Assembly: GCA_022844275.1 (NCBI GenBank)
Contig: JALHMB010000006.1
Coordinates: 401,001-465,000, forward strand
DNA length: 64,000 nucleotides
Source: Hyphomicrobiaceae bacterium
Lineage (GTDB): Bacteria > Pseudomonadota > Alphaproteobacteria > Rhizobiales > Hyphomicrobiaceae
Direction of reading: 5' to 3'
Positions 1-64,000 of the stretch are shown here, piece by piece. Numbering within the stretch: the first letter of the stretch is position 1; each line of letters starts with the position of its first letter. A model generated the notes under the pieces. That model ran no database searches and had not been told where the DNA came from. It saw only the letters and a program-made list of their open reading frames with translations. Position numbers and translations under genes: made by a program.

Positions 1-185
1 TCATCGAGGCCGAGCTGCGCAAGGCAGGCGAGTCCGGTCGGCTGCAGCAGAAGCCCTGCCCCCACGGGCCGAGCCTTGGCGAAACGCTCAAGCAGGTGAA
101 CATCATGGCCGTCGCGGGAGAGGAAAGCCGCCGCCGCTAGCCCACCCGTGCCGGCGCCGACGATGCCTATCCGCAGGTTCCGCAT
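1..185 (-). CDS. FAD-dependent monooxygenase, N-terminal fragment
   Basis: Only the first 61 or so residues lie in the window; the gene continues past the left edge. The peptide opens with a dinucleotide-binding strand-turn-helix, RIGIVGAGTGGLAAA, followed by a second strand ending in LLER, where the acidic residue would hold the ribose of FAD. The following GAGLLLQP stretch is usual in aromatic-ring hydroxylase type flavoprotein monooxygenases (the UbiH/Kmo/PHBH fold). The substrate cannot be told from this piece. The start is the ATG whose complement is at 183-185. It is transcribed leftward like the small membrane protein upstream of it. Confidence 0.7.
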   Translation of the reverse strand, partial: MRNLRIGIVGAGTGGLAAAAFLSRDGHDVHLLERFAKARPVGAGLLLQPTGLACLAQLGLD

Positions 186-258
186 GGAGCGCACCAAGCC
201 GGCGAAAGATGAATGTCAGGAAATGCGGCCGCAATGCCGCGTGGAGATGCCCGCCCGC

Positions 259-765
259 CTAGGTCACGGGGCGGGCTGCGCGCTTTGCGGCGGCGTCCCT
301 GGCCGTTGCGTTGCCGGCGGCCTCCTCTGCTTCAGCTGCGCGACGACGTTCCGACGCGCTCCGTCCGGCAACGAGCCAGTACACCATGCCGGCAACGAAG
401 CCGCCGGTCATGAATGCCGTGAGGGCGTAATCGTTGACGATGGTCGGCGCGCCCTGCAGCTCGCTCACGTACTGCGCCAGGAAGCCGACACCGGCGATCA
501 GCAGCGCCACCAGGGCGTAGTAGATCCAGTCGTCGAGGCCGCGCCACTCCGCCATGGCAATGGCGAACAACGCCAATGGCGCGGCAAAGATCACGACCTG
601 GATGGAACTCGCGAGCAACTGGAAGGCCGCCATGGAAAAGCGGCCGGCACCGGCATCGGCCGTTGCGAGCTCTGCCGGCGTGAAGACAAAAGCGACCAGA
701 ACGAACGCAAAGGCAATGCACGCCAGGACATAGCCTGCCAGTATCCAGATTACGCGCAACAGCAT
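259..765 (-). CDS. Small integral membrane protein, four predicted helices
   Basis: A 168-residue protein of unknown function. The frame stays open further upstream, but those residues (ESNCCDAGDPYNHRGG and so on) are unlike a membrane protein start, so the ATG at 765 beginning MLLRVIWILAGYVL is preferred. Four hydrophobic segments are visible at about residues 4-28, 43-70, 75-98 and 108-128. The C-terminal tail of about 40 residues is rich in Ala, Arg and Glu and is probably a charged cytoplasmic helix. It lies 73 bases upstream of the FAD monooxygenase on the same strand, so the two may be co-transcribed. I do not recognise a named family. Confidence 0.7.
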   Translation of the reverse strand: MLLRVIWILAGYVLACIAFAFVLVAFVFTPAELATADAGAGRFSMAAFQLLASSIQVVIFAAPLALFAIAMAEWRGLDDWIYYALVALLIAGVGFLAQYVSELQGAPTIVNDYALTAFMTGGFVAGMVYWLVAGRSASERRRAAEAEEAAGNATARDAAAKRAARPVT

Positions 766-1019
766 GATATCCGCCCGACCCACCGAACCCCGTAGTCCGC
801 CCCGATGATTATAGGGATCGCCCGCATCGCAGCAATTGCTTTCGCCGCCAGCGGTCCGGACCACGCCCGACCATCACTGCGCTGACGGCTAGGCTCCATC
901 GCGCGCCGGCTGCATAGGCCCTTGTCCAGGCCGGGCTTGACGCCGGCCCGCCGAGGCGTAGAGGTTCAGCAGTGTACAACTGAATGAAAATGACGGGAGT
1001 TCTGGGAGAGCATGGCCGG

Positions 1020-2195
1020 ATGAGCACCAAGGGCAAAGCGTATATTGTCGGGGCTTACGAGCACCCGACACGAAAGGCGCCGGACAAATCCCTGGCGCAG
1101 CTCCACGCCGAAGTCGCCAAAGGGGCGCTCGACGACGCGGGGCTCAGCAAGGACGACATCGACGGCTATTTCTGTGCGGCCGGCGACACTCCCGGCCTCG
1201 GCGGCAACTCCTTCGCCGACTACATGGGCCTCCGGCTCAAGCACATAGACACCACGGACACCGGCGGCTCGTCCTACCTCGTGCACGTCGGTCATGCGGC
1301 GCAGGCGATCGCGGCGGGCAAGTGCAACATCGCACTTGTGACGCTCGCCGGTCGGCCGCGCTCGGAGGGTGTGCAGACCGGCACCAATCCGCGCATGGGC
1401 AATACCAATCAGCCGGATCTCCAGTTCGAGTTCCCCTATGGCCCGGCGACGGCGAACATGTACGCCATGTGCGCTATGCGGCACATGCACCAGTACGGCA
1501 CGACGAGCGAGCAGCTCGCGTGGGTGAAAGTCGCGGCCTCGCATCATGCGCAGTTTAATCCGCACGCCATGCTGCCGAAGGTCGTGACGGTCGAGGAAGT
1601 CGTCAACTCTCCGATGGTCGCCGATCCGCTGCACCGCCTCGACTGCTGCGTCATCTCGGATGGCGGCGGCGCGTTGATCGTCACCAAGCCCGAGATCGCC
1701 AAGAGCCTGAAGCGGCCGCTGGTCAAGGTTCTCGGCACGGGCGAGGCCGTAAAGCATCAGATGGGCGGCCAGAACCTCGATCTGACGTTCTCAGCCGGCC
1801 GCTGGTCGGGCAAGCGGGCCTTCGACGAGGCCGGCGTGAAGCACAAGGACATCAAGTACGCCTCGATCTACGACAGCTTCACGATCACAGTCGTGATGCA
1901 GCTCGAGGATCTCGGCTTTTGCGAGGTCGGCCAGGGCGGCAAGTTCGTCTCGGACGGCAATCTCATCTCGGGTGTCGGCAAGCTGCCCTTCAACACGGAC
2001 GGCGGCGGCTTGTGCAACAACCACCCTGGCAACCGCGGCGGCATGACGAAGGTGATCGAGGCGGTGCGCCAGCTGCGCGGCGAAGCGCATCCGAAAGTGC
2101 AGGTTCCGAACTGCGACATCGCGCTCGCGCATGGCACGGGCGGCTCGCTCGGAACGCGGCACGTCGGCGCGACGGTCATCATGGAGCGGGAGTAA
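1020..2195 (+). CDS. Thiolase-fold acyl-CoA protein lacking catalytic cysteines (SCP2/Ltp2-like)
   Basis: A 391-residue member of the thiolase superfamily, closest by eye to the SCP2-thiolase / lipid-transfer-protein group. Where thiolases carry the acyl-accepting cysteine (NxxCxSG) this protein reads DTTDTGGSSYL. Where the second cysteine (CxGGG) is expected it reads LAHGTGGSLGTRH. The histidine motif survives as NNHPGNRGG. It is therefore unlikely to perform ordinary thiolysis. A retro-aldol role like the steroid side-chain aldolase Ltp2, or a scaffold role, is possible. The DUF35 gene starts 6 bases downstream, the usual partner arrangement. The start chosen is the ATG at 1020 (MSTKGKAYIVGAYEHP); an ATG 36 bases upstream is less likely. 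Confidence 0.82.
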   Translation: MSTKGKAYIVGAYEHPTRKAPDKSLAQLHAEVAKGALDDAGLSKDDIDGYFCAAGDTPGLGGNSFADYMGLRLKHIDTTDTGGSSYLVHVGHAAQAIAAGKCNIALVTLAGRPRSEGVQTGTNPRMGNTNQPDLQFEFPYGPATANMYAMCAMRHMHQYGTTSEQLAWVKVAASHHAQFNPHAMLPKVVTVEEVVNSPMVADPLHRLDCCVISDGGGALIVTKPEIAKSLKRPLVKVLGTGEAVKHQMGGQNLDLTFSAGRWSGKRAFDEAGVKHKDIKYASIYDSFTITVVMQLEDLGFCEVGQGGKFVSDGNLISGVGKLPFNTDGGGLCNNHPGNRGGMTKVIEAVRQLRGEAHPKVQVPNCDIALAHGTGGSLGTRHVGATVIMERE

Positions 2196-2201
2196 GCGAC
2201 G

Positions 2202-2594
2202 ATGGCAGCTGAAGAGAAAGTCTACGCGGTCGTCCCGCCGACACCCGGCTCCGAGCCGTACTGGGAAGCGGCCAACGCCGGCAAGCTGGTGCTGGGGTAC
2301 TGCAAGGCTTGCGAGAAATCGTACTATTACCCGCGCGGCGTTTGCCCCATGTGCCTTTCGACTGACGTCGAGATGCGGGAATCGAAGGGCACGGGCACGA
2401 TCTACACGTACTCGGTCATGCGCCCGGCCAAGCCGGTCTACGTCATTGCCTATGTGACACTCGACGAGGGCCCGTCGATGATGACGAACATCGTCGATTG
2501 CGATCCGGGCGCTGTGAAGATCGGCCAGAAGGTCAAGGCGGTGTTCAAGCCGCGCGAGGACGGCACGAAGATCGTCTGCTTCGCGCCGGCTTGA
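2202..2594 (+). CDS. Zn-ribbon OB-fold protein (DUF35 family)
   Basis: A 130-residue protein with an N-terminal rubredoxin-like zinc ribbon (CKACEKSYYYPRGVCPMC, about residues 30-47) followed by an OB-fold domain; this is the DUF35 architecture. Members bind acyl-CoA and act as obligate partners of thiolase-like proteins, for example the DUF35 domain of ChsH2 with the aldolase Ltp2. The gene follows the thiolase-like gene after 6 bases, with a GGGAG ribosome site at the end of that gene, so the two are almost certainly co-translated. It is the last gene of the unit: a strong terminator hairpin lies 30 bases after its stop. Confidence 0.88.
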   Translation: MAAEEKVYAVVPPTPGSEPYWEAANAGKLVLGYCKACEKSYYYPRGVCPMCLSTDVEMRESKGTGTIYTYSVMRPAKPVYVIAYVTLDEGPSMMTNIVDCDPGAVKIGQKVKAVFKPREDGTKIVCFAPA

Positions 2595-2624
2595 TCGACA
2601 GCGCACCAAGCTACTGGAAGCACG

Positions 2625-2654
2625 CGGCCCCGATGGAGCGATCCATCGGGGCCG
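2625..2654. terminator. Rho-independent terminator after the DUF35 gene
   Basis: A perfect 12-bp stem, CGGCCCCGATGG paired with CCATCGGGGCCG, with a six-base loop and followed by TTTCTTC on the plus strand. It separates the rightward thiolase-like/DUF35 pair from the leftward MBL gene that ends at 2669. Confidence 0.85.
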
Positions 2655-2668
2655 TTTCTTCATTGGCT

Positions 2669-3652
2669 TCAAAACGTAAAGCGCTTGCCGACCGCGAGCG
2701 GCACCAGCTTGCCGTCGCCGAAGGTATTGGCCAGTGCCGTCATGGCGCGCCAGCCCGTGCAGTGCCCCGCAGCGACGACACTCAGATCAAACTCCTTCAT
2801 TGCCTCGACTGTCTGCGGAATGACGCGCTCGTTCGTACCCGAGAGATGCAGACCGCCCATCGCGCAATAAATCGGCACGCCGGGAAAGCTCGCGCGTGCG
2901 TGCTTCAGCACGTTGACGATCCCTGCGTGCGAGCACGCCGAGAGCACGACCAACCCCTTATCCTTCACGTTAACTGCGAGATAGCGCTCATCCATGAGCA
3001 ACTCGTCGGCTTCCCAACCCTGGCCATCGAGCGTGCGGCGATGCTGTCCGGGGAGACCGGTCTCAAACGGCGTGACCCGTGGTATTTCACCACTGACGAA
3101 CGCCAGTCCATCGAGAGGAAATTGCGGCTCGGGCGAGTTGATGACGCGGGCACCGTACGCCGTCAGCGTGGCAATGCTCGGCACATCCTGCATGAGCCGC
3201 ATCGAGCCGTTCGGAAGCAGGGACGCTCGCTGACGGAACATGTCGGGGTGCGCGTAGTACGGCACCTCGCGACCTGCGTTGCGGTCCCGCACGATCTGCA
3301 GAGCGCGCAGCATAGCACCGCCATGATCCCAATGTCCGTGCGAGAGCATCATGGCCTCGACGGCGCCGAGATCGGCACCGAGGCGCGAGACATTCTGCTC
3401 GAACACGCGATCCTCGGGACCGGCATCAAACAAGAGAGTGCGGCTCAGCCCAGCCTTCCGAACTGTAACGAGGCATGAGAGCCCGTGCGCCGCACAGCAG
3501 AGGCAATCTCCGCCCAGCACCCACGCCCCACGCCGGCGTCGGCCTAAAGCTGCGACCTCCGTCTCCACGAACGCGGGTGTCGAGGAAAGATTGTCCGTGA
3601 CGTTGTCGACGAGAATGAGAATTTCGACTTGGTCGACCGTCTCCAGTGCCAT
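2669..3652 (-). CDS. MBL-fold metallohydrolase
   Basis: A 327-residue metallo-beta-lactamase-fold protein. The metal ligands are visible as SHGHWDHGG (HxHxDH) near residue 98, SACSHAGIVN in the C-terminal half, and late His residues in GGLHLSG and AAGHCTGW. The ACSHAGI and GGLHL pattern is that of the group that includes the archaeal beta-RFAP-synthase-related MBL proteins, for which the bacterial function is largely unknown. The start is the ATG at 3652 (MALETVDQVEILILVDN), preceded by GGAAG; the open frame extends 39 codons upstream but those residues are not family-like. It is divergent from urtA and shares the intergenic region with it. Confidence 0.82.
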   Translation of the reverse strand: MALETVDQVEILILVDNVTDNLSSTPAFVETEVAALGRRRRGAWVLGGDCLCCAAHGLSCLVTVRKAGLSRTLLFDAGPEDRVFEQNVSRLGADLGAVEAMMLSHGHWDHGGAMLRALQIVRDRNAGREVPYYAHPDMFRQRASLLPNGSMRLMQDVPSIATLTAYGARVINSPEPQFPLDGLAFVSGEIPRVTPFETGLPGQHRRTLDGQGWEADELLMDERYLAVNVKDKGLVVLSACSHAGIVNVLKHARASFPGVPIYCAMGGLHLSGTNERVIPQTVEAMKEFDLSVVAAGHCTGWRAMTALANTFGDGKLVPLAVGKRFTF

Positions 3653-3706
3653 GTGCGCGCTTCCCCGTCTCGTACTGCCCAGAATTGATGGCCCATGATG
3701 GGTTTG

Positions 3707-3723
3707 TGCCCACGAGTTTGGCA
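3707..3723. promoter_or_regulatory. Candidate activator dyad upstream of urtA
   Basis: The dyad TGCCCA-N5-TTGGCA lies about 200 bases upstream of the -24 element. It resembles the general form of enhancer sites used by NtrC-type activators, but it departs from the usual GCAC/GTGC core, so this is a weak call. Confidence 0.2.
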
Positions 3724-3912
3724 ATATCCCGACCTGGAAGCCCTGGATTGCCGCCTTACGAAGCAACATCTCGCGCGGCAGATCAAAACGCAGGCAGTCA
3801 CAATTCGTTGCCTAATAACTAATCAGCGCCACCCACCCGCCACCGGCACCCTCCGCAACCTATCCCAGCCTAATGCCCTGTTCCCTCGTGATATTCCAGA
3901 TCGATCTCGGAT

Positions 3913-3927
3913 TGGCACACGGCTTGC
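3913..3927 (+). promoter_or_regulatory. Sigma-54 (-24/-12) promoter of urtA
   Basis: TGGCAC at 3913-3918, a five-base spacer, then TTGC at 3924-3927. This matches the consensus TGGCAC-N5-TTGC exactly, with correct GG-to-GC spacing. Transcription would begin about 12 bases after the GC, near 3939, leaving a leader of about 30 bases before the urtA start at 3971. Sigma-54 control is what is expected for a nitrogen-scavenging urea transporter. Confidence 0.82.
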
Positions 3928-3970
3928 GACCACTGTTAACCGTCAGTTCACCCGTCACAGGAGGAAAGCA

Positions 3971-5263
3971 ATGCTGAAACGTCGGAACGTGCTCGCGGGA
4001 CTAGCCGCGACGGCACTGGCGGGAGGCGCACTACTCGCGGGCACTCCGCTCGCGCAAGCTCAAGACACGGTCAAGATCGGTGTGCTGCACTCGCTCTCCG
4101 GCACCATGGCGATCAGCGAGACCACGCTGAAGGACACGATCCTCTTTCTGATCGAGGAGCAGAACAAGAAGGGCGGCGTGCTCGGCAAAAAGCTTGAGGC
4201 TGTCGTTGTCGACCCGGCATCGAACTGGCCGCTGTTCGCCGAGAAGGCCCGCGAGCTGATCACGCAGCACAAGGTCGCCGCCACGTTCGGCTGCTGGACG
4301 AGCGTCAGCCGCAAGTCGGTGCTCCCCGTCTTCAAGGAGCTGAACAACATCCTCTTCTACCCCGTGCAGTACGAGGGCGAGGAGAGCGAGCGGAACGTGT
4401 TCTACACGGGCGCAGCGCCGAACCAGCAGGCGATCCCGGCCGTCGACTACCTCATGAGCAAGGACGGCGGCGAGGTGAAGCGCTGGGTGCTCGCGGGAAC
4501 CGACTACGTGTATCCGCGCACGACCAACAAGATCCTCGAAGCTTATCTCCTCGCGAAAGGCGTCGCGAAGGAGGACATCATGATCAACTACACGCCGTTC
4601 GGCCACTCTGACTGGCAGACGATCGTGTCGGAGATCGTGAAGTTCGGCTCGGGCGGCAAGAAGACGGCGGTCGTCTCGACGATCAACGGCGACGCCAACG
4701 TGCCGTTCTACAAGGAGCTCGGCAACAAGGGGGTCAAGGCAACCGACATCCCGGTCGTGGCCTTCTCGGTCGGTGAGGAAGAACTCGCCGGCCTCGACAC
4801 GAAGGACCTCGTCGGCCATCTCGCGGCCTGGAACTACTTCCAGTCAGTCAAGAACCCGGCCAACGAAGAGTTCATCAAGAAGTGGCAGGCCTTCAACAAG
4901 AACCCGAAGCGCGTGACCAATGATCCGATGGAAGCGCACGTCATCGGCTTCGCCATGTGGGTGAAGGCCGTCGAGAAGGCAGGCTCGTTCGATGTCGACA
5001 AGGTCATCGATGCCCTCCCTGGCATCGAGGCCCCGAACCTGACGGGCGGCACCTCGAAGATGCTGCCGAACCACCACATCACGAAGCCCGTGCTCATCGG
5101 TGAGATTCGCGCCGATGGTCAGTTCGACGTCGTGTGGCAGACGAAGGATCTCGTTCCCGGCGACGCCTGGACCGACTTCCTCGACGGCTCGAAGGACCTC
5201 GAGGCCGACTGGGTCGGCAAGAAGTGCGGCAACTTCAACATGAAGACCGGTAAGTGCGGCTAA
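3971..5263 (+). CDS. urtA: Urea ABC transporter, periplasmic substrate-binding protein
   Basis: A 430-residue type I periplasmic binding protein (Leu/Ile/Val-binding fold). The Sec signal peptide is MLKRRNVLAGLAATALAGG, with likely cleavage after PLAQA. The mature start DTVKIGVLHSLSGTMAIS and the segments FGCWTSVSRKSVLPVF and YPVQYEGEESERN are typical of UrtA. It would capture urea (or short-chain amides) in the periplasm and deliver it to UrtBC. The frame is open for 92 codons upstream, but the signal peptide and the CAGGAGG site nine bases before the ATG fix the start. It is the first gene of urtABCDE, behind a sigma-54 promoter. Confidence 0.95.
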   Translation: MLKRRNVLAGLAATALAGGALLAGTPLAQAQDTVKIGVLHSLSGTMAISETTLKDTILFLIEEQNKKGGVLGKKLEAVVVDPASNWPLFAEKARELITQHKVAATFGCWTSVSRKSVLPVFKELNNILFYPVQYEGEESERNVFYTGAAPNQQAIPAVDYLMSKDGGEVKRWVLAGTDYVYPRTTNKILEAYLLAKGVAKEDIMINYTPFGHSDWQTIVSEIVKFGSGGKKTAVVSTINGDANVPFYKELGNKGVKATDIPVVAFSVGEEELAGLDTKDLVGHLAAWNYFQSVKNPANEEFIKKWQAFNKNPKRVTNDPMEAHVIGFAMWVKAVEKAGSFDVDKVIDALPGIEAPNLTGGTSKMLPNHHITKPVLIGEIRADGQFDVVWQTKDLVPGDAWTDFLDGSKDLEADWVGKKCGNFNMKTGKCG

Positions 5264-5276
5264 TCGTCGAGCAGAC

Positions 5277-5351
5277 GGGCGGCGTGACCTCCTCCCCGCC
5301 GCCCACTTGCACGCGTGTGTGCGTACGTCTCCCCGCCACCTCGGCGGGGAG
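5277..5351 (+). terminator. Two hairpins between urtA and urtB (probable partial terminator)
   Basis: First stem GGGCGGC (5277-5283) with GCCGCCC (5298-5304); second stem CTCCCCGCC (5329-5337) with GGCGGGGAG (5343-5351), loop ACCTC. Neither has a U-tract. They may stabilise or partly terminate the urtA message, so that the binding protein is made in excess over the membrane components, as is common for binding-protein operons. Confidence 0.5.
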
Positions 5352-5401
5352 ATCGTCTCCAAAGTGCGCACAGATCGACTCGATAAATTGGAGCTGACGG
5401 C

Positions 5402-7018
5402 ATGGGCCGCCTCATCCGCCTCCTCCTTCTCATCACCAGCCTTGCGGTCGGAGGCTTCGCTGTGCCTCACCGCGCAGCTGCGGCACCTGAGGACCTGGCG
5501 GCCGGCCTGGCGCTGATCGCCAAGGACAGCTTCAACGATACGCTTTCAGGCATCGACGCCATTGCGCGCTCCGGCGTCCCGCATGCCGCGGCCCTCGTCG
5601 AAGCGCTGCAGGATCGCCGCATGCTCATCGATACGGCGAACCAGAAGGTCTTCTATCGCGAACCAGCCGGTACCGTCCGCGAGGCGCAGAGCAACGAGGT
5701 CGTCGCGAGCCCACCCGCAGGCCTGACAGCCGTCCGCCTGAACAACCGCGTGCGCGGGGCGGCAAGCGCCGCGATCGGCGCGCTGAGCCTCATGAATCCT
5801 GATCCGCAGCGCCGCATCCAGGCTGCGCAGGCCGTGATGAAGTCGCGCGATCCAACCGCTCTGGCCGTACTCGACGCAGCACTCGCCGCCGAAAAGTTGC
5901 CCAATGTGAAAGCCGAGCTCCAGCTCGCCTGGGCCGCCGTCACATTCAGCAAGTCCGACGCCCCCCTCGACAAACGCCTGGAGGCTGTTGCTCTCCTGAA
6001 AGATGCAAGGTCGCGTGAGGCCGTTTCCATTCTCCGCTCGCTTCCTGCCGATGCCGCAGCTCCCTTGCGCGAGTCGACCACGAGCGCCATCAGCTCCATC
6101 GAGCAGCGGCTCGCACTCTGGGGCTATGTGCAGAACGTCTGGTACGGCGTGTCGCTCGGCTCCGTGCTGCTGATCGCGGCCATCGGCCTCGCCATCACCT
6201 TCGGCGTCATGGGCGTGATCAACATGGCCCATGGCGAGATGGTCATGCTCGGCGCCTACACCACTTTCGTCGTGCAGGAATTCTGCCGCACGAGCGCGCC
6301 GTGGCTTTTCGACTACTCGCTGGTCGCCGCTATCCCGCTCGCCTTTCTCGTTGCCGGCGGCGTCGGCGTCGCCATCGAGCGCGGCGTGATCCGCCATCTC
6401 TACGGCCGGCCACTCGAGACGCTTCTCGCCACATGGGGCATCAGCCTCATTCTCCAGCAGGCCGTACGTACGGCCTTTGGCCCGACGAACCGCGAGGTCG
6501 GCACGCCGCAGTTCATGTCCGGCGCCATGGAGATCGGCGGTCTCGTCATCACCTGGAACCGGCTCTACATCGTCATCTTCGCCGGGCTCATCTTCGTCGG
6601 GCTGCTGCTCGCCCTGCGCTATACGTCGCTCGGTCTTCACATGCGCGCCGTTACGCAGAACCGGCGCATGGCCTCCTCGATGGGCATCCGAACCGGCCGT
6701 GTGGACGCATTGACGTTCGGCCTCGGATCGGGGATCGCGGGCCTTGCCGGCGTCGCGCTCTCTCAGATCGACAACGTGAGCCCGAACCTCGGCCAGAGCT
6801 ACATCATCGACAGCTTCCTCGTCGTCGTGTTCGGCGGCGTCGGCAATCTCTGGGGCACGCTCATCGGCGCCCTCTCGATCGGCATGGCCAACAAACTGCT
6901 CGAGCCCTATGCCGGCGCTGTGCTGGGTAAGATCCTGTTGCTCGTGGCGATCATCGTGTTCATCCAGAAGCGGCCGCGCGGCCTGTTCGCACTCAAGGGA
7001 AGGGCCGTCGAGGCATGA
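5402..7018 (+). CDS. urtB: Urea ABC transporter, permease subunit UrtB
   Basis: A 538-residue inner-membrane permease of the LivH family. Residues 1-27 form a signal peptide (MGRLIRLLLLITSLAVGG). Residues 28 to about 235 are a soluble, helical, alanine-rich region with repeat-like segments (VRGAASAAIGALSLMNPDP, VMKSRDPTALAVL), presumably periplasmic; this N-terminal extension is normal for proteobacterial UrtB and absent from LivH. The membrane part begins at about WYGVSLGSVLLIAAIGLAI and carries the INMAHGEMVMLGAY motif. GGAG lies eight bases before the ATG. Its stop overlaps the urtC start (ATGA at 7015-7018). Confidence 0.95.
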   Translation: MGRLIRLLLLITSLAVGGFAVPHRAAAAPEDLAAGLALIAKDSFNDTLSGIDAIARSGVPHAAALVEALQDRRMLIDTANQKVFYREPAGTVREAQSNEVVASPPAGLTAVRLNNRVRGAASAAIGALSLMNPDPQRRIQAAQAVMKSRDPTALAVLDAALAAEKLPNVKAELQLAWAAVTFSKSDAPLDKRLEAVALLKDARSREAVSILRSLPADAAAPLRESTTSAISSIEQRLALWGYVQNVWYGVSLGSVLLIAAIGLAITFGVMGVINMAHGEMVMLGAYTTFVVQEFCRTSAPWLFDYSLVAAIPLAFLVAGGVGVAIERGVIRHLYGRPLETLLATWGISLILQQAVRTAFGPTNREVGTPQFMSGAMEIGGLVITWNRLYIVIFAGLIFVGLLLALRYTSLGLHMRAVTQNRRMASSMGIRTGRVDALTFGLGSGIAGLAGVALSQIDNVSPNLGQSYIIDSFLVVVFGGVGNLWGTLIGALSIGMANKLLEPYAGAVLGKILLLVAIIVFIQKRPRGLFALKGRAVEA

Positions 7019-8166
7019 TCACGCGCGCACTCCTCGAGAATGACCGCACAGGCAAGTGGTTCCTGGCGATTGTTCTCGGCCTCGCCATCGTCGTACCGAT
7101 CCTGCATCTCGCGGTGCCGCCGTCGTCCCCCTTCCACGTCTCCACGGCGACGCTGGCGCTGCTCGGCAAATACCTTTGCTTCGCGCTCCTCGCCCTCTCG
7201 CTCGATCTCGTGTGGGGCTACTGCGGCATACTTTCGCTCGGCCATGGTGCCTTCTTCGCACTAGGCGGTTACGCCATGGGGATGTACCTCATGCGCCAGA
7301 TCGGGACGCGGGGTGTGTACGCGCATCCCGTGCTTCCTGACTTCATGGTCTTCCTCAACTGGAAAGAGTTGCCATGGTTCTGGTACGGTTTCGAGAACGC
7401 TTGGTTTGCCTTCCTCATGGTGATGGCCGTCCCCGGCCTGCTCGCGTTCGTGTTCGGCTGGTTCGCCTTCAGAAGCCGCGTGACCGGCGTCTATCTCTCG
7501 ATCATCACGCAGGCGCTGACCTACGCGCTGTTGCTGGCGTTCTTCCGCAACGACATGGGCTTCGGGGGCAACAACGGTCTCACGGACTTCAAGGACATCC
7601 TGGGCTTTCCAGTTCAGGCGAACACGACGCGAGCCGCACTCTTCGCAGCCTCGGCGCTGGCGCTGGCTCTCGGATACCTCGCGGCGCGGGCGATCGTCGC
7701 GTCCCGGCTCGGTAAGGTCCTCGTCTGCATTCGTGACGCGGAAAGCCGAACCCGCTTCATCGGCTACCGCGTCGAGCACTACAAGACCTTCGTCTTCACC
7801 GTCTCGGCCGTCATGGCCGGCATTGCAGGCGCGCTCTATGTGCCGCAGGTCGGCATCATCAATCCGAGCGAGTTCAATCCTGCGAATTCCATCGAGGTCG
7901 TGATCTGGGTCGCCGTCGGCGGACGCGGCACGCTTGCGGGCGCGGCCCTCGGCGCCGTGCTCGTGAACTTCGCCAAGACGACCTTCACGACAGGATTCCT
8001 CGCGCCCTACTGGCTCTTCGCGCTCGGCGCCCTGTTCGTTATCACCACGATCTGGCTGCCCAAGGGCATTCTCGGCAAGTTCAACGATCTCTGGGAGCGC
8101 TGGAGGTCCTCGCGGGTTGCGAAGCCCGAGCAGAAGCCGGCACCCGTCCCTCAGCTTGCGGAGTAG
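7015..8166 (+). CDS. urtC: Urea ABC transporter, permease subunit UrtC
   Basis: A 383-residue LivM-type permease. About ten hydrophobic helices are visible, with the family landmarks YLCFALLALSLDLVWGYCG and LSLGHGAFFALGGYAMG near residues 60-90 and VGIINPSEFNPANSIEVVIW near residue 280. It pairs with UrtB to form the urea channel of the transporter. Translation is coupled to urtB by a four-base ATGA overlap. After its stop come 172 bases of inverted repeats before urtD, unlike the tight packing elsewhere in the operon. Confidence 0.95.
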   Translation: MITRALLENDRTGKWFLAIVLGLAIVVPILHLAVPPSSPFHVSTATLALLGKYLCFALLALSLDLVWGYCGILSLGHGAFFALGGYAMGMYLMRQIGTRGVYAHPVLPDFMVFLNWKELPWFWYGFENAWFAFLMVMAVPGLLAFVFGWFAFRSRVTGVYLSIITQALTYALLLAFFRNDMGFGGNNGLTDFKDILGFPVQANTTRAALFAASALALALGYLAARAIVASRLGKVLVCIRDAESRTRFIGYRVEHYKTFVFTVSAVMAGIAGALYVPQVGIINPSEFNPANSIEVVIWVAVGGRGTLAGAALGAVLVNFAKTTFTTGFLAPYWLFALGALFVITTIWLPKGILGKFNDLWERWRSSRVAKPEQKPAPVPQLAE

Positions 8167-8180
8167 GAGCTAGTGAGATG

Positions 8181-8336
8181 ATCGAGAAATTCGACAAGTC
8201 TCGGGGTACGGTGTGGAGCGAATTTCTCGATCTGAATCGCACTAGAAAACATATGATTCTAGTGTCCCTTATGATTCCGAAGTTCGCTCGGGACACCAGC
8301 ATCCAGGCTAAGCGAACCTCGGAATCGGGACACTAG
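8181..8336. repeat. Three nested or overlapping inverted repeats between urtC and urtD
   Basis: IR1: ATCGAGAAATTCG (8181-8193) with its perfect complement at 8219-8231, 13 bp. IR2: ACTAGAA (8241-8247) with TTCTAGT (8257-8263), centred on CATATG. IR3: CTAGTGTCCC (8259-8268) with GGGACACTAG (8327-8336), extended inward by 8273-8288 against 8311-8326 (15 of 16 paired) after a four-base bulge. IR2 and IR3 share 8259-8263 and cannot form together. A further GGGACAC at 8290-8296 in the IR3 loop could compete for the left arm. The right arm of IR3 contains the only ribosome-site-like GGGA and ends two bases before the urtD ATG. It could be a cis-acting RNA switch or a mobile palindromic element. Confidence 0.75.
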
Positions 8337-8338
8337 CC

Positions 8339-9118
8339 ATGACGACGCTAGTTCCCGCCGATGCACCCGCTCCTCTGACGCCGAGCCTCCTCTATCTCGA
8401 CGGCGTCACCGTCTCGTTCGACGGCTTTCGCGCGCTCAACGCACTTTCACTGCAGATCGCACCGGGTGAGATGCGCGCCATCATCGGCCCCAATGGCGCC
8501 GGCAAGACGACGATGATGGACGTGATCACCGGCAAGACGCGCCCCGACACCGGCGAAGTGCTTTTCGATCATGGCATCGACCTCACGCGTCTCGACGAAG
8601 CCGCGATCGCCAATCTCGGTATTGGCCGAAAGTTCCAGAAGCCGACCGTTTTCGAGAGCCACACGGTCGAGGACAACATCCTCCTCGCGCTCAAGGGCGA
8701 TCGACGCGCGCGCAGCGTGTTGATGGCCCGCACGAGCGCGGATGAAGCACGCCGCATCGACGAAATCCTGGAAACTGCCGGTCTCTCCGCCCAGCGCGAT
8801 CGCCTCGCCGGGTTGCTGAGCCATGGCCAGAAGCAGTGGCTGGAGATCGGGATGCTGCTCGCACAGGATCCCAAGCTCCTGCTCGTCGACGAACCCGTTG
8901 CCGGCATGACCGACGCCGAGACGGAAGCTACCGCGGCGTTGCTCAGGCGCATTTCCGCCGCAGATCATTCCGTCGTCGTCGTCGAGCACGACATGGCCTT
9001 CGTTCGCGCACTCGGCGTCAAGGTCACCTGCCTGCACGAAGGATCGGTGCTGGCAGAAGGTGCCATCGACACAGTTTCGGAGAATCCTCGCGTCATCGAG
9101 GTCTACCTTGGGCGCTGA
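8339..9118 (+). CDS. urtD: Urea ABC transporter, ATP-binding subunit UrtD
   Basis: A 259-residue LivG-type ATPase. Walker A is GPNGAGKTT near residue 50, the signature is LSHGQKQWLEIGMLL (a LSHGQ variant usual for UrtD), and Walker B is LLLVDEPVAGM. The conserved YLDGVTVSFDGFRALN near the N-terminus is typical. No alternative start codon is available before this motif, so the ATG at 8339 is the start. Its only ribosome-site candidate is GGGA at 8327-8330, inside the right arm of a long inverted repeat, so initiation may depend on RNA folding. It hydrolyses ATP together with UrtE to drive urea uptake. Confidence 0.95.
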   Translation: MTTLVPADAPAPLTPSLLYLDGVTVSFDGFRALNALSLQIAPGEMRAIIGPNGAGKTTMMDVITGKTRPDTGEVLFDHGIDLTRLDEAAIANLGIGRKFQKPTVFESHTVEDNILLALKGDRRARSVLMARTSADEARRIDEILETAGLSAQRDRLAGLLSHGQKQWLEIGMLLAQDPKLLLVDEPVAGMTDAETEATAALLRRISAADHSVVVVEHDMAFVRALGVKVTCLHEGSVLAEGAIDTVSENPRVIEVYLGR

Positions 9119-9136
9119 TGGACAGGAGAGCACAAC

Positions 9137-9832
9137 ATGCTGAAGGTCGAGGACGTCGACCTGCACTACGGCGCTGCGCAGGTGTTGCGAGGTGTAAACC
9201 TCGAAGTGCGCAAGGGTGAGGTGACCTCGCTCATGGGCCGTAACGGTGTCGGCAAGACGACGCTTCTGCGTGCGATTGCGGGTCATCATCCGGTGAGCGC
9301 AGGGCTCATCGAGTGGGATGGACAGACGCTCAATGGTCTGCCGCCTTACGAGCGGGCGCGGCGCGGCATCGCACTCGTCCCGCAGGGGCGCGAGATCTTT
9401 CCCCTGCTCACCGTCGCCGAGAACCTGCAGACGGGTCTTGCGCCGCTCAAGGGCGAAGATCGCCAGATCGACGATGAAATCTTCACGCTGTTTCCCGTGC
9501 TGAAATCCATGCTGCGCCGGCGCGGCGGCGACCTCTCGGGCGGCCAGCAGCAGCAGCTCGCGATCGGCCGCGCGCTCGCCATGCGTCCGAATCTGCTCGT
9601 CCTCGATGAGCCGACTGAAGGCATCCAGCCCTCGATCATCAAGGACATCGGCCGCGCCATCGATTACCTGCGCAAGAAGGGCGAGATGGCCATCCTGCTC
9701 GTGGAGCAGTATTTCGAGTTTGCGCGCGATCTCGCCGACCGCTATGCGGTCATGGAGCGCGGTCAGGTCGTGCTTTCGGGTACGCGCGCCGAGATGGTCG
9801 AAGCCGACGTGCGGCGCAGGCTGTCGGTGTAA
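9137..9832 (+). CDS. urtE: Urea ABC transporter, ATP-binding subunit UrtE
   Basis: A 231-residue LivF-type ATPase. Walker A is GRNGVGKTT, the signature is LSGGQQQQLAIGRAL, and Walker B with its D-loop is LLVLDEPTEGIQPSI, all typical of UrtE. It starts 18 bases after urtD, with GGAG just upstream. This is the last urt gene. No urease genes (ureABCDEFG) follow in this window, so urea breakdown must be encoded elsewhere, if present. The next gene rightward is a secreted NTF2-like protein. Confidence 0.95.
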   Translation: MLKVEDVDLHYGAAQVLRGVNLEVRKGEVTSLMGRNGVGKTTLLRAIAGHHPVSAGLIEWDGQTLNGLPPYERARRGIALVPQGREIFPLLTVAENLQTGLAPLKGEDRQIDDEIFTLFPVLKSMLRRRGGDLSGGQQQQLAIGRALAMRPNLLVLDEPTEGIQPSIIKDIGRAIDYLRKKGEMAILLVEQYFEFARDLADRYAVMERGQVVLSGTRAEMVEADVRRRLSV

Positions 9833-9895
9833 GCCTTTCCCGCGCCGATCAGGATGCTATGCTCGGAACCCCAGCAACTGCGGGAGCTCCGAACC

Positions 9896-10384
9896 ATGCG
9901 TATCGCGCGTCTTCTTGCCGGTGTTGCCCTCGTTTGTGCCGCCGCCGCGGCCACCGTCCTTGAAAAGGCCTCGGCCCATCCGCCGGCCATCGTCAGCGAG
10001 TCGCAGCGCAAGCTGATCAGCGAGGAGGTCGCGGCCTTCCGCAGGGATGTGGCGGCTGCCATCAAGGCGAAGAATGCCAAGCGCCTTCAACGCATGTATG
10101 CGCCGTCCTTCGAGCACACGCACACCTCGGGCAAGGTCGACGACAAGGAAGCGCGCATCGCCACGCTGTTAAAGGGCGATCCCGTCATCGAGACTGCGCC
10201 CGTACGCGATCTCGTCATCCGCATCCCGAACGACTGGGTCGGCATCGCGACTGGCGTTTCGCAGATCAAATCCGACGACGGCAAGACCTACGATGTTCGC
10301 TGGACGTCGGTGTACACGCGCGAGGGCCAAACATGGCATGTCGCCGCAAGCCACGCGACGCGCATCGGCGAGAGCAAGCCGTGA
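9896..10384 (+). CDS. Secreted NTF2-like (SnoaL/DUF4440-type) protein
   Basis: A 162-residue protein with a cleavable signal peptide (MRIARLLAGVALVCAAAAA) and one NTF2-like cone domain: a helix with VAAFRRDVAAAIKAKNAKRLQRMYAPSF, then strands including RWTSVYTREGQTWHVAASHAT, the usual C-terminal strand pair of DUF4440/SnoaL proteins. The domain is used for ligand binding or small enzymatic roles; none can be assigned here. It lies 63 bases after urtE on the same strand, so read-through from the urea operon is possible. The ATG at 9896 is chosen because it begins the signal peptide. Confidence 0.75.
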   Translation: MRIARLLAGVALVCAAAAATVLEKASAHPPAIVSESQRKLISEEVAAFRRDVAAAIKAKNAKRLQRMYAPSFEHTHTSGKVDDKEARIATLLKGDPVIETAPVRDLVIRIPNDWVGIATGVSQIKSDDGKTYDVRWTSVYTREGQTWHVAASHATRIGESKP

Positions 10385-10406
10385 CGGCGCCCACGCCGAT
10401 CCGGGA

Positions 10407-11045
10407 TCAGTAGATCGTCTGCTTGATGCGCTCGGGATAGATGCGGTCGTACTCGGCCGCATCGGCGCCCTTCATGGTCGCAGCGACCAGCTCGCCAACG
10501 CTCGGCAGCTCCGTCCGCTTGATCTGAGAAGCTGGATCCCACAGCTTCGAGCGCACGAGTGCCTTCGTGCACTGGAAGTAGACCTTATCGATCTCGACGA
10601 CGATGAGGCTCTTCGGAACCTGGCGCTGCATTTCGAACGTAGCGCAGAGCTCGGGGTTCGTCGTGATATGAGCGCGCCCGTTGATGCGCAGCGTCTCACC
10701 GACGCCGGGAATGAGGAACAGAAGCCCGATCCGACCTGTCTCGACGATATTGCGCAGCGTATCGATGCGATTATTGCCGCGCCGATCCGGGATGAGGAGC
10801 GTGCGTTCATCGACGACCCGCACGAAAGACCCGACCGGATCGCCGCGCGGCGTGCAGTCGAGACCTTCCGATCCCGCCGAGGCAATGGCGCAGAACGGCG
10901 CCTTCTCGATGAACGCGCGGTAGGGGCCATTGAGGTGGTCGATTTCCTTGGCGACGGCGGCACCGCTCGGCTGGCCGTAGAGCGCTTCAAGCTCGGCAAG
11001 CGAGTTGATGCGATGCGTGTCGATGCCCACAGGTGCGTCGTTCAT
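10407..11045 (-). CDS. Pyridoxamine 5'-phosphate oxidase family flavoprotein (MSMEG_1061 type)
   Basis: A 212-residue split-barrel FMN/F420-binding protein. The segments FCAIASAGSEGLDCTPRGDPVGSF, RTLLIPDRRGNNRIDTL and GRIGLLFLIPGVGETLRINGRA match the PPOX subgroup annotated as MSMEG_1061-like. These are probably FMN-dependent reductases or oxidases with unknown substrates rather than vitamin B6 enzymes. The start is the ATG at 11045 (MNDAPVGIDTH), seven bases after GGCGG; the open frame continues 24 codons upstream without family similarity. It lies 72 bases downstream of glcB on the same strand and may share its transcript. Confidence 0.85.
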   Translation of the reverse strand: MNDAPVGIDTHRINSLAELEALYGQPSGAAVAKEIDHLNGPYRAFIEKAPFCAIASAGSEGLDCTPRGDPVGSFVRVVDERTLLIPDRRGNNRIDTLRNIVETGRIGLLFLIPGVGETLRINGRAHITTNPELCATFEMQRQVPKSLIVVEIDKVYFQCTKALVRSKLWDPASQIKRTELPSVGELVAATMKGADAAEYDRIYPERIKQTIY

Positions 11046-11117
11046 GCCGGATCCGCCTTTCTCAAGGTTCCCGAATTCGCTGGAGGATAAAGGCGACGGC
11101 GGCTCAAGTCCATCCAC

Positions 11118-13316
11118 TCAGCCCGCAGCACTCCCCTGCGCCTTGGCCTCGAGGCGGCGCGCGTGCAGGATCGGCTCGGTGTAGCCGTTCGGCTGCTGGC
11201 GTCCCTTGAGGACGAGATCGAGCGCCGCCGCAAACGCAATCGAGGCGTCGAAATCGGCGGCCATGGGCCGATACGCAGGATCGCCGGCGTTCTGGCCGTC
11301 GACCACCGCCGCCATGCGCTTCATGGCCTCGATGACCTGTGCCTCGCTGACGATGCCATGATGCAGCCAGTTCGCGATGTGCTGGCTCGAAATGCGCAGC
11401 GTCGCTCGATCCTCCATGAGCGCAACATTGTCGATATCCGGCACCTTCGAGCAGCCAATGCCCTGGTCGATCCAGCGCACGACATAGCCGAGAATGCCTT
11501 GAGCATTGTTCTCGAGCTCGCGCTGAATGTCTTCGACCGACCAGTTCGGGCGATCGGCAATGGGCGGCGTCAGCAGATCATCGAGGCTCGCACGCGGGCG
11601 CCCAACGATTGCGGCCTGCCGCGCGCCGACATCAACGAGATGGTAGTGAATGGCGTGCAGCGTTGCGGCGATCGGCGAGGGAACCCAGGCCGTGCTGGCG
11701 CCGGCTTCAGGATGGACGATTTTTTCGGCGAGCATGGCCGACATCAGGTCGGGTTTGGCCCACATGCCTTTGCCGATCTGAGCACGCCCCGGAAGGCCGC
11801 ACGCGATGCCGATATCGACATTGCGGTTCTCGTAGGACTTTATCCAAGGTGTCTTCTGCATCTCGGATTTGCGGATCACGGGCCCAGCCTCCATGCTGGT
11901 ATGGATCTCGTCACCGGTGCGATCGAGAAAGCCCGTGTTGATGAAGAACACGCGCTCGCGGGCCGCACGGATGCATTCCCTAAGGTTCACGCTGGTGCGG
12001 CGCTCCTCGTCCATGAGGCCCATTTTGAGCGTGTTGCGCGGCAAGCCCAGCACATCCTCGGTCATGGCGAACAGCCGATCTGCGAAGGCGACCTCTTCGG
12101 GGCCATGCATCTTCGGCTTGACGATGTAGATCGAGCCTTCGCGACTGTTGCGGAGCGTCCCTCTGCCCTTGAGATCGTGCATAGCGATCAAGCTCGTGAT
12201 GAGCGCATCCAGAATGCCCTCGGGCACGGGGGTGCCGCCGGCATCGAGCACACTCGCGTCGCTCATGAGATGCCCGACATTGCGCACGAGCAGCAGGCTG
12301 CGGCCCGGCACCGACGCTTCGCCGCCATCGGGAAGGCTATAGGTGCGGTCCGACGCAAGCCGCCGCGTGGTCGATCCGCGCGCGGTCGCGATGGTCGCTT
12401 CGAGCGTCCCTTTCATAAGGCCGAGCCAGTTGAGATAACAGGCCACCTTGTCATCGGGATCGACGGCTGCCGTCGCATCTTCAAAGTCGACGATCGTCGA
12501 AAGCGCCGCCTCGACATGCACGTCGGCGAGACCAGCTGGATGCGCTGCGCCCACAGGATTGTTGCGATCGAAGCGCAGTTCGATGCCGAGACCATTGTGC
12601 TCGAATAGGATGGCACTCGGACTGAGCGGCTCCCCCTGGTATCCGAGGAATTGCGCACTGTCCGAGAGATAGGCGCGCGGTTCGGTTGCGCCGACATCGA
12701 AAAGGAGCGTGCCGACCTCGATGGTGTAGGCGAGCACCTCGCCGTGAGAGCGCGGCCCCTTGAGATTCTCGATCGGGAGGAACGCGTCGAGCCACCCCTG
12801 TACCTGCGCCACGACCTTGGCGCCACGGATCGGGTTGTACGAGGCGCCACGCGCAGCGCCGCCATCTTCCGGAATGGCATCCGATACGTAGAGCGCATCG
12901 TAGAGCGAGCCCCAGCGCGCGTTGGCGGCGTTGAGCGACATGCGCGCGCTGCTCACCGGCACAACGAGCTGCGGCCCGGCCATGGTGGCGATCTCGGCAT
13001 CTACGCCGGCAGTATCGATGGTGAAGTCCGGACCCTCAGGCACCAAATAGCCAATGCCTTCGAGAAAGGCCCGGTAGGCAGCCGGATCATGCGACCCGCC
13101 GCGATTGGCGCGATGCCACGCATCGATCTCGCCCTGGAGTGTGGCGCGCCTAGCGAGGAGTGCGCGGTTCTCAGGCCCGAGCGTCGCAATCATTCGCTCG
13201 AGCCCAGCCCAGAAGGCGGCCGCTTCAACACCAGTTCCGGGCAGTGCTTCCTGATCGACAAAATCGGCGAGGACCTTCGCCACCCTGATCTGGCCCTTCG
13301 AAACGTAGTCGATCAT
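11118..13316 (-). CDS. glcB: Malate synthase G
   Basis: A 732-residue enzyme condensing glyoxylate with acetyl-CoA to malate, full length for the G isoform. Recognisable blocks are [60 protein letters not shown], and near the C-terminus ARVLxY-equivalent parts such as [20 protein letters not shown]-type synthases serve glycolate/glyoxylate assimilation and can complete a glyoxylate bypass. No isocitrate lyase or glycolate oxidase genes are in the window. The gene starts with ATG at 13316 ([19 protein letters not shown]). The PPOX flavoprotein follows on the same strand. Confidence 0.95.
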
Positions 13317-13408
13317 GGACGCGGATCACCCTGCATTCGAGGAAAAGTCGGCGGCGCGCACATCCAGCGCGCCGGCTGCAGGGTTTGTTCGCCGAACGAA
13401 GCGCAGGG

Positions 13409-14026
13409 TCAACCCCCGGCGACGACTTTCGGGCACTCCTCGGTGATGAATTTATTGACAGACTTAATCATCCGGCGCTGGAAAACACCAACGGTGTCCT
13501 CGAGCTGAGCCGCCGACCACACCACGCCCTTGACGACACCAGGCGCCTTGATCTCGGTGACGTTGATCCAGATCTTCTTTGCCTTGCCGTCCTTGAACTC
13601 AATAATGGGCGCGAGCGTGATCTGCGCCTTGTCGACCGAGCTCTCGCGCTCGACCTCGCACTCGACGGTATGGGATGGAATGGTGACCTTGATCTCGGCC
13701 GCGGACAGCGCCCCGACGATCATGTCGCGCGGGACTTTGAGATCGACCTCGCACTTGGCGGCACCGAAGCCCCAACGCAGCTTGTTGGCCGAGCCCTCTT
13801 TCATGGTCTTACGCGACCAGACCTTGCTCAGCGGGCACTGCAGGTCGCCGCTCGCGGGCTTCTTCGACACGAGCACCTGGCAGAGAGACTTCTCGCATTT
13901 CTTGAGCCGCTCTTTCTCGTCGGGGCGCGGCTCGATGGCCGAGGCCTGGCCGATCGGCGCGGCCAAGCCGAGAAGAAACATGATGGCGACCCGGGCCAGC
14001 CGGGCACTCCGCATCCCTGTCTGCAC
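13409..14026 (-). CDS. Secreted cysteine-containing protein of unknown function
   Basis: A 205-residue protein with an N-terminal signal peptide (ARVAIMFLLGLAAPIGQASA) and a mature part with five spaced cysteines (KKCEKSLCQ, DLQCPLS, AAKCEV, VECEV, EECPK) that probably form disulfides in the periplasm. I do not recognise a characterised family. GTG at 14026 is taken as start because GGGGG lies six bases upstream; an ATG four codons later is the alternative. It lies leftward, upstream of glcB, with a 92-base gap. Confidence 0.65.
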   Translation of the reverse strand: MQTGMRSARLARVAIMFLLGLAAPIGQASAIEPRPDEKERLKKCEKSLCQVLVSKKPASGDLQCPLSKVWSRKTMKEGSANKLRWGFGAAKCEVDLKVPRDMIVGALSAAEIKVTIPSHTVECEVERESSVDKAQITLAPIIEFKDGKAKKIWINVTEIKAPGVVKGVVWSAAQLEDTVGVFQRRMIKSVNKFITEECPKVVAGG

Positions 14027-14313
14027 GATTATCCCCCTTGCGAGCTGAGCCTGGCGGCGCTCGTAAACTCCACTCGGGCGGCCGCAGTCTCGTTAACCGG
14101 TTCGATACGGGATTCCGCCTAGGTGTGGGGAGCGGCCCGTTCGAAGGCTGGTCTCGGGCCGCATTGCGGCATCAACGTGACACCATCAGCGCAAAATTCA
14201 GCAATTACTCACAAGATACACAACGTGATTGGTGCTTCGGTGTAAGGTTGCCCGAACCGCTGTGATTCGCCGTCCCGTCAAGGGCTCGGCTAGCCCCGCA
14301 TGAGGAGAAAAAA

Positions 14314-14682
14314 ATGCGCTGGACGATGTCGCTGCTGGGGCTCGTCGCCGTGGCCGGCTTCTGCGCTGCCCCGATGCAGGAGGCGGCGGCTGACGGCGTG
14401 AAAAAGCGCAGCGTAGTCCGCAAGGTCGCCGAGAGACGGCACTACGCGTTCGACGCCGATCCGTACGCCTACCGCTACAGCCCACGCGGCTACTACCCCT
14501 ATTACAATTCAGCCTATTGGTCGCCCGCCCGCCTCATCCGCGAGCGCAATTACGCACACTACTATGAGTGGATCGAGGTGCGCCCGCCGTACTTCAAGGC
14601 CTGGGGCCATCCGCGCAAGAACTGGAACCAGCGCCGCTGGCATGCGGAGCATCACGGCTACATCTGGCGCCATCACTGGTGA
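14314..14682 (+). CDS. Small secreted Tyr/His/Arg-rich protein
   Basis: A 122-residue protein with a signal peptide (MRWTMSLLGLVAVAGFCAA) and a mature region dominated by Tyr, His, Arg and Trp (for example YSPRGYYPYYNSAYW, and WRHHW at the end). Such short aromatic/basic exported proteins are common in Hyphomicrobiales and lack an assigned role; metal or surface binding is a guess. A clear ribosome site, TGAGGAG, lies eight bases before the ATG. The composition is very unlike its neighbours, as expected for a structural or envelope protein. Confidence 0.7.
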   Translation: MRWTMSLLGLVAVAGFCAAPMQEAAADGVKKRSVVRKVAERRHYAFDADPYAYRYSPRGYYPYYNSAYWSPARLIRERNYAHYYEWIEVRPPYFKAWGHPRKNWNQRRWHAEHHGYIWRHHW

Positions 14683-14705
14683 GTGGCGGGGCCTCGGCCC
14701 CCTTC

Positions 14706-15581
14706 TCAGTAGGCCGTTATCGGCGGTGAGATGCTGATTGGTCTCGCCGATGTCACACCGGCCGAAATGACCGGCGTGGACGTGCGGCGGATTTCCTTTT
14801 CCACCGCCTCGGCCATCAGCTCGGCAAGACAGCGGTAGGACGTGTCGTTGAGGTGGAATTTATCCTTCCACAACAATCCATCGACCGAGTGCTGACCGCT
14901 GGCGATCAGGTGCTTCATGATCGCATAGCGGCGAAACACCGGCACGCCCTGCTCGCGAGCGACAGCCCGCATCACGGCCACGTAGTCCTCGTAGCGCGCA
15001 ACGCCGGCCGAGCGCGGGTAAAACTGCGGATCGACGAGCACGACCTCGATACCGGCCGCCTTGAGGGCAGTAATGCCGCTGATCAGGATCTTGCGGAATG
15101 CAACGATATCGAATCCGTTGATCGCGTCATTGACGCCCGTCTGCCATAGGACCAAAGCCGGCCGCGCCGGGATCACGTCATGCATGAGCCGCGCGAGCAT
15201 GGCATCGGCAAGCTCACCGCCCTTGCCCAGATTGGCGACCTGGAAGTCCTTACCCGGAAAGCGCCGGTCCATTTCCTGGTCAAAGCGCGCGGGATAGGTA
15301 GCCTGCGTCGTCGATGCACCGGTCCCCTCGGTCGAGGACGAGCCAAGCGCCACGATACGGATCTCCCTACCGCGCTCGACGGTCCGCGCAAAACTACGCA
15401 AGGGCGATTCGAATGCCACCAGCTGGCCCGGTGCACGACAGGGAAGCAGATCAACCGCGAACGCAACCTGGGATTGGTAGAAGAGGGCGGCTAGCCCAGC
15501 CACCAACCAGACTGCCCGACCGCACAGACCTGCACCGGCGGGAGCCCAACCCGGCCCCGCCGCACGACGAGTGCGCCACAT
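14706..15581 (-). CDS. SGNH/GDSL hydrolase, exported
   Basis: A 291-residue protein with a hydrophobic N-terminal segment (AVWLVAGLAALFYQSQVAFA) and a complete SGNH hydrolase domain: block I VALGSSSTEG with the nucleophilic Ser, block II NLGKGGE (Gly), block III QTGVND (Asn), and block V DKFHLND with the Asp-x-x-His pair. This fold covers esterases, acyl-protein thioesterases and polysaccharide O-acetylesterases. Export next to an L,D-transpeptidase suggests a cell-envelope substrate, but this is inference. It is transcribed leftward, divergent from the transpeptidase. Confidence 0.85.
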   Translation of the reverse strand: MWRTRRAAGPGWAPAGAGLCGRAVWLVAGLAALFYQSQVAFAVDLLPCRAPGQLVAFESPLRSFARTVERGREIRIVALGSSSTEGTGASTTQATYPARFDQEMDRRFPGKDFQVANLGKGGELADAMLARLMHDVIPARPALVLWQTGVNDAINGFDIVAFRKILISGITALKAAGIEVVLVDPQFYPRSAGVARYEDYVAVMRAVAREQGVPVFRRYAIMKHLIASGQHSVDGLLWKDKFHLNDTSYRCLAELMAEAVEKEIRRTSTPVISAGVTSARPISISPPITAY

Positions 15582-15891
15582 AGCTTGTCCCTACGCCAGC
15601 CCTTCGAAGAGCCGGATACTAATCCAGGCCTTAGGCCGTTGTCGAGTTTTCCTGTGGCGCAGTTACCAACTGTGGCCTCAAGGAAACCCTCACGCAATTC
15701 CGCGCGTTACTCACGTGACAGTGATGGCCGAGGTTTGGCCGGGGGAGAGGAAATCAGCTATAGCTCCGCCAAATGATGAACGCGCAACCTTGCTGTTGCC
15801 GCAAACCACAACTATGCGGGCTGATGGGGGCCGCGCCGAACGCGTGCAGCGTCCGGCAGGTCGGCCGGCTCAACACCGATCGTGAGCGATT
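15582..15891. other. 310-base divergent intergenic region
   Basis: This lies between the SGNH hydrolase (leftward) and the L,D-transpeptidase (rightward). No credible gene is present. It must hold promoters for both, but I see no convincing consensus pair. Confidence 0.6.
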
Positions 15892-17283
15892 ATGAAAAAA
15901 GAACGGGGTAGGCGGGATGCCGCCGATGGGACGGTCGCAGAGCGAACCAATCTGACGCGGAGGCAGACCCTCGCCGCGGGCCTCGGGCTCGCCGCGGGCC
16001 TCTTCGGCGCCAAGGCCCAAGCACAGGAATGGTGGCAGCAGCTTCCTGGCTTTGCCTCGTATAGCGATCCCGGTCCGCGAGAGCGCCGGCCGCGCGATGC
16101 AGCAGCCGATGTACTGGATGACCTGCGAGAGGGCTCGATGCCACTCCGGTCGCAGGAAATGCTCAGCGCCATGGCGGATGCCATCGAGCGCGTCGAGCGG
16201 GTCGTCGCCGACGGCGGATGGCCAACTATTCCCGGCACGCGCATGATCCGCCCCGGTGACGAGGACGATCGCGTTCCGGCCGTGCGGCGCATCCTCGTGC
16301 TGTGGGGGGATGTCAGGGGGCGGCGCGGTGGCGGCGGCTATAGCTCGCTTGCCCTCGATAGTGAATTGGAAGCCGGCGTCAGGCGCTTCCAGAGCCGTCA
16401 CGGTCTGCGCGTAAGCGGTCGCGTCGATCGCTCGACGCTGCAGGCGATGAACGTGCCCCCGGCCGCGCGCCTCGCCCAGCTTCGGATGAACTACAATCGC
16501 GTCCGCGATCTGCTGCCGCTGAAGCTCGACGATCGCTACGTGCTGGTGAACGTTCCGGGCTTCCAGGCCGAGGCCGTCTCGCGCCATGTCGTTGAGGCAC
16601 GCCATCGCGTCATTGCCGGCAAGCCGGATCGCCAGACGCCTGTCGTCACCGCGAACATCCGCGCGCTCAACTTCTTCCCGTACTGGCGCGTCCCGGAGAG
16701 CATCGCCAATCTGGATGTCATACCGCGTCTCATCAAAGAGCCAGATTATCTTCAGCGCGAGCACATCCGCGTTCTTACCGGCAGCTTCGTCGGCCCCGAA
16801 GTCGACGCGACGAACATCGATTGGCGTACGGTCGACGCGAAGAATCTTCGTTTCCGCCAGGATCCCGGCCCGCAGAACGCACTTGGCCTCGTACGCATCG
16901 ACATGCCGAACGAGCACGGCGTCTATATGCACGACACGCCGATGAAGCCGCTTTTCGAGCAGCGCTCACGCGCGTTCAGCGCCGGCTGCGTGCGTGTGCA
17001 GGGCGTGTTCGACCTCGCAGCCTGGATTGCGCGCGACGAGCCCAACATGAGCCGCGAGCGCGTCGAAGGCATCCTCCAGGCTAACCAGCCGGTTGACATC
17101 ACTCTGTCGCGGCCTCTGCCGGTCGCATTCACCTATGTGACAGCGTGGGTTGAGGAGGATGGCCGCCTGATCTTCCGCCCGGACATCTACGGTAGGGATC
17201 AGGTGCGTGAACTCGCCGGTGATCGCCAACGCGAGCACGATCCAGACGCACCGCCGCTGCCGCGCGAGACGCTGGCGCCTTAG
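15892..17283 (+). CDS. L,D-transpeptidase (YkuD) with peptidoglycan-binding domain
   Basis: A 463-residue envelope enzyme of the YcbB/LdtD-like layout. The N-terminus carries a twin-arginine-like leader (LTRRQTLAAGLGLAAGLFG), then a helical region, a peptidoglycan-binding domain (SELEAGVRRFQSRHGLRVSG, near residues 160-190), and a YkuD domain with the HDTP motif and the catalytic SAGCVRVQ (Cys at residue 366). It would form 3-3 cross-links in peptidoglycan or attach proteins to it. Export by Tat rather than Sec is only suggested by the RR pair. The start is the ATG at 15892. Confidence 0.9.
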   Translation: MKKERGRRDAADGTVAERTNLTRRQTLAAGLGLAAGLFGAKAQAQEWWQQLPGFASYSDPGPRERRPRDAAADVLDDLREGSMPLRSQEMLSAMADAIERVERVVADGGWPTIPGTRMIRPGDEDDRVPAVRRILVLWGDVRGRRGGGGYSSLALDSELEAGVRRFQSRHGLRVSGRVDRSTLQAMNVPPAARLAQLRMNYNRVRDLLPLKLDDRYVLVNVPGFQAEAVSRHVVEARHRVIAGKPDRQTPVVTANIRALNFFPYWRVPESIANLDVIPRLIKEPDYLQREHIRVLTGSFVGPEVDATNIDWRTVDAKNLRFRQDPGPQNALGLVRIDMPNEHGVYMHDTPMKPLFEQRSRAFSAGCVRVQGVFDLAAWIARDEPNMSRERVEGILQANQPVDITLSRPLPVAFTYVTAWVEEDGRLIFRPDIYGRDQVRELAGDRQREHDPDAPPLPRETLAP

Positions 17284-17290
17284 TTGTAGC

Positions 17291-17389
17291 GCCGCGGGCT
17301 GCTGGAAAGTGGTGCTTTCGCACCCTATGCCCGCGACCGCCATACGGACACCTCGGAGTTTGACGCTGCGGGCTGCTGGGAAGGGTGCT
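17291..17389. repeat. Imperfect 25-base direct repeat
   Basis: GCCGCGGGCTGCTGG at 17291-17305, continuing to GGTGCT, recurs as GCTGCGGGCTGCTGG at 17365-17379, continuing to GGGTGCT at about 17388. The period is 74 bases. Both copies lie in the gap between the convergent transpeptidase and acyl-CoA dehydrogenase genes. Confidence 0.5.
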
Positions 17390-17396
17390 GCGGCTC

Positions 17397-18566
17397 CTAC
17401 TCCTTCCGCGCATTGGCCGTGCCCGGCAGCGTGCCCATGTACTTCGCGAGGATTGTCAGCATAATCTCGTCGGCACCGCCGCCGATCGAGGAGAGCCGCG
17501 TGTCGCGATAGGCACGGCTGACGACCGTCTCGTTCATGAAGCCCATGCCACCCCAATATTGCAGGCAGGAATCGCTCACCTCGCGGCTCAGACGTCCGGC
17601 TTTCAGTTTCGCCATGGACGCGAGCTTCGTAACATCCTGGCCGGCGAGATAGAGCTCGCAGCAGCGATAGACGTGGCTTCTCAGCATCTCCACCTCCGTC
17701 TGCAATTCAGCAAGCCGGAAATGCACGACCTGATTATCGAGAATCGGCCGGCCGAAAGCCGTGCGATTGCGCGTGTACTCGATCGTCGCGTTGATGATGC
17801 GCTCGTTGCCCTTGAGCGCACGCGCTGCAGCCCACATGCGCTCTTCCTGGAACTGCAGCATCTGGTAGGTGAAGCCCTTGCCCTCCTCGCCGATGCGGTT
17901 CCTCTGCGGCACACGCACGTCATCGAAGAAGATCTGCGCGGTGTCGGAGGAATGCATCCCCAACTTATCTAGCTTGCGCGCTACCTCGACACCCCTCGCC
18001 TTCATCGGCACGCAGATGAGCGTCTTGTTGAGGTGGACCGCACGGTCGGACGTATTGGCGAGCAGGCAGATCCAGTCGGCCTGCGTGCCGTTCGTCGTCC
18101 ACATCTTGCCGCCGTTGATGACGTAGTCGTCACCGTCCTTCCTGGCCGTCGTCTTGATGGACGCAACGTCGGAGCCCGCACCTACCTCCGAGACACCAAG
18201 GCAGGCGACATAGTCGCCCGAGATCGACGGCGCGAGAAACTCCTCGCGCACTTCATCGGAGCCGAAGCGGGCGAGCGCCGGTGTCGCCATGTCGGTCTGC
18301 ACGCCGATCGCCATGGGAATGCCGCCGCAGTTGATGTTGCCGAGCTCCTCCGCCATCACCATCGCATAGGAATAGTCGAGCCCCTGGCCGCCGAACTCGA
18401 CGGGTTTGTTCAGACCCAGGAGGCCGAGGTCGCCCATCTCCTTGAAGAGCGCGTGCGCGGGGAAGATCTGCTCCTTCTCCCACTGATCGACGTGTGGATT
18501 GATCTCGGCGGCGATGAACTTCTGCAGACTGCGCCGCAGCTCCTCATGCTCGTGCGTGAACTGCAT
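17397..18566 (-). CDS. Acyl-CoA dehydrogenase
   Basis: A 389-residue FAD enzyme that oxidises an acyl-CoA to the 2-enoyl-CoA and passes electrons to ETF. Family signatures are CLGVSEVGAGSDVASI (FAD/acyl contact), MWTTNGTQADWI, and the C-terminal QYWGGMGFMNETVVSRAYRDTR, which in this family lies near the active site; the usual catalytic Glu position cannot be confirmed by eye. The start is the ATG at 18566 (MQFTHEHEELR) behind GGGAGG; the upstream 34-codon extension is rejected. It stands alone without beta-oxidation partners next to it, and the substrate chain cannot be assigned. Confidence 0.92.
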   Translation of the reverse strand: MQFTHEHEELRRSLQKFIAAEINPHVDQWEKEQIFPAHALFKEMGDLGLLGLNKPVEFGGQGLDYSYAMVMAEELGNINCGGIPMAIGVQTDMATPALARFGSDEVREEFLAPSISGDYVACLGVSEVGAGSDVASIKTTARKDGDDYVINGGKMWTTNGTQADWICLLANTSDRAVHLNKTLICVPMKARGVEVARKLDKLGMHSSDTAQIFFDDVRVPQRNRIGEEGKGFTYQMLQFQEERMWAAARALKGNERIINATIEYTRNRTAFGRPILDNQVVHFRLAELQTEVEMLRSHVYRCCELYLAGQDVTKLASMAKLKAGRLSREVSDSCLQYWGGMGFMNETVVSRAYRDTRLSSIGGGADEIMLTILAKYMGTLPGTANARKE

Positions 18567-18777
18567 GGCCGTACCTCCCAGGCATCCGGCGTCAGCAGCT
18601 CTGGACGGCCACCTTTTCCCGTCGGATATCAGCCGACCGATCATTGCGGGAGCTTGGGAACCCGTCAACGCGGTCGATGGGTCGGTGTGTGCCGTTGCGT
18701 CCTCGGTCTCGGCGCGCTAGAGCAATTCCAGAGAACGGGCGGGGCAGACGCAATCCCCGCGGCAAGACTGGGACTTG

Positions 18778-19446
18778 ATGATGATCGATCACGCGACGCA
18801 GCGCCTCAACATGGTCGAATCCCAGGTCCGCCCGAGCGATGTGACCGACCGCCGGATCACGCGCGCCATGCGCGAGCTTCCCCGGGAAGCCTTTGTGCCC
18901 GGACCGCTCAAGTCGATCGCCTATGCCGATGAACAGATCAAGGTCTCCGATACCGGCGGTAAACAGCGCTTCATCCTTGCGCCGCGCCTGCTGGCCAAGC
19001 TCGTTCAGCTCCTCGAAATCGAGCCGGACGGACTGGTGCTCGATGTCGGGCCGGCGACCGGTTACTCGACCGCATTGCTCGCCCATCTCGCCCAGACCGT
19101 TGTCGCGCTCGAGGAGGATGCCGGCCTCGCCGAGCGCACGCAGGAAGTATTGAGCAAGCTCGGGGTCGACAATGCCGTGGTGATCGCGAATACCATGCGC
19201 GGCGGCGCGGCCGACGAGGGGCCGTACGATGCCATACTGATCAACGGCGCGGTGGTCGACGTGCCCCCGGCGATGCTGGATCAGCTCAAGGATGGCGGGC
19301 GGTGCGCAGCGGTTCACATAGAGAACGGGGTCGGCCGGGCGACGGTGTGGTGTCGCCATGGTATGAGCTTCGACCGCCGACCGGCATTCGATGCGAGCGC
19401 GCCATATCTGCCGGGCTTCGAGCCGGCCGCCGGGTTCGTCTTCTGA
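18778..19446 (+). CDS. Protein-L-isoaspartate O-methyltransferase family protein
   Basis: A 222-residue SAM-dependent methyltransferase of the PCMT family. Residues such as RRITRAMRELPREAFVPGPL, then LEIEPDGLVLDVGPATGYSTALLA (SAM motif I) and EEDAGLAERTQ, match the alphaproteobacterial PCMT-like group that lies beside tolC in many genomes; that neighbour is not seen here. It would repair isoaspartyl residues or modify another substrate. Two consecutive ATGs occur (18778, 18781), and a TTG just before is less likely as start. It is divergent from the acyl-CoA dehydrogenase. Confidence 0.85.
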   Translation: MMIDHATQRLNMVESQVRPSDVTDRRITRAMRELPREAFVPGPLKSIAYADEQIKVSDTGGKQRFILAPRLLAKLVQLLEIEPDGLVLDVGPATGYSTALLAHLAQTVVALEEDAGLAERTQEVLSKLGVDNAVVIANTMRGGAADEGPYDAILINGAVVDVPPAMLDQLKDGGRCAAVHIENGVGRATVWCRHGMSFDRRPAFDASAPYLPGFEPAAGFVF

Positions 19447-19474
19447 TCTCCATCGAAGAAAGCCAAACCGCAGT

Positions 19475-21280
19475 CTAGGGGCGGTTCGCTGGCGTGGCCG
19501 GGGCTGTGACGGGCGGCGGGCGATGATGCGCGTCACCGCGGTGCTCGATCTTGATCCAAGGCGACGACCAGGGCCCTTTCAGCACAAGAACGTCGCTGAT
19601 CGCGGGGCGCAAAGCAGGATCCGTCGTCCCGAGAGAGAGAGCGACGTCCAGCGTCTGCACGGGAAGATCGATGCTGCCACTGCCACCGAACGTATTCGTT
19701 CCCGACTTCGCATGAAGGATCGTCGCGTTCACGATGCCCTGCTGCACGTCAAGTCGCAAGCCCAGTCCGTCCAGACCCGTCGTCGATGTGCCTGCCGCTT
19801 GCCAGCCGCGCACGTCGCCGCGCTTTGCCGATTGTGCGAGCGTCTTAAGATCCAGGCCAAGCCGGCCGCCCGCCCGCATCTCGATCAGAGCCTTGCCCGC
19901 GAGGCTCGACAGAAGCTCCTCCGAGGTATCGCCGACCGTCGAGAGGCTCATGGTGACGTCGGCGCGGCCCTGGAGGGGATTGCGGCCAAGGCTACGCTGC
20001 AGCAATCGCCCCGCCTCGACACCTTCGAGCTTGCCGCTCAGCCCGTAGCGCGGATCATTGCCGGCGCGCTCGACGACGAACTGGCCTCTGAAGACGCCTT
20101 CCTCGATCGCAAGCTCGGCCACGTCGGCGAGGAGCTTGCCGTTCTTGAGAGTAACGGCAACAGCTCCCTGGCCGGTCTCGATGCCGGGAATGACGAGCGT
20201 ATCGCAGGATATGCGCAAGTCCGCATCGACGTTGTCGAGCAGAGAGGTAATCGCAGGAGGCCGCGTCGCCGCAAAGATCGGTGCGAGCAGCGTGCGCTCG
20301 ACCATGGCCGAGACGATGTAGGGCTTCAGATTGAGCTGTTTGAAGGCCAACGTACCCTCGACCGCGGTGCGTTCGCCCGAGCGCGTCACGCTGATGGCGC
20401 CCACGCCCTCGTTACCGTCGAGCGTGAGGGCGGCCTGCGAGAACGCCATCGTGCCACCGGTCCAGTCGAGAGCACCGCGCAGGCGCAATGCCTCGAGATT
20501 TCCCGCACGTGGCGCCCCGATCCCGAGCCAGAGCGCGATCTCCCTGACGCGTGGGCTACTGATGTCGATCGCGCCGTTGAGCCGCAGCCCCTTTTCCTCG
20601 CCGAGCACGCCGTCGAAGCGCGCCTCGAACAGGCCGCCGCTGACCATAGCCTGCACGGGCCAGCGATGCTCGGCCCCATTGACAGCCCGCCGTGCCAATG
20701 TCGCCGACAAATTGAGGCGCTGGCCAAGATAGGTGAGCTGACCGGAAACGCTCGCGGAGTTTCGCCGCGGTATCGTGATCTGCAGATCCACATCGGTCAG
20801 GGTCTCCGGCTCCCCGGCGCCCGACTGCAGCTTCACCAAACCGCCACGGATACTAAGGCTCTGCAGATCGAGCGATGCGATCCGCGCCGCAAGCGGCTCG
20901 AGCGCCGACGCCACGGCGTTTTCCAGTGACGCACCGTTCGATGCGACATCGACCGAGATGATGGGACGATCAAGGATCAGCTTGCGGGATCGCTCGACTG
21001 TCTCCGCACCATCGTCGCTAGTACCGGTGTCGGCGCCGTAGATCGCTGCTTTCTCGAGGAGTATGCGAGGTCTTGCCAGAAGCTGCACTGGCGCCGAGAT
21101 GAAAAGACCGGTGTTCGCCGCAGCCTGAAGGCGGAAAGACGCGAGAATATCGGCGGGCGCGTGCACCCAGGTGACACCGCCATAACCGAGAGACGCTGCG
21201 ATTACCAAGCCGCCCAAAATAATGGCCAGCCTAGGCGTGCGCCACGTTCTAGCACTCAGCTTCATCACCCCATCGCCCAC
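19475..21280 (-). CDS. AsmA family inner-membrane protein
   Basis: A 601-residue protein with one N-terminal membrane anchor (RLAIILGGLVIAASLGYGGV) and a long beta-strand-rich periplasmic body. The C-terminal third (GRADVTMSLSTVGDTSEELLSSLAGKALIEMRAGGRLGLDL, then LHAKSGTNTFGGSGSIDL) is the AsmA-like C-terminal repeat. Members of this superfamily bridge the periplasm and help lipid transport or outer-membrane assembly. The gene ends 28 bases from the convergent methyltransferase. Two ATGs (21280 and 21265) are possible starts. Confidence 0.85.
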   Translation of the reverse strand: MGDGVMKLSARTWRTPRLAIILGGLVIAASLGYGGVTWVHAPADILASFRLQAAANTGLFISAPVQLLARPRILLEKAAIYGADTGTSDDGAETVERSRKLILDRPIISVDVASNGASLENAVASALEPLAARIASLDLQSLSIRGGLVKLQSGAGEPETLTDVDLQITIPRRNSASVSGQLTYLGQRLNLSATLARRAVNGAEHRWPVQAMVSGGLFEARFDGVLGEEKGLRLNGAIDISSPRVREIALWLGIGAPRAGNLEALRLRGALDWTGGTMAFSQAALTLDGNEGVGAISVTRSGERTAVEGTLAFKQLNLKPYIVSAMVERTLLAPIFAATRPPAITSLLDNVDADLRISCDTLVIPGIETGQGAVAVTLKNGKLLADVAELAIEEGVFRGQFVVERAGNDPRYGLSGKLEGVEAGRLLQRSLGRNPLQGRADVTMSLSTVGDTSEELLSSLAGKALIEMRAGGRLGLDLKTLAQSAKRGDVRGWQAAGTSTTGLDGLGLRLDVQQGIVNATILHAKSGTNTFGGSGSIDLPVQTLDVALSLGTTDPALRPAISDVLVLKGPWSSPWIKIEHRGDAHHRPPPVTAPATPANRP

Positions 21281-21519
21281 AAGCCACAGATCGGCGAAGG
21301 CGTCAGAACGCCTGCTGCCATATCAGTCCGCTCCCGCTTGCCCCCGTCGCCATGATCGCGGGGGCAGAACCAGCGCGTGGCCTCTCCGAACCGTCTTAGC
21401 GGTGCCCCCGGATTGCGGCAAGCTCGGACAAGATTGTGGCAGGGGAGCGTCAGGCAACCACTTGTCGAACAACGACCTTCGGGCTACCCGTCTTTAGGCT
21501 AAGGCGAAGGAGCCAAATC

Positions 21520-23496
21520 ATGTCGCAAATGCTGTGGCAGCCGGGCGAGAGCACGATCCGGAGTACCAACCTCGCGCACTTTATGGTCGATGCCGAGCCA
21601 GCTTGCGGCCACAAGCTCACGAGTTACGAAGAACTCCAGACCTTCGCCCTGCAGGACCTCGGCGCATTCTGGCGGCTCGTCTGGGACCGCTGCGGCATCA
21701 AGGGCGATCCTGGCCCGGCTCCCTATCTCGTCGATGGGGACAAAATGCCGGGCGCGCGCTTTTTCCCCAAGGGAACGCTCAATTTCGCCGAGAACCTGCT
21801 CGCCGGCGCGACACGATCGAAGTCCGACGATGCCCTCGTCTTTCGCGGTGAGGATAAGGTCAGCCGACGCGTAAGCTGGGATGAACTCCGCCGGCAGACT
21901 GCGCAGCTCCAGGGGTTGCTGCGGCGCGCCGGTATCAAGTCGGGCGACCGCGTCGCGGCCATGCTGCCGAACGTGCCCGAGGGCGTCATCGGGATGCTGG
22001 GAGCAAGCTCGCTCGGGGCCATCTGGTCATCCTGCTCGCCGGACTTCGGCGTCCAGGGCGTGCTCGACCGCTTCGGCCAAATTGAGCCCCGCATCCTCAT
22101 CACCTGCGATGGCTACTGGTACGCCAGCAAGCAGATCGACATCGCGGACAAGGTCGTCGAGATCGCAAGCAGGCTGCCGAGCGTCGAGCAGATCATCGTC
22201 GCCTCCTATCTCGGGAAGGCCGACGCGCTCGTGCAAAAGCTAAAGGCCGCGGGACACGCTGCTGAAGCGTGGGACACCGCCGTTGTCGACACGCCTGCCG
22301 AAGCGATGACGTTCGAGCCCTTTCCGTTCAACCACCCGCTCTACATTCTCTTCTCGTCGGGCACGACCGGCGTGCCGAAGTGCATCGTGCATTCGGCCGG
22401 CGGCACGCTCATCAAGCACCTGAGCGAGCAGCAGCTCAATTGCGATGTCCACCCCGGCGACCGCGTGCTGTACTTCACGACGCTCGGCTGGATGATGTGG
22501 AACTGGCTGGTCTCAGGGCTGGCGAGCGGCGCCACGCTGCTGCTTTACGACGGCTCGCCCTTCCATCCGTCCTGGAGTGTGCTCTGGGACTACGCCCAGG
22601 ATGAGCGCTGCACGCATTTCGGCACGTCCGCAAAATACATCGACGCACTCAAGAAGGCCGAGGCGCGCCCCATGGATGCGCATGACCTTTCGTCGATGCG
22701 TGTCATTCTCTCAACCGGATCGGTGCTGGTGCCGGAGAGCTTCGACTACGTCTACGAGGCCATCAAGAAGGACGTGCACCTCGCCTCTATGTCGGGCGGC
22801 ACGGACATCGTCGGCTGCTTCGTCGGCGGCGTTCCCGGAAAGCCCGTGTGGCGCGGCGAGATCCAGGGTCCGCAGATCGGCATGGGCGTCGCGGTAGTCG
22901 ATGAGCTCGGCAATGTCCTATCGAAGAGCAAGGGCGAGCTCGTGTGCACGGCGCCCTTCCCATCGATGCCCGTCGGCTTCTGGAATGATCCCGATGGCAA
23001 GAAGTATCGCGCGGCCTACTTCGAGCGCTTTCCCGGCCTTTGGCATCACGGCGACTTCGCGGAATGGACCGAGCACGGCGGTATGATCATCCATGGCCGT
23101 TCGGATGCGACACTCAATCCGGGCGGCGTGCGCATCGGCACGGCCGAGATCTATCGGCAGGTGGAGCAGCTTCCGGAGATCAAGGAAGCTATCGTCATCG
23201 GCCAGGACTGGGACAACGACGTCCGTGTCGTGCTGTTCGTGATCACGCAGGACGGCGTCGCACTCGACAAGGATCTGCAGGACCGCATCAAGAAGCAGAT
23301 CCGCGTCGGTGCCTCGCCGCGGCACGTGCCGGCGCGCATTGTCCAGGTCGCCGACATTCCGCGCACGAAGTCCGGCAAAATCACGGAGCTTGCCGTGCGC
23401 GAGATCGTTCATGGCCGCGAGGTGAAGAACAAGGAAGCACTCGCCAATCCGGAAGCGCTCGACCTCTATCGCGGCATTCCGGAATTATCGGAATAA
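21520..23496 (+). CDS. aacS: Acetoacetyl-CoA synthetase
   Basis: A 658-residue ANL-superfamily ligase that activates acetoacetate with ATP and CoA, used in ketone-body and polyhydroxybutyrate turnover. Diagnostic features are [18 protein letters not shown] at the N-terminus (the acetoacetate-CoA ligase start), the phosphate-binding [45 protein letters not shown] and the C-terminal catalytic lysine in [13 protein letters not shown]. The start is the ATG at 21520 behind AAGGAG; the open frame reaches 28 codons further upstream. It is divergent from the AsmA gene. Confidence 0.94.
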
Positions 23497-23503
23497 TGAT
23501 GTC

Positions 23504-23618
23504 CCCTCTCCCCGCGCGCGGGGAGAGGGCCAGGGTGAGGGGCGGCGGCATAAGCCAACGCTAGCGCAAGCGGCCGCCCCCCATCCCGACCTTCTCCCCG
23601 TAAAGAACGGGGAGAAGG
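23504..23618. repeat. GC-rich palindromic repeat, full copy
   Basis: It opens with a perfect 26-base palindrome (23504-23529, centre GCGCGC) and closes with a second hairpin, CCTTCTCCCCG (23590-23600) with CGGGGAGAAGG (23608-23618). The middle segments (GAGGGGCGGC and GCCGCCCC) are also complementary, so the whole unit can fold as one long cruciform. A sister copy lies at 45045-45158 and a fragment at 49310-49339. It sits between convergent genes and may also end transcription. Confidence 0.85.
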
Positions 23619-23638
23619 AGAAGCGGACGCACACAAGT

Positions 23639-24850
23639 CTACTTATCTCGCTGCGGCAGCAGCATTACCGTCCCCGCGATCACCGCGAGCACGGCAATGG
23701 CACCGTAGGCTGCGAGATAGGTGCCGGTCGATGTGATCGCGACGCTGCCGAGCGATGGCATGACGAGCACACCGAAGAACATGGCGGCCGACCCGAGGCC
23801 CGTCGCCTCCGTCCGCATCGGACCGCCGAGGCGCGCGAACTCGGCATAGGCAAGCCCTGTGTAGCCGCTGGCCGTGGCCCCCGCGACGGCTGCGACGGCC
23901 ATGATCGCCCACACGGGCCAACCCGGCGCGAAATGCCCGGCAAGCAATGCTGCCGCAGCCATGACGAAGCCCTGAATGCCGAGCACGATGCGCGCCTCGA
24001 TGAACCTGTCCGCGATCCAGCCGAAAATGGGTCGGCTGATCACGCCGGCGAGCTGATAGGCGGCGAGCGACCATCCCGCCATCACGAGATCGAGACCCGT
24101 GCGGCTCGTCACGTGCACGGTCATGAAGGCGACGAAGCAGAGCTGTGCGCCCGAATACACAAAGCTCACGAACGTGAGCCGTTGAATGGCGCTGTCACCA
24201 TGGAGGAGGCCAAGTGAGCGCAGGAGCACGCTCCTGGCGTCCGTACTTGCCAGTGACGGTACGCCATCCCAGTCGCGACGCGGGATCTCGAGCAGCAGGA
24301 TCAGCGCGACGATCGGGACGGCCTGCAGGAGAAGGCTGGCCTTCCACCCGATGGCGAGCGCGAGCGGCGGCATGATGGTCGCAGCGAGAACACCGGCCAG
24401 CGGCACCCCGATCTGACGGGTCGAGAGCACCATATTCAGAATCGACGGCGGCGTACGCGGCACGAGCAAGTGCGTGCTGACCGGCGCCGTCAGACCATAG
24501 GCGATGCCGAGGATGAGCGCACCGAGCGCTACGCTCGCGGCGGTCCCCTGTGCGCAGACGAGGACAAGACCAAGTGCACACACGAGCACGAACTGCGCGG
24601 CCCTGACGGCGCCATACCTAGCGATGATGCCGGCTGCCAGCAGCGATGAGAAGATTCCGACACCATAGACGACCGACACGAACATGCCGATCAACGCACC
24701 GTCGACGCCGATGTCACGCGCGATGATCGGCGCGAGCGCGGGCACTGAGTACGCCGCGGCGGTGGCGAGCGTCTGCATCGCCATCGTGGCGAGAAGCGGC
24801 CACAACGGGAAGGTGGTCGGCGTGGCCGCCTGCGTCGGAGGCACTGCCAT
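23639..24850 (-). CDS. MFS transporter
   Basis: A 403-residue major facilitator protein with about 12 hydrophobic segments. The loop after helix 2 (ARYGAVRAAQFVL) and the matching one in the second half (ISRPIFGWIADRFIEAR) are the usual MFS motif A positions. Substrate and direction are unknown. It begins 50 bases after the SDR gene on the same strand, which itself begins 34 bases after nspC, so the three genes look like one leftward operon with the transporter last. Confidence 0.88.
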   Translation of the reverse strand: MAVPPTQAATPTTFPLWPLLATMAMQTLATAAAYSVPALAPIIARDIGVDGALIGMFVSVVYGVGIFSSLLAAGIIARYGAVRAAQFVLVCALGLVLVCAQGTAASVALGALILGIAYGLTAPVSTHLLVPRTPPSILNMVLSTRQIGVPLAGVLAATIMPPLALAIGWKASLLLQAVPIVALILLLEIPRRDWDGVPSLASTDARSVLLRSLGLLHGDSAIQRLTFVSFVYSGAQLCFVAFMTVHVTSRTGLDLVMAGWSLAAYQLAGVISRPIFGWIADRFIEARIVLGIQGFVMAAAALLAGHFAPGWPVWAIMAVAAVAGATASGYTGLAYAEFARLGGPMRTEATGLGSAAMFFGVLVMPSLGSVAITSTGTYLAAYGAIAVLAVIAGTVMLLPQRDK

Positions 24851-24899
24851 CAGCGGCTCTGTCCTTTTTCGGGGCCGAGCCGCCGACCATTACGTACGC

Positions 24900-25670
24900 T
24901 CATGCCGCCACGTAGCAGCCATCGACGTTGTAGGCGGCGCCGCTGACGTAGCCCGCTCGGTCCGAGCACAGCCACACGACCATCTCGGCAATATCCTCCG
25001 GCGTGCCGAGGCGGCCGAACGGAATGCGTCCCATGATTTGGTCGCCCTTGCGCTCCATGGGCTCGCGCGTCATCTCGGTGACGATGTAGCCTGGGCAGAC
25101 GGCGTTCACGCGAATGCCCTTCTTCGCGTATTCGAGCGCCGCCGTCTTCGTGAGGCCGATGACGCCGTGCTTGGCCGCGACATACGCAGAGGAGGTCTCG
25201 AGCCCGACAAGGCCGGCGATCGAAGCCGTGTTGACGATCGCGCCGCCCCTGCCATCGGCCAGCATCGCGTTGATCTCATCGCGCATGCAAAGCCACACAC
25301 TCTTGAGATTGATCTCGATCATGCGATCGAAGGCCTGCTCCGACCAGTCCGCCGTGAGCTTGCCGTTGGCGCCCACGGCATTGCCGGCGATCCCGGCATT
25401 GTTGAACGCACAGTCGATCCGGCCGAATGTCTTCACGACCGTATCGACCCAGGCCTTGACCAGCTCGGACTTGGTCACGTCGCCGCTCACCGACACCGCC
25501 TGGCCGCCGCCGGCATTGATCATCGCAACGGTCTCCTGCGCGCCGTCGGCCATCAGGTCCGAGACGACGACGCGGGCACCCTCGCGTGCGAACGCGATAG
25601 CCGCCGCCCGGCCGATACCGCGCGCGCCGCCCGTGATCAGTGCCGCTTTGCCTTCAAGCAATCCAGCCAT
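24900..25670 (-). CDS. SDR family NAD(P)-dependent oxidoreductase
   Basis: A 256-residue classical short-chain dehydrogenase. It shows the cofactor motif TGGARGIG at residues 14-21, an acidic residue after strand 2 (VVVSDLMAD, favouring NAD(H)), NNAG, the catalytic Ser in NTASIAGLVG and the YVAAKHG motif (Tyr-x-x-x-Lys), then the typical CPGYIVTEM. The substrate is not evident. GGAGG lies five bases before its ATG. Its position between nspC and an MFS gene suggests a role in the same pathway, but it does not resemble the saccharopine-dehydrogenase-type carboxynorspermidine synthase. Confidence 0.9.
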   Translation of the reverse strand: MAGLLEGKAALITGGARGIGRAAAIAFAREGARVVVSDLMADGAQETVAMINAGGGQAVSVSGDVTKSELVKAWVDTVVKTFGRIDCAFNNAGIAGNAVGANGKLTADWSEQAFDRMIEINLKSVWLCMRDEINAMLADGRGGAIVNTASIAGLVGLETSSAYVAAKHGVIGLTKTAALEYAKKGIRVNAVCPGYIVTEMTREPMERKGDQIMGRIPFGRLGTPEDIAEMVVWLCSDRAGYVSGAAYNVDGCYVAA

Positions 25671-25703
25671 GGCTTCCTCCGCGATTTTCTCTTTCGACTA
25701 CAC

Positions 25704-26843
25704 TCAGCCCAGCCTACGCCGGAACTCCTCGTAGCCGAAAGACTTGATCACGCGGTAGGTGCCATCCTCGTCGAGCATGGCGAGATCCGGGAGCGGCGTG
25801 CCGTTGAAGGTCGTGTTCTTCACGAACGAGTACTGCATCATGTCCGTGAAGATCAGGCGGTCACCCGGTTGCAGCGGCTTGTCGAACGAGTAGTCGCCGA
25901 TCACATCGCCGGTCATGCAGGTCTTGCCGCCGAGAATGTAGTCGTGCTCCAGCTCGCCGGGCTCGCCGGCACCGATGATCCCGGGGCGATACGGCACTTC
26001 CAGCACGTCCGGCATGTGCGTCGACGCGGACGTGTCGAGAATGGCGATATCCTTCTCGTTGTGGTGGATGTCGAGCACGGTCGAGACCAGCCAGCCGGTA
26101 TCGACGACGAGCCCTGCACCCGGCTCCAGGATGACCTCGACGCCGAACTCCGCACGGAAAGCCTTCAACGCCGCGATCAGCCGATCGACATCGTAGTCCG
26201 GCTTGTTGATGAAGTGCCCGCCGCCGAAATTTACGGCCTTCACCTTGCGCACGTAGGTGCCGAGCGTGCGACCGACATGCTCGATGAGCCCAACGGAGCC
26301 ATCGGCGCGCGATTCGCAGAGCGCGTGTGTGTGCAGGATATCGATGTGCTCCCACGGCAGCTTGTCGATCTCTTCGACGGTCGTGCCGAAGCGCGAGCCC
26401 GGCGCGCATGGGTCGTAGAGCGCACCACCGAGCGTCGCGTTCGAGTAGCCGGGGTTGATACGGATGCCGACCTTGCGGCCCGCCGCCTGCACAGTGTCGA
26501 GGTAGCGCGCGATCTGACCTGGCGAGTTGAAATAGATGTGGTCCGCAATCTTCGTGAGGCGCTCGACCTCACCAGGACCGTAGGCTGGTGCATAGACGTG
26601 CACTTCCTTGCCGAACTCCTCGCGGCCGAGGCGCGCTTCCTGCTCACCGCTCGCGGTCGTACCGTCGAGCGTATCGCGCATGAGCGGGAAGGCCGCCGGC
26701 ATGGCCCAGGACTTGGTCGCGAGCAGGATCTTAACGCCTGCCTCGCGCTTGATGCGGGCCGCCGTCGAGAGATTGCGCTTGAGCTTCGCCACGTCGAGGA
26801 CGTAGGCGGGCGTGCTCATGTCGGCAGGAAGGCGGGGCATCAT
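25704..26843 (-). CDS. nspC: Carboxynorspermidine/carboxyspermidine decarboxylase
   Basis: A 379-residue PLP enzyme of the alanine-racemase-fold (type III) decarboxylases. Visible are the N-terminal STPAYVLDVAKL, the PLP lysine in LLATKSWAM, the barrel motifs HTHALCESRADG, NFGGGHF and EPGAG, and the C-terminal GGKTCMTGDVIGDYSF, which sets NspC apart from ornithine or diaminopimelate decarboxylases. It decarboxylates carboxy(nor)spermidine in the alternative spermidine pathway. The usual partner, a carboxynorspermidine dehydrogenase/synthase, is not adjacent. Two ATGs in a row (26843, 26840) follow a GAGG site; the upstream 17 codons are rejected. Confidence 0.88.
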   Translation of the reverse strand: MMPRLPADMSTPAYVLDVAKLKRNLSTAARIKREAGVKILLATKSWAMPAAFPLMRDTLDGTTASGEQEARLGREEFGKEVHVYAPAYGPGEVERLTKIADHIYFNSPGQIARYLDTVQAAGRKVGIRINPGYSNATLGGALYDPCAPGSRFGTTVEEIDKLPWEHIDILHTHALCESRADGSVGLIEHVGRTLGTYVRKVKAVNFGGGHFINKPDYDVDRLIAALKAFRAEFGVEVILEPGAGLVVDTGWLVSTVLDIHHNEKDIAILDTSASTHMPDVLEVPYRPGIIGAGEPGELEHDYILGGKTCMTGDVIGDYSFDKPLQPGDRLIFTDMMQYSFVKNTTFNGTPLPDLAMLDEDGTYRVIKSFGYEEFRRRLG

Positions 26844-27021
26844 GATGGTATCCTCGGCAGCAGGTCGGCTCCGTCGCCCGACGCTATAGAGCATCCGCGG
26901 ACGACGTGCGACAGTGCGGTTCGGCGGGGCAGAGCGGCATCATGTGGGGATCGCAAGCGCGCGCTGCAACCCCGTGCAGAATCAGGCTATCTCGCACCAC
27001 GGATGGGGGGACAGACAGCCG

Positions 27022-28425
27022 ATGGCCAAGGCAACAAAGTCGAGCTTCGTCTGCCAATCGTGCGGGGCCGTGTCTTCCCGCTGGGCGGGCAAGTGCGCGT
27101 CCTGCGGCGAGTGGAACACGATTGTCGAGGAGGAAGGCGTCGCGGCGCTGGCAGCAGCGCCCGGCAGCGGCCTCCAGCGCTCAGCGAAAGGCAAGCCGGC
27201 GCCACTCGAGACGCTGGCTGGCGGCACCGCCGAGGCGCCGCGTATTCCCACAGGTATGCCCGAACTGGACCGCGTGACGGGCGGCGGCATCGTGCCGGGG
27301 TCGGCCTTGCTCATCGGCGGGGAGCCGGGCATCGGCAAATCGACGCTCCTTCTGCAATTGGCGGCACGCTTCGCCACGGCAGGCCGACGCGCCATTTACT
27401 TCTCGGGCGAAGAAGCTGCCGCGCAGGTCCGGCTACGTGCGGAGCGGCTCGGCCTTGCAGCGGCGCCCGTCGCGCTCGGCGCCGAGACGAACCTCGCGAA
27501 CATCCTCGCGACATTGGAGCAGGATCGCCGAGCCGACCTTGTGATCATCGACTCCATCCAGACGCTCTGGGCTGATGGTCTCGACGCGGCGCCCGGCACG
27601 GTCTCGCAGGTGCGTGCGGCATCGCAATCGCTCATCCGTTTCGCCAAGCAGTCCGGCGCCGCCATGCTGCTCGTCGGGCATGTCACCAAGGACGGCCAGA
27701 TCGCCGGCCCGAAGGTGATCGAGCACATGGTCGACACCGTGCTCTACTTCGAGGGCGATCGCGGGCATCCCTATCGCATTCTGCGCGCGGTGAAGAACCG
27801 CTTCGGCCCGGCCGACGAGATCGGCGTGTTCGAGATGGTGGAAAGTGGACTGCGCGAGGTCGCGAACCCGTCCGAGCTTTTTCTCGGCGATCGCGACAAC
27901 AGCGCGCCCGGCACGGCGGTGTTCGCTGGCATCGAAGGCAGCCGGCCGCTGCTCGTCGAGTTCCAGGCGCTTGTGGCGCCCTCGTCGCTCGGCACGCCGC
28001 GTCGCGCTACCGTGGGCTGGGATTCCAACCGTCTGTCTATGCTTCTCGCCGTTCTCGACGCGCGCTGTGGGGTGAGCTTCTCTCAGGCCGATGTCTATCT
28101 GAATGTTGCGGGCGGCCTGCGCATTTCGGAGCCAGCTGCGGACATCGCAGCAGCGGCAGCACTCGTCTCCTCGTTACTCGCGACGCCGCTCGCACCCGAC
28201 GACGTTTTTTTCGGCGAGATCAGCCTTTCCGGCGCCGTGCGTCCTGTCTCGCACATGACCACGCGATTGCGCGAAGCCCACAAGCTCGGCTTCAAGCGCG
28301 CGATCGTTCCAGCGAAAGGCGATATCGACAAAGGTGGCGACAAGCCGAAAATCCAGCGCCTGACGCACCTGCGCGAGATCATCGACATCGTCGGCGCAGG
28401 AAAGAAGGTCGCGACGCGCGCCTAA
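27022..28425 (+). CDS. radA: DNA repair protein RadA
   Basis: A 467-residue RecA-like branch-migration ATPase. In order: an N-terminal zinc finger CQSCGAVSSRWAGKCASC, Walker A GEPGIGKST near residue 96, Walker B LVIIDSIQT, the RadA-specific KNRFG motif, and a C-terminal Lon-protease-like domain (GDVYLNVAGGLRISEPAADIA-type, without a catalytic serine dyad). It helps RecA process recombination intermediates. The start is the ATG at 27022 (MAKATKSSFVCQ); the 36-codon upstream extension is not RadA-like. Its stop codon overlaps the stop of the convergent GMC/hydrolase gene at 28422-28425. Confidence 0.95.
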   Translation: MAKATKSSFVCQSCGAVSSRWAGKCASCGEWNTIVEEEGVAALAAAPGSGLQRSAKGKPAPLETLAGGTAEAPRIPTGMPELDRVTGGGIVPGSALLIGGEPGIGKSTLLLQLAARFATAGRRAIYFSGEEAAAQVRLRAERLGLAAAPVALGAETNLANILATLEQDRRADLVIIDSIQTLWADGLDAAPGTVSQVRAASQSLIRFAKQSGAAMLLVGHVTKDGQIAGPKVIEHMVDTVLYFEGDRGHPYRILRAVKNRFGPADEIGVFEMVESGLREVANPSELFLGDRDNSAPGTAVFAGIEGSRPLLVEFQALVAPSSLGTPRRATVGWDSNRLSMLLAVLDARCGVSFSQADVYLNVAGGLRISEPAADIAAAAALVSSLLATPLAPDDVFFGEISLSGAVRPVSHMTTRLREAHKLGFKRAIVPAKGDIDKGGDKPKIQRLTHLREIIDIVGAGKKVATRA

Positions 28426-31400
28426 GCCTCCGCCGACTTCTCCAGATGCGCGAGAATGTGCGGATAGACGTCACTCGCTGCAGACTTGCCGAAGATGCAG
28501 TCGATGTGGCCGTAGCCATCGATCACATGGCGCGTATAGAGATCCGCGCCGTTCTTCACCGCAAGCCGCGCCACCGTACGCTCCGTGCTCTCGGGCAGAA
28601 AGCAGCGATTGAGCGCCCCGTGGATGAACGTGATCGGGATCGCCATGCGCTCCAGATGCGGCAGGTACGTGTCACTCCCCGCCGCATCGACGATCGTCTG
28701 CCGCCGCGCAATGAGCGCGAGTTGCTTGAAGGCATCGATATTCGCCTCGCCGAACATCTCGGGGAGCGCCATCTCGAAGGTCAGATTATTGAGCTGCGAT
28801 GTCTCGTAGAGCTGGCCATAGAGCGCCGTGATGCGATTTGACGTAGCACTGCGCGTGCGCTCCTCGCGACGGAAGGGAACGAATACGCGGATCAGACCAT
28901 CCGCAACGCGACCTGCGATACTGTCAGCAATGGTCGCGCGGGCATCCACATGATCGAGACCTAGGCCCGAGAAGAGCGACGGCGCCCTGAGTTGTGCCAG
29001 CAGCCGCTGCGGGAAGTACGGCACGATCACATCCGTCGAAATCTGCGAAATGACCGCTGAGCGCACACCCGTGAGCCAACCGCCGAGCATGGCCATGGTG
29101 AATGTCGTGGCGCCGAAGCAATGAGCGACGACTTGCACGCTTTTCGCGCCCGTCTCCTTCAGAATGAGATTCACGGCCGGCTGGTAGTCCTCGCGCGCGC
29201 AATCATCCGCCGTCCAGAGGTCTCGCGCGTAGGCAAGATCGATCGAGGCGCGATAGTCGAGCAACCAGCAGTCATAGCCGGCAGCCACGAGATATTCGAC
29301 AAGGTTCGTGTCAATGGTGTCGATTGTGAAAATCAGGCTCGACACGCCGAGCCCGTGCGTGAAAAGCACCGGCCCCTTCTTGCCGCCCGCATAGCGGATC
29401 AGGCGCAGGCGCTTGCCGTCAGCGGTCGTGAAATAGTGGACCTCCGGCTCTCCGACGCGCAGGTCACGCTTCTTGCGCACACGCGCTTCGTCGAAGCGCT
29501 TGAGCGGCGCAAAGAGGCCGCCGTAGATATCGAAGAGCTGGCTCGCGAAGAGCCCGCCGAACTTGGCAACAGCTTTAGCCCGATCAGCTGGGCCACTGCC
29601 GCCGACGCCCTGGATCGTGCGCACCTGTTTGGTGAAATCGCGCAAAGCAATCTTCAGGATGCCGAAGCGCTGGCGCGCATTCGGTTGATTGCCCTCGACG
29701 TCGGTGAGCGTGACGAAGAGTGTCGTCGTATCGCGAATGAGGTCACCGGGCAGGCGGTCGTTGTGCACGATCTTGTGGCCGGCAAAGCGGAACTGACGCC
29801 CGTTCCGCGCCGTGAGCAGCATGTCGTATTCGAAGCGCCGCGTCTCGACGTTGTTCTGGTCGCGGCGCATGAGGCTGAAACGGCCCTCGGAAATGTCGAG
29901 CGACTCCGGCGAGAGATGCGGCGCCTCGACCGTGCCGGTGAGCGTGCCTGCGTGTGCGGGATCCCTTAGGAAAAGATCGACGTCGTCGATGAGCACTGTG
30001 ACGGTGAAGGCGAAGTGCTGATTGATCGACTCGCCGGCCTTGGCGGCGGCCTCGTAGTTGCCGTCGGCATTGTCGGCGATGAAGCCCGCCATGCGTTCGG
30101 TGAAAGTCACGCCGGCCGGACGGCGCTCCTCGGGTGCCGGCGCGAGCGAGATGACCGAGGCATTGGGTATCGGCGCATCGGTGAGCGCGCGGCCGAGATC
30201 GCGCGCGAGATGGATCATGGCGCGCTCGGAAAGCGCGGTGATCGTCAGCAGCGGGTTCACACCTAGTGGGCGCGGAATAATCGAGCCATCACAGACATAG
30301 AGCCCCTGGTGCACGGCCTGCGGATCGGTCGAGCCGGCATCGAAGACGCGCGCGGTGTCGTCGACCACGCCCCGCGTGCGATCGATACCGATCACGCAGC
30401 CGCCGAGAGGGTGGACAGTGATGAGGTTCTTGCCGAGGAATGTATTCTGGATGGGATTGCGGATGTAGGAGGCGCCATTGGCGCCGGCCGCCTTGATGAG
30501 ATTGGCTTCGATGTCCTTGAACACGCGCTGACCCGCAACGCCCGGCCAGTCGAGCTGGATGTCGTCACCACGCATGACGATGCGGCCCTTGCCATCGTCG
30601 TGCGCCATGACGAGGAACGTCTGGGTATTGTGCATGGCGCCGCGCCACGCGCCGAGAAGCACACTGTCGAGACGACGCGCCTGCTCCTGCACGGTGTCGA
30701 TGAGGCCCGCATCCGTATCCTTGCCGAAAAGGCGCGAAGCAACCGAGAACGTCGCAGGCAGGATCTCTGCGAGGCCCGAAGGCAGCACGCCTTCCTCGAT
30801 GATCATACCGTCCTCGAGCCGGCGCGAGGACCTGAGGTCGATCGCGCCGGTGATACACGGCCCCGGCGGGGCGGCGCCCGAGCGCGGCGGATGTCCGATG
30901 CCCACGGCATTCGCCGGCTGATCGCCGTTGTAGGCAAAGGCGAGCACGTCGCCGTTGCCGGTGAAGCCCTCGCCGAGCTTGTCCGAGAGCGCGAGACCTT
31001 CCTGTCGCGAGCGCAGGAGGATCTCCGTCGAGCCGAGCGCGCCGGCGCCGATCACGACGATGCCGGCGGCGACCGAGCGCTCGGGCTGACCGAACTTGTC
31101 GCGACGATTGCGAGTCGGCGTGAAGAACACGCGCCAACCATCGCCTTCCTTGCGCACGAAGCTGACGGTCGCCTCGGTAAAGATCTCCGCACCATGGCGC
31201 ACGGCATCCGGCAGATAGGTCATCTGCACGGTATTCTTGGCGCCGACATTGCAGCCCGAGCAGCAGTCGCCGCACATCGTGCACGCCGGCTGATCGACGC
31301 CCGCAGCATTGGGACCCGGCGTGAACGTGACGTTGATCGGCACCGTCGACATTTCCGTGCCGAACGCCCGCGCCGCAGCTTGCAGACGGTCGCGCTTGTC

Positions 31401-31856
31401 GAGACGCACGGTGTTCGGGAAAGGCACGGGCCGCAGCATGCGCGTCGCGCGTTGGAAACCTTCCTCGAGCGTTCCCTCTGCGAGAATGGACGGCGGCCAG
31501 CAGGGATCTTCCCACACGCGCGGATCGGGCGGCAGCGAGACATTCGCGTTGATGAGCGATGTGCCGCCGAGCCCACAACCCGTGAGCACGTGCATGTCGC
31601 GCCCGAGATGGAGATCGTAGAGGCCGAGCCTGCGCCCGATGCGCTTGTCGCCGTGCGTGTACTGCAGCTCGGCGGTGGCTTCCTCCATGGTGTCCGGGAA
31701 CGTGCCGAGCGCGAACTCGCGGCCGCGCTCGAGGACGGCCACCCTCAGGCCAATGCGCGCGAGACGCGACGCCGCAACGCCCGCCCCATAGCCCGAGCCG
31801 ACGACGATCGCGTCATACTCCGGCTTCAGCTCGTCGAGGCTGGACGACAGGCGCAT
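28422..31856 (-). CDS. Fusion of GMC flavo-oxidoreductase and alpha/beta hydrolase
   Basis: A 1144-residue three-part protein. Residues 1-600: GMC oxidoreductase (cholesterol-oxidase-like) with the FAD motif VVGSGYGAGVAASRL, the GCGLGGTSLINA block and HPLGGC near the active site. Inserted at 192-202 is CTMCGDCCSGC, a CxxCxxCxxxC pattern like a [4Fe-4S] ferredoxin site. Residues 600-810: a strand-rich linker. Residues 830-1144: an alpha/beta hydrolase with oxyanion-side HGLG, nucleophile elbow AHCFG (Cys at about 913 instead of Ser) and a late GYGH (His near 1117). It probably oxidises an alcohol or sterol-like compound and acts on a coupled ester or acyl group. The start is the ATG at 31856 behind GAGG. 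It lies 10 bases after a second GMC gene. Confidence 0.88.
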   Translation of the reverse strand: MRLSSSLDELKPEYDAIVVGSGYGAGVAASRLARIGLRVAVLERGREFALGTFPDTMEEATAELQYTHGDKRIGRRLGLYDLHLGRDMHVLTGCGLGGTSLINANVSLPPDPRVWEDPCWPPSILAEGTLEEGFQRATRMLRPVPFPNTVRLDKRDRLQAAARAFGTEMSTVPINVTFTPGPNAAGVDQPACTMCGDCCSGCNVGAKNTVQMTYLPDAVRHGAEIFTEATVSFVRKEGDGWRVFFTPTRNRRDKFGQPERSVAAGIVVIGAGALGSTEILLRSRQEGLALSDKLGEGFTGNGDVLAFAYNGDQPANAVGIGHPPRSGAAPPGPCITGAIDLRSSRRLEDGMIIEEGVLPSGLAEILPATFSVASRLFGKDTDAGLIDTVQEQARRLDSVLLGAWRGAMHNTQTFLVMAHDDGKGRIVMRGDDIQLDWPGVAGQRVFKDIEANLIKAAGANGASYIRNPIQNTFLGKNLITVHPLGGCVIGIDRTRGVVDDTARVFDAGSTDPQAVHQGLYVCDGSIIPRPLGVNPLLTITALSERAMIHLARDLGRALTDAPIPNASVISLAPAPEERRPAGVTFTERMAGFIADNADGNYEAAAKAGESINQHFAFTVTVLIDDVDLFLRDPAHAGTLTGTVEAPHLSPESLDISEGRFSLMRRDQNNVETRRFEYDMLLTARNGRQFRFAGHKIVHNDRLPGDLIRDTTTLFVTLTDVEGNQPNARQRFGILKIALRDFTKQVRTIQGVGGSGPADRAKAVAKFGGLFASQLFDIYGGLFAPLKRFDEARVRKKRDLRVGEPEVHYFTTADGKRLRLIRYAGGKKGPVLFTHGLGVSSLIFTIDTIDTNLVEYLVAAGYDCWLLDYRASIDLAYARDLWTADDCAREDYQPAVNLILKETGAKSVQVVAHCFGATTFTMAMLGGWLTGVRSAVISQISTDVIVPYFPQRLLAQLRAPSLFSGLGLDHVDARATIADSIAGRVADGLIRVFVPFRREERTRSATSNRITALYGQLYETSQLNNLTFEMALPEMFGEANIDAFKQLALIARRQTIVDAAGSDTYLPHLERMAIPITFIHGALNRCFLPESTERTVARLAVKNGADLYTRHVIDGYGHIDCIFGKSAASDVYPHILAHLEKSAEA

Positions 31857-31866
31857 CGGATTTACC

Positions 31867-33657
31867 TCAGGCGGATGCGGCGCGGCCGAACAGTCGGCCG
31901 AAGCGGGACGTGCCAGTGTCGTTCGTGGTGGGCTCTGCGCGGAAGACGCGCTTCGGCGCATCGGGGCGCGGCGAGACGTCGAGCGCCAAGCCGTGCTCGC
32001 GCGCAAAGATCATCATGGCGCGTTCGGCCACGGCCGTGATCGTGAACAGCGGGTGCACACCGAGCGGGCGGGGAATGACTGAGCCGTCGCATATGAAGAG
32101 ACCATCGTGGACCGCGTCGGCGCGCTTTGTGGGATCGGCGTCGAACACACGTCCCTTGTGATCGACGACGCCGCTGTCGCGATCGCTGCCCATGGCGCAA
32201 CCGCCGAGCGGATGCACGGTCATGACGTCACCGCCGAGCCACTGGTTGCTCACGGGGTTCGGCACGTATTTGCCGCCGTTGGCCGCGACGCCCTTCCTCA
32301 GCACGGCCGAGATATGCGTGAAGACCGGCTCATCGCCGACATGGGGCCAGTGGATCGCCGCCGTATCATCCTCGAAGACGATGCGACCGGCCGCGCCATC
32401 GTGGCCGACGGCGAGGAACGCGTGACTGTGATGCACCGGGCCACTGTAGCCGCCAGCAAAGAGGCTCTCGGCGTTGCGTCGTGTATCAGCGAGGAGGCCG
32501 GCTAGGCCGCCGCTCGCCTCTTCCGGCGCCAGCGTCGCGCCGGTCGCGAGGAGCATCGGCATGAGCCGTGCCATGGCGCTCGGCACGGTCGCCTCGACGA
32601 GCGCCAGCCGGTCGAGCGGATCGCGGCGGCGACGCAGGTCGATGAGGCCGACGACCGCCGGACCCGGCGGCGGCACCTTCGCCTTTGAACCGTGCGGAAG
32701 GCCGACGGAGTTGACCGGCTCCTTGTAGTTGTAGCCGAAGGACATGACGTCGGCGTTCGTCGAGAAGCGCCAGCCGAGGCGGTCCGAGACGCGTAGCCCA
32801 TTCTCGCGCGAGCGCATCATGATCTCGGCCGTGCCGAGCGTGCCGGCCGCGAGCACCACCATGGCGGCCGTGACGGTCCCGACGGGAACGTGGCTGTCCT
32901 TGTCGCCAGTCTTGCGGAAGACGACACGCCAGAGATCGCCGCCACTCCGTTCGACGAGCCGCACATTGGCGCCCGTGAAGAGCTCGGCGCCGTGATTGAC
33001 CGCGTCCGTCAAGTACGTCGAGTGCACAGTCGTCTTGGCGCCGCTGTTGCAGCCGCCCATGCAGTTGCCGCACATGGTGCAAGGCGGCTGGGTCACACCC
33101 GCCGCGTTGGTCTTCTCATCGAAGGAAATATGCAGCGGCACGCGCTCGACGTGATGGCCGATCGCCTTGCTGGCGCGCTCGAGCGACGCGAGCTTCATCG
33201 GCGTGACGGACAAGGGCAGCGTCTCCGGCGCCAGCATCTGGCGGGCGCGGTGATAGCCGACATTCAGGCGATGATCGACGCGGATTTCCTCGGGCCAGGC
33301 CTCGTCCTCGAGCACCATGACATCAGGCGTGAGACACACGGCAGCATTGATCAGCGACGTGCCGCCGAGACCGCAGCCGACGAGCGCGTGCACATCCTTG
33401 CCGACGCGCAGATCGAAGAGCGCATCCGGCGGGCCGATCTGCCGTCCCTTGCCATTGATCTGCATGGCCGTGCTGGCGGCGAGCATGGTCTCGGCGAACT
33501 CGCCCGGCAGGTACTCGCGACCGCGTTCGAGGACCGCGACCTTGAGACCGATCCGCGACAAGCGCGACGCCGCAACGCCACCGCCATAGCCGGAACCGAC
33601 GACGACCACGTCATAGGTTGCCTTCGCTTGCGCGACCGGGCGCGCGAGACGCGACAT
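31867..33657 (-). CDS. GMC-family flavo-oxidoreductase with ferredoxin-like Cys motif
   Basis: A 596-residue homologue of the first half of the next gene, colinear over its length: VVGSGYGGGVAASRL (FAD), GCGLGGTSLINA, CTMCGNCMGGC at residues 193-203 (CxxCxxCxxxC), HPLGGC and the C-terminal CDGSVIPRPLGVHPL. It lacks the hydrolase part. The pair looks like a tandem duplication in which one copy gained, or the other lost, the C-terminal domains. It has no signal peptide, so the enzyme is probably cytoplasmic or membrane-associated. The start is the ATG at 33657. The fusion gene follows after 10 bases, so the two are co-transcribed. Confidence 0.9.
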   Translation of the reverse strand: MSRLARPVAQAKATYDVVVVGSGYGGGVAASRLSRIGLKVAVLERGREYLPGEFAETMLAASTAMQINGKGRQIGPPDALFDLRVGKDVHALVGCGLGGTSLINAAVCLTPDVMVLEDEAWPEEIRVDHRLNVGYHRARQMLAPETLPLSVTPMKLASLERASKAIGHHVERVPLHISFDEKTNAAGVTQPPCTMCGNCMGGCNSGAKTTVHSTYLTDAVNHGAELFTGANVRLVERSGGDLWRVVFRKTGDKDSHVPVGTVTAAMVVLAAGTLGTAEIMMRSRENGLRVSDRLGWRFSTNADVMSFGYNYKEPVNSVGLPHGSKAKVPPPGPAVVGLIDLRRRRDPLDRLALVEATVPSAMARLMPMLLATGATLAPEEASGGLAGLLADTRRNAESLFAGGYSGPVHHSHAFLAVGHDGAAGRIVFEDDTAAIHWPHVGDEPVFTHISAVLRKGVAANGGKYVPNPVSNQWLGGDVMTVHPLGGCAMGSDRDSGVVDHKGRVFDADPTKRADAVHDGLFICDGSVIPRPLGVHPLFTITAVAERAMMIFAREHGLALDVSPRPDAPKRVFRAEPTTNDTGTSRFGRLFGRAASA

Positions 33658-33814
33658 CTGCTTGAACTCCCACCCGTAATGCGAAACCCGCCAACTCCCT
33701 GGCGGCAGTATCTAACGGGCCATAATGGCATTTGCGAGAGATGCAAGCGCCCCTTTGTGTCCATTGCGCGCACAAAGCGTGGCGGAACGGCAACAGGGGT
33801 TCATGTGCGGTGGC

Positions 33815-34768
33815 TCAAGCCTTCCGGATGCCCTTGATCGGCTGACCGGTTTTCTTCTCGAGACGGGCGAGCAGGCGGTTCAGCTCGGCCATGTCGATGG
33901 CATCGAGCTTCGGGCCTGGCGCCCGGATCGCGGACGAGCGGATGGCCCCACGCTGGCGGAGGATTTCCTTGCGAATGGCGAGGCCGACGCCCGGCTGCAG
34001 CTCATGACGCATGAGCGGCAGATAGAGATCGTAGAGGTCCTCGCCCTCCTCGGGATTGCCGGCAGCGAATAGCGCGTGCATGGCGACCATCATGTCCGGG
34101 AAGGCAAAGCCGGTCATGGCGCCGTCCGCCCCGCGCAGATACTCCTGCGGCAGGTGGATGCCGCCGTTGCCGCAGAGGATCGGCATGTAGCGCCGGGCCT
34201 TGCCGTCGCAAGCCTTGCGGATAGCCGAGAGCTTGGAGAGGCCCGGCATGTCCTCGTGCTTGAACATGGCGATCTGCGGGAAAGCGTCGACGAGGCGGAT
34301 GAAGCAGTCGGCGCTGAAATAGACGTCCGTGAGCTTGGGATAATCCTGGATGCACACCGGGATGGACGGCCCGAGCGCGGTCAGGATCGAGCGCAGGTAG
34401 TTCTCGACGGAGGGCTCCGTGGTGAGGCCGCGCATGGGCATAGCCATGACACCGGCGGCACCCATCTCCATGACGGCGCGCGCCGTCTTCACGAGCTGGT
34501 TCGTGCCGGGATTGGAGACGCCGACGATGATCGGCACCCGCCCCCCCGTCCGCTTGAGAAAGCGCTGCGAAACTTCGAGCGTCTCGCTCTCGGAGAGCTT
34601 CTGGAACTCACCCATCACACCAAGGATGGTCATGCCCTGCACGCCGCACGCAAGGTAGAAGTCGACCAGGCTGTCGATGCTCTCGAAATCTATGCGGCCG
34701 TCGTCGTGGAAGGGCGTCGCGGCGATGACATAAAGGCCTTTGGCGTCGGCAGTGAGCTTGGCGGACAT
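33815..34768 (-). CDS. Dihydrodipicolinate synthase family aldolase/lyase
   Basis: A 317-residue class I TIM-barrel protein of the DapA/NanA superfamily. The Schiff-base lysine is in MFKHEDMPG. The lysine-pathway residues are altered: the two threonines of TTGE read GVMGE, the YNVP tyrosine position reads IQDYP, and the following substrate-binding arginine is leucine (YPKLT). It therefore is not the lysine-biosynthesis enzyme; a pyruvate-lyase or keto-sugar-acid dehydratase role is more likely. It begins 20 bases after the Spy-like gene and ends 157 bases before the GMC pair, all leftward. Confidence 0.88.
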   Translation of the reverse strand: MSAKLTADAKGLYVIAATPFHDDGRIDFESIDSLVDFYLACGVQGMTILGVMGEFQKLSESETLEVSQRFLKRTGGRVPIIVGVSNPGTNQLVKTARAVMEMGAAGVMAMPMRGLTTEPSVENYLRSILTALGPSIPVCIQDYPKLTDVYFSADCFIRLVDAFPQIAMFKHEDMPGLSKLSAIRKACDGKARRYMPILCGNGGIHLPQEYLRGADGAMTGFAFPDMMVAMHALFAAGNPEEGEDLYDLYLPLMRHELQPGVGLAIRKEILRQRGAIRSSAIRAPGPKLDAIDMAELNRLLARLEKKTGQPIKGIRKA

Positions 34769-34788
34769 GGCGGCGTTCCCTCGAATGT

Positions 34789-35316
34789 TCAGCGATAGCC
34801 TCTGAGATCAGCATAGCGCCGACGCTGGTGGTCGGATAGCAGCTCTGCCGAGGTCAGGTGATACTTGAGGTGCACCGCTCGCAGGCGGCCGTGTGCCTCG
34901 CCGATGCGGCCGGTCAGAGAAGCCAGCATGTCGGGCGTCATCTTGCCTTCGGCGAATGCGCGATCGAGCGCACGTTCGCTGGAAATCAGCACTTCGCCCG
35001 CCTCGATAGCTTCGGCCTTCATGCTCTCGAAGAGGTGCTGAAACCGCCGCTGCTGGTCCGCCGTCAGGTGCAACTGATCCTTGAGCTCGAGCACATGCAT
35101 CGGCCCGGGATAGCCATTCAGCTCGGCCGCGAGCGCCAGCCCCATGCCGCGCCCTTGCTGCAGATCGGCGACCTGCTGCTCGCTGAGGGCCTTGATGTCG
35201 CGCTGCTGCTGCCCGGCATAAGGTGAGGGCGCGTGCTGCTGATGGCGATGATGGTGCTGGGCCATGGCCGACCCTGCGACGACTACAGCGAGGAGCATGG
35301 CGATTGCGAATTTCAT
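34789..35316 (-). CDS. Spy/CpxP-like periplasmic protein with His-rich N-terminus
   Basis: A 175-residue exported protein. The signal peptide is MKFAIAMLLAVVVAGSAMA; the mature end begins QHHHRHQQH, a possible metal-binding tail. The body is helical and has LTXXQ-like motifs of the Spy/CpxP family (LTADQQRRF, and LTSAELLSDHQRRRY near the end), a fold of periplasmic chaperones or metal-stress sensors. The start is the ATG at 35316 behind GAGGAG; an upstream ATG would precede the signal peptide and is rejected. The DHDPS-like gene follows after 20 bases. Confidence 0.78.
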   Translation of the reverse strand: MKFAIAMLLAVVVAGSAMAQHHHRHQQHAPSPYAGQQQRDIKALSEQQVADLQQGRGMGLALAAELNGYPGPMHVLELKDQLHLTADQQRRFQHLFESMKAEAIEAGEVLISSERALDRAFAEGKMTPDMLASLTGRIGEAHGRLRAVHLKYHLTSAELLSDHQRRRYADLRGYR

Positions 35317-35411
35317 GGGCACTCCTCGAGGGTTGTTGGCGCTTGGCAATGATGCTCAAATAATGCTGTAGCCGACGCCGGGCTGTAAACATGGTTAGTA
35401 GGTAAGCAGGC

Positions 35412-35906
35412 ATGTTCTCCAAGGACCTGATCGCCAAGGCCGAAGCCCTGCTCGCGACGCTCCGGGCGAAGAAGCTCATGCTGGCGACGGCGGAGAGCTG
35501 CACGGGCGGGCTCATTGCGGGCGTGCTGACCGAGATCGCGGGCTCGTCCGACGTCGTCGAGCGCGGCTTCGTCACGTACTCGAATGAAGCCAAGAACGAA
35601 CTCATCGGCGTGCCCATGGCCATGATCCGGGAGCACGGCGCCGTCAGCAGGGAGGTGGCACTCGCCATGGCTGCGGGTGCGCTCGCCCATTCGCGCGCGG
35701 ATATCACTGTCGCGGCGACCGGCGTCGCCGGACCCGGCGGCGGCAGCGCGGCGAAGCCCGTTGGCCTCGTGCATCTCGCGGCCGAGCGGCGCGGCAAGCC
35801 GGCGATCCATCGCGAATGCCGGTTCGGCGATATCGGCCGGCACGGCATCCGCATGGCGTCGATTGTAGTGGCCTTCGAGATGGTGGACGAGTTGACGCGT
35901 GCGTAG
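35412..35906 (+). CDS. pncC: CinA-family nicotinamide-nucleotide amidohydrolase
   Basis: A 164-residue single-domain CinA C-terminal (PncC) protein. Typical segments are ATAESCTGGLIAGVLTEIAGSS near residue 25, RGFVTYSNEAKNELIGV, and VAATGVAGPGGGSAAKPVGLV. It hydrolyses nicotinamide mononucleotide back to nicotinate mononucleotide for NAD recycling. Being 164 residues long, it lacks the N-terminal MoCF domain of full CinA, as is usual for proteobacterial PncC. It converges on ratA and lipA. Confidence 0.9.
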   Translation: MFSKDLIAKAEALLATLRAKKLMLATAESCTGGLIAGVLTEIAGSSDVVERGFVTYSNEAKNELIGVPMAMIREHGAVSREVALAMAAGALAHSRADITVAATGVAGPGGGSAAKPVGLVHLAAERRGKPAIHRECRFGDIGRHGIRMASIVVAFEMVDELTRA

Positions 35907-35912
35907 CTGCCT

Positions 35913-36374
35913 TCAGGCAACGCCAGCGCGGCGGCCATAGATGGTGTGAGCGCGCTCCTCGAATGCTTCGGCAAAGCGCCCGAAAGCCTGCTGGAAAAGG
36001 CCACCGACGAGCATCTGCAGCAGCATCGACTTGAACTCGTAGTCGATGAAGAATTTCACCTCGCAGCCGCCGGGCGTCTCGGAAAAATCCCACTTGTTGA
36101 CGAGGCGCGTGAAGGGACCTTCCACTAGATCCGTGCGCAAAGTCGGGACGGTCTCGTCGAGCGTCACACGGCTGGTGAAGGTTTCCTTGAGGCCCTTGTA
36201 GCCGACGTCCATCACGGCAACTAGCGCTTGCTGATCGCCCTCATCATTGCGCGAGAGCACGCGCAGGCCCTCGCAGAGCGGCAGGAACTCGGGATAGCGC
36301 TCGACGTCGGCGACGAGAGCAAACATCTCCTGCGGCGTGAATGGCACCTGCCGGCGGGTCTCGAATGAGGGCAT
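35913..36374 (-). CDS. ratA: RatA/Coq10-type START-domain protein
   Basis: A 153-residue START-like lipid-binding protein (polyketide cyclase/Coq10 family). Characteristic parts are PFTPQEMFALVADVERYPEFLPLC at the N-terminus and GPFTRLVNKWDFSETPGGCEVKFFIDYEFKS in the second half. In mitochondria and alphaproteobacteria this family binds ubiquinone; the name RatA (ribosome-associated toxin) comes from E. coli. It lies 10 bases downstream of lipA on the same strand, a conserved pairing. The start is the ATG at 36374 (MPSFETRRQVPFTPQ). Confidence 0.88.
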   Translation of the reverse strand: MPSFETRRQVPFTPQEMFALVADVERYPEFLPLCEGLRVLSRNDEGDQQALVAVMDVGYKGLKETFTSRVTLDETVPTLRTDLVEGPFTRLVNKWDFSETPGGCEVKFFIDYEFKSMLLQMLVGGLFQQAFGRFAEAFEERAHTIYGRRAGVA

Positions 36375-36384
36375 GAGGCGCTGC

Positions 36385-37347
36385 TTACTCTGCCGCAGCG
36401 GCACGCGCCGCCTGAAGACGCGCGAAGTCGGCATCCGCGTGATAGCTCGAGCGCGTCAGTGGGCTCGAAGAGACCAGCAGGAAGCCCTTCGACTGGGCCG
36501 TGCGCTTGTAGCTCTCGAACTCGTCGGGTGTGACGAAGCGCTTCACCTCGGCGTGCTTGCGCGTCGGCTGGAGGTACTGGCCAATGGTGAGGAAATCGAC
36601 GTCGGCGGTCCGGAGATCATCCATGAGCTGAAGCACGGCTTCGCGCTCCTCCCCAAGCCCGACCATGATGCCGGACTTCGTGAAGATGGTCGGGTCCAGC
36701 TCCTTGGCGCGCTGCAGAATGCGCAGCGAATGGAAGTAGCGCGCACCGGGGCGGATGCGCGGATAGAGGCCGGGCACCGTCTCCAGATTGTGGTTGAACA
36801 CATCAGGGCGCGCCTTGATGACCACTTCGAGGGCACCATCCTTGCGCAGGAAGTCCGGCGTGAGCACCTCGATGGTCGTTGTCGGCGCGAGCTTGCGGAT
36901 CCAGCCGATGACCTCGGCGAAATGCTGGGCGCCACCATCGGGCAGGTCATCACGATCGACGGATGTGATGACGACGTGGTTGAGCCCGAGCTTCGCCACG
37001 GCCTCGCCGACATTGCGCGGCTCGTCGGGATTGAGGGGATTGGGCTTGCCGGTCGCGACATTGCAGAACGAGCAGGCGCGCGTACAGGTGTCCCCCATTA
37101 TCATCATGGTGGCGTGGCGCTGGCTCCAGCACTCGCCGATGTTCGGACAGCCGGCTTCTTCGCAGACCGTATGCAGGCCGTGCTGCCGCACGATATTGCG
37201 CGTCTCGGTATAGACTGGCGAGCCCGGGGCCTTGACGCGGATCCAATCGGGCTTGCGCAGGACGGGCGTATCCGGCCGCGCAGCCTTTTCTGGGTGGCGG
37301 GCGGCACCTGTCCGCTTGCCCCCTGTCATGTCCAGAACCGTAACCAT
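36385..37347 (-). CDS. lipA: Lipoyl synthase
   Basis: A 320-residue radical-SAM enzyme that inserts two sulfurs into octanoyl groups on the E2 and H proteins. The auxiliary cluster ligands are in the N-terminal [12 protein letters not shown] (CxxxxCxxxxxC), the SAM cluster is CTRACSFC, and the C-terminus has the RSSYHAD motif with the cluster-ligating serine. Full length. ratA follows after 10 bases. Two starts are possible (37347, or six codons later); the first has AAGGG upstream. Confidence 0.96.
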
Positions 37348-37441
37348 GAGCCCTTACTTGCTCTCTCTGCGCCCACTCAACAAGAGGGGCGGGGCCGACG
37401 TCGGCACCCGCCCGGAAATTACACGATCTGTCAGCGCGTTG

Positions 37442-37693
37442 CTAGCTTATGAGGCGTGCGATCAGGATGACCACGATGGCGCCTATGGCGGCCGTGATGA
37501 TCTGATTCACGATGGGATTGCCGAGGTTGATGTTGATTTTGGCCGCATTCAACAGCCAGCCGCCCACGACGCTGCCAATGACGCCGGCGATGATGTACCC
37601 GAGCAAGCCCCAAGGTCCACCGACGACGAGGCTGGCGAGCCAGCCCGCGATGGCACCCACGATTATCATGACGACAATTGCAGCAGCGTCCAT
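37442..37693 (-). CDS. GlsB/YeaQ/YmgE-type small membrane protein
   Basis: An 83-residue hydrophobic protein with three short membrane segments rich in glycine (IIVGAIAGWLASLVVGG, LLGYIIAGVIGSVVGGWLL, and a C-terminal AAIGAIVVILIARLI). This is the transglycosylase-associated / GlsB family, linked to envelope and acid or osmotic stress, with no known enzyme activity. It is full length for the family. It lies between lipA and an MFS gene, all leftward, with gaps of about 95 and 165 bases. Confidence 0.88.
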   Translation of the reverse strand: MDAAAIVVMIIVGAIAGWLASLVVGGPWGLLGYIIAGVIGSVVGGWLLNAAKININLGNPIVNQIITAAIGAIVVILIARLIS

Positions 37694-37858
37694 ATCCCGA
37701 TCCTTCCCATTGTGCGCCGCCCGGCGCGCGGGCGGACCATCCGAACGATCTCACGCCAACCTGCGTCGGTGATTCTGACCTGAGTCGCCTGGGTTGTCGA
37801 TAGGACGTACGTCGAGGCAACTTATTGATGCAGCGCACAATAAATTGAACGGCGGATG

Positions 37859-39037
37859 CTAATTGTCAGCCTTCGGCCGGTAGACCCAGACGGCGGCAGT
37901 CACCGTGAGCGTGATGACAAGAATTCCGAGCGACCAAGCCCCCATACTGCCTTTGAAGATCGGGAACGTGAGGTAGACGAGAACGCCGCCCGTGAGCTGC
38001 GAGGCAAAGCCGAAAACAGAGGATGCAAAACCGGCAATCTCCCGGTGCGGGTCGATGATCATGCTGACCGAGTTCGACATCACGACCAGGAAGGCCGCGT
38101 TGTAGATCAGCATGAGAGCGGCAAATGAGATGAGCGATAGCGTTCCGGTGTGCGTCAGAACGGCAATCAGCACAGCTACGACCGCCAGGGAGCTGGACGC
38201 TAACCGCGTCGCAGCCATGACGCCGAGTCGGGCGATGAGGAGTGCATTCAAATACTGGCCGATAACGATGCCGCTGCCGGTCACGGCGAAGAGAAGCGTG
38301 AAGGCAGCGCCCTCGATGCCGAAAGCGCCCCTATAGAGCCGCGGCGCATTCGCGACATACGTGAGAATGGCGAACGTATTGATCCCCGAGAGCAGGATGA
38401 AATACCGCGATTGATGGTTGCTGAAGACACGCACGAACGACGCGAGCAAACGCGAGGGCTGTATGGCCGTCGGATCCGGGCTTGTATTCGTCTCGTCGAT
38501 GCGGATCACGACCATGGCTGCCAGCATGATGCCGTAGAACGCCATGCCGACGAAAATGCCCTGCCAGTCACCCAGCAGGACGAGGCCGTAGCCCACCATC
38601 GGCGCCATGATCGGCCCGAGCGAAATGATCGAGGTCGCGAAAGCCATGGTTCGCGCGAGCTCAGTGCCTGAGTGCACGTCCCGCAGAATGGCGCGGGCGA
38701 TCACCGCGCCGCAGGCACTGCCGAAACCCTGAAGCGCGCGCCCCCAGAGCATCGTCGTAATGCTGCCTGCAAACACCGCAATGACAGCGCCGGTAATGTA
38801 GAGCGATACGCCCACCAGGATGACCGGCTTGCGGCCATAAGCATCGGATGCCGGGCCGAAGAAGAGCTGGCCAAAGGCCGAGCAGAATAGAAAGACCGGG
38901 ATGATCGCCTGCACTTCCTCGATGGGCACACCGAAGCTGCGCTCCATCGACCAGAAGGCGGGAAGGGTGATGTCGTTCGAGAAGGCGTTCAGGGCCAGCA
39001 AAAGCCCCGTGAACAACACCAGAAATGCGCGCGACAT
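37859..39037 (-). CDS. MFS transporter, Bcr/CflA-like drug efflux type
   Basis: A 392-residue major facilitator protein with 12 predicted helices. The N-terminal DITLPAFWSMERSFGVP and the loop FFGPASDAYGRKPVILVG (motif A) together with LQGFGSACGAVIARAILRD (the motif C region, antiporter-like) match the DHA1 Bcr/CflA branch. It is likely a proton-driven exporter; the substrate is unknown. Confidence 0.88.
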   Translation of the reverse strand: MSRAFLVLFTGLLLALNAFSNDITLPAFWSMERSFGVPIEEVQAIIPVFLFCSAFGQLFFGPASDAYGRKPVILVGVSLYITGAVIAVFAGSITTMLWGRALQGFGSACGAVIARAILRDVHSGTELARTMAFATSIISLGPIMAPMVGYGLVLLGDWQGIFVGMAFYGIMLAAMVVIRIDETNTSPDPTAIQPSRLLASFVRVFSNHQSRYFILLSGINTFAILTYVANAPRLYRGAFGIEGAAFTLLFAVTGSGIVIGQYLNALLIARLGVMAATRLASSSLAVVAVLIAVLTHTGTLSLISFAALMLIYNAAFLVVMSNSVSMIIDPHREIAGFASSVFGFASQLTGGVLVYLTFPIFKGSMGAWSLGILVITLTVTAAVWVYRPKADN

Positions 39038-39274
39038 GCCGGTGGCCCCCGAGCCTACGTCAGCTGTTCATAAATCGCTGGGAGCGTGCACGGACGGCCA
39101 CCCGCCGCGCCAGTGTATATGTGGCGCAGCAAACGGCGGCCACAGGACGTTTTCGCACAGGGTTGCGGGGCAGTGTGCCTAATCGGGGTATTTGCCACGG
39201 CAGCTTTCTGTCCGTGCGAGGGCCGGGTATATTGTCCGTATAAGCGCTCTCAAAGAAGAAGCATGAGGTACACG

Positions 39275-40885
39275 ATGGCCAAGGCCCTTCCCGCCAGGAC
39301 GGTGAAGACGATGCTATCCGATGGCGAGGAAATCGCGCTCCTCGACGTGCGCGAGACGGGACAGTACGCCGACGGGCATCCGTTCTTCGCCGTGCCCCTG
39401 GCCTACAGCCGGCTGGAAATGGAAATCGAACGGCTAGTGCCCCGCCGCAGTGTTCGCGTGGTGCTGATGGATGACGGCGATGGCGTCGCAGAGCGCGCCG
39501 CTAAGCGCGCCGAAGGTCTCGGCTTTACCGACGTCGCGATCATGGAAGGTGGTGCACCCGCGTGGAAGGCTGCGGGTTTCACGCTCTTCGATGGGGTGAA
39601 CCTCCCGTCCAAGACCTTCGGCGAGCTCGTCGAGATCGAGCGGCACACGCCGCGCATCAGCGCCGATGATCTGGTCGCCATGCAGAAGCGCGGCGACGAT
39701 CTCGTCATCGTCGACGGCCGCACGTGGGCCGAGTACCAGAAGTTCAACATCCCCGGCGGCATAAGCTGCCCGAATGGCGAGCTGCCACTACGCATCGACG
39801 CGATCGCGCCGGATCCGAAGACCCGCATCGTCGTCAACTGCGCGGGCCGCACGCGCTCGATCATCGGCGCGCAGACGCTCATCGATCTCGGTGTGCCGAA
39901 TGAGGTCGTGGCGCTGGAGAACGGCACGCAAGGCTGGTTCCTCGCCGGCTACGAGGTCCAGCGTGGCGCATCGAAGAAGTACCCACAGCCGTCACTCAGT
40001 GCGGAGAAGCTCGCCGAGCGCCGCAGACGTGCCGCCACCCACGCGGCCAGATGTGGCGTGCACGCCGTCACCACATCGGACGTACGCGCCTGGCTCGCCG
40101 ACCCGCGGCGCACGACCTACCTTCTCGACGTACGCACGGCCGAGGAAGTTGCGGCTCAGCCTGTCGCCGGCTTCGTGCATGCGCCGGGCGGTCAGCTTCA
40201 GCAGGCGACGGACCAGTGGGTCGGCGTCAAGGGCGGGCGCATCGTGCTGCTCGATGGCGAGGGCATCCGGGCGCCTATGGTGGCGGCTTGGCTGCGACAG
40301 CTCGGTCACGAGGCTTGCGTGCTCGAAGACCGCGAGAATGCCGCCGCAATCAGCGCAGCCATTCCCGCGGACCGTTGGCCGCGTGGCCCTGAAATGCTGA
40401 AGGCACGAGCTACGGAACTCCATGTCGTCACGCCACAGGGGCTCTCGGCGCTGCTCTGGTCGGGTGGCGGCGTCGCGCTCGATCTGCGCTCGAGCCAGGA
40501 CTACCGCGACGGACACATTCCAGGCTCGGTGTGGGCCTCGCGCCCAAGGCTCGCGAAGAGCGTGCCGGATGTTGCCCAGCCCGTGATCCTTATCGCGGAC
40601 AGCCCGGAGATGGCGGCCGCCGCGAGCCTCGACCTTACCGAGCTTGGCGCACGCGAGATCTCCAAACTCGCCGGCGGCGCCAAGGCGTGGCAAGCGGACG
40701 GCCAGAAAATGAACACGACGCCCGATAGCCCGCCCGACCAGGACCGGATCGACTTCGTGTTTCATACGCACCAGCGTCATGACGGAAACGTCGAGGCAGC
40801 TCGCGCGTATCTGGCGTGGGAGGTCGATCTCGTCGCTCGCCTGGACGACCAGGAGCGCGGCGTCTTCCGCATTGCCGGCCACTGA
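39275..40885 (+). CDS. Four-domain rhodanese-related sulfurtransferase
   Basis: A 536-residue protein made of four tandem rhodanese domains (about 1-105, 125-230, 265-365 and 380-475) plus a C-terminal tail (FVFHTHQRHDGNVEAARAYL). Only the second has the active-site loop with cysteine: NCAGRTRSI, Cys189. The others read MDDGDG, LDGEGIR and IADSPEM at the same place and are presumably structural. It may pass sulfane sulfur; no target enzyme is adjacent. The ATG at 39275 is preferred because GAGG lies six bases before it; an ATG 12 bases upstream is possible. Confidence 0.85.
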   Translation: MAKALPARTVKTMLSDGEEIALLDVRETGQYADGHPFFAVPLAYSRLEMEIERLVPRRSVRVVLMDDGDGVAERAAKRAEGLGFTDVAIMEGGAPAWKAAGFTLFDGVNLPSKTFGELVEIERHTPRISADDLVAMQKRGDDLVIVDGRTWAEYQKFNIPGGISCPNGELPLRIDAIAPDPKTRIVVNCAGRTRSIIGAQTLIDLGVPNEVVALENGTQGWFLAGYEVQRGASKKYPQPSLSAEKLAERRRRAATHAARCGVHAVTTSDVRAWLADPRRTTYLLDVRTAEEVAAQPVAGFVHAPGGQLQQATDQWVGVKGGRIVLLDGEGIRAPMVAAWLRQLGHEACVLEDRENAAAISAAIPADRWPRGPEMLKARATELHVVTPQGLSALLWSGGGVALDLRSSQDYRDGHIPGSVWASRPRLAKSVPDVAQPVILIADSPEMAAAASLDLTELGAREISKLAGGAKAWQADGQKMNTTPDSPPDQDRIDFVFHTHQRHDGNVEAARAYLAWEVDLVARLDDQERGVFRIAGH

Positions 40886-41053
40886 GACAGACGGGACAGA
40901 GCGCGGACGGCACCTTGCAGAGTGGGGGGCGGAAGCGCCACTTGTTCCGCATTCGCGCGTGTGCTGAATTGTTCTTGACGGCCGCGCCTTTGGCCGGCAA
41001 TGGGCACACAGCACGGGGGACCACGGGACACTGGGGCCAGGAGTTGGACTGTC

Positions 41054-42067
41054 ATGCGCTACGACGAGCAGGATCGCGAGAGCAGCAACGTCGAGGATCG
41101 GCGCGGACAGGGCGGAGGTGGTGGTTTCCGTTTCCCCGGCGGCGGCGGACGCGGCATCCAGATCCCGATGGGACGCGGCGGTGGTTTCAGCATCACGACG
41201 CTGCTGATCATCGGCGCGATCATGCTGCTGTTCGGACTCAATCCGCTTGATCTGCTGCGCGGCGGCGGTGGTGGCTTCAGCTTCCCTGATATGCCGCAGA
41301 ACCAGCGCGTCGATCGTCCCGGCGGCGGCTCGAACCCCTTCGACATTCCGGGCCTTCCGGGCAGCCGTGAAGGCAGGCCTCCGCAGCAGCCCGGGCAACC
41401 GACGCAGCGGGCGGCAAAGCCCGACGACGAGGCTGCCCGCTTCGTGCGCCGCGTTCTCGCGGACACCGAGGATGTCTGGAACCGCATCTTCCAGTCGTTC
41501 GGCCGCAAATACGAAGAGCCGCGGCTCGTCATGTTCTCGGACGGAACCAACTCGGCGTGCGGCCAAGGCGTTGCGCAGATGGGGCCGTTCTATTGCCCGC
41601 TCGACAAGAAGGTCTACATCGACCTCTCGTTTTTCAACGAGCTGGACAGGCGGTTCGGCGCGCCGGGTGACTTCGCGCAGGCCTACGTGATCTCGCACGA
41701 GGTCGGCCATCACGTGCAGAACCTGCTCGGCATTGCCGGCAAGGTGCAGGAGGCCAAGCAGCGTATCTCTGAGCGGCAGGCCAACGCGCTGCAGGTGCGC
41801 ATGGAGCTGCAGGCGGACTGCCTCGCGGGCGTGTGGGCCTCGGTGAACGATCAGCTCAAGAAGCGCCTCCAGCCCGGCGATATCGAGGAGGGCCTGCGCG
41901 CGGCGGCCGCGATCGGCGACGACATGATCCAGCGCAAGATGCAGGGCCGCGTCGTGCCCGAGGCCTTCACGCACGGCTCGTCCGAGCAGCGCGTGCGCTG
42001 GTTCCGTCGCGGCCTGGAGACGGGCCAGATCCAGCAGTGCGATACGTTCAACGCGAGCGATCTCTAG
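41054..42067 (+). CDS. Putative neutral zinc metallopeptidase (YpfJ family)
   Basis: A 337-residue membrane-anchored protein. A glycine-rich N-terminus ([15 protein letters not shown]) leads to one transmembrane helix ([20 protein letters not shown], about residues 45-64), then a Gly/Pro linker and the peptidase domain with [20 protein letters not shown] and the zinc motif SHEVGHHVQ (HExxH), then [13 protein letters not shown] providing the third ligand. The physiological substrate is unknown for this family. The start is the ATG at 41054 behind GGAG. The last four bases overlap the end of the convergent rfbB gene. Confidence 0.9.
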
Positions 42068-43113
42068 GTTTTGAGACCGAGCCGCTCGCCGCGATAGACG
42101 CCCTCGCGCAGAGGGCGCCACCAGCTCTCGTTGTCGAGATACCAACGCACGGTGCGTGCGATACCGCTGTCGAAGCTCTTCTCGGCGCGCCAGCCGAGCT
42201 CGACCTCGATCTTCGTCGGATCGATCGCGTAGCGGCGGTCATGACCCGGCCGATCCTGGACGAAAGCCATCAGCTCGCGGCGTGGCCGTGCGGCCGGACG
42301 CAGGCCGTCCAGCAGCTCGCACACCTTCTCGACGACAGCGATGTTCGTGCGCGTAGCGCGGCCACCGATCGCGTACGTCTCACCGATCCGGCCGCGTTCG
42401 AGTACAATCGCGAGCGCCTTCACGTGGTCGTCCACGAATAGCCAGTCGCGCTCGTGCAGCCCGTCGCCATAAATGGGCAGGGGCTTGCCCTCGAGCGCAT
42501 TGATGAGCATGTGCGGGATCAGCTTCTCCGGAAACTGGTAGGGCCCGTAGTTGTTCGAGCAGGTCGTGGTGAGTGTGGGGAGGCCATACGTTGTGTGCCA
42601 CGCACGGACCAGATGATCGGCAGCAGCCTTGCTGGCCGAGTAGGGTGAGCTTGGCGCATAGGGCGTTGCCTCGTTGAATAGGGCATCCGGCGCCGCGCTG
42701 CCGAAGGTCTCGTCCGTCGAGATCTGGAGGAAGCGGAAGGCGCTGCGTTTAGTTTCGGGCAGTCCCTGCCAATAGGCGCGTGCGGCATCGAGCAACGTGT
42801 ATGTGCCGACAATGTTCGTCTCGATGAAACGCGCCGGGCCGTCGATCGAGCGATCCACGTGGCTCTCGGCGGCAAGATGCAGGATCGCATCCGGTGCGGT
42901 ATCGGCGAGGATGGCGTCGAGAGCCGGGCCATCGCAGATATCGGCCTGGATGAACCGGTAGCCGGGCCGGTTGGCGATCGGGTCGAGCGAGCGCAGGTTG
43001 GCCGCATACGTTAGGCAATCGACGTTGACGACTTCGATGCCCCGTTCGACGACGAGATGGCGGCAGAGCGTCGAGCCGATGAAGCCGGCACCCCCGGTGA
43101 CCAAAACTCTCAT
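42064..43113 (-). CDS. rfbB: dTDP-glucose 4,6-dehydratase
   Basis: A 349-residue extended-SDR enzyme making dTDP-4-keto-6-deoxyglucose. Motifs are [17 protein letters not shown] (NAD binding), [21 protein letters not shown] (catalytic Thr-Asp-Glu of the dehydratase), [11 protein letters not shown] (YxxxK), and [14 protein letters not shown]. It is full length. The other rhamnose-pathway genes (rfbA, rfbC, rfbD) are not next to it. The start is the ATG at 43113 ([11 protein letters not shown]) with GGAG close upstream. Its stop overlaps that of the convergent zinc peptidase. Confidence 0.94.
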
Positions 43114-43259
43114 GATCTCCGCATCGCATCCCACATTGATGGCGCCGCGCCGGATTACCCTTAATTCCGCCGGCAGGGCTGAATTCCCCTGCTCCGGGCG
43201 TTGCGGCCCTCACTCCAAGCCTCTATGTCTGCCGCAACGGTACGGAACCCGCAAACACA

Positions 43260-44216
43260 ATGTCCAAGCCCCGGCCCAGCCCCGAAACTGCCGCATCAGG
43301 ATCGCCTCCAACCGCGGCGCGCCTCAGCGTCATCGAGAGCGATGGCTTTGCCGACTACCGGCTGATCGACAGCGGCAACGGGCGCAAGCTCGAGCGCTTC
43401 GGCAAGATCATCGTCGATCGGCCCGAACCGCAGGCCCTCTGGCAACCGCGCGCGGACGAGAAGATCTGGGCCGACGCGCACGCCGTCTTCTCCGCCAACG
43501 ACGACGAGGAGAGCGGCCGCTGGCGGACGAACAAGCCGGTACCGGAAAGCTGGCCCGTGCGTCTCGAGAACGCCGTCACGCTCACTTGCCGGCTCAGTGC
43601 CTTCCGTCACCTCGGCATCTTCCCCGAACAGCTTCCGCACTGGCGCTGGATGATTGAGGCCCTGAAGCAACCGAGCGGCGTTGACCGTCCGCGCGTGCTC
43701 AATCTCTTTGCCTATACGGGCGCGGCGACTCTTCTGGCGGCTCACGCCGGTGCAGAGGTCACCCACGTCGATGCCTCGAAGAAAGCGGTCACATGGGCGC
43801 GCGAGAACCAGACGGCTTCTGGTCTCAAGGATGCACCCGTGCGCTGGATGCTGGAGGACGCGCGCAAGTTCGTGCAGCGCGAGGTGCGTCGCGGCAAGCA
43901 GTACGACGTGATCCTCGTCGATCCGCCGAAGTTCGGGCGTGGTCCCAACAACGAGACATGGGATCTTTTCATCGACCTCCCCGACATGCTGCGCAATTGC
44001 GCAGCGCTTCTCAGCGGTCCGCGGAGCGCGCTCGTCCTCACGGCCTATGCCATCCGCGCTTCGGCGCTCATGCTCGACCAGCTCTGCCGCGAGGCACTGG
44101 CCGAAAAGGGCGGCCGTTTCGAGAGCGGCGAACTCGCCATCCGCGAGGAAGACAGCGCGCGCGCCGTGCCGACATCGCTCTTCACGCGCTGGTGCGGCGA
44201 TGACCTCAAGATCTGA
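43260..44216 (+). CDS. Class I SAM-dependent methyltransferase (RlmI/RlmK-like)
   Basis: A 318-residue protein with a Rossmann methyltransferase domain: RVLNLFAYTGAATLLAAHAGAEVTHVDASKKAV (SAM motifs I and II) and ILVDPPKFGRGPNNETWDL, the DPP-K-F motif of rRNA m5C/m2G methyltransferases such as RlmI/RlmKL. It lacks an N-terminal PUA domain; the first 90 residues (DGFADYRLIDSGNGRKLERFG) are a short beta-rich module. The likely target is rRNA. It overlaps the next methyltransferase gene by 17 bases, so the two are translationally coupled. Confidence 0.86.
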   Translation: MSKPRPSPETAASGSPPTAARLSVIESDGFADYRLIDSGNGRKLERFGKIIVDRPEPQALWQPRADEKIWADAHAVFSANDDEESGRWRTNKPVPESWPVRLENAVTLTCRLSAFRHLGIFPEQLPHWRWMIEALKQPSGVDRPRVLNLFAYTGAATLLAAHAGAEVTHVDASKKAVTWARENQTASGLKDAPVRWMLEDARKFVQREVRRGKQYDVILVDPPKFGRGPNNETWDLFIDLPDMLRNCAALLSGPRSALVLTAYAIRASALMLDQLCREALAEKGGRFESGELAIREEDSARAVPTSLFTRWCGDDLKI

Positions 44217-45039
44217 TCGCGGCCCGCCGCCGGCTTCGCGCGTCATCACCAGTCTGACGAACGACCGCGTCAAGCTCATCCGCTCGCTCGACATGCGCAA
44301 GGCGCGGCGCGAGACGGGTCTGTTCGTCGCCGAGGGCGCGTCGGTGCTCATGACCGCGCGCGAAAATGGCTGGCGGCCGCGGATACTCGCTCATGGTGCG
44401 GAAGCGCGCGAGAGCCGCGCGCATCGTGAGCTCATCGACTGGGCGCTTCGTGAGGGCACGGAAGGCCTCGAAGTCTCACACGCCGTGCTGGAGAAGCTCG
44501 CCGCGAAGGAGAACCCGCAAAATCTCATGGGCGTCTTCGAGCAGCGCTGGTGCGCGCTGCCGGAGATTGAGTCACTCGCGAAATCGGCGTTGTGGGTGGC
44601 CCTCGACGAAATCCGCGACCCGGGCAATCTTGGCACGATTATCCGCACGGTCGATGCCGTAGGCGCTGACGGCATCATCCTCATCGGCAACTGCTGCGAC
44701 CCCTATCAGCGCGAGGCCGTGCGCGCGACCATGGGTTCGCTGTTCGCCGTGCCGCTGGTGAAAGTCGAGCGAGCGACGTTCGTCGGTTGGGCGAAGGCCT
44801 GGCCGGGCGATCGCATCGGCACGCATCTCGACGCGACGGCCGATTTCCGCGACGGGAACTACACGGGTCCGACCTTGCTGGTGATGGGCCGCGAAGGCCC
44901 CGGCATGTCCGACGAGGTGGCCGCTGTCTGCAACCGCCTCGTGAAGATCCCGATGGCCGGCAAGCTCGACTCGCTCAATCTCGCCGTCGCGACAGCACTC
45001 ATGCTCTATGAGATCAAGCGGCCGCAGCTGAAGCTCTAA
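44200..45039 (+). CDS. TrmH-family (SpoU) RNA 2'-O-methyltransferase
   Basis: A 279-residue SPOUT enzyme. The N-terminal substrate-binding part (SLTNDRVKLIRSLDMRKARRETGLFVAEG) is followed by the knotted catalytic domain with three SpoU motifs: EIRDPGNLGTIIRTVDAVGADG, LLVMGREGPGMSDE, and KIPMAGKLDSLNLAVATALMLYE. It methylates a ribose in rRNA or tRNA; the site cannot be told. The start is the ATG at 44200, inside the end of the preceding methyltransferase gene. A palindromic repeat follows the stop. Confidence 0.92.
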   Translation: MTSRSDRGPPPASRVITSLTNDRVKLIRSLDMRKARRETGLFVAEGASVLMTARENGWRPRILAHGAEARESRAHRELIDWALREGTEGLEVSHAVLEKLAAKENPQNLMGVFEQRWCALPEIESLAKSALWVALDEIRDPGNLGTIIRTVDAVGADGIILIGNCCDPYQREAVRATMGSLFAVPLVKVERATFVGWAKAWPGDRIGTHLDATADFRDGNYTGPTLLVMGREGPGMSDEVAAVCNRLVKIPMAGKLDSLNLAVATALMLYEIKRPQLKL

Positions 45040-45044
45040 CTTCC

Positions 45045-45158
45045 CCCTCTCCCCGCTCGCGGGGAGAGGGCTGGGGTTGAGGGGCGGCCCATGTGCCGAC
45101 GTCAGCATTTGCCGCCGCCCCTCATCCTAACCTTCTCCCCGTAAGGACGGGGAGAAGG
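45045..45158. repeat. GC-rich palindromic repeat, second full copy
   Basis: First hairpin CCCTCTCCCCGC (45045-45056) with GCGGGGAGAGGG (45059-45070); last hairpin CCTTCTCCCCG (45131-45141) with CGGGGAGAAGG (45148-45158), loop TAAGGA. The layout and both stems match the copy at 23504-23618, and the middle differs. It also lies between two convergent genes. Confidence 0.85.
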
Positions 45159-45196
45159 GATAAGTGGTGCCTGCCGTGAGCTTCAACGGCTACAAC

Positions 45197-46999
45197 TCAC
45201 GCCACTTTATCCATCTTCTCCAGCTCGTCGATCATGCCTTCGATGACCGACAGGCCCTTCTTCCAGAAGTTCGGATCGGCGGCATTAAGCCCGAACGGCG
45301 CCAGCAGCTCCGTGTGATGCTTCGAGCCGCCGGCCTTGAGCATGTCGAAGTATTTCTCGACGAAGCCGGGATGCGCCTCCTGATAGAGCCCGTAGAGTGA
45401 ATTCACGAGACAGTCACCGAACGCGTACGCATACACGTAGAACGGCGAATGAATGAAGTGCGGGATGTACGACCAGTAGACCTCATATCCCGGCTTCAGC
45501 TCGATCGCAGGGCCGAGGCTCTCACCCTGCACCGACATCCACAACTCGCCGAGCTTGTCCGCGGTCAGCTCGCCTTCGCGGCGTGCTTCGTGCACCTTGC
45601 GCTCGAAGGAATAGAACGCGATCTGGCGCACGACCGTATTGATCATGTCCTCGACCTTCTGCGCGATCAGCGCCTTGCGCTCGCGCGGGTTGGTGGTCGC
45701 AGCCAGCAACGCGCGGAAGGTCAGCATCTCGCCGAACACAGACGCCGTTTCCGCAAGCGTCAGCGGCGTCGGCGCAAGCAGCGGACCCTGCGGCGCGGCC
45801 AGCACCTGATGCACGCCGTGGCCGAGCTCGTGCGCGAGCGTCATTACATCGCGCGGCTTGCCCTGGTAGTTGAGCAGGATGTAGGGGTGCGCCGAGGGCG
45901 TCGTCGGATGCGAGAAGGCACCTGAAGCCTTGCCCTCGCGCACCGGGGCGTCGATCCAACCCTTGTTGAAGAACGGTTGCGCGATCTCGGCCATGCGCGG
46001 CGAGAAGCCGGCATAGGCATCGAGCACGATCCGCTCCGCATCCTTCCACGCGTAGACCTGATCGGGCTTGTCGGGCAGCGGCGCATTGCGGTCCCAGTGC
46101 GCGAGCTTGTCCATGCCGAGCCAGCGCGCCTTCATGGTGTAGTAGCGGTGCGAGATGCGTGGATAGGCCTCGCGCACGGCGCTGACCAGCGCATCGACAA
46201 CCTCCGCCTCGACGCGGTTCGCGAGATGGCGCGAGTCCGCGACATCCTTGTAGCCGCGCCAGCGGTCCGAGATCTCCTTGTCCTTCGCGAGCGTGTTCGT
46301 GATGAGCGTGAAGAGGCGGATGTTGTCCTTGAAGACCTTGGCCAGCGCTTCGGCAGCAGCCTGACGCCGGGCGGTGTCCGGATGCATGAGCAGGTTGAGC
46401 GTCGGCTCGATGCTCAGCGGTTTCGGCTCACCTTCGACCTCGAAGCGCAGCGCCGCCATGGTCTCATTGAAGAGCCGGTCCCAGGCAGCCCGCGACGTCG
46501 CCGCCTTCTCGACGAAGAGACGCTCGAGCTGCTCCTCGAGCTGATAGGGCTTTTCCTTGCGCAGGTCGGCGAACCACGGGGCATAGCGCGCGAGATCGGG
46601 ATGCTTCAGCGCGGCGTCGAGGACGGCATCATCGATCTGGTTCATTTCCAGCTCGAAGAAGACAAGCTCGGTCGAGATCGCCGTGATCTTCGTCTGCATG
46701 TCGCCGAAGAATTTCGCACGCTCGCCGTCCGAAGTATCGGCGTAATAGAGAAGCCCGGAGTACGAGGCGATGCGGCCGATCACGTCGGCGAGCTTCTCGT
46801 AGGCCTTCACGGCCACCGCGAGCGCTGCGCCGTCGCGGCTGAGCGCCGCGAGCTTACCCTGGTAGGTCGTGCGGATGCGTTTGGCCTCGTCGGCAGCCCA
46901 CGAGAGATCGCGCTTCAGCTCGGCCGAGTCGGTCCCCGGATAGAGGTCGCGCAGGTCCCATTCCGGCATCGGGCCGAGGGCGGCGTCACTGGTGCTCAT
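45197..46999 (-). CDS. pepF: Oligoendopeptidase F (M3 family)
   Basis: A 600-residue cytoplasmic zinc peptidase of the M3B group. The active-site motif is LAHELGHGVHQ (HExxH, around residue 390), with the further ligand in LAETASVFGEML. The N-terminal helical part (WDLRDLYPGTDSAELKRDL) and the C-terminal HFIHSPFYVYAYAFGDCLVNSLY complete the fold. It degrades short peptides. The start is the ATG at 46999 behind GGGAG; the extra 29 codons upstream are rejected. Confidence 0.94.
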   Translation of the reverse strand: MSTSDAALGPMPEWDLRDLYPGTDSAELKRDLSWAADEAKRIRTTYQGKLAALSRDGAALAVAVKAYEKLADVIGRIASYSGLLYYADTSDGERAKFFGDMQTKITAISTELVFFELEMNQIDDAVLDAALKHPDLARYAPWFADLRKEKPYQLEEQLERLFVEKAATSRAAWDRLFNETMAALRFEVEGEPKPLSIEPTLNLLMHPDTARRQAAAEALAKVFKDNIRLFTLITNTLAKDKEISDRWRGYKDVADSRHLANRVEAEVVDALVSAVREAYPRISHRYYTMKARWLGMDKLAHWDRNAPLPDKPDQVYAWKDAERIVLDAYAGFSPRMAEIAQPFFNKGWIDAPVREGKASGAFSHPTTPSAHPYILLNYQGKPRDVMTLAHELGHGVHQVLAAPQGPLLAPTPLTLAETASVFGEMLTFRALLAATTNPRERKALIAQKVEDMINTVVRQIAFYSFERKVHEARREGELTADKLGELWMSVQGESLGPAIELKPGYEVYWSYIPHFIHSPFYVYAYAFGDCLVNSLYGLYQEAHPGFVEKYFDMLKAGGSKHHTELLAPFGLNAADPNFWKKGLSVIEGMIDELEKMDKVA

Positions 47000-47337
47000 G
47001 AGCGGTCTCCCGAATCTGGTTGCCGTCTTGCTTATCAACATTGTCGCATGGAGCGGCGCTGGCAAGGCATGGCGCTCCCGCGGCATTCTGGCCCGATCGC
47101 GGACCTGCGGGATTTGAGTTGTATTTCAAGCGCCTCACCTGATGCCGCACCGCGTGGGATCAGAACGTGACGGAAAAAATTCAAAAGCGAGCGTTTCGCA
47201 ACGATCCATTTACCCCAGTCGGGCACTCTCGCCCGGTGAGTAAGCCGCTCCTGAGCAACTGTTCGAAAATGGGGCCTGCCCCCGAACGGTGCTTCTGACT
47301 GGCCTACGTGTCCCGTATTGTTGCGTGAGTATGCCTC
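47000..47337. other. 338-base divergent intergenic region with a leader hairpin
   Basis: This lies between pepF (leftward) and the sigma-54 activator gene (rightward). No credible gene is present. A compound hairpin, GTTCG (47261-47265) with CGAAC (47283-47287) and an inner GGGG/CCCC stem (47271-47274, 47279-47282), lies about 50 bases before the regulator start and could be part of its leader. I find no clear promoter consensus. Confidence 0.55.
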
Positions 47338-48843
47338 ATGACCAAGCGCGTCCTCGTCGTCGATGACGACCCCGCCCAGCGCCGCATCCTTGAAGAGATG
47401 ATCAAGCGGTTGGGCTATGACGCCCGTACCGCGCAGGGCGGCGAGCACGCCCTCCAGATCCTCGAAGGCCCGGAAGGCCCCTCGATCTCGCTCGTTCTGC
47501 TCGACCTCGTGATGCCCGGCACGGACGGCATGACGGTCCTCGAGCGCCTTGGCTCCAAGCCCGGCACACCGCCGATCATCGTGCAGACCGCCAACGGCTC
47601 GATCGACGCCGCCATCGGTGCCATGCGCGCCGGCGCCGCCGACTTCGTCGTCAAGCCCGCGAGCCAGGAGCGCCTCGACGTCTCCATTAAGAGCGCGCTC
47701 AAGATCGAAGCCCTGCAGGGCGAGATCACGCGCATCAAGAAGAAGGTCGAGGGAACGCTCTCCTTCAACGATCTAGTGATGCGCGGCGACGTCATGAACA
47801 AGGTCGTCGCGCTCGGTCGTCGTGCGGCTGCGTCCAATATTCCGGTCCTGATCGAAGGCGAGTCCGGTGTCGGCAAGGAGCTGATCGCCCGCGCCATCCA
47901 GGGCGAGAGCGAGCGCGCCGGTAGACCGTTCGTCACCGTCAACTGCGGCGCCATCCCCGAGAACCTCGTCGAGAGCATTCTCTTCGGTCACGAGAGGGGC
48001 TCGTTCACCGGCGCCGTCGACAAGCGCATCGGCAAGTTCCAGGAGGCCGACGGCGGCACGCTCTTCCTCGACGAGGTCGGCGAGCTCCCACTCGATGCCC
48101 AGGTCAAGCTGCTGCGCGCGCTGCAGGAAGGCGAGATCGACCCCGTCGGTTCGAAGAAGAGCGTCAAGGTCAACTTCCGCCTGATCTCGGCGACGAACCG
48201 CGACATGATCCAGCTCGTCAAGGACGGCCGGTTCCGCGAGGATCTCTACTACCGCCTCAATGTCTTTCCCATCGTCGTGCCGCCGCTGCGCGAGCGCATT
48301 GGCGACGTGCCGGAGCTCGCGCGCTATTTCCTCGCACGCTTCGCGGCCGAGGAAGGCAAGCGGATTACCGCGATCAGCAGCGACGCCATGAATATGCTGG
48401 TGAGCTACGCTTGGCCGGGCAATGTCCGTCAGCTCGAGAACGCGGTCTTCCGCGCTGTCGTGCTCGCCGATAAGAGCGAGCTCACCGTCGATGAGTTCCC
48501 GCAGATCGCCGCGCACGTCGAAGGCTTCCGTGCCGAGATGCCGGACGCGCCCGAATACGTGGACCCGCATCCGGCCTACACCGGTCCGGCGCTGCTCGGC
48601 GCCGAGGACAGCATCCCGCGCACCATCGAAGTGTCGCGCGAGTCCGGCAAGGGTGCACTCGGCATTCCGGCCATCGACGACAGCGGCGAGATCCGCTCGC
48701 TCGAGGCCATGGAAGCGGACATGATCCGCCTCGCGCTCGGCCGCTATCGCGGACATATGACGGAAGTGGCAAAACGCCTGAACATCGGTCGCTCGACGCT
48801 CTATCGGAAGATGCGGGACTATGGCCTCGAAGGCCGCATGTGA
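47338..48843 (+). CDS. Sigma-54-dependent response regulator (NtrC/DctD type)
   Basis: A 501-residue three-domain activator. Receiver: acidic pocket VVDDD at 8-11, phospho-acceptor Asp56 in [11 protein letters not shown], Lys106. AAA+ domain: Walker A GESGVGKE at 174-181, then GSFTGA at 221-226 where GAFTGA is usual, Walker [14 protein letters not shown], and arginine-finger [15 protein letters not shown]-terminal Fis-type helix-turn-helix: [23 protein letters not shown]. It would drive transcription by sigma-54 RNA polymerase. No sensor kinase is adjacent, so it is an orphan here; the targets are unknown. A terminator follows. Confidence 0.93.
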
Positions 48844-48880
48844 CGCGACGCGCGGAACACTTCTGACTGAAAAATCATCA

Positions 48881-48903
48881 CGGCCGGGCCTCGCGCCCGG
48901 CCG
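48881..48903 (+). terminator. Terminator hairpin after the response regulator gene
   Basis: A perfect 9-bp stem, CGGCCGGGC with GCCCGGCCG, loop CTCGC, 38 bases after the stop codon. It is followed by only two T residues, so it may be a weak or Rho-assisted terminator. Confidence 0.6.
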
Positions 48904-49004
48904 TTGCACTATTCGTATGTCTATACTTCCAATTCGTGCCGTCTTGTGTTCGCGCTCCGGGCCGCTAAGGTTCCGGCGGCAGTACTCAATTTGGAGAGCA
49001 AGCT

Positions 49005-49301
49005 ATGGCCAAGGGATACTGGATCGCACACGTTAGGGTACGCGACCCCGAGCGCTATAAGGACTACGTCGCCGCAAATGCGGTCGCCTTCAAGAAGTAC
49101 AATGCACGCTTCATCATTCGCGGCGGAAAATTCGAGCAACGCGCGGGGGCGAATAACGGCGATCGCCACGTCGTCATCGAGTTCGAAAGCTACGATGTCG
49201 CCCGTGCCTGTTATGACAGCGCAGAGTATAAGGCCGCCGCAGCAATCCGCGACGAAGCTGCGGACGCCACTGTCGTGATCGTCGAAGGCTACGACGGCTA
49301 G
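49005..49301 (+). CDS. DUF1330 domain protein
   Basis: A 98-residue single-domain protein with a ferredoxin-like (dimeric alpha/beta barrel) fold. The pattern KGYWIAHVRVRDPERYKDYV, then ARFIIRGGKFEQ and RHVVIEFESYDVARACYDSAEY, is typical of DUF1330. The family is widespread, probably forms dimers and has no firm function. It has its own ribosome site (TTGGAGAG) and follows the regulator terminator, so it is probably transcribed alone or with pssA, which begins 60 bases after its stop. Confidence 0.88.
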   Translation: MAKGYWIAHVRVRDPERYKDYVAANAVAFKKYNARFIIRGGKFEQRAGANNGDRHVVIEFESYDVARACYDSAEYKAAAAIRDEAADATVVIVEGYDG

Positions 49302-49309
49302 TGACAACC

Positions 49310-49339
49310 CCCTCTCCCCGTCCTCACGGTGAGAGAGGG
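49310..49339. repeat. Degenerate fragment of the GC-rich palindromic repeat
   Basis: CCCTCTC (49310-49316) pairs with GAGAGGG (49333-49339); the inner part CCCGTCCTCACGGTGA is a damaged version of the first hairpin of the copies at 23504 and 45045. It sits between the DUF1330 stop and the probable pssA start, only 21 bases upstream of the latter. Confidence 0.65.
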
Positions 49340-49360
49340 AAGAGATGCAGGAGCACAGCT

Positions 49361-50329
49361 TTGATCGAGGACGACGAGCCATATCGCGATGCGGGCCGGG
49401 ATCTGGGATTGCGCCGGCGCCGACGCCTGCTCTTTCGCGATCGCAAGATCCCGGTGCGGATGCTGGTGCCGAATTTCTTCACGCTGCTGAGCCTCTGTGC
49501 CGGCGTGACGGCAATCCGCATGGCCATCGAGCATCGCTTCGAGCTCGCCATCGGCCTCATCGTGATCGCCGCCATCCTCGATGGCGTCGATGGCCGGCTC
49601 GCGCGCGCCCTCAAGGCGCAATCGCGTTTTGGCGCCGAGCTCGACAGCCTCGCCGACTTCATCAATTTCGGCGTCGCGCCGGCCATCGTCCTCTTCACAT
49701 GGGGCCTGACCAGCCTAAAGAACTTCGGGTGGATCGCTGTGCTGCTTTTCGCTTGCGCCATGGGCTTGAGGCTTGCGCGCTTCAATTCCATGCTCGAGGT
49801 GGACAAGCCGAAGTGGCAATCGAACTACTTCACCGGAATGCCGGCGCCGGCGGGTGCAATCACCGTCCTGCTGCCTTTCTACCTCAATGGCCTCGGCTTG
49901 GTCGAGGTTCGCGACTACCCACAGCTGATCGCGCTCTACACGTTGCTCATGGCATTCCTGCTCGTCTCCACCATACCGACGTTCTCGGGCAAGCTCATGG
50001 GCGAGCGTATCCGCGGCGAGCTCATTCTACCGATCATGACGGCGGCGGCCGCGCTGGTAGGCCTGCTGGCGACATACCCCTACGGCACGCTTACGGTGCT
50101 CACAATCGCCTATCTCGCAGTGATCCCGCTGGGTTATCGGCGCTACCAGAAGCAACAGCGGGAGTGGGACCGCGCCCATCCGACCGAGGTTGCGAAGGAG
50201 GCCACACCGGGCGCCGTGGCTGCACCTTCGGGCGCACCATCATCGGGCGTGCAGACTTCAAACACGCGGACGCCACCGGTCGCGGCGAACGATGCCGATC
50301 CAGCAGACGTGAAGCGCGGATCACCCTGA
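49361..50329 (+). CDS. pssA: CDP-diacylglycerol-serine O-phosphatidyltransferase
   Basis: A 322-residue multi-helix CDP-alcohol phosphatidyltransferase of the long bacterial PssA type. The catalytic motif DGxxAR-x8-G-x3-D-x3-D is present (LDGVDGRLARAL and then FGAELDSLAD), preceded by PNFFTLLSLCAGVTAI. It makes phosphatidylserine, the precursor of phosphatidylethanolamine; the decarboxylase gene psd is not adjacent. The long low-complexity C-terminal tail is hydrophilic. TTG at 49361 is chosen because AGGAG lies seven bases upstream; a GTG at 49301 would read through repeat-derived sequence. Confidence 0.87.
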   Translation: MIEDDEPYRDAGRDLGLRRRRRLLFRDRKIPVRMLVPNFFTLLSLCAGVTAIRMAIEHRFELAIGLIVIAAILDGVDGRLARALKAQSRFGAELDSLADFINFGVAPAIVLFTWGLTSLKNFGWIAVLLFACAMGLRLARFNSMLEVDKPKWQSNYFTGMPAPAGAITVLLPFYLNGLGLVEVRDYPQLIALYTLLMAFLLVSTIPTFSGKLMGERIRGELILPIMTAAAALVGLLATYPYGTLTVLTIAYLAVIPLGYRRYQKQQREWDRAHPTEVAKEATPGAVAAPSGAPSSGVQTSNTRTPPVAANDADPADVKRGSP

Positions 50330-50389
50330 GAGCGGTCGTGTTTCAGCCCAAGGTCCGCTCCGGGCCAACAACGGACGTCCGAAGTGGCC

Positions 50390-53300
50390 CTATCTTAGTG
50401 CGGCGCCGATCACATCAACCAGGTCGTCTTCCGTGAACGGCTTCAAGATAACTCGCAGGTCGTTTAACTCTTCCAGAAGGTCGAGATTACGATGGCCGGT
50501 CATGAGAACGACTGGCAAAGTTGGCCGCGTCGCGCGGATCGCTTTCGCAAGTTCACTGCCGCTCATTTCAGGCATGGCGAAGTCCGCGAGGACGAGGTCG
50601 ATTGCCTGATTTCCTGCGAGCAGCCGGAGCGCCTCAGTGGCGCTCTGCGCCGACGCCGTTGCATATCCGAGAAAATCGAGCATTCTGACCGTGGACTTGA
50701 GGACAGCCTTGTCATCATCCACGACCAAAATAAGCAATCTCTTGGAAGTCTGCGGACGGTTGCTCGCATCAACGACGTGCGCTTGGTCATCAGCAACGTC
50801 GACCGCAGCGCGCGGCAAGAAGATCGTGACCGCAGTGCCTTGGCCGAGGCGTGTCTCGATACGCACGCCGCCACCGGATTGTTTGGCAAAACCGAAGATT
50901 TGCGCCAATCCGAGGCCTGAACCCTTTCCCGGTTCTTTCGTCGTGAAGAAGGGCTCGAACACACGTGGCAGCACCTCGTCTGGGATACCGATGCCGGTAT
51001 CCTTGACGGCGAGCGCCACGTATTCCCCCGGCGACGGCTCTTCCGGCCGGAAGGACGCGCTTTCGATGATGGTGTTGAACGTCTCGAGAGTGAGCGTGCC
51101 GCCCGGCTGCATCGCATCCCTGGCGTTGATGGCAAGGTTGAGGACGATCATCTCGATCTGGTTTGGATCGACCAAAGCAGGCCAGAGATCCGGAGCAAAC
51201 GTCGTTTTGAGTTGCAACGTGCCGCCCAAGGTGACCCTGAGCATATTGACCATCCCGACGAGCTTGCTGTTGAGATCGACCTCGTGGGGTTCAAGCCGCT
51301 GTTGCCGCGAAAAGGCAAGGAGTTGCGCAATGAGCTTCGCGCCGCGCTCAGCAGCGGTCCGGATCAATTCGATGCCTTCCTGATCGTCAGGTCTTTGGGA
51401 AAGCAGACGCGCATTGGTGAGCACGACACTGAGCAGGTTGTTGAAATCATGCGCCACGCCTGACGTGATCTGCCCAACCGCTTCGAGCCGCTGCAACTGC
51501 TGGACCTCGGCTTCGGCGATCTGCCGTTTCTCGATCTGAGAGCGCAGCGCGTTATTGGCGTCTTCCAGCTCCCGCGTTCGGTCTTCGACGCGGCGCTCGA
51601 GCCTTTTCTCAATACGTTTTCGGTCGGTGACATCGATCATGACGCCATAAGACCAAACGGGCTTGCCATTTTCGAACAGCGTCTGGCTACGGGTCGCGAT
51701 CCAACGCTCTTTGCCGTCGTATCCGAGCACCCGATATTCCACGTCGTAAAGACCGTCACCCTGCGGTTCGATGCTCCGTTGAACGGCAGCCTCGACGGCA
51801 CCCAGATCGTCCGGATGCACTGCAGCCCGCCAGGTGTCGTAATCCACGGTCGTATCCGCCGGAAGACCCCACATCGCCCGGCACTTTTCGTCCCATTTCT
51901 TCTCATTCGTTTGAGGGTTCCAGGAATAGCGGCCCAATTCCACCAAATCGACCGCAGCCTTTAGCCGCGCTTCGCTCTCGCGCAAGGCCGCTTCGGTTTG
52001 CGCCCGCTCGAACAGGTCGGCCACTTCCCGGGCCAGCACATCGAAGCGGCTGAAATCATCCTTGCTGGGCTCGCGCGGCTCCCGCCAATGGGTCGAGACC
52101 ATGCCGAGCGCGCGGCCGCTGCGAGACCGCAACGGCGTCGACTGGACGGCGCGCAAGTTGGAGAGGCGGTAGGCCTCCAGGTCCTCGGTCCCCGAGATGA
52201 AGGCGCAGGTCTCGGTGTCGCTGACGAAAATGCGCCGTCCTGTCTTCAGCGCCTCGCCGCACGTGCTCGCCGAGTTGCAGTCGACGCGATCCCAGAACGC
52301 GGCCGCGTCCGGATGAAAGCCGCGCCAGGCCAGCAGCTTCAAAATCCCCGTATCCGGCTCTAGTATCTGCATGCTCGCAGCCTGTGAGCGCATCACCACG
52401 ATGGCCGCATCGAGAATTTGCTCGTAGAAAACCTCAGGGCAGTTGGAGAGCAGCTCCAAGCTGACCTGCTGGAGCTGACGGGCGCCTTCGAGCTCTTGTC
52501 CGAGTCTGGCCTCGCTCTCGCGCAGCGTCCGTTCTGCATACAATCGCTCGGTGATGTCTCGCGCGATTATTGACGCGCCGATGACCTTGTCCTCCGTATT
52601 CTTCGAGAGCGACACTGTGACTAAAATATCTACTGGACTTCCGTCTTTACGCCGGCGAACGGTTTCGTAGGAACCAGTGCGCTCGCCTCTGCGGAGGCGC
52701 TCAAGCATTGCGGTTTCTTCGTTGTGGCGATCCGGGGGAATCAGAATCGTAGTCGGCTGGCCGATGACTTCCTCGGCCATGTAGCCTAAGATTCGCTCCG
52801 CGCCCCCGTTCCAACTGATGATTATGCCATTCAAGTCTTCGCCGAAGATTGCGTCGTGACTGGACTCGACGATGGAAGCGACTCGCCGCACCGCGTTCAG
52901 GTTGAGCCAAGTCTGATAGGCGGTCGCTGCGAAGGCGCCCAAGCTGGTCATCACGCGCAAGTCTTCCGCATCGAAGCGGCGACTGGTGTCATGCGCGACG
53001 ACCCAGATTGTGCCGACTGCTTCAGTCTTGATGTAGAAGGGAATCAGGAGCGCTTCCTCAAGAACGGGCCTGATGGGCTCCCAATAGGGGAAATCGACTT
53101 CGGGATGTGAGCATATCATCGCGGCGTCTTGGTCAAGAACCGTGCCGCATGGACCAAAGTTGCGCGGTGTTCCACCGTTCAAGTGAGGAGCCCACTGCCC
53201 GGCGATGGCGCGCCAATGAAAATTACTCTTCCCGTCCTCCTCCTCCAGGAGGCTGAGCCCGGCGGAGTGCGCGCGACATAGACCTAACGCGGTATCGGCG

Positions 53301-53503
53301 AGCTTCTGCAAGATGCCTTCGGGCGAGCTCGCCAATTCCTGCGCCAAAGCGATCAGAGCTTGGTTCTCTGTCGCGTAATCGGCCGGACGCGACGGACGCC
53401 GCCGCAACTCCTCCGCCGAGAGCATGGAACGGACATTAGGTTTGAGCTTGCGGCCAGTAGCTGTGGTGCGCTGCTTCACTTGCTTGGCTTGCACGTGAAC
53501 CAC
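50390..53503 (-). CDS. Hybrid sensor histidine kinase with GAF/PAS sensors
   Basis: A 1037-residue soluble sensor. The order by eye is: GAF-like domain (about 45-200), PAS (205-320, ERILGYMAEEVIGQP), second GAF (340-500), PAS/PAC (520-640, YDVEYRVLGYDGKERWIATRSQTLFE), coiled coil, HisKA with phospho-His in GVAHDFNN near residue 685, HATPase (NLAINARDAM, DTGIGIP, GKGSGLGLAQIFGF), and a C-terminal receiver (VVDDD, phospho-Asp in LVLADFAMPEM, KPF). No membrane helix is present, so it senses cytoplasmic cues. GTG at 53503 is taken as start, but an ATG 26 codons in is also possible. It has no adjacent output regulator. Confidence 0.9.
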   Translation of the reverse strand: MVHVQAKQVKQRTTATGRKLKPNVRSMLSAEELRRRPSRPADYATENQALIALAQELASSPEGILQKLADTALGLCRAHSAGLSLLEEEDGKSNFHWRAIAGQWAPHLNGGTPRNFGPCGTVLDQDAAMICSHPEVDFPYWEPIRPVLEEALLIPFYIKTEAVGTIWVVAHDTSRRFDAEDLRVMTSLGAFAATAYQTWLNLNAVRRVASIVESSHDAIFGEDLNGIIISWNGGAERILGYMAEEVIGQPTTILIPPDRHNEETAMLERLRRGERTGSYETVRRRKDGSPVDILVTVSLSKNTEDKVIGASIIARDITERLYAERTLRESEARLGQELEGARQLQQVSLELLSNCPEVFYEQILDAAIVVMRSQAASMQILEPDTGILKLLAWRGFHPDAAAFWDRVDCNSASTCGEALKTGRRIFVSDTETCAFISGTEDLEAYRLSNLRAVQSTPLRSRSGRALGMVSTHWREPREPSKDDFSRFDVLAREVADLFERAQTEAALRESEARLKAAVDLVELGRYSWNPQTNEKKWDEKCRAMWGLPADTTVDYDTWRAAVHPDDLGAVEAAVQRSIEPQGDGLYDVEYRVLGYDGKERWIATRSQTLFENGKPVWSYGVMIDVTDRKRIEKRLERRVEDRTRELEDANNALRSQIEKRQIAEAEVQQLQRLEAVGQITSGVAHDFNNLLSVVLTNARLLSQRPDDQEGIELIRTAAERGAKLIAQLLAFSRQQRLEPHEVDLNSKLVGMVNMLRVTLGGTLQLKTTFAPDLWPALVDPNQIEMIVLNLAINARDAMQPGGTLTLETFNTIIESASFRPEEPSPGEYVALAVKDTGIGIPDEVLPRVFEPFFTTKEPGKGSGLGLAQIFGFAKQSGGGVRIETRLGQGTAVTIFLPRAAVDVADDQAHVVDASNRPQTSKRLLILVVDDDKAVLKSTVRMLDFLGYATASAQSATEALRLLAGNQAIDLVLADFAMPEMSGSELAKAIRATRPTLPVVLMTGHRNLDLLEELNDLRVILKPFTEDDLVDVIGAALR

Positions 53504-53733
53504 CTAACACTGGGACCGCGGCCCCGAGCAGTCACATGTATCTCGGGCGGATCGCCCAACGTAACTTCAGATCATACGCGCTCTTCGTTGCATACGCAAT
53601 TCGCGTGTGGACCCTGCGCGGCAGGGCGCACCAGGTCCGTGCACAGGTTGAAGGAAGACCCAGGCACCGCGCACGTCTGTTGCAGGTCAGCGGCGTAAGA
53701 ATTTCAAACTGAGGCGCGCCGCACCCCTCCCCC

Positions 53734-55179
53734 TCACCGCGTCTCGTCAGCTGCGCGGTGATAGATGTCGTCGGTCCGCTCGATGTCGTCCTCGCCGAGA
53801 TAGCTGCCAATCTGCACCTCGATGATCTCGACCGGCACCTTGCCCGGGTTCTCGAGCCGATGCCACTGCGTCGCTATGATGTAAGCGCTCTCGTTCTCGC
53901 GCACGAGCTGCTCGTTCTCGCCGATCACCACCTTGGCCGTACCTTGCACCACCACCCAGTGCTCGGAGCGGTGATGATGGCGCTGCATGGAGAGCTTGGC
54001 GCCCGGCTTCACGTGCAGCAGCTTGACCTGAAATCGCGGCCCGATGCTCAGCGTCTCGAAGAAACCCCAGGGCCGGTAATTGCGCAGGTGCTGCTCGTGC
54101 TCACGGCGTCCCTCGCGCTTGAGCCGCGCCACGATCTTGGACACGTCCTGTGCGCGCTCCTTGTCGGCAACGAGCAGCGCATCGGGCGTGTCGACGATGA
54201 CGAGGTTCTTGACGCCGATCGCAGCGACGAGCGAGCGCTCGCTGTGCACGTAGAGGCCAGTCGAATCCTCCAGAATCGCCGTACCGCGGGCATAGTTGCC
54301 ATCGGCATCCTGTTTGGCGATCTCCCAGAGCGACGACCACGAGCCGACATCATTCCAGCCGACATCGATCGGCAGCACCGCAGCCTTCTGCGTGCGCTCC
54401 ATCACCGCATAGTCGATCGAGATGGCGGGCGCCGCGGCGAAAGCATTGCCGTCGAGGCGCAGGAAGCCCAGATCCTCGCGCGCGTTCGCAAGCGCACCCC
54501 TCGCCGCAGCGAGGATATCGGGCGCGAGGCGCTGCATCTCATCAATGAATGTGCGCGCGTGCAGCACGAAAATGCCGCTGTTCCATAGGTACGTGCCCGC
54601 GGCGACGTAGCCTTCGGCCGTCGCCTGGTCCGGCTTCTCGACGAAGGCGTCGACAGCGAGGGCGCCTGCACTGCCCTCGGCCAGCGGCGCGCCAGACCGG
54701 ATGTAGCCGTAGCCCGTGTGCGGCGATGACGGCTTGATGCCGAACAGAACGAGGCGGCCCGCCGCAGCAACCGAGCCGCCGCGCCTCACGGCATCAGCAA
54801 ATGCCGCAGGGTCGTCGATCACGTGGTCGGAGGGCATGATGACGAGAATGCCCTCGGCGTCGCGCGCGGCAACGGCAAGAGCGGCAACGGCAATGGCCGG
54901 CGCGGTATTGCGGGCGACCGGCTCGAGATAGATCGCCGCGGGCTTGATGCCGGCGCGCTCCAGTTCCTCCCGCACCAGGAAGCGATGGTCGTTGTTGCAG
55001 AGCAGGACCGGCGGCGCGAAGCCATCGGCCGGCGGCAGGCGGCGCAGCGTCGCGCCGAGAAAGCTCGGGTCGCCGTCGTCGAAGAAGCGGATGAACTGCT
55101 TCGGGTACATGGCGCGCGAAAGTGGCCAGAGGCGCGTGCCGGAACCGCCGGATAGAATGACCGGATAAAGCATTGCCAC
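53734..55179 (-). CDS. manC: Mannose-1-phosphate guanylyltransferase / mannose-6-phosphate isomerase
   Basis: A 481-residue bifunctional enzyme making GDP-mannose. The N-terminal nucleotidyltransferase has ILSGGSGTRLWPLSR and FVEKPD. The C-terminal cupin isomerase (from about residue 345) has RPWGFFETLSIGPRFQVK, KPGAKLSMQRHHHRSEHW (metal ligands) and the closing DDIERTDDIYHR. GTG at 55179 has GGAGGG seven bases upstream; an ATG two codons later is the alternative. No other GDP-sugar genes are next to it. A terminator for the upstream aminotransferase gene separates the two. Confidence 0.94.
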   Translation of the reverse strand: MAMLYPVILSGGSGTRLWPLSRAMYPKQFIRFFDDGDPSFLGATLRRLPPADGFAPPVLLCNNDHRFLVREELERAGIKPAAIYLEPVARNTAPAIAVAALAVAARDAEGILVIMPSDHVIDDPAAFADAVRRGGSVAAAGRLVLFGIKPSSPHTGYGYIRSGAPLAEGSAGALAVDAFVEKPDQATAEGYVAAGTYLWNSGIFVLHARTFIDEMQRLAPDILAAARGALANAREDLGFLRLDGNAFAAAPAISIDYAVMERTQKAAVLPIDVGWNDVGSWSSLWEIAKQDADGNYARGTAILEDSTGLYVHSERSLVAAIGVKNLVIVDTPDALLVADKERAQDVSKIVARLKREGRREHEQHLRNYRPWGFFETLSIGPRFQVKLLHVKPGAKLSMQRHHHRSEHWVVVQGTAKVVIGENEQLVRENESAYIIATQWHRLENPGKVPVEIIEVQIGSYLGEDDIERTDDIYHRAADETR

Positions 55180-55252
55180 CGCAAGTCCCTCCAGAGTTCC
55201 GACGGAATGTCGTCAATAGCGGATTCTATATACTCGGAAATGTATCAGCAAA

Positions 55253-55274
55253 AAGGGCGCGTGACCGCGCCCTT
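55253..55274 (-). terminator. Rho-independent terminator after aspartate aminotransferase
   Basis: A perfect 9-bp stem, AAGGGCGCG with CGCGCCCTT, loop of four. Read leftward it ends in TTTTTGC, a clear U-tract, 31 bases after the end of the aminotransferase gene. Confidence 0.88.
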
Positions 55275-55304
55275 CTGTCCTCCTGAAAATCGAGCCGACC
55301 TCGA

Positions 55305-58299
<2,995 letters not shown>

Positions 58300-58497
58300 C
58301 GACGCGCCCCCCATCGAGGTGGCGGAAAGTGTAGCTGTGGCCGAAGGGTTTCACTGACGCTGAGCTTAAATAATTGATCCCCAGCAACCTTTGACCGGCC
58401 GATTGCCGAGTGCTCAATTCCGGGCGGATAGTCCGGCCACGCCCGCACACGTTCCGAGTCGCGGGACCAATTCAGATCAAGTTCAGCGGTTCGGGAG

Positions 58498-59256
58498 ATG
58501 GCTATGCTTTTGAGGTCATTGGCGGTTGGTGCGTGCCTTGCGCTTGCAGCCTGCTCGTCAACGGAAATGGGTGCGGATGCCTTCTCGACGAGTGCGACAG
58601 ATACGGAAGGGGCTCCGAGGAAGAAAGTTGCCCAGCTGCCGCGGTGCGAGCAACCGCTCGGCACCGTCGCGCTGGTCGACAAGGATATCCCGGTGCTTGC
58701 CAGCACGGGGCTCACTGCGCCGTCCTCGGTGCTGCGCCTCATGATTACCCAGTCGAACTGCTTCCAGATCGTCGACCGTGGCGAAGCCATGGATAGCATC
58801 ATGGCGGAGCGCAGCGTTACCAAGAAGGGCAAGCGCTCGCAGCTTGTGCGTGCCGACTACTTCCTGACCCCCGACATTCTCTCCGCGAATGAGAACGCAG
58901 GCGGCGTCGACGCAGGCGTCGGTCGGTTTCTGCCCGGTTACGCCGGCACGGTTGCCGGTTCTCTTTCTGTGAAGGTGCAGGAGGCGCAGGTCGCTATCTA
59001 CCTCACCAGCGGCAAGACGGGCGTACAGGTCGCGGCTGCGACCGGCAAGGCATCGACGGCTGACGCTGGCTTCGACTTCTCGCGCGCGAGTTGGGGTGGG
59101 GCCGGTGGTGGTGGCGTCTACTCGAACACTGAGATCGGCAAGACCGTCTCGGCGGCCTTCTTCGATGCCTATACGAACCTCGTGCGCCAGGTGAGTGCGC
59201 AGCCCCAGCAGGTCGCGAAAGCGCCGACTCCCGTGAAGAAGACGGTGAAGCAGTAG
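58498..59256 (+). CDS. CsgG/HfaB-like lipoprotein
   Basis: A 252-residue exported lipoprotein: signal with lipobox LAAC (Cys19, from MLLRSLAVGACLALAAC), then a CsgG-like domain. Supporting segments are GTVALVDKD, SSVLRLMITQSNCFQIVDRGEAMDSIMAER (the CsgG-type helix-strand leading to VDR), RADYFLTPDI and SLSVKVQEAQVAIYL. CsgG forms outer-membrane secretion pores for curli; HfaB anchors the Caulobacter holdfast. Curli partners csgA/B/E/F are absent here. Many lone members have no known role. A second ATG two codons in may be the true start. Confidence 0.72.
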   Translation: MAMLLRSLAVGACLALAACSSTEMGADAFSTSATDTEGAPRKKVAQLPRCEQPLGTVALVDKDIPVLASTGLTAPSSVLRLMITQSNCFQIVDRGEAMDSIMAERSVTKKGKRSQLVRADYFLTPDILSANENAGGVDAGVGRFLPGYAGTVAGSLSVKVQEAQVAIYLTSGKTGVQVAAATGKASTADAGFDFSRASWGGAGGGGVYSNTEIGKTVSAAFFDAYTNLVRQVSAQPQQVAKAPTPVKKTVKQ

Positions 59257-59291
59257 CGCTCCGCCTCTCAGCGGCGAGTAGGAAAATCCGG

Positions 59292-59316
59292 ACGGGCCGC
59301 CTAACTGGCGGCCCGT
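59292..59316. terminator. Hairpin overlapping the end of folA
   Basis: A perfect 10-bp stem, ACGGGCCGCC with GGCGGCCCGT, loop TAACT. The folA stop codon (CTA at 59301-59303 on the plus strand) straddles the stem-loop border. Read leftward the stem is followed by TTTT a few bases later; read rightward there is no U-tract. It can serve convergent folA and the CsgG-like gene. Confidence 0.65.
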
Positions 59317-59807
59317 TCGTATGTGTGGAGTGTTGCAACCGCGCTATCGCGAGGATCCGGCTGAAGGGGCGTTCGCGAAACCTCGCGCCAGACATTCGGA
59401 TCTAGCTCGGGGAAGTGCGTGTCGCCGTCGGGGCGTGCATGAATGCGCGTGAGGCAGATGCGGCCGGCGATCGGCAACATCGCCGCGAAGATCTCGGCAC
59501 CACCAATCACTGTAATCTCGTCGACACCGCGCGCGGCAGCGCGCGTGCGCGCGATGTCCAGCGCTTCATTGATGCTGCTCGTGCACTCGATGCCATCGGC
59601 AGAGAAGTCGACCTTGCGCGTGACCACGATGTTGTCGCGACCTGCGAGAGGCTTGCCGATCGAGTCATAGGTCTTGCGGCCCATGATCACGGGCTTGCCC
59701 ATGGTGAGGCGGCGGAAGGTCTTCAGATCGGATGGCACGTGCCAAGGGATAGCGCCGTCGCGGCCGATCACGCCGTTCTCGGCCACGGCAACGACGAACG
59801 TGATGAT
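59301..59807 (-). CDS. folA: Dihydrofolate reductase, with no standard start codon at the expected place
   Basis: A 168-residue enzyme reducing dihydrofolate with NADPH. The conserved core is intact: VVAVAENGVIGRDGAIPWHVPSDLKTFRRLT, GKPVIMGRKTYDSIGKPL and ITVIGGAEIF. Aligned to known DHFRs (12 residues before the VIG motif), the first residue should be the codon ATC at 59805-59807. In-frame GTG or TTG codons occur only at 59903 and 59897, deep inside the upstream lipoprotein gene, or at 59786, which would delete the first strand. ATC initiation coupled to the lipoprotein stop (59812) is the simplest reading; a sequencing change is another. Confidence 0.85.
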   Translation of the reverse strand: MITFVVAVAENGVIGRDGAIPWHVPSDLKTFRRLTMGKPVIMGRKTYDSIGKPLAGRDNIVVTRKVDFSADGIECTSSINEALDIARTRAAARGVDEITVIGGAEIFAAMLPIAGRICLTRIHARPDGDTHFPELDPNVWREVSRTPLQPDPRDSAVATLHTYERAAS

Positions 59808-59811
59808 TGGG

Positions 59812-60252
59812 TCAGTCCGACCAGGGTCGTGGTTCTTCGCGCCGAGGTCTGCGCTCGGTCGATGCTGTTTGGACAGGGGCCTGGCGTCTGAAGTCAAAGC
59901 CACACTTCTTTTGAATAGCGACCTGCTCGATGGTCTCGAACTCACCTTTGAGGCGGGCGAGCTCGGCCGAGTTCTGGTCGTTGCCGCCGACAAGGAATGC
60001 TGCCGGCCAGAAAATCACAACAGCAACGCCTGTGGCGATCGCATCGTTCGTCGCCTTCTGATCCTGTACGCCGGATAAGTGGGCGACGCGCGAGGAAATG
60101 CGCTGAGCCTCCAGCGATAGCTGGCTGCAATCATATTGGCTGTACTGCAGCGGCGAAACGTACTGAGGGCCGATCTTGTCCGACGTCGACGCGCAACCTG
60201 CGGACACACTCAATATTGCAGCCAATAATGCTGCTTTCCCGAAACGATCCAT
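59812..60252 (-). CDS. Lipoprotein of unknown function with an internal hydrophobic segment
   Basis: A 146-residue protein with a lipoprotein signal (LAAILSVSAGCAS, Cys20) after MDRFGKAAL. The mature part has a helical region (YDCSQLSLEAQRISSRVAHLSG), a hydrophobic stretch (ATGVAVVIFWPAAFLVGG) and a helical tail ending in basic residues. This resembles small inner- or outer-membrane lipoproteins of the Hyphomicrobiales without known role. The start is the ATG at 60252 behind GGGGGAG. Its stop is four bases upstream of the proposed folA start. Confidence 0.72.
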   Translation of the reverse strand: MDRFGKAALLAAILSVSAGCASTSDKIGPQYVSPLQYSQYDCSQLSLEAQRISSRVAHLSGVQDQKATNDAIATGVAVVIFWPAAFLVGGNDQNSAELARLKGEFETIEQVAIQKKCGFDFRRQAPVQTASTERRPRREEPRPWSD

Positions 60253-60396
60253 ACGCGTACTCCCCCAGCGTCCCGCGCCAAATCGAGCACCAACGTGGAA
60301 TGTCAGCAACTGCCCGTGGCGCACCAGCATCGCAAAGCCGCTGAGTCTGGGACGGAATTGCCACACTTTGATCGGGGGCAATCTGTGCGATCTGCC

Positions 60397-61023
60397 TCAG
60401 CCGGGGATCGCGGCTGCCTTGAAGGGTGCAAGCGCCTCGCAGCGTGCCGTGAAGCGCGCGACGTTCGGCGCCTTCTCGGCGAGGCCCAGGTTCGGCCGCA
60501 CCAACTGAGCGAACGTGAAGCCGACAGCAGTCGTGATATCGGCCTGGCTCATGCGCTCCGTGCCGGCGATCCAATCGTCCGGGCCGAGCTTGGCGATTAT
60601 GCCATCGAGATACTCGAAGCCGGCGACGACCTGCGCATCATTGTGCCGGACCCAAGGCTTGTGGACTTTCTCCTCCGGGCGGAAGCGGTATTCGTAGGCA
60701 GACCACACGGCCTTGTCGACCGAGCCGAGCGCGACAGTGGTGAGCTTCAGAACGTGGCGACGCTCGGCACCGCCCTCGGGCACGAGGCGCCTCTCCGGTC
60801 CGGCCAGCTCGTCGAGGTAGTCGAGGATGATGGCGCTGTCGATCACGGCTTCGCCATCTTCGAGTACGAGCGCTGGAACGCGCGTCAGCGGATTGTGCGG
60901 CGTTACGAGCTCCGGCTTGTCGAAGACCGGCACAGCATCGAGCATGAAGGGAATGTCCATGGCGTTGAGGCTGACTGCCGTGCGGCGCACGTACGGGGAT
61001 CTCAGGATGCCGATCAGTCGCAT
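60397..61023 (-). CDS. Glutathione S-transferase family protein
   Basis: A 208-residue GST with an N-terminal thioredoxin-like domain (MRLIGILRSPYVRRTAVSLNAMDIPF; VPALVLEDGEAVIDSAIILDYLDEL, the glutathione-binding cis-Pro and Asp/Ser) and an all-helical C-terminal domain with the N-capping box motif QADITTAVGFTFA. The catalytic Ser/Cys is probably the Ser in RSPYV. The substrate is unknown. The start is the ATG at 61023 behind GAGGAC. Confidence 0.9.
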   Translation of the reverse strand: MRLIGILRSPYVRRTAVSLNAMDIPFMLDAVPVFDKPELVTPHNPLTRVPALVLEDGEAVIDSAIILDYLDELAGPERRLVPEGGAERRHVLKLTTVALGSVDKAVWSAYEYRFRPEEKVHKPWVRHNDAQVVAGFEYLDGIIAKLGPDDWIAGTERMSQADITTAVGFTFAQLVRPNLGLAEKAPNVARFTARCEALAPFKAAAIPG

Positions 61024-61205
61024 GGATGTCCTCGCGGGTTGGACGTGGGTACGGACCACGCCTCGTTGCCGTCCTCCCTATCTGGCGGCATCGGGCACGA
61101 AGCATCAAGCCCCCACATTCCTGGCCCTTGCCTGCGGCGAGCGATACAGTCGGCCGCGAAGCCCCCAAAGTGGGGCGACCAATCAGTTCCGGGAGGAGCG
61201 CACGC

Positions 61206-61664
61206 ATGCCCATCCGCACCCTGCTGCTGACCGGCGCCATCCTGGCGACCATGCCGGCGGACGCGCTCGCGGCCGACCGCGCCAAGGCGACGCTCGACTG
61301 CAAGGCCGCCAAGAGCCCTGAATTCGCCTATGACTGCACGCTGGACCTCGCCAACGCACGGACGGGCGCGCCGCTCGATGGGGCGACCATCGTCCTCGGC
61401 GCCGACATGCCATCCATGCCCATGGTGCACAATGTGCCGCCCTTCGAGTTCAAGCCGACGGGCCAGCCGGGCCGCTATCAGGCGCGCATCCAGCTCGATA
61501 TGTACGGCCCTTGGGCCATCAAGCTGCGCGTCACCGGGCCGCTGCGGGACGAGGTGGTGGCCGTCTACCAGTTCGGCACCGAGGGCTCGGAGCTGCGCAA
61601 GCGCGGAGCCGGCAGCAAGCCTGCGGCCAAGCCGGAGCCCAAGCCCGGCCAGCACCGCCATTAA
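61206..61664 (+). CDS. Secreted YtkA/FixH-like protein
   Basis: A 152-residue exported protein: signal peptide MPIRTLLLTGAILATMPAD, then an Ig-like beta domain (FAYDCTLDLANARTGAPLDGATIVLGADMPSMPMVHNVPP) with methionines and histidine (MPSMPMVH) in the position seen in YtkA/FixH-type copper-handling proteins, and a Lys/Pro-rich tail. Copper or other metal binding is plausible but not shown. The start is the ATG at 61206 behind GGGAGGAG; an upstream in-frame ATG 60 codons earlier is not family-like. Confidence 0.75.
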   Translation: MPIRTLLLTGAILATMPADALAADRAKATLDCKAAKSPEFAYDCTLDLANARTGAPLDGATIVLGADMPSMPMVHNVPPFEFKPTGQPGRYQARIQLDMYGPWAIKLRVTGPLRDEVVAVYQFGTEGSELRKRGAGSKPAAKPEPKPGQHRH

Positions 61665-61821
61665 TCCGATCCAGGAAATTCCGACTTGAGAGGTCGCGGA
61701 TGCAGTCCGGTGCTTGAGGTGATATCAACGCGCCGGAAGCAGGAGTGAGATGCAAATCTCGGATGGACACCAATGAATGCCCATCTAAGACAATCACACT
61801 CCAGGAAGCGCAGGCACTCAC

Positions 61822-62361
61822 TTGACCATACCCAATCTGATCACGCTCGGCCGTGTCATCATCATTCCCATCATTTTCTGGCTGCTCGTGAGCGGGCAGA
61901 CGCGCAGCGCATTTCTGTTGTTCGTGCTCGCAGGCGTCACCGACGCCGTCGACGGCTGGCTCGCCAAGCGCTGGAACATGCAGACCGAGCTCGGCGCCTA
62001 CCTTGACCCGATGGCCGACAAGCTGTTGATCGTCTCGATCTACGTGGCCCTCGGTGTTGCCGCGCAGCTCCCCTCCTGGCTGGTGATCGCCGTCGTCTCG
62101 CGCGACATCCTCATCGTGCTCGGAGTACTATTGTGTTGGATCATCGGCCAGCCGGTCGCAATTCAGCCGCACGCCGTGAGCAAGGCCAACACAGTTAGTC
62201 AGCTCATGCTCGCAGCGCTCGTGCTGGCGGACGAAGGTTTCAATCTCGGGCTCGGCGGCTTGAGAACGACGCTGATCTGGCTGACGGCCGTGCTGACGGC
62301 GTCCTCGCTCGCGGTCTACGTGCGCACATTCGTGTCGCATCTGGCCGGAAACGGCCGCTGA
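61822..62361 (+). CDS. CDP-alcohol phosphatidyltransferase family protein
   Basis: A 179-residue membrane enzyme with about five helices. The active site is DAVDGWLAKRWN then ELGAYLDPMADK, the DGxxAR-type motif with Lys in place of the Arg. It is of the PgsA / CDP-alcohol class; the exact alcohol is not certain. Initiation is probably at TTG 61822, with no strong ribosome site. The same order, followed by an AI-2E family permease and an HdaA-like gene, is common in Hyphomicrobiales, so a phospholipid-synthesis role near cell-cycle genes is likely. Confidence 0.82.
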   Translation: MTIPNLITLGRVIIIPIIFWLLVSGQTRSAFLLFVLAGVTDAVDGWLAKRWNMQTELGAYLDPMADKLLIVSIYVALGVAAQLPSWLVIAVVSRDILIVLGVLLCWIIGQPVAIQPHAVSKANTVSQLMLAALVLADEGFNLGLGGLRTTLIWLTAVLTASSLAVYVRTFVSHLAGNGR

Positions 62362-62413
62362 GACGACCGGATCGACGACGCCCATCGGCGCGTTGGCCTA
62401 GAGGGGAATTCAG

Positions 62414-63541
62414 GTGCCGAACGACGACGACAGCACGCCGCGTGCCGCCCTTCACACCAACCGGCACCTCACCTTCTGGCTTGTTACTGCCGTGCTCGCA
62501 TTGGGGCTCGTGTGGCTCCTCAGCGATATCCTGCTGCCGTTCGTTGTCGGCGCTGCCATTGCCTTCTTTCTGAACCCGCTGGCCGACAGACTCGCTCAAA
62601 TGGGTCTCGGTCGCACGGGGGCCTCTGCCCTGATCATCATCGTTTGGGCGCTGGTATTGGTGTTCTTATTGATCCTTCTTGGTCCGTTGATTGGCGATCA
62701 GTTCCGTCAGCTCGCCGAGTCGCTGCCGGGGGACATGAAGCGGTTGATGGGGTTGCTCCAGAATGCCGCGCGCAATTTGCTCGGCGCCCGCTATGAGGAA
62801 ATCTACGCAGGCCTCGAGCGCGGATTGGCCGGCATGACTCAAAGCTGGACGACCAGCGTCGGCTGGGCTGTGCAGCGGCTCTGGGATCGCGGGCTCGCGT
62901 TGGTCAATCTGCTCTCACTTATATTGATCACGCCTGTGGTTGCTTTCTATCTGCTCGCCGACTGGCCGCGCGTTGTCGCGCGTATAGACGAGGCTCTGCC
63001 GCGCGAGCACGCTCCGACCATTCGCTTGCTCGCCGGCGAGATCAACGATGCCATCGCTGCATTCGTTCGTGGTCAAGGCACGATCTGCCTGATCCTCGCC
63101 GTACTCTACTCTGTCGGCCTCTCGCTGATCGGATTGCGCTATGGTCTGCTGATCGGGCTGGCAGCCGGACTCATGAGTTTCGTTCCGGTGATCGGCGGTG
63201 CCTTTGGATTTATTCTAGCCAGCGGCGTCGCCATTGCGCAGGGCTGGCCGGATTTGACGCTCTTGTTCAAGGTGGCCGCGGTTTTCGCCGTGATCTCCGT
63301 CGTGGATAGCGGGATCCTATCGCCGCGCATTGTCGGACCACGCGTCGGCCTGCACCCGGTGTGGCTGATCTTCTCGGTGCTTGCTTTCGGCTCGCTACTC
63401 GGCCTCGTCGGCGTTCTCATCGCCGTGCCCGTAGCAGCAGCCATTGCGGTACTGGTCCGTTTTGCGGTTCGCCTCTATCTCGAAAGCGAAATCTATCGCG
63501 GTCCGCCGTCCCCACCGAGCACGGGAGAGGCCGCACCATGA
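62414..63541 (+). CDS. AI-2E family transporter (PerM-like)
   Basis: A 375-residue integral membrane protein with eight or so helices. The family segments are ILLPFVVGAAIAFFLNPLADRL near residues 35-60, GLAAGLMSFVPVIGGAFGFILA, and VDSGILSPRIVGPRVGLHPVWLIFSVLAFGSLLGLVG. Members are exporters or permeases of uncertain substrate; the autoinducer role was shown only for TqsA. GTG at 62414 is the start (GGGG eight bases upstream). The stop overlaps the next ATG (ATGA at 63538-63541). Confidence 0.9.
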   Translation: MPNDDDSTPRAALHTNRHLTFWLVTAVLALGLVWLLSDILLPFVVGAAIAFFLNPLADRLAQMGLGRTGASALIIIVWALVLVFLLILLGPLIGDQFRQLAESLPGDMKRLMGLLQNAARNLLGARYEEIYAGLERGLAGMTQSWTTSVGWAVQRLWDRGLALVNLLSLILITPVVAFYLLADWPRVVARIDEALPREHAPTIRLLAGEINDAIAAFVRGQGTICLILAVLYSVGLSLIGLRYGLLIGLAAGLMSFVPVIGGAFGFILASGVAIAQGWPDLTLLFKVAAVFAVISVVDSGILSPRIVGPRVGLHPVWLIFSVLAFGSLLGLVGVLIAVPVAAAIAVLVRFAVRLYLESEIYRGPPSPPSTGEAAP

Positions 63542-64000
63542 GCCGCGCCAGCGAGCAGTTCGTCTTCGACTGGGGCACGCGCCCGGCGCTCGAGGCCGAG
63601 GACTTCCTCGTCGGCCCGTCGAATGCCGCCGCGGTGGCGCTGGTCGACCGATGGCCGGACTGGGCGATGGCCTCGGCGCTCGTCGTCGGCCCGGCGCAGA
63701 GCGGCAAGAGCCATCTCGCTCACGTCTGGCAGCTCCGGTCCGAGGCCACGATGCTCGCCGCCGCCGAACTCGATGAGATGCATATCCCTGAGCTGATGGG
63801 TCGCCCCGCCGTCGTGGTGGAGGACATCGACCGCGGCATCGCCTCCGAGCAGGCGCTTTTCCACCTGCTCAATCTGGCACGCGAGCAACGTGCATCCCTG
63901 CTGCTGACGTCGCGGGCGCCCGCAGGGGAACTTACGATTGCCCTCCCGGATTTACGATCCAGGCTCAGGGCCCTGGCCATGACCGCGATCGGCGCACCGG
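63538..64000 (+). CDS. hdaA: HdaA/DnaA-like AAA+ protein, 5' part
   Basis: The first 154 residues of a protein that continues past the right edge. It has a DnaA-type AAA+ fold: QFVFDWGTRPALEAEDFLVGPSNAAAVALV, Walker A VVGPAQSGKSHL, Walker B VVVEDIDRG, and sensor I LLLTSRAPAGE. It lacks the N- and C-terminal domains of DnaA, so it is probably the regulator HdaA that, with the sliding clamp, promotes inactivation of DnaA after initiation. It is translationally coupled to the AI-2E family gene by ATGA. Confidence 0.85.
   Translation, partial: MSRASEQFVFDWGTRPALEAEDFLVGPSNAAAVALVDRWPDWAMASALVVGPAQSGKSHLAHVWQLRSEATMLAAAELDEMHIPELMGRPAVVVEDIDRGIASEQALFHLLNLAREQRASLLLTSRAPAGELTIALPDLRSRLRALAMTAIGAP

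Follow-up and report, generated by a model that had tools for sequence, protein, structure and literature searches.

Why a run of strong inverted repeats should stand between urtC (7015–8166, forward strand; NCBIfam TIGR03408, 436.6 bits) and urtD (8339–9118, forward strand; NCBIfam TIGR03411, 372.9 bits), among urtA–E neighbours that are genuine by NCBIfam, is the question raised by this locus, for which the initial annotation of the window (the whole stretch of 64,000 nucleotides analyzed here) had offered two answers: an RNA switching between structures that hide and expose the urtD start, or a palindromic mobile element that had landed between the two genes. The latter is strongly supported by dispersed copies, by the short urtC–urtD gaps of congeners and by IS630-like ends, and we put at roughly 90%, judging by sequence, the probability that the insert is a copy of an IS630-type non-autonomous transposon (MITE) that entered at the TA of a CTAG. 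What had appeared to be a urea-operon riboswitch is thereby recast as the footprint of a transposon whose insertions are dated, and the case serves as a warning that strong, even covarying, hairpins 5' of a start codon can derive from mobile DNA.

Architecture of the insert

The inverted repeats described earlier are all present between urtC and urtD, their arm lengths being in need of slight correction only: the first (IR1) is indeed perfect (100% complementary), spanning 14 bp instead of the 13 bp initially given (8180–8193/8219–8232); the second (IR2) is centred on CATATG as stated, with arms of 8 rather than 7 bp (8240–8247/8257–8264); and the long third one (IR3) resolves into a 10-bp arm pair (8259–8268/8327–8336) and a 16-bp arm pair at 94% (8273–8288/8311–8326). 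The third GGGACAC was located at 8290–8296, and the right arm of IR3 does end two bases 5' of the urtD ATG (8339) and hold a purine-rich GGGAC (8327–8331).

These three repeats are parts of one dispersed element, a 167-bp two-hairpin unit (8170–8336, forward strand) bounded by CTAG at 8170–8173 and CTAG at 8333–8336. Its left hairpin (A; 8170–8245, forward strand; −31.4 kcal/mol), which contains IR1, pairs an outer arm at 8170–8194 with an inner arm at 8218–8245 carrying a 3-nt bulge, and its right hairpin (B; 8259–8336, forward strand; −41.6 kcal/mol), which is IR3, pairs an inner arm at 8259–8287, with a 4-nt bulge, with an outer arm at 8312–8336, the two being separated by a 13-nt spacer (8246–8258, forward strand). 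IR2 is built into this arrangement, because both inner ends, read outward, are CTAGTG, and it consists of the inner ends CACTAG and CTAGTG facing each other across the spacer. No transposase gene fits inside the 167 bp, the longest stop-free run being 54 codons.

Copies and distribution

The genome carrying the window (G000) holds 40 full-length copies with 79–100% identity (40 scored among 73 candidates), and a 23-base left-end pattern (at most 3 mismatches) occurs 50 times in it, with 109 occurrences in the congener G003 and 78 in G006, the reversed control pattern giving 0 matches; the pattern scan of the named genomes yielded at least 107 stretches with the element pattern. At E 0.001, matches were obtained in 16 of 60 related genomes, including 5/5 of the genus (own genome counted), and in none of 24 genomes from other families, nor was the element matched in the plasmid and phage collections (distant mode, E 1e-5). 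Among the 80 matches listed, the sources are Hyphomicrobium and MAGs labelled Hyphomicrobiaceae, Hyphomonadaceae, Rhizobiales, Hyphomicrobiales or Pseudomonadota.

An alignment of 34 of the G000 copies displays constant CTAG…CTAG borders, two stems, variable loops and unrelated flanks, each stem being composed of a 25-base outer arm paired with an inner arm that bears a 3- or 4-base bulge. The two outer ends, left and right, form an inverted repeat (15/22 bases past CTAG) and the stems are folded back, so that the unit can be described as four related arms forming two hairpins. Stem cells are paired in 97.2% of cases, and 8 pairs carry double-sided changes (1.5 expected from shuffles; 0/500). 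Once near-duplicates, one inverted artefact and short flanks had been removed, 101 of the 106 detected placements were left (38 of ~50 in G000 and 63 of ~108 in G003, the G003 set being partly chosen by end sequence), of which 71 are exactly 167 bp long and 86 have the CTAG end.

Single-hairpin copies exist as well; a lone right hairpin (1498–1578, G000:C2:242684) lies between two apparently co-directional genes, just 5' of an ATG; lone hairpins might thus be mobile themselves or be left behind by a deletion. In G006, a stretch of about 9 kb (within G006:C95:29000–41000) holds four copies of the element.

Insertion site and empty sites

All four congeners have a urtC–urtD gap of merely 9, 10, 10 or 11 bp without the element, and an insert is likewise missing from the other 17 loci examined (21 other loci altogether), with gaps of up to ~38 bp among those printed. 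The initial annotation had asked whether the gap is conserved in other urt operons, which it is not, and had held that many dispersed copies of the arms coupled with no conservation at urtD would favour a mobile palindrome, which is precisely the combination encountered (many copies; 0/21 other loci). Joined across one CTAG, the flanks of the insert (GAGCTAGCC) form a 9-bp gap that is identical to the one in G002 (GACCAAGCC) at 7/9 positions.

A broader empty-site comparison drew on 22 copies from the 34-copy G000 alignment, with the 30 returned congener loci covering 14 of these 22 sites. In these flank alignments, the query of which already contained the CTAG, exactly one CTAG was seen at the junction in 6/30 alignments (4/14 sites), and no exact CTAG was found in the congener examined at 10/14 sites; several of the remaining loci show a one-base variant of CTAG and some lack any resemblance. 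The single-CTAG empty sites and the 9-bp empty gap are what insertion at TA with duplication of that TA leaves behind, the presumed target duplication being the TA at 8171–8172 within the left terminal CTAG and the TA at 8334–8335 within the right one. Should TA alone be duplicated, the element proper would measure 161 bp (8173–8333), and, with G as the first and C as the last base of the element, the sequence does not distinguish a 2-bp (TA) from a 4-bp (CTAG) duplication.

Three of the four sites examined for sharing are also occupied in G003, and therefore both older and younger insertions exist. Between same-site copies in G003 and G000, double-sided changes are seen in both hairpins, with the outer CTAG turned into CTCG along with an inner CTAG turned into CGAG. 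Simple target duplication does not predict such joint changes of terminal base pairs and inner arms (CTCG matched by CGAG), as an outer TA of that origin alone would be expected to vary independently of the inner arm; possible causes are gene conversion, hairpin templating and repeated insertion.

The IS630 link and the probable mover

The genome G006 contains two identical IS630-family copies, each starting and ending at CTAG, whose left end agrees with the right (B) end of the element at 19/22 bases past CTAG and whose right end agrees with the left (A) end at 17/22, the crossed comparison giving 14 in either case and 0/20,000 shuffles doing as well for either end. The same assignment of ends holds for the IS630 of G029 (17 vs 14 and 14 vs 9 of 22); that of the congener G004 has one good (16/22) and one weak end (12/22, with 109/20,000 shuffles as good), that of G013 offers a single end-like sequence, and those of G031, G009 and G040 have no element-like ends above shuffle level. 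The transposase itself was assigned to IS630 by NCBIfam NF033545 (288 bits) and Pfam DDE_3. At G006:C84 (158–2505), the identical IS630 copies form a head-to-tail pair with one CTAG in common, and the start of the transposase is apparently in a different reading frame from the remainder.

Matches to an IS630 transposase occur in 5/16 element-bearing genomes vs 2/44 others (Fisher p 0.012), which leaves 11/16 element-bearing genomes without one; neither G000 itself nor G001–G003 gave a match, and PF13358 is absent from G000 and G003. The mover is therefore absent or lost in these genomes and has to be inferred, an IS630-family transposase being probably the one. MITEs are commonly found without their cognate transposase in the same genome, and its absence from G000 is no proof for the species.

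The course of events proposed is that a MITE of the IS630/Tc1-mariner kind, multi-copy in this genome and its congeners, would have targeted a CTAG lying between the stop of urtC and the start of urtD, at its TA, which was duplicated so as to leave CTAG at either end; each terminal inverted repeat would bring along an inner copy of itself, folded back, so that two hairpins, each bounded by CTAG, stand next to each other; and urtD would thus have been deprived of its nearby ribosome site and made dependent on the weak, paired GGGAC of the element's right end. The element is a new member of the IS630-type MITE family, ordinary in kind and unusual in its two-hairpin build.

A different mover has to be considered too, since two palindromes per unit, an extragenic location, many copies and the presence of single-hairpin copies are all reminiscent of REP/REPIN-type elements, whose mover is a RAYT (IS200-like tyrosine) transposase. 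Such an origin is, however, very improbable: PF01797 was detected in only 2/16 element-bearing genomes (G007, with an internal stop, and G013) and in 0/5 of the genus, and the CTAG target duplication and IS630-like ends also speak against it. It was rejected on the distribution of PF01797, no RAYT having been found in the host.

RNA folding and the proposed urtD switch

The predicted fold is stronger than chance, with an energy of −82 kcal/mol vs −57.5 kcal/mol (sd 4.4) for shuffles (z −5.5; 0/200 equal). The other of the two initial answers was a cis-acting RNA switch evolved for UrtD synthesis, in which IR2 and IR3 would alternate and thereby hide or expose the urtD start. The repeat geometry is as that proposal described it, the full fold has GGGAC in a paired state, and for RNA prefixes that stop at 8300 and 8310, short of a complete IR3, the minimum-energy fold includes IR2, so that, according to these folding models, IR2 can form ahead of complete IR3 during synthesis. 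In the fold of 8130–8420, however, IR3 has a pair probability of at least 0.97 and IR2 one of at most 0.03, and forcing IR2 incurs a penalty of 4.7 kcal/mol, which answers the suggested comparison of the two energies to the detriment of the switch; the third GGGACAC, supposed to compete for the same left arm, fares even worse, with its forced pairing costing 13.1 kcal/mol.

Nor does the comparative evidence favour a switch. The same structure stands beside many unrelated genes, none of the 21 other urtC–urtD loci has it, and IR2 is nothing other than the facing inner ends of the element. Covariation, the absence of which was to weaken the switch model, does exist among the dispersed copies, but it is neither specific to an RNA strand nor tied to urtD: one-sided stem changes in the 101 copies comprise 56 GU and 53 AC mismatched pairs (sense copies 30 vs 22), neither RNA strand being preferred, and the stems are therefore kept symmetrically for both strands, as fits DNA, mobile copies or decay and does not fit a one-strand transcript. 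A search of Rfam over 7000–9500, with E allowed to reach 10, gave 6 matches, none of them near its gathering score. Of the properties expected from a riboswitch or an attenuator, neither conservation at urtD, nor two similarly stable folds, nor an RNA-level pairing constraint was found. An evolved, conserved urtD switch is mostly refuted by these data and appears extremely improbable, and a regulated one, for which no signal is known, is not supported.

Probable consequences for urtD

The insertion into the urt operon is real, and it possibly has consequences. At the end of urtC, GGAGTAGGAG (8160–8169, forward strand) is the probable original ribosome site of urtD, a function suggested by GGAGTAGGA, which in G002 lies at the urtC end, 7 nt 5' of the urtD ATG; the insertion adds 167 bases between this probable old site and the ATG, which is now 170 nt away. 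The sole nearby ribosome-site-like sequence is the GGGAC on the right end of the element (8327–8331, forward strand), and it is fully paired in the full predicted fold; its kind is weak, with a mean anti-SD duplex energy of about −4.2 kcal/mol for B ends (vs −0.1 kcal/mol for A ends), short of the −5.9 kcal/mol that is the median of 49 genes in the window. With the nearby ribosome site lost and the weak GGGAC paired, UrtD synthesis is probably lower, or less coupled to that of UrtC, than in the congeners, as far as such folding and duplex models can tell. Lower or delayed UrtD synthesis may well be a side effect of the insertion, which is still compatible with the idea of a switch. A simple scan of 8000–8500 gave neither a terminator nor a promoter.

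Placement beside neighbouring genes

None of the 101 copies lies inside a gene according to a simple gene caller, and in 31 of them the terminal CTAG provides the TAG stop of the neighbouring gene (up to 19 of 41 copies are on a stop codon in G006, for which 41 of ~78 placements were counted). In G000 and G003 taken together, a start codon follows 0–20 nt beyond the B end in 33/74 cases vs 3/47 for the A end (Fisher p 4e-6), the gene starts being those of a simple caller based on codon usage, and no fewer than 3 copies being common to the two genomes; by genome, the counts are 15/26 vs 1/19 in G000 and 18/48 vs 2/28 in G003. Random orientation would be expected because CTAG is its own complement.

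This raises the question of whether the element is kept as a useful part of operons, in which one of its ends supplies a stop codon, the other a weak ribosome site, and the ratio of neighbouring proteins is thereby set. The excess of B ends 5' of start codons, their anti-SD advantage over A ends, the stops supplied, and the orientation between co-directional genes (sense 51 vs antisense 24) are all in line with such a role. The bias is, however, missing from G006 (2/20 vs 2/17; sense 13 vs antisense 10), the orientation in G000 alone is not significant (sense 18 vs antisense 11), the B end is weaker than native sites, no RNA-level constraint is seen in the GU vs AC mismatches, and the purging of harmful insertions accounts for the bias without any benefit, all of which makes a useful part unlikely. 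The simplest reason for the bias is that only the B end offers a likeness to a ribosome site, and insertions in the opposite orientation were lost. As G006 failed to show it, the one-sided start-codon placement is to be taken as a lead, not a law. It is similarly doubtful that the genus possesses a portable intergenic module that inserts at the CTAG of an upstream stop codon and, in one orientation, would supply a TAG stop and a hairpin-masked ribosome site, uncoupling or resetting the protein ratio within an operon (here that of UrtC and UrtD) in a species-specific manner. The strict CTAG target, the IS630-matched ends and the one-sided placement in two genomes make the element a good natural test case for the selective filtering of insertions within operons.

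Relation to known elements

The IS630 of Shigella sonnei reportedly inserts at the TA in 5'-CTAG-3', according to the title of a 1991 paper by Tenzen and Ohtsubo that PMC2170065 cites; it shares its target with the present element, but is autonomous, with a transposase gene. The repeat unit of pneumococcus (RUP), together with IS630-Spn1, is alike in its small size, many copies, IS630-like ends and insertion at TA, with passages of two papers describing RUP ends as resembling an IS630-family element and its insertion as occurring at TA (PMC2229807; PMC3049150); RUP is, however, a simple repeat of 107 bp, whereas the present element has 167 bp, four end-like arms, two hairpins and a supposed mover that was not found in the host. 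ERIC and Correia/NEMIS are, in the passages of PMC2229807, hairpin-forming MITEs co-transcribed with their neighbours, the mRNA effects of ERIC being orientation-dependent; theirs is an effect on mRNA decay, whereas the one suspected here concerns access to the start site, and the likeness is one of description.

MITEPsy1 of Pseudomonas syringae, as described in part of PMC3189936, likewise inserts at CTAG with duplication, differing in its 100 bp, in ends of the GGAAGG… type and in a presumed IS5-type origin. The RIME and the A/B/C palindromes of Sinorhizobium are intergenic palindromic repeats from Hyphomicrobiales according to passages of PMC2573895, and they too are likened to the present element by description. 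In the passages of the review PMC10969869, the terms “ribosome binding”, “Shine-Dalgarno” and “stop codon” do not occur, and among the papers listed from the open-access literature searched there was none on a Hyphomicrobium element of such a type, which is not proof of absence. As for the target itself, CTAG is scarce in the window (39 vs 91 expected from dinucleotide shuffles), and 4 of these 39 are within the urtC–urtD element.
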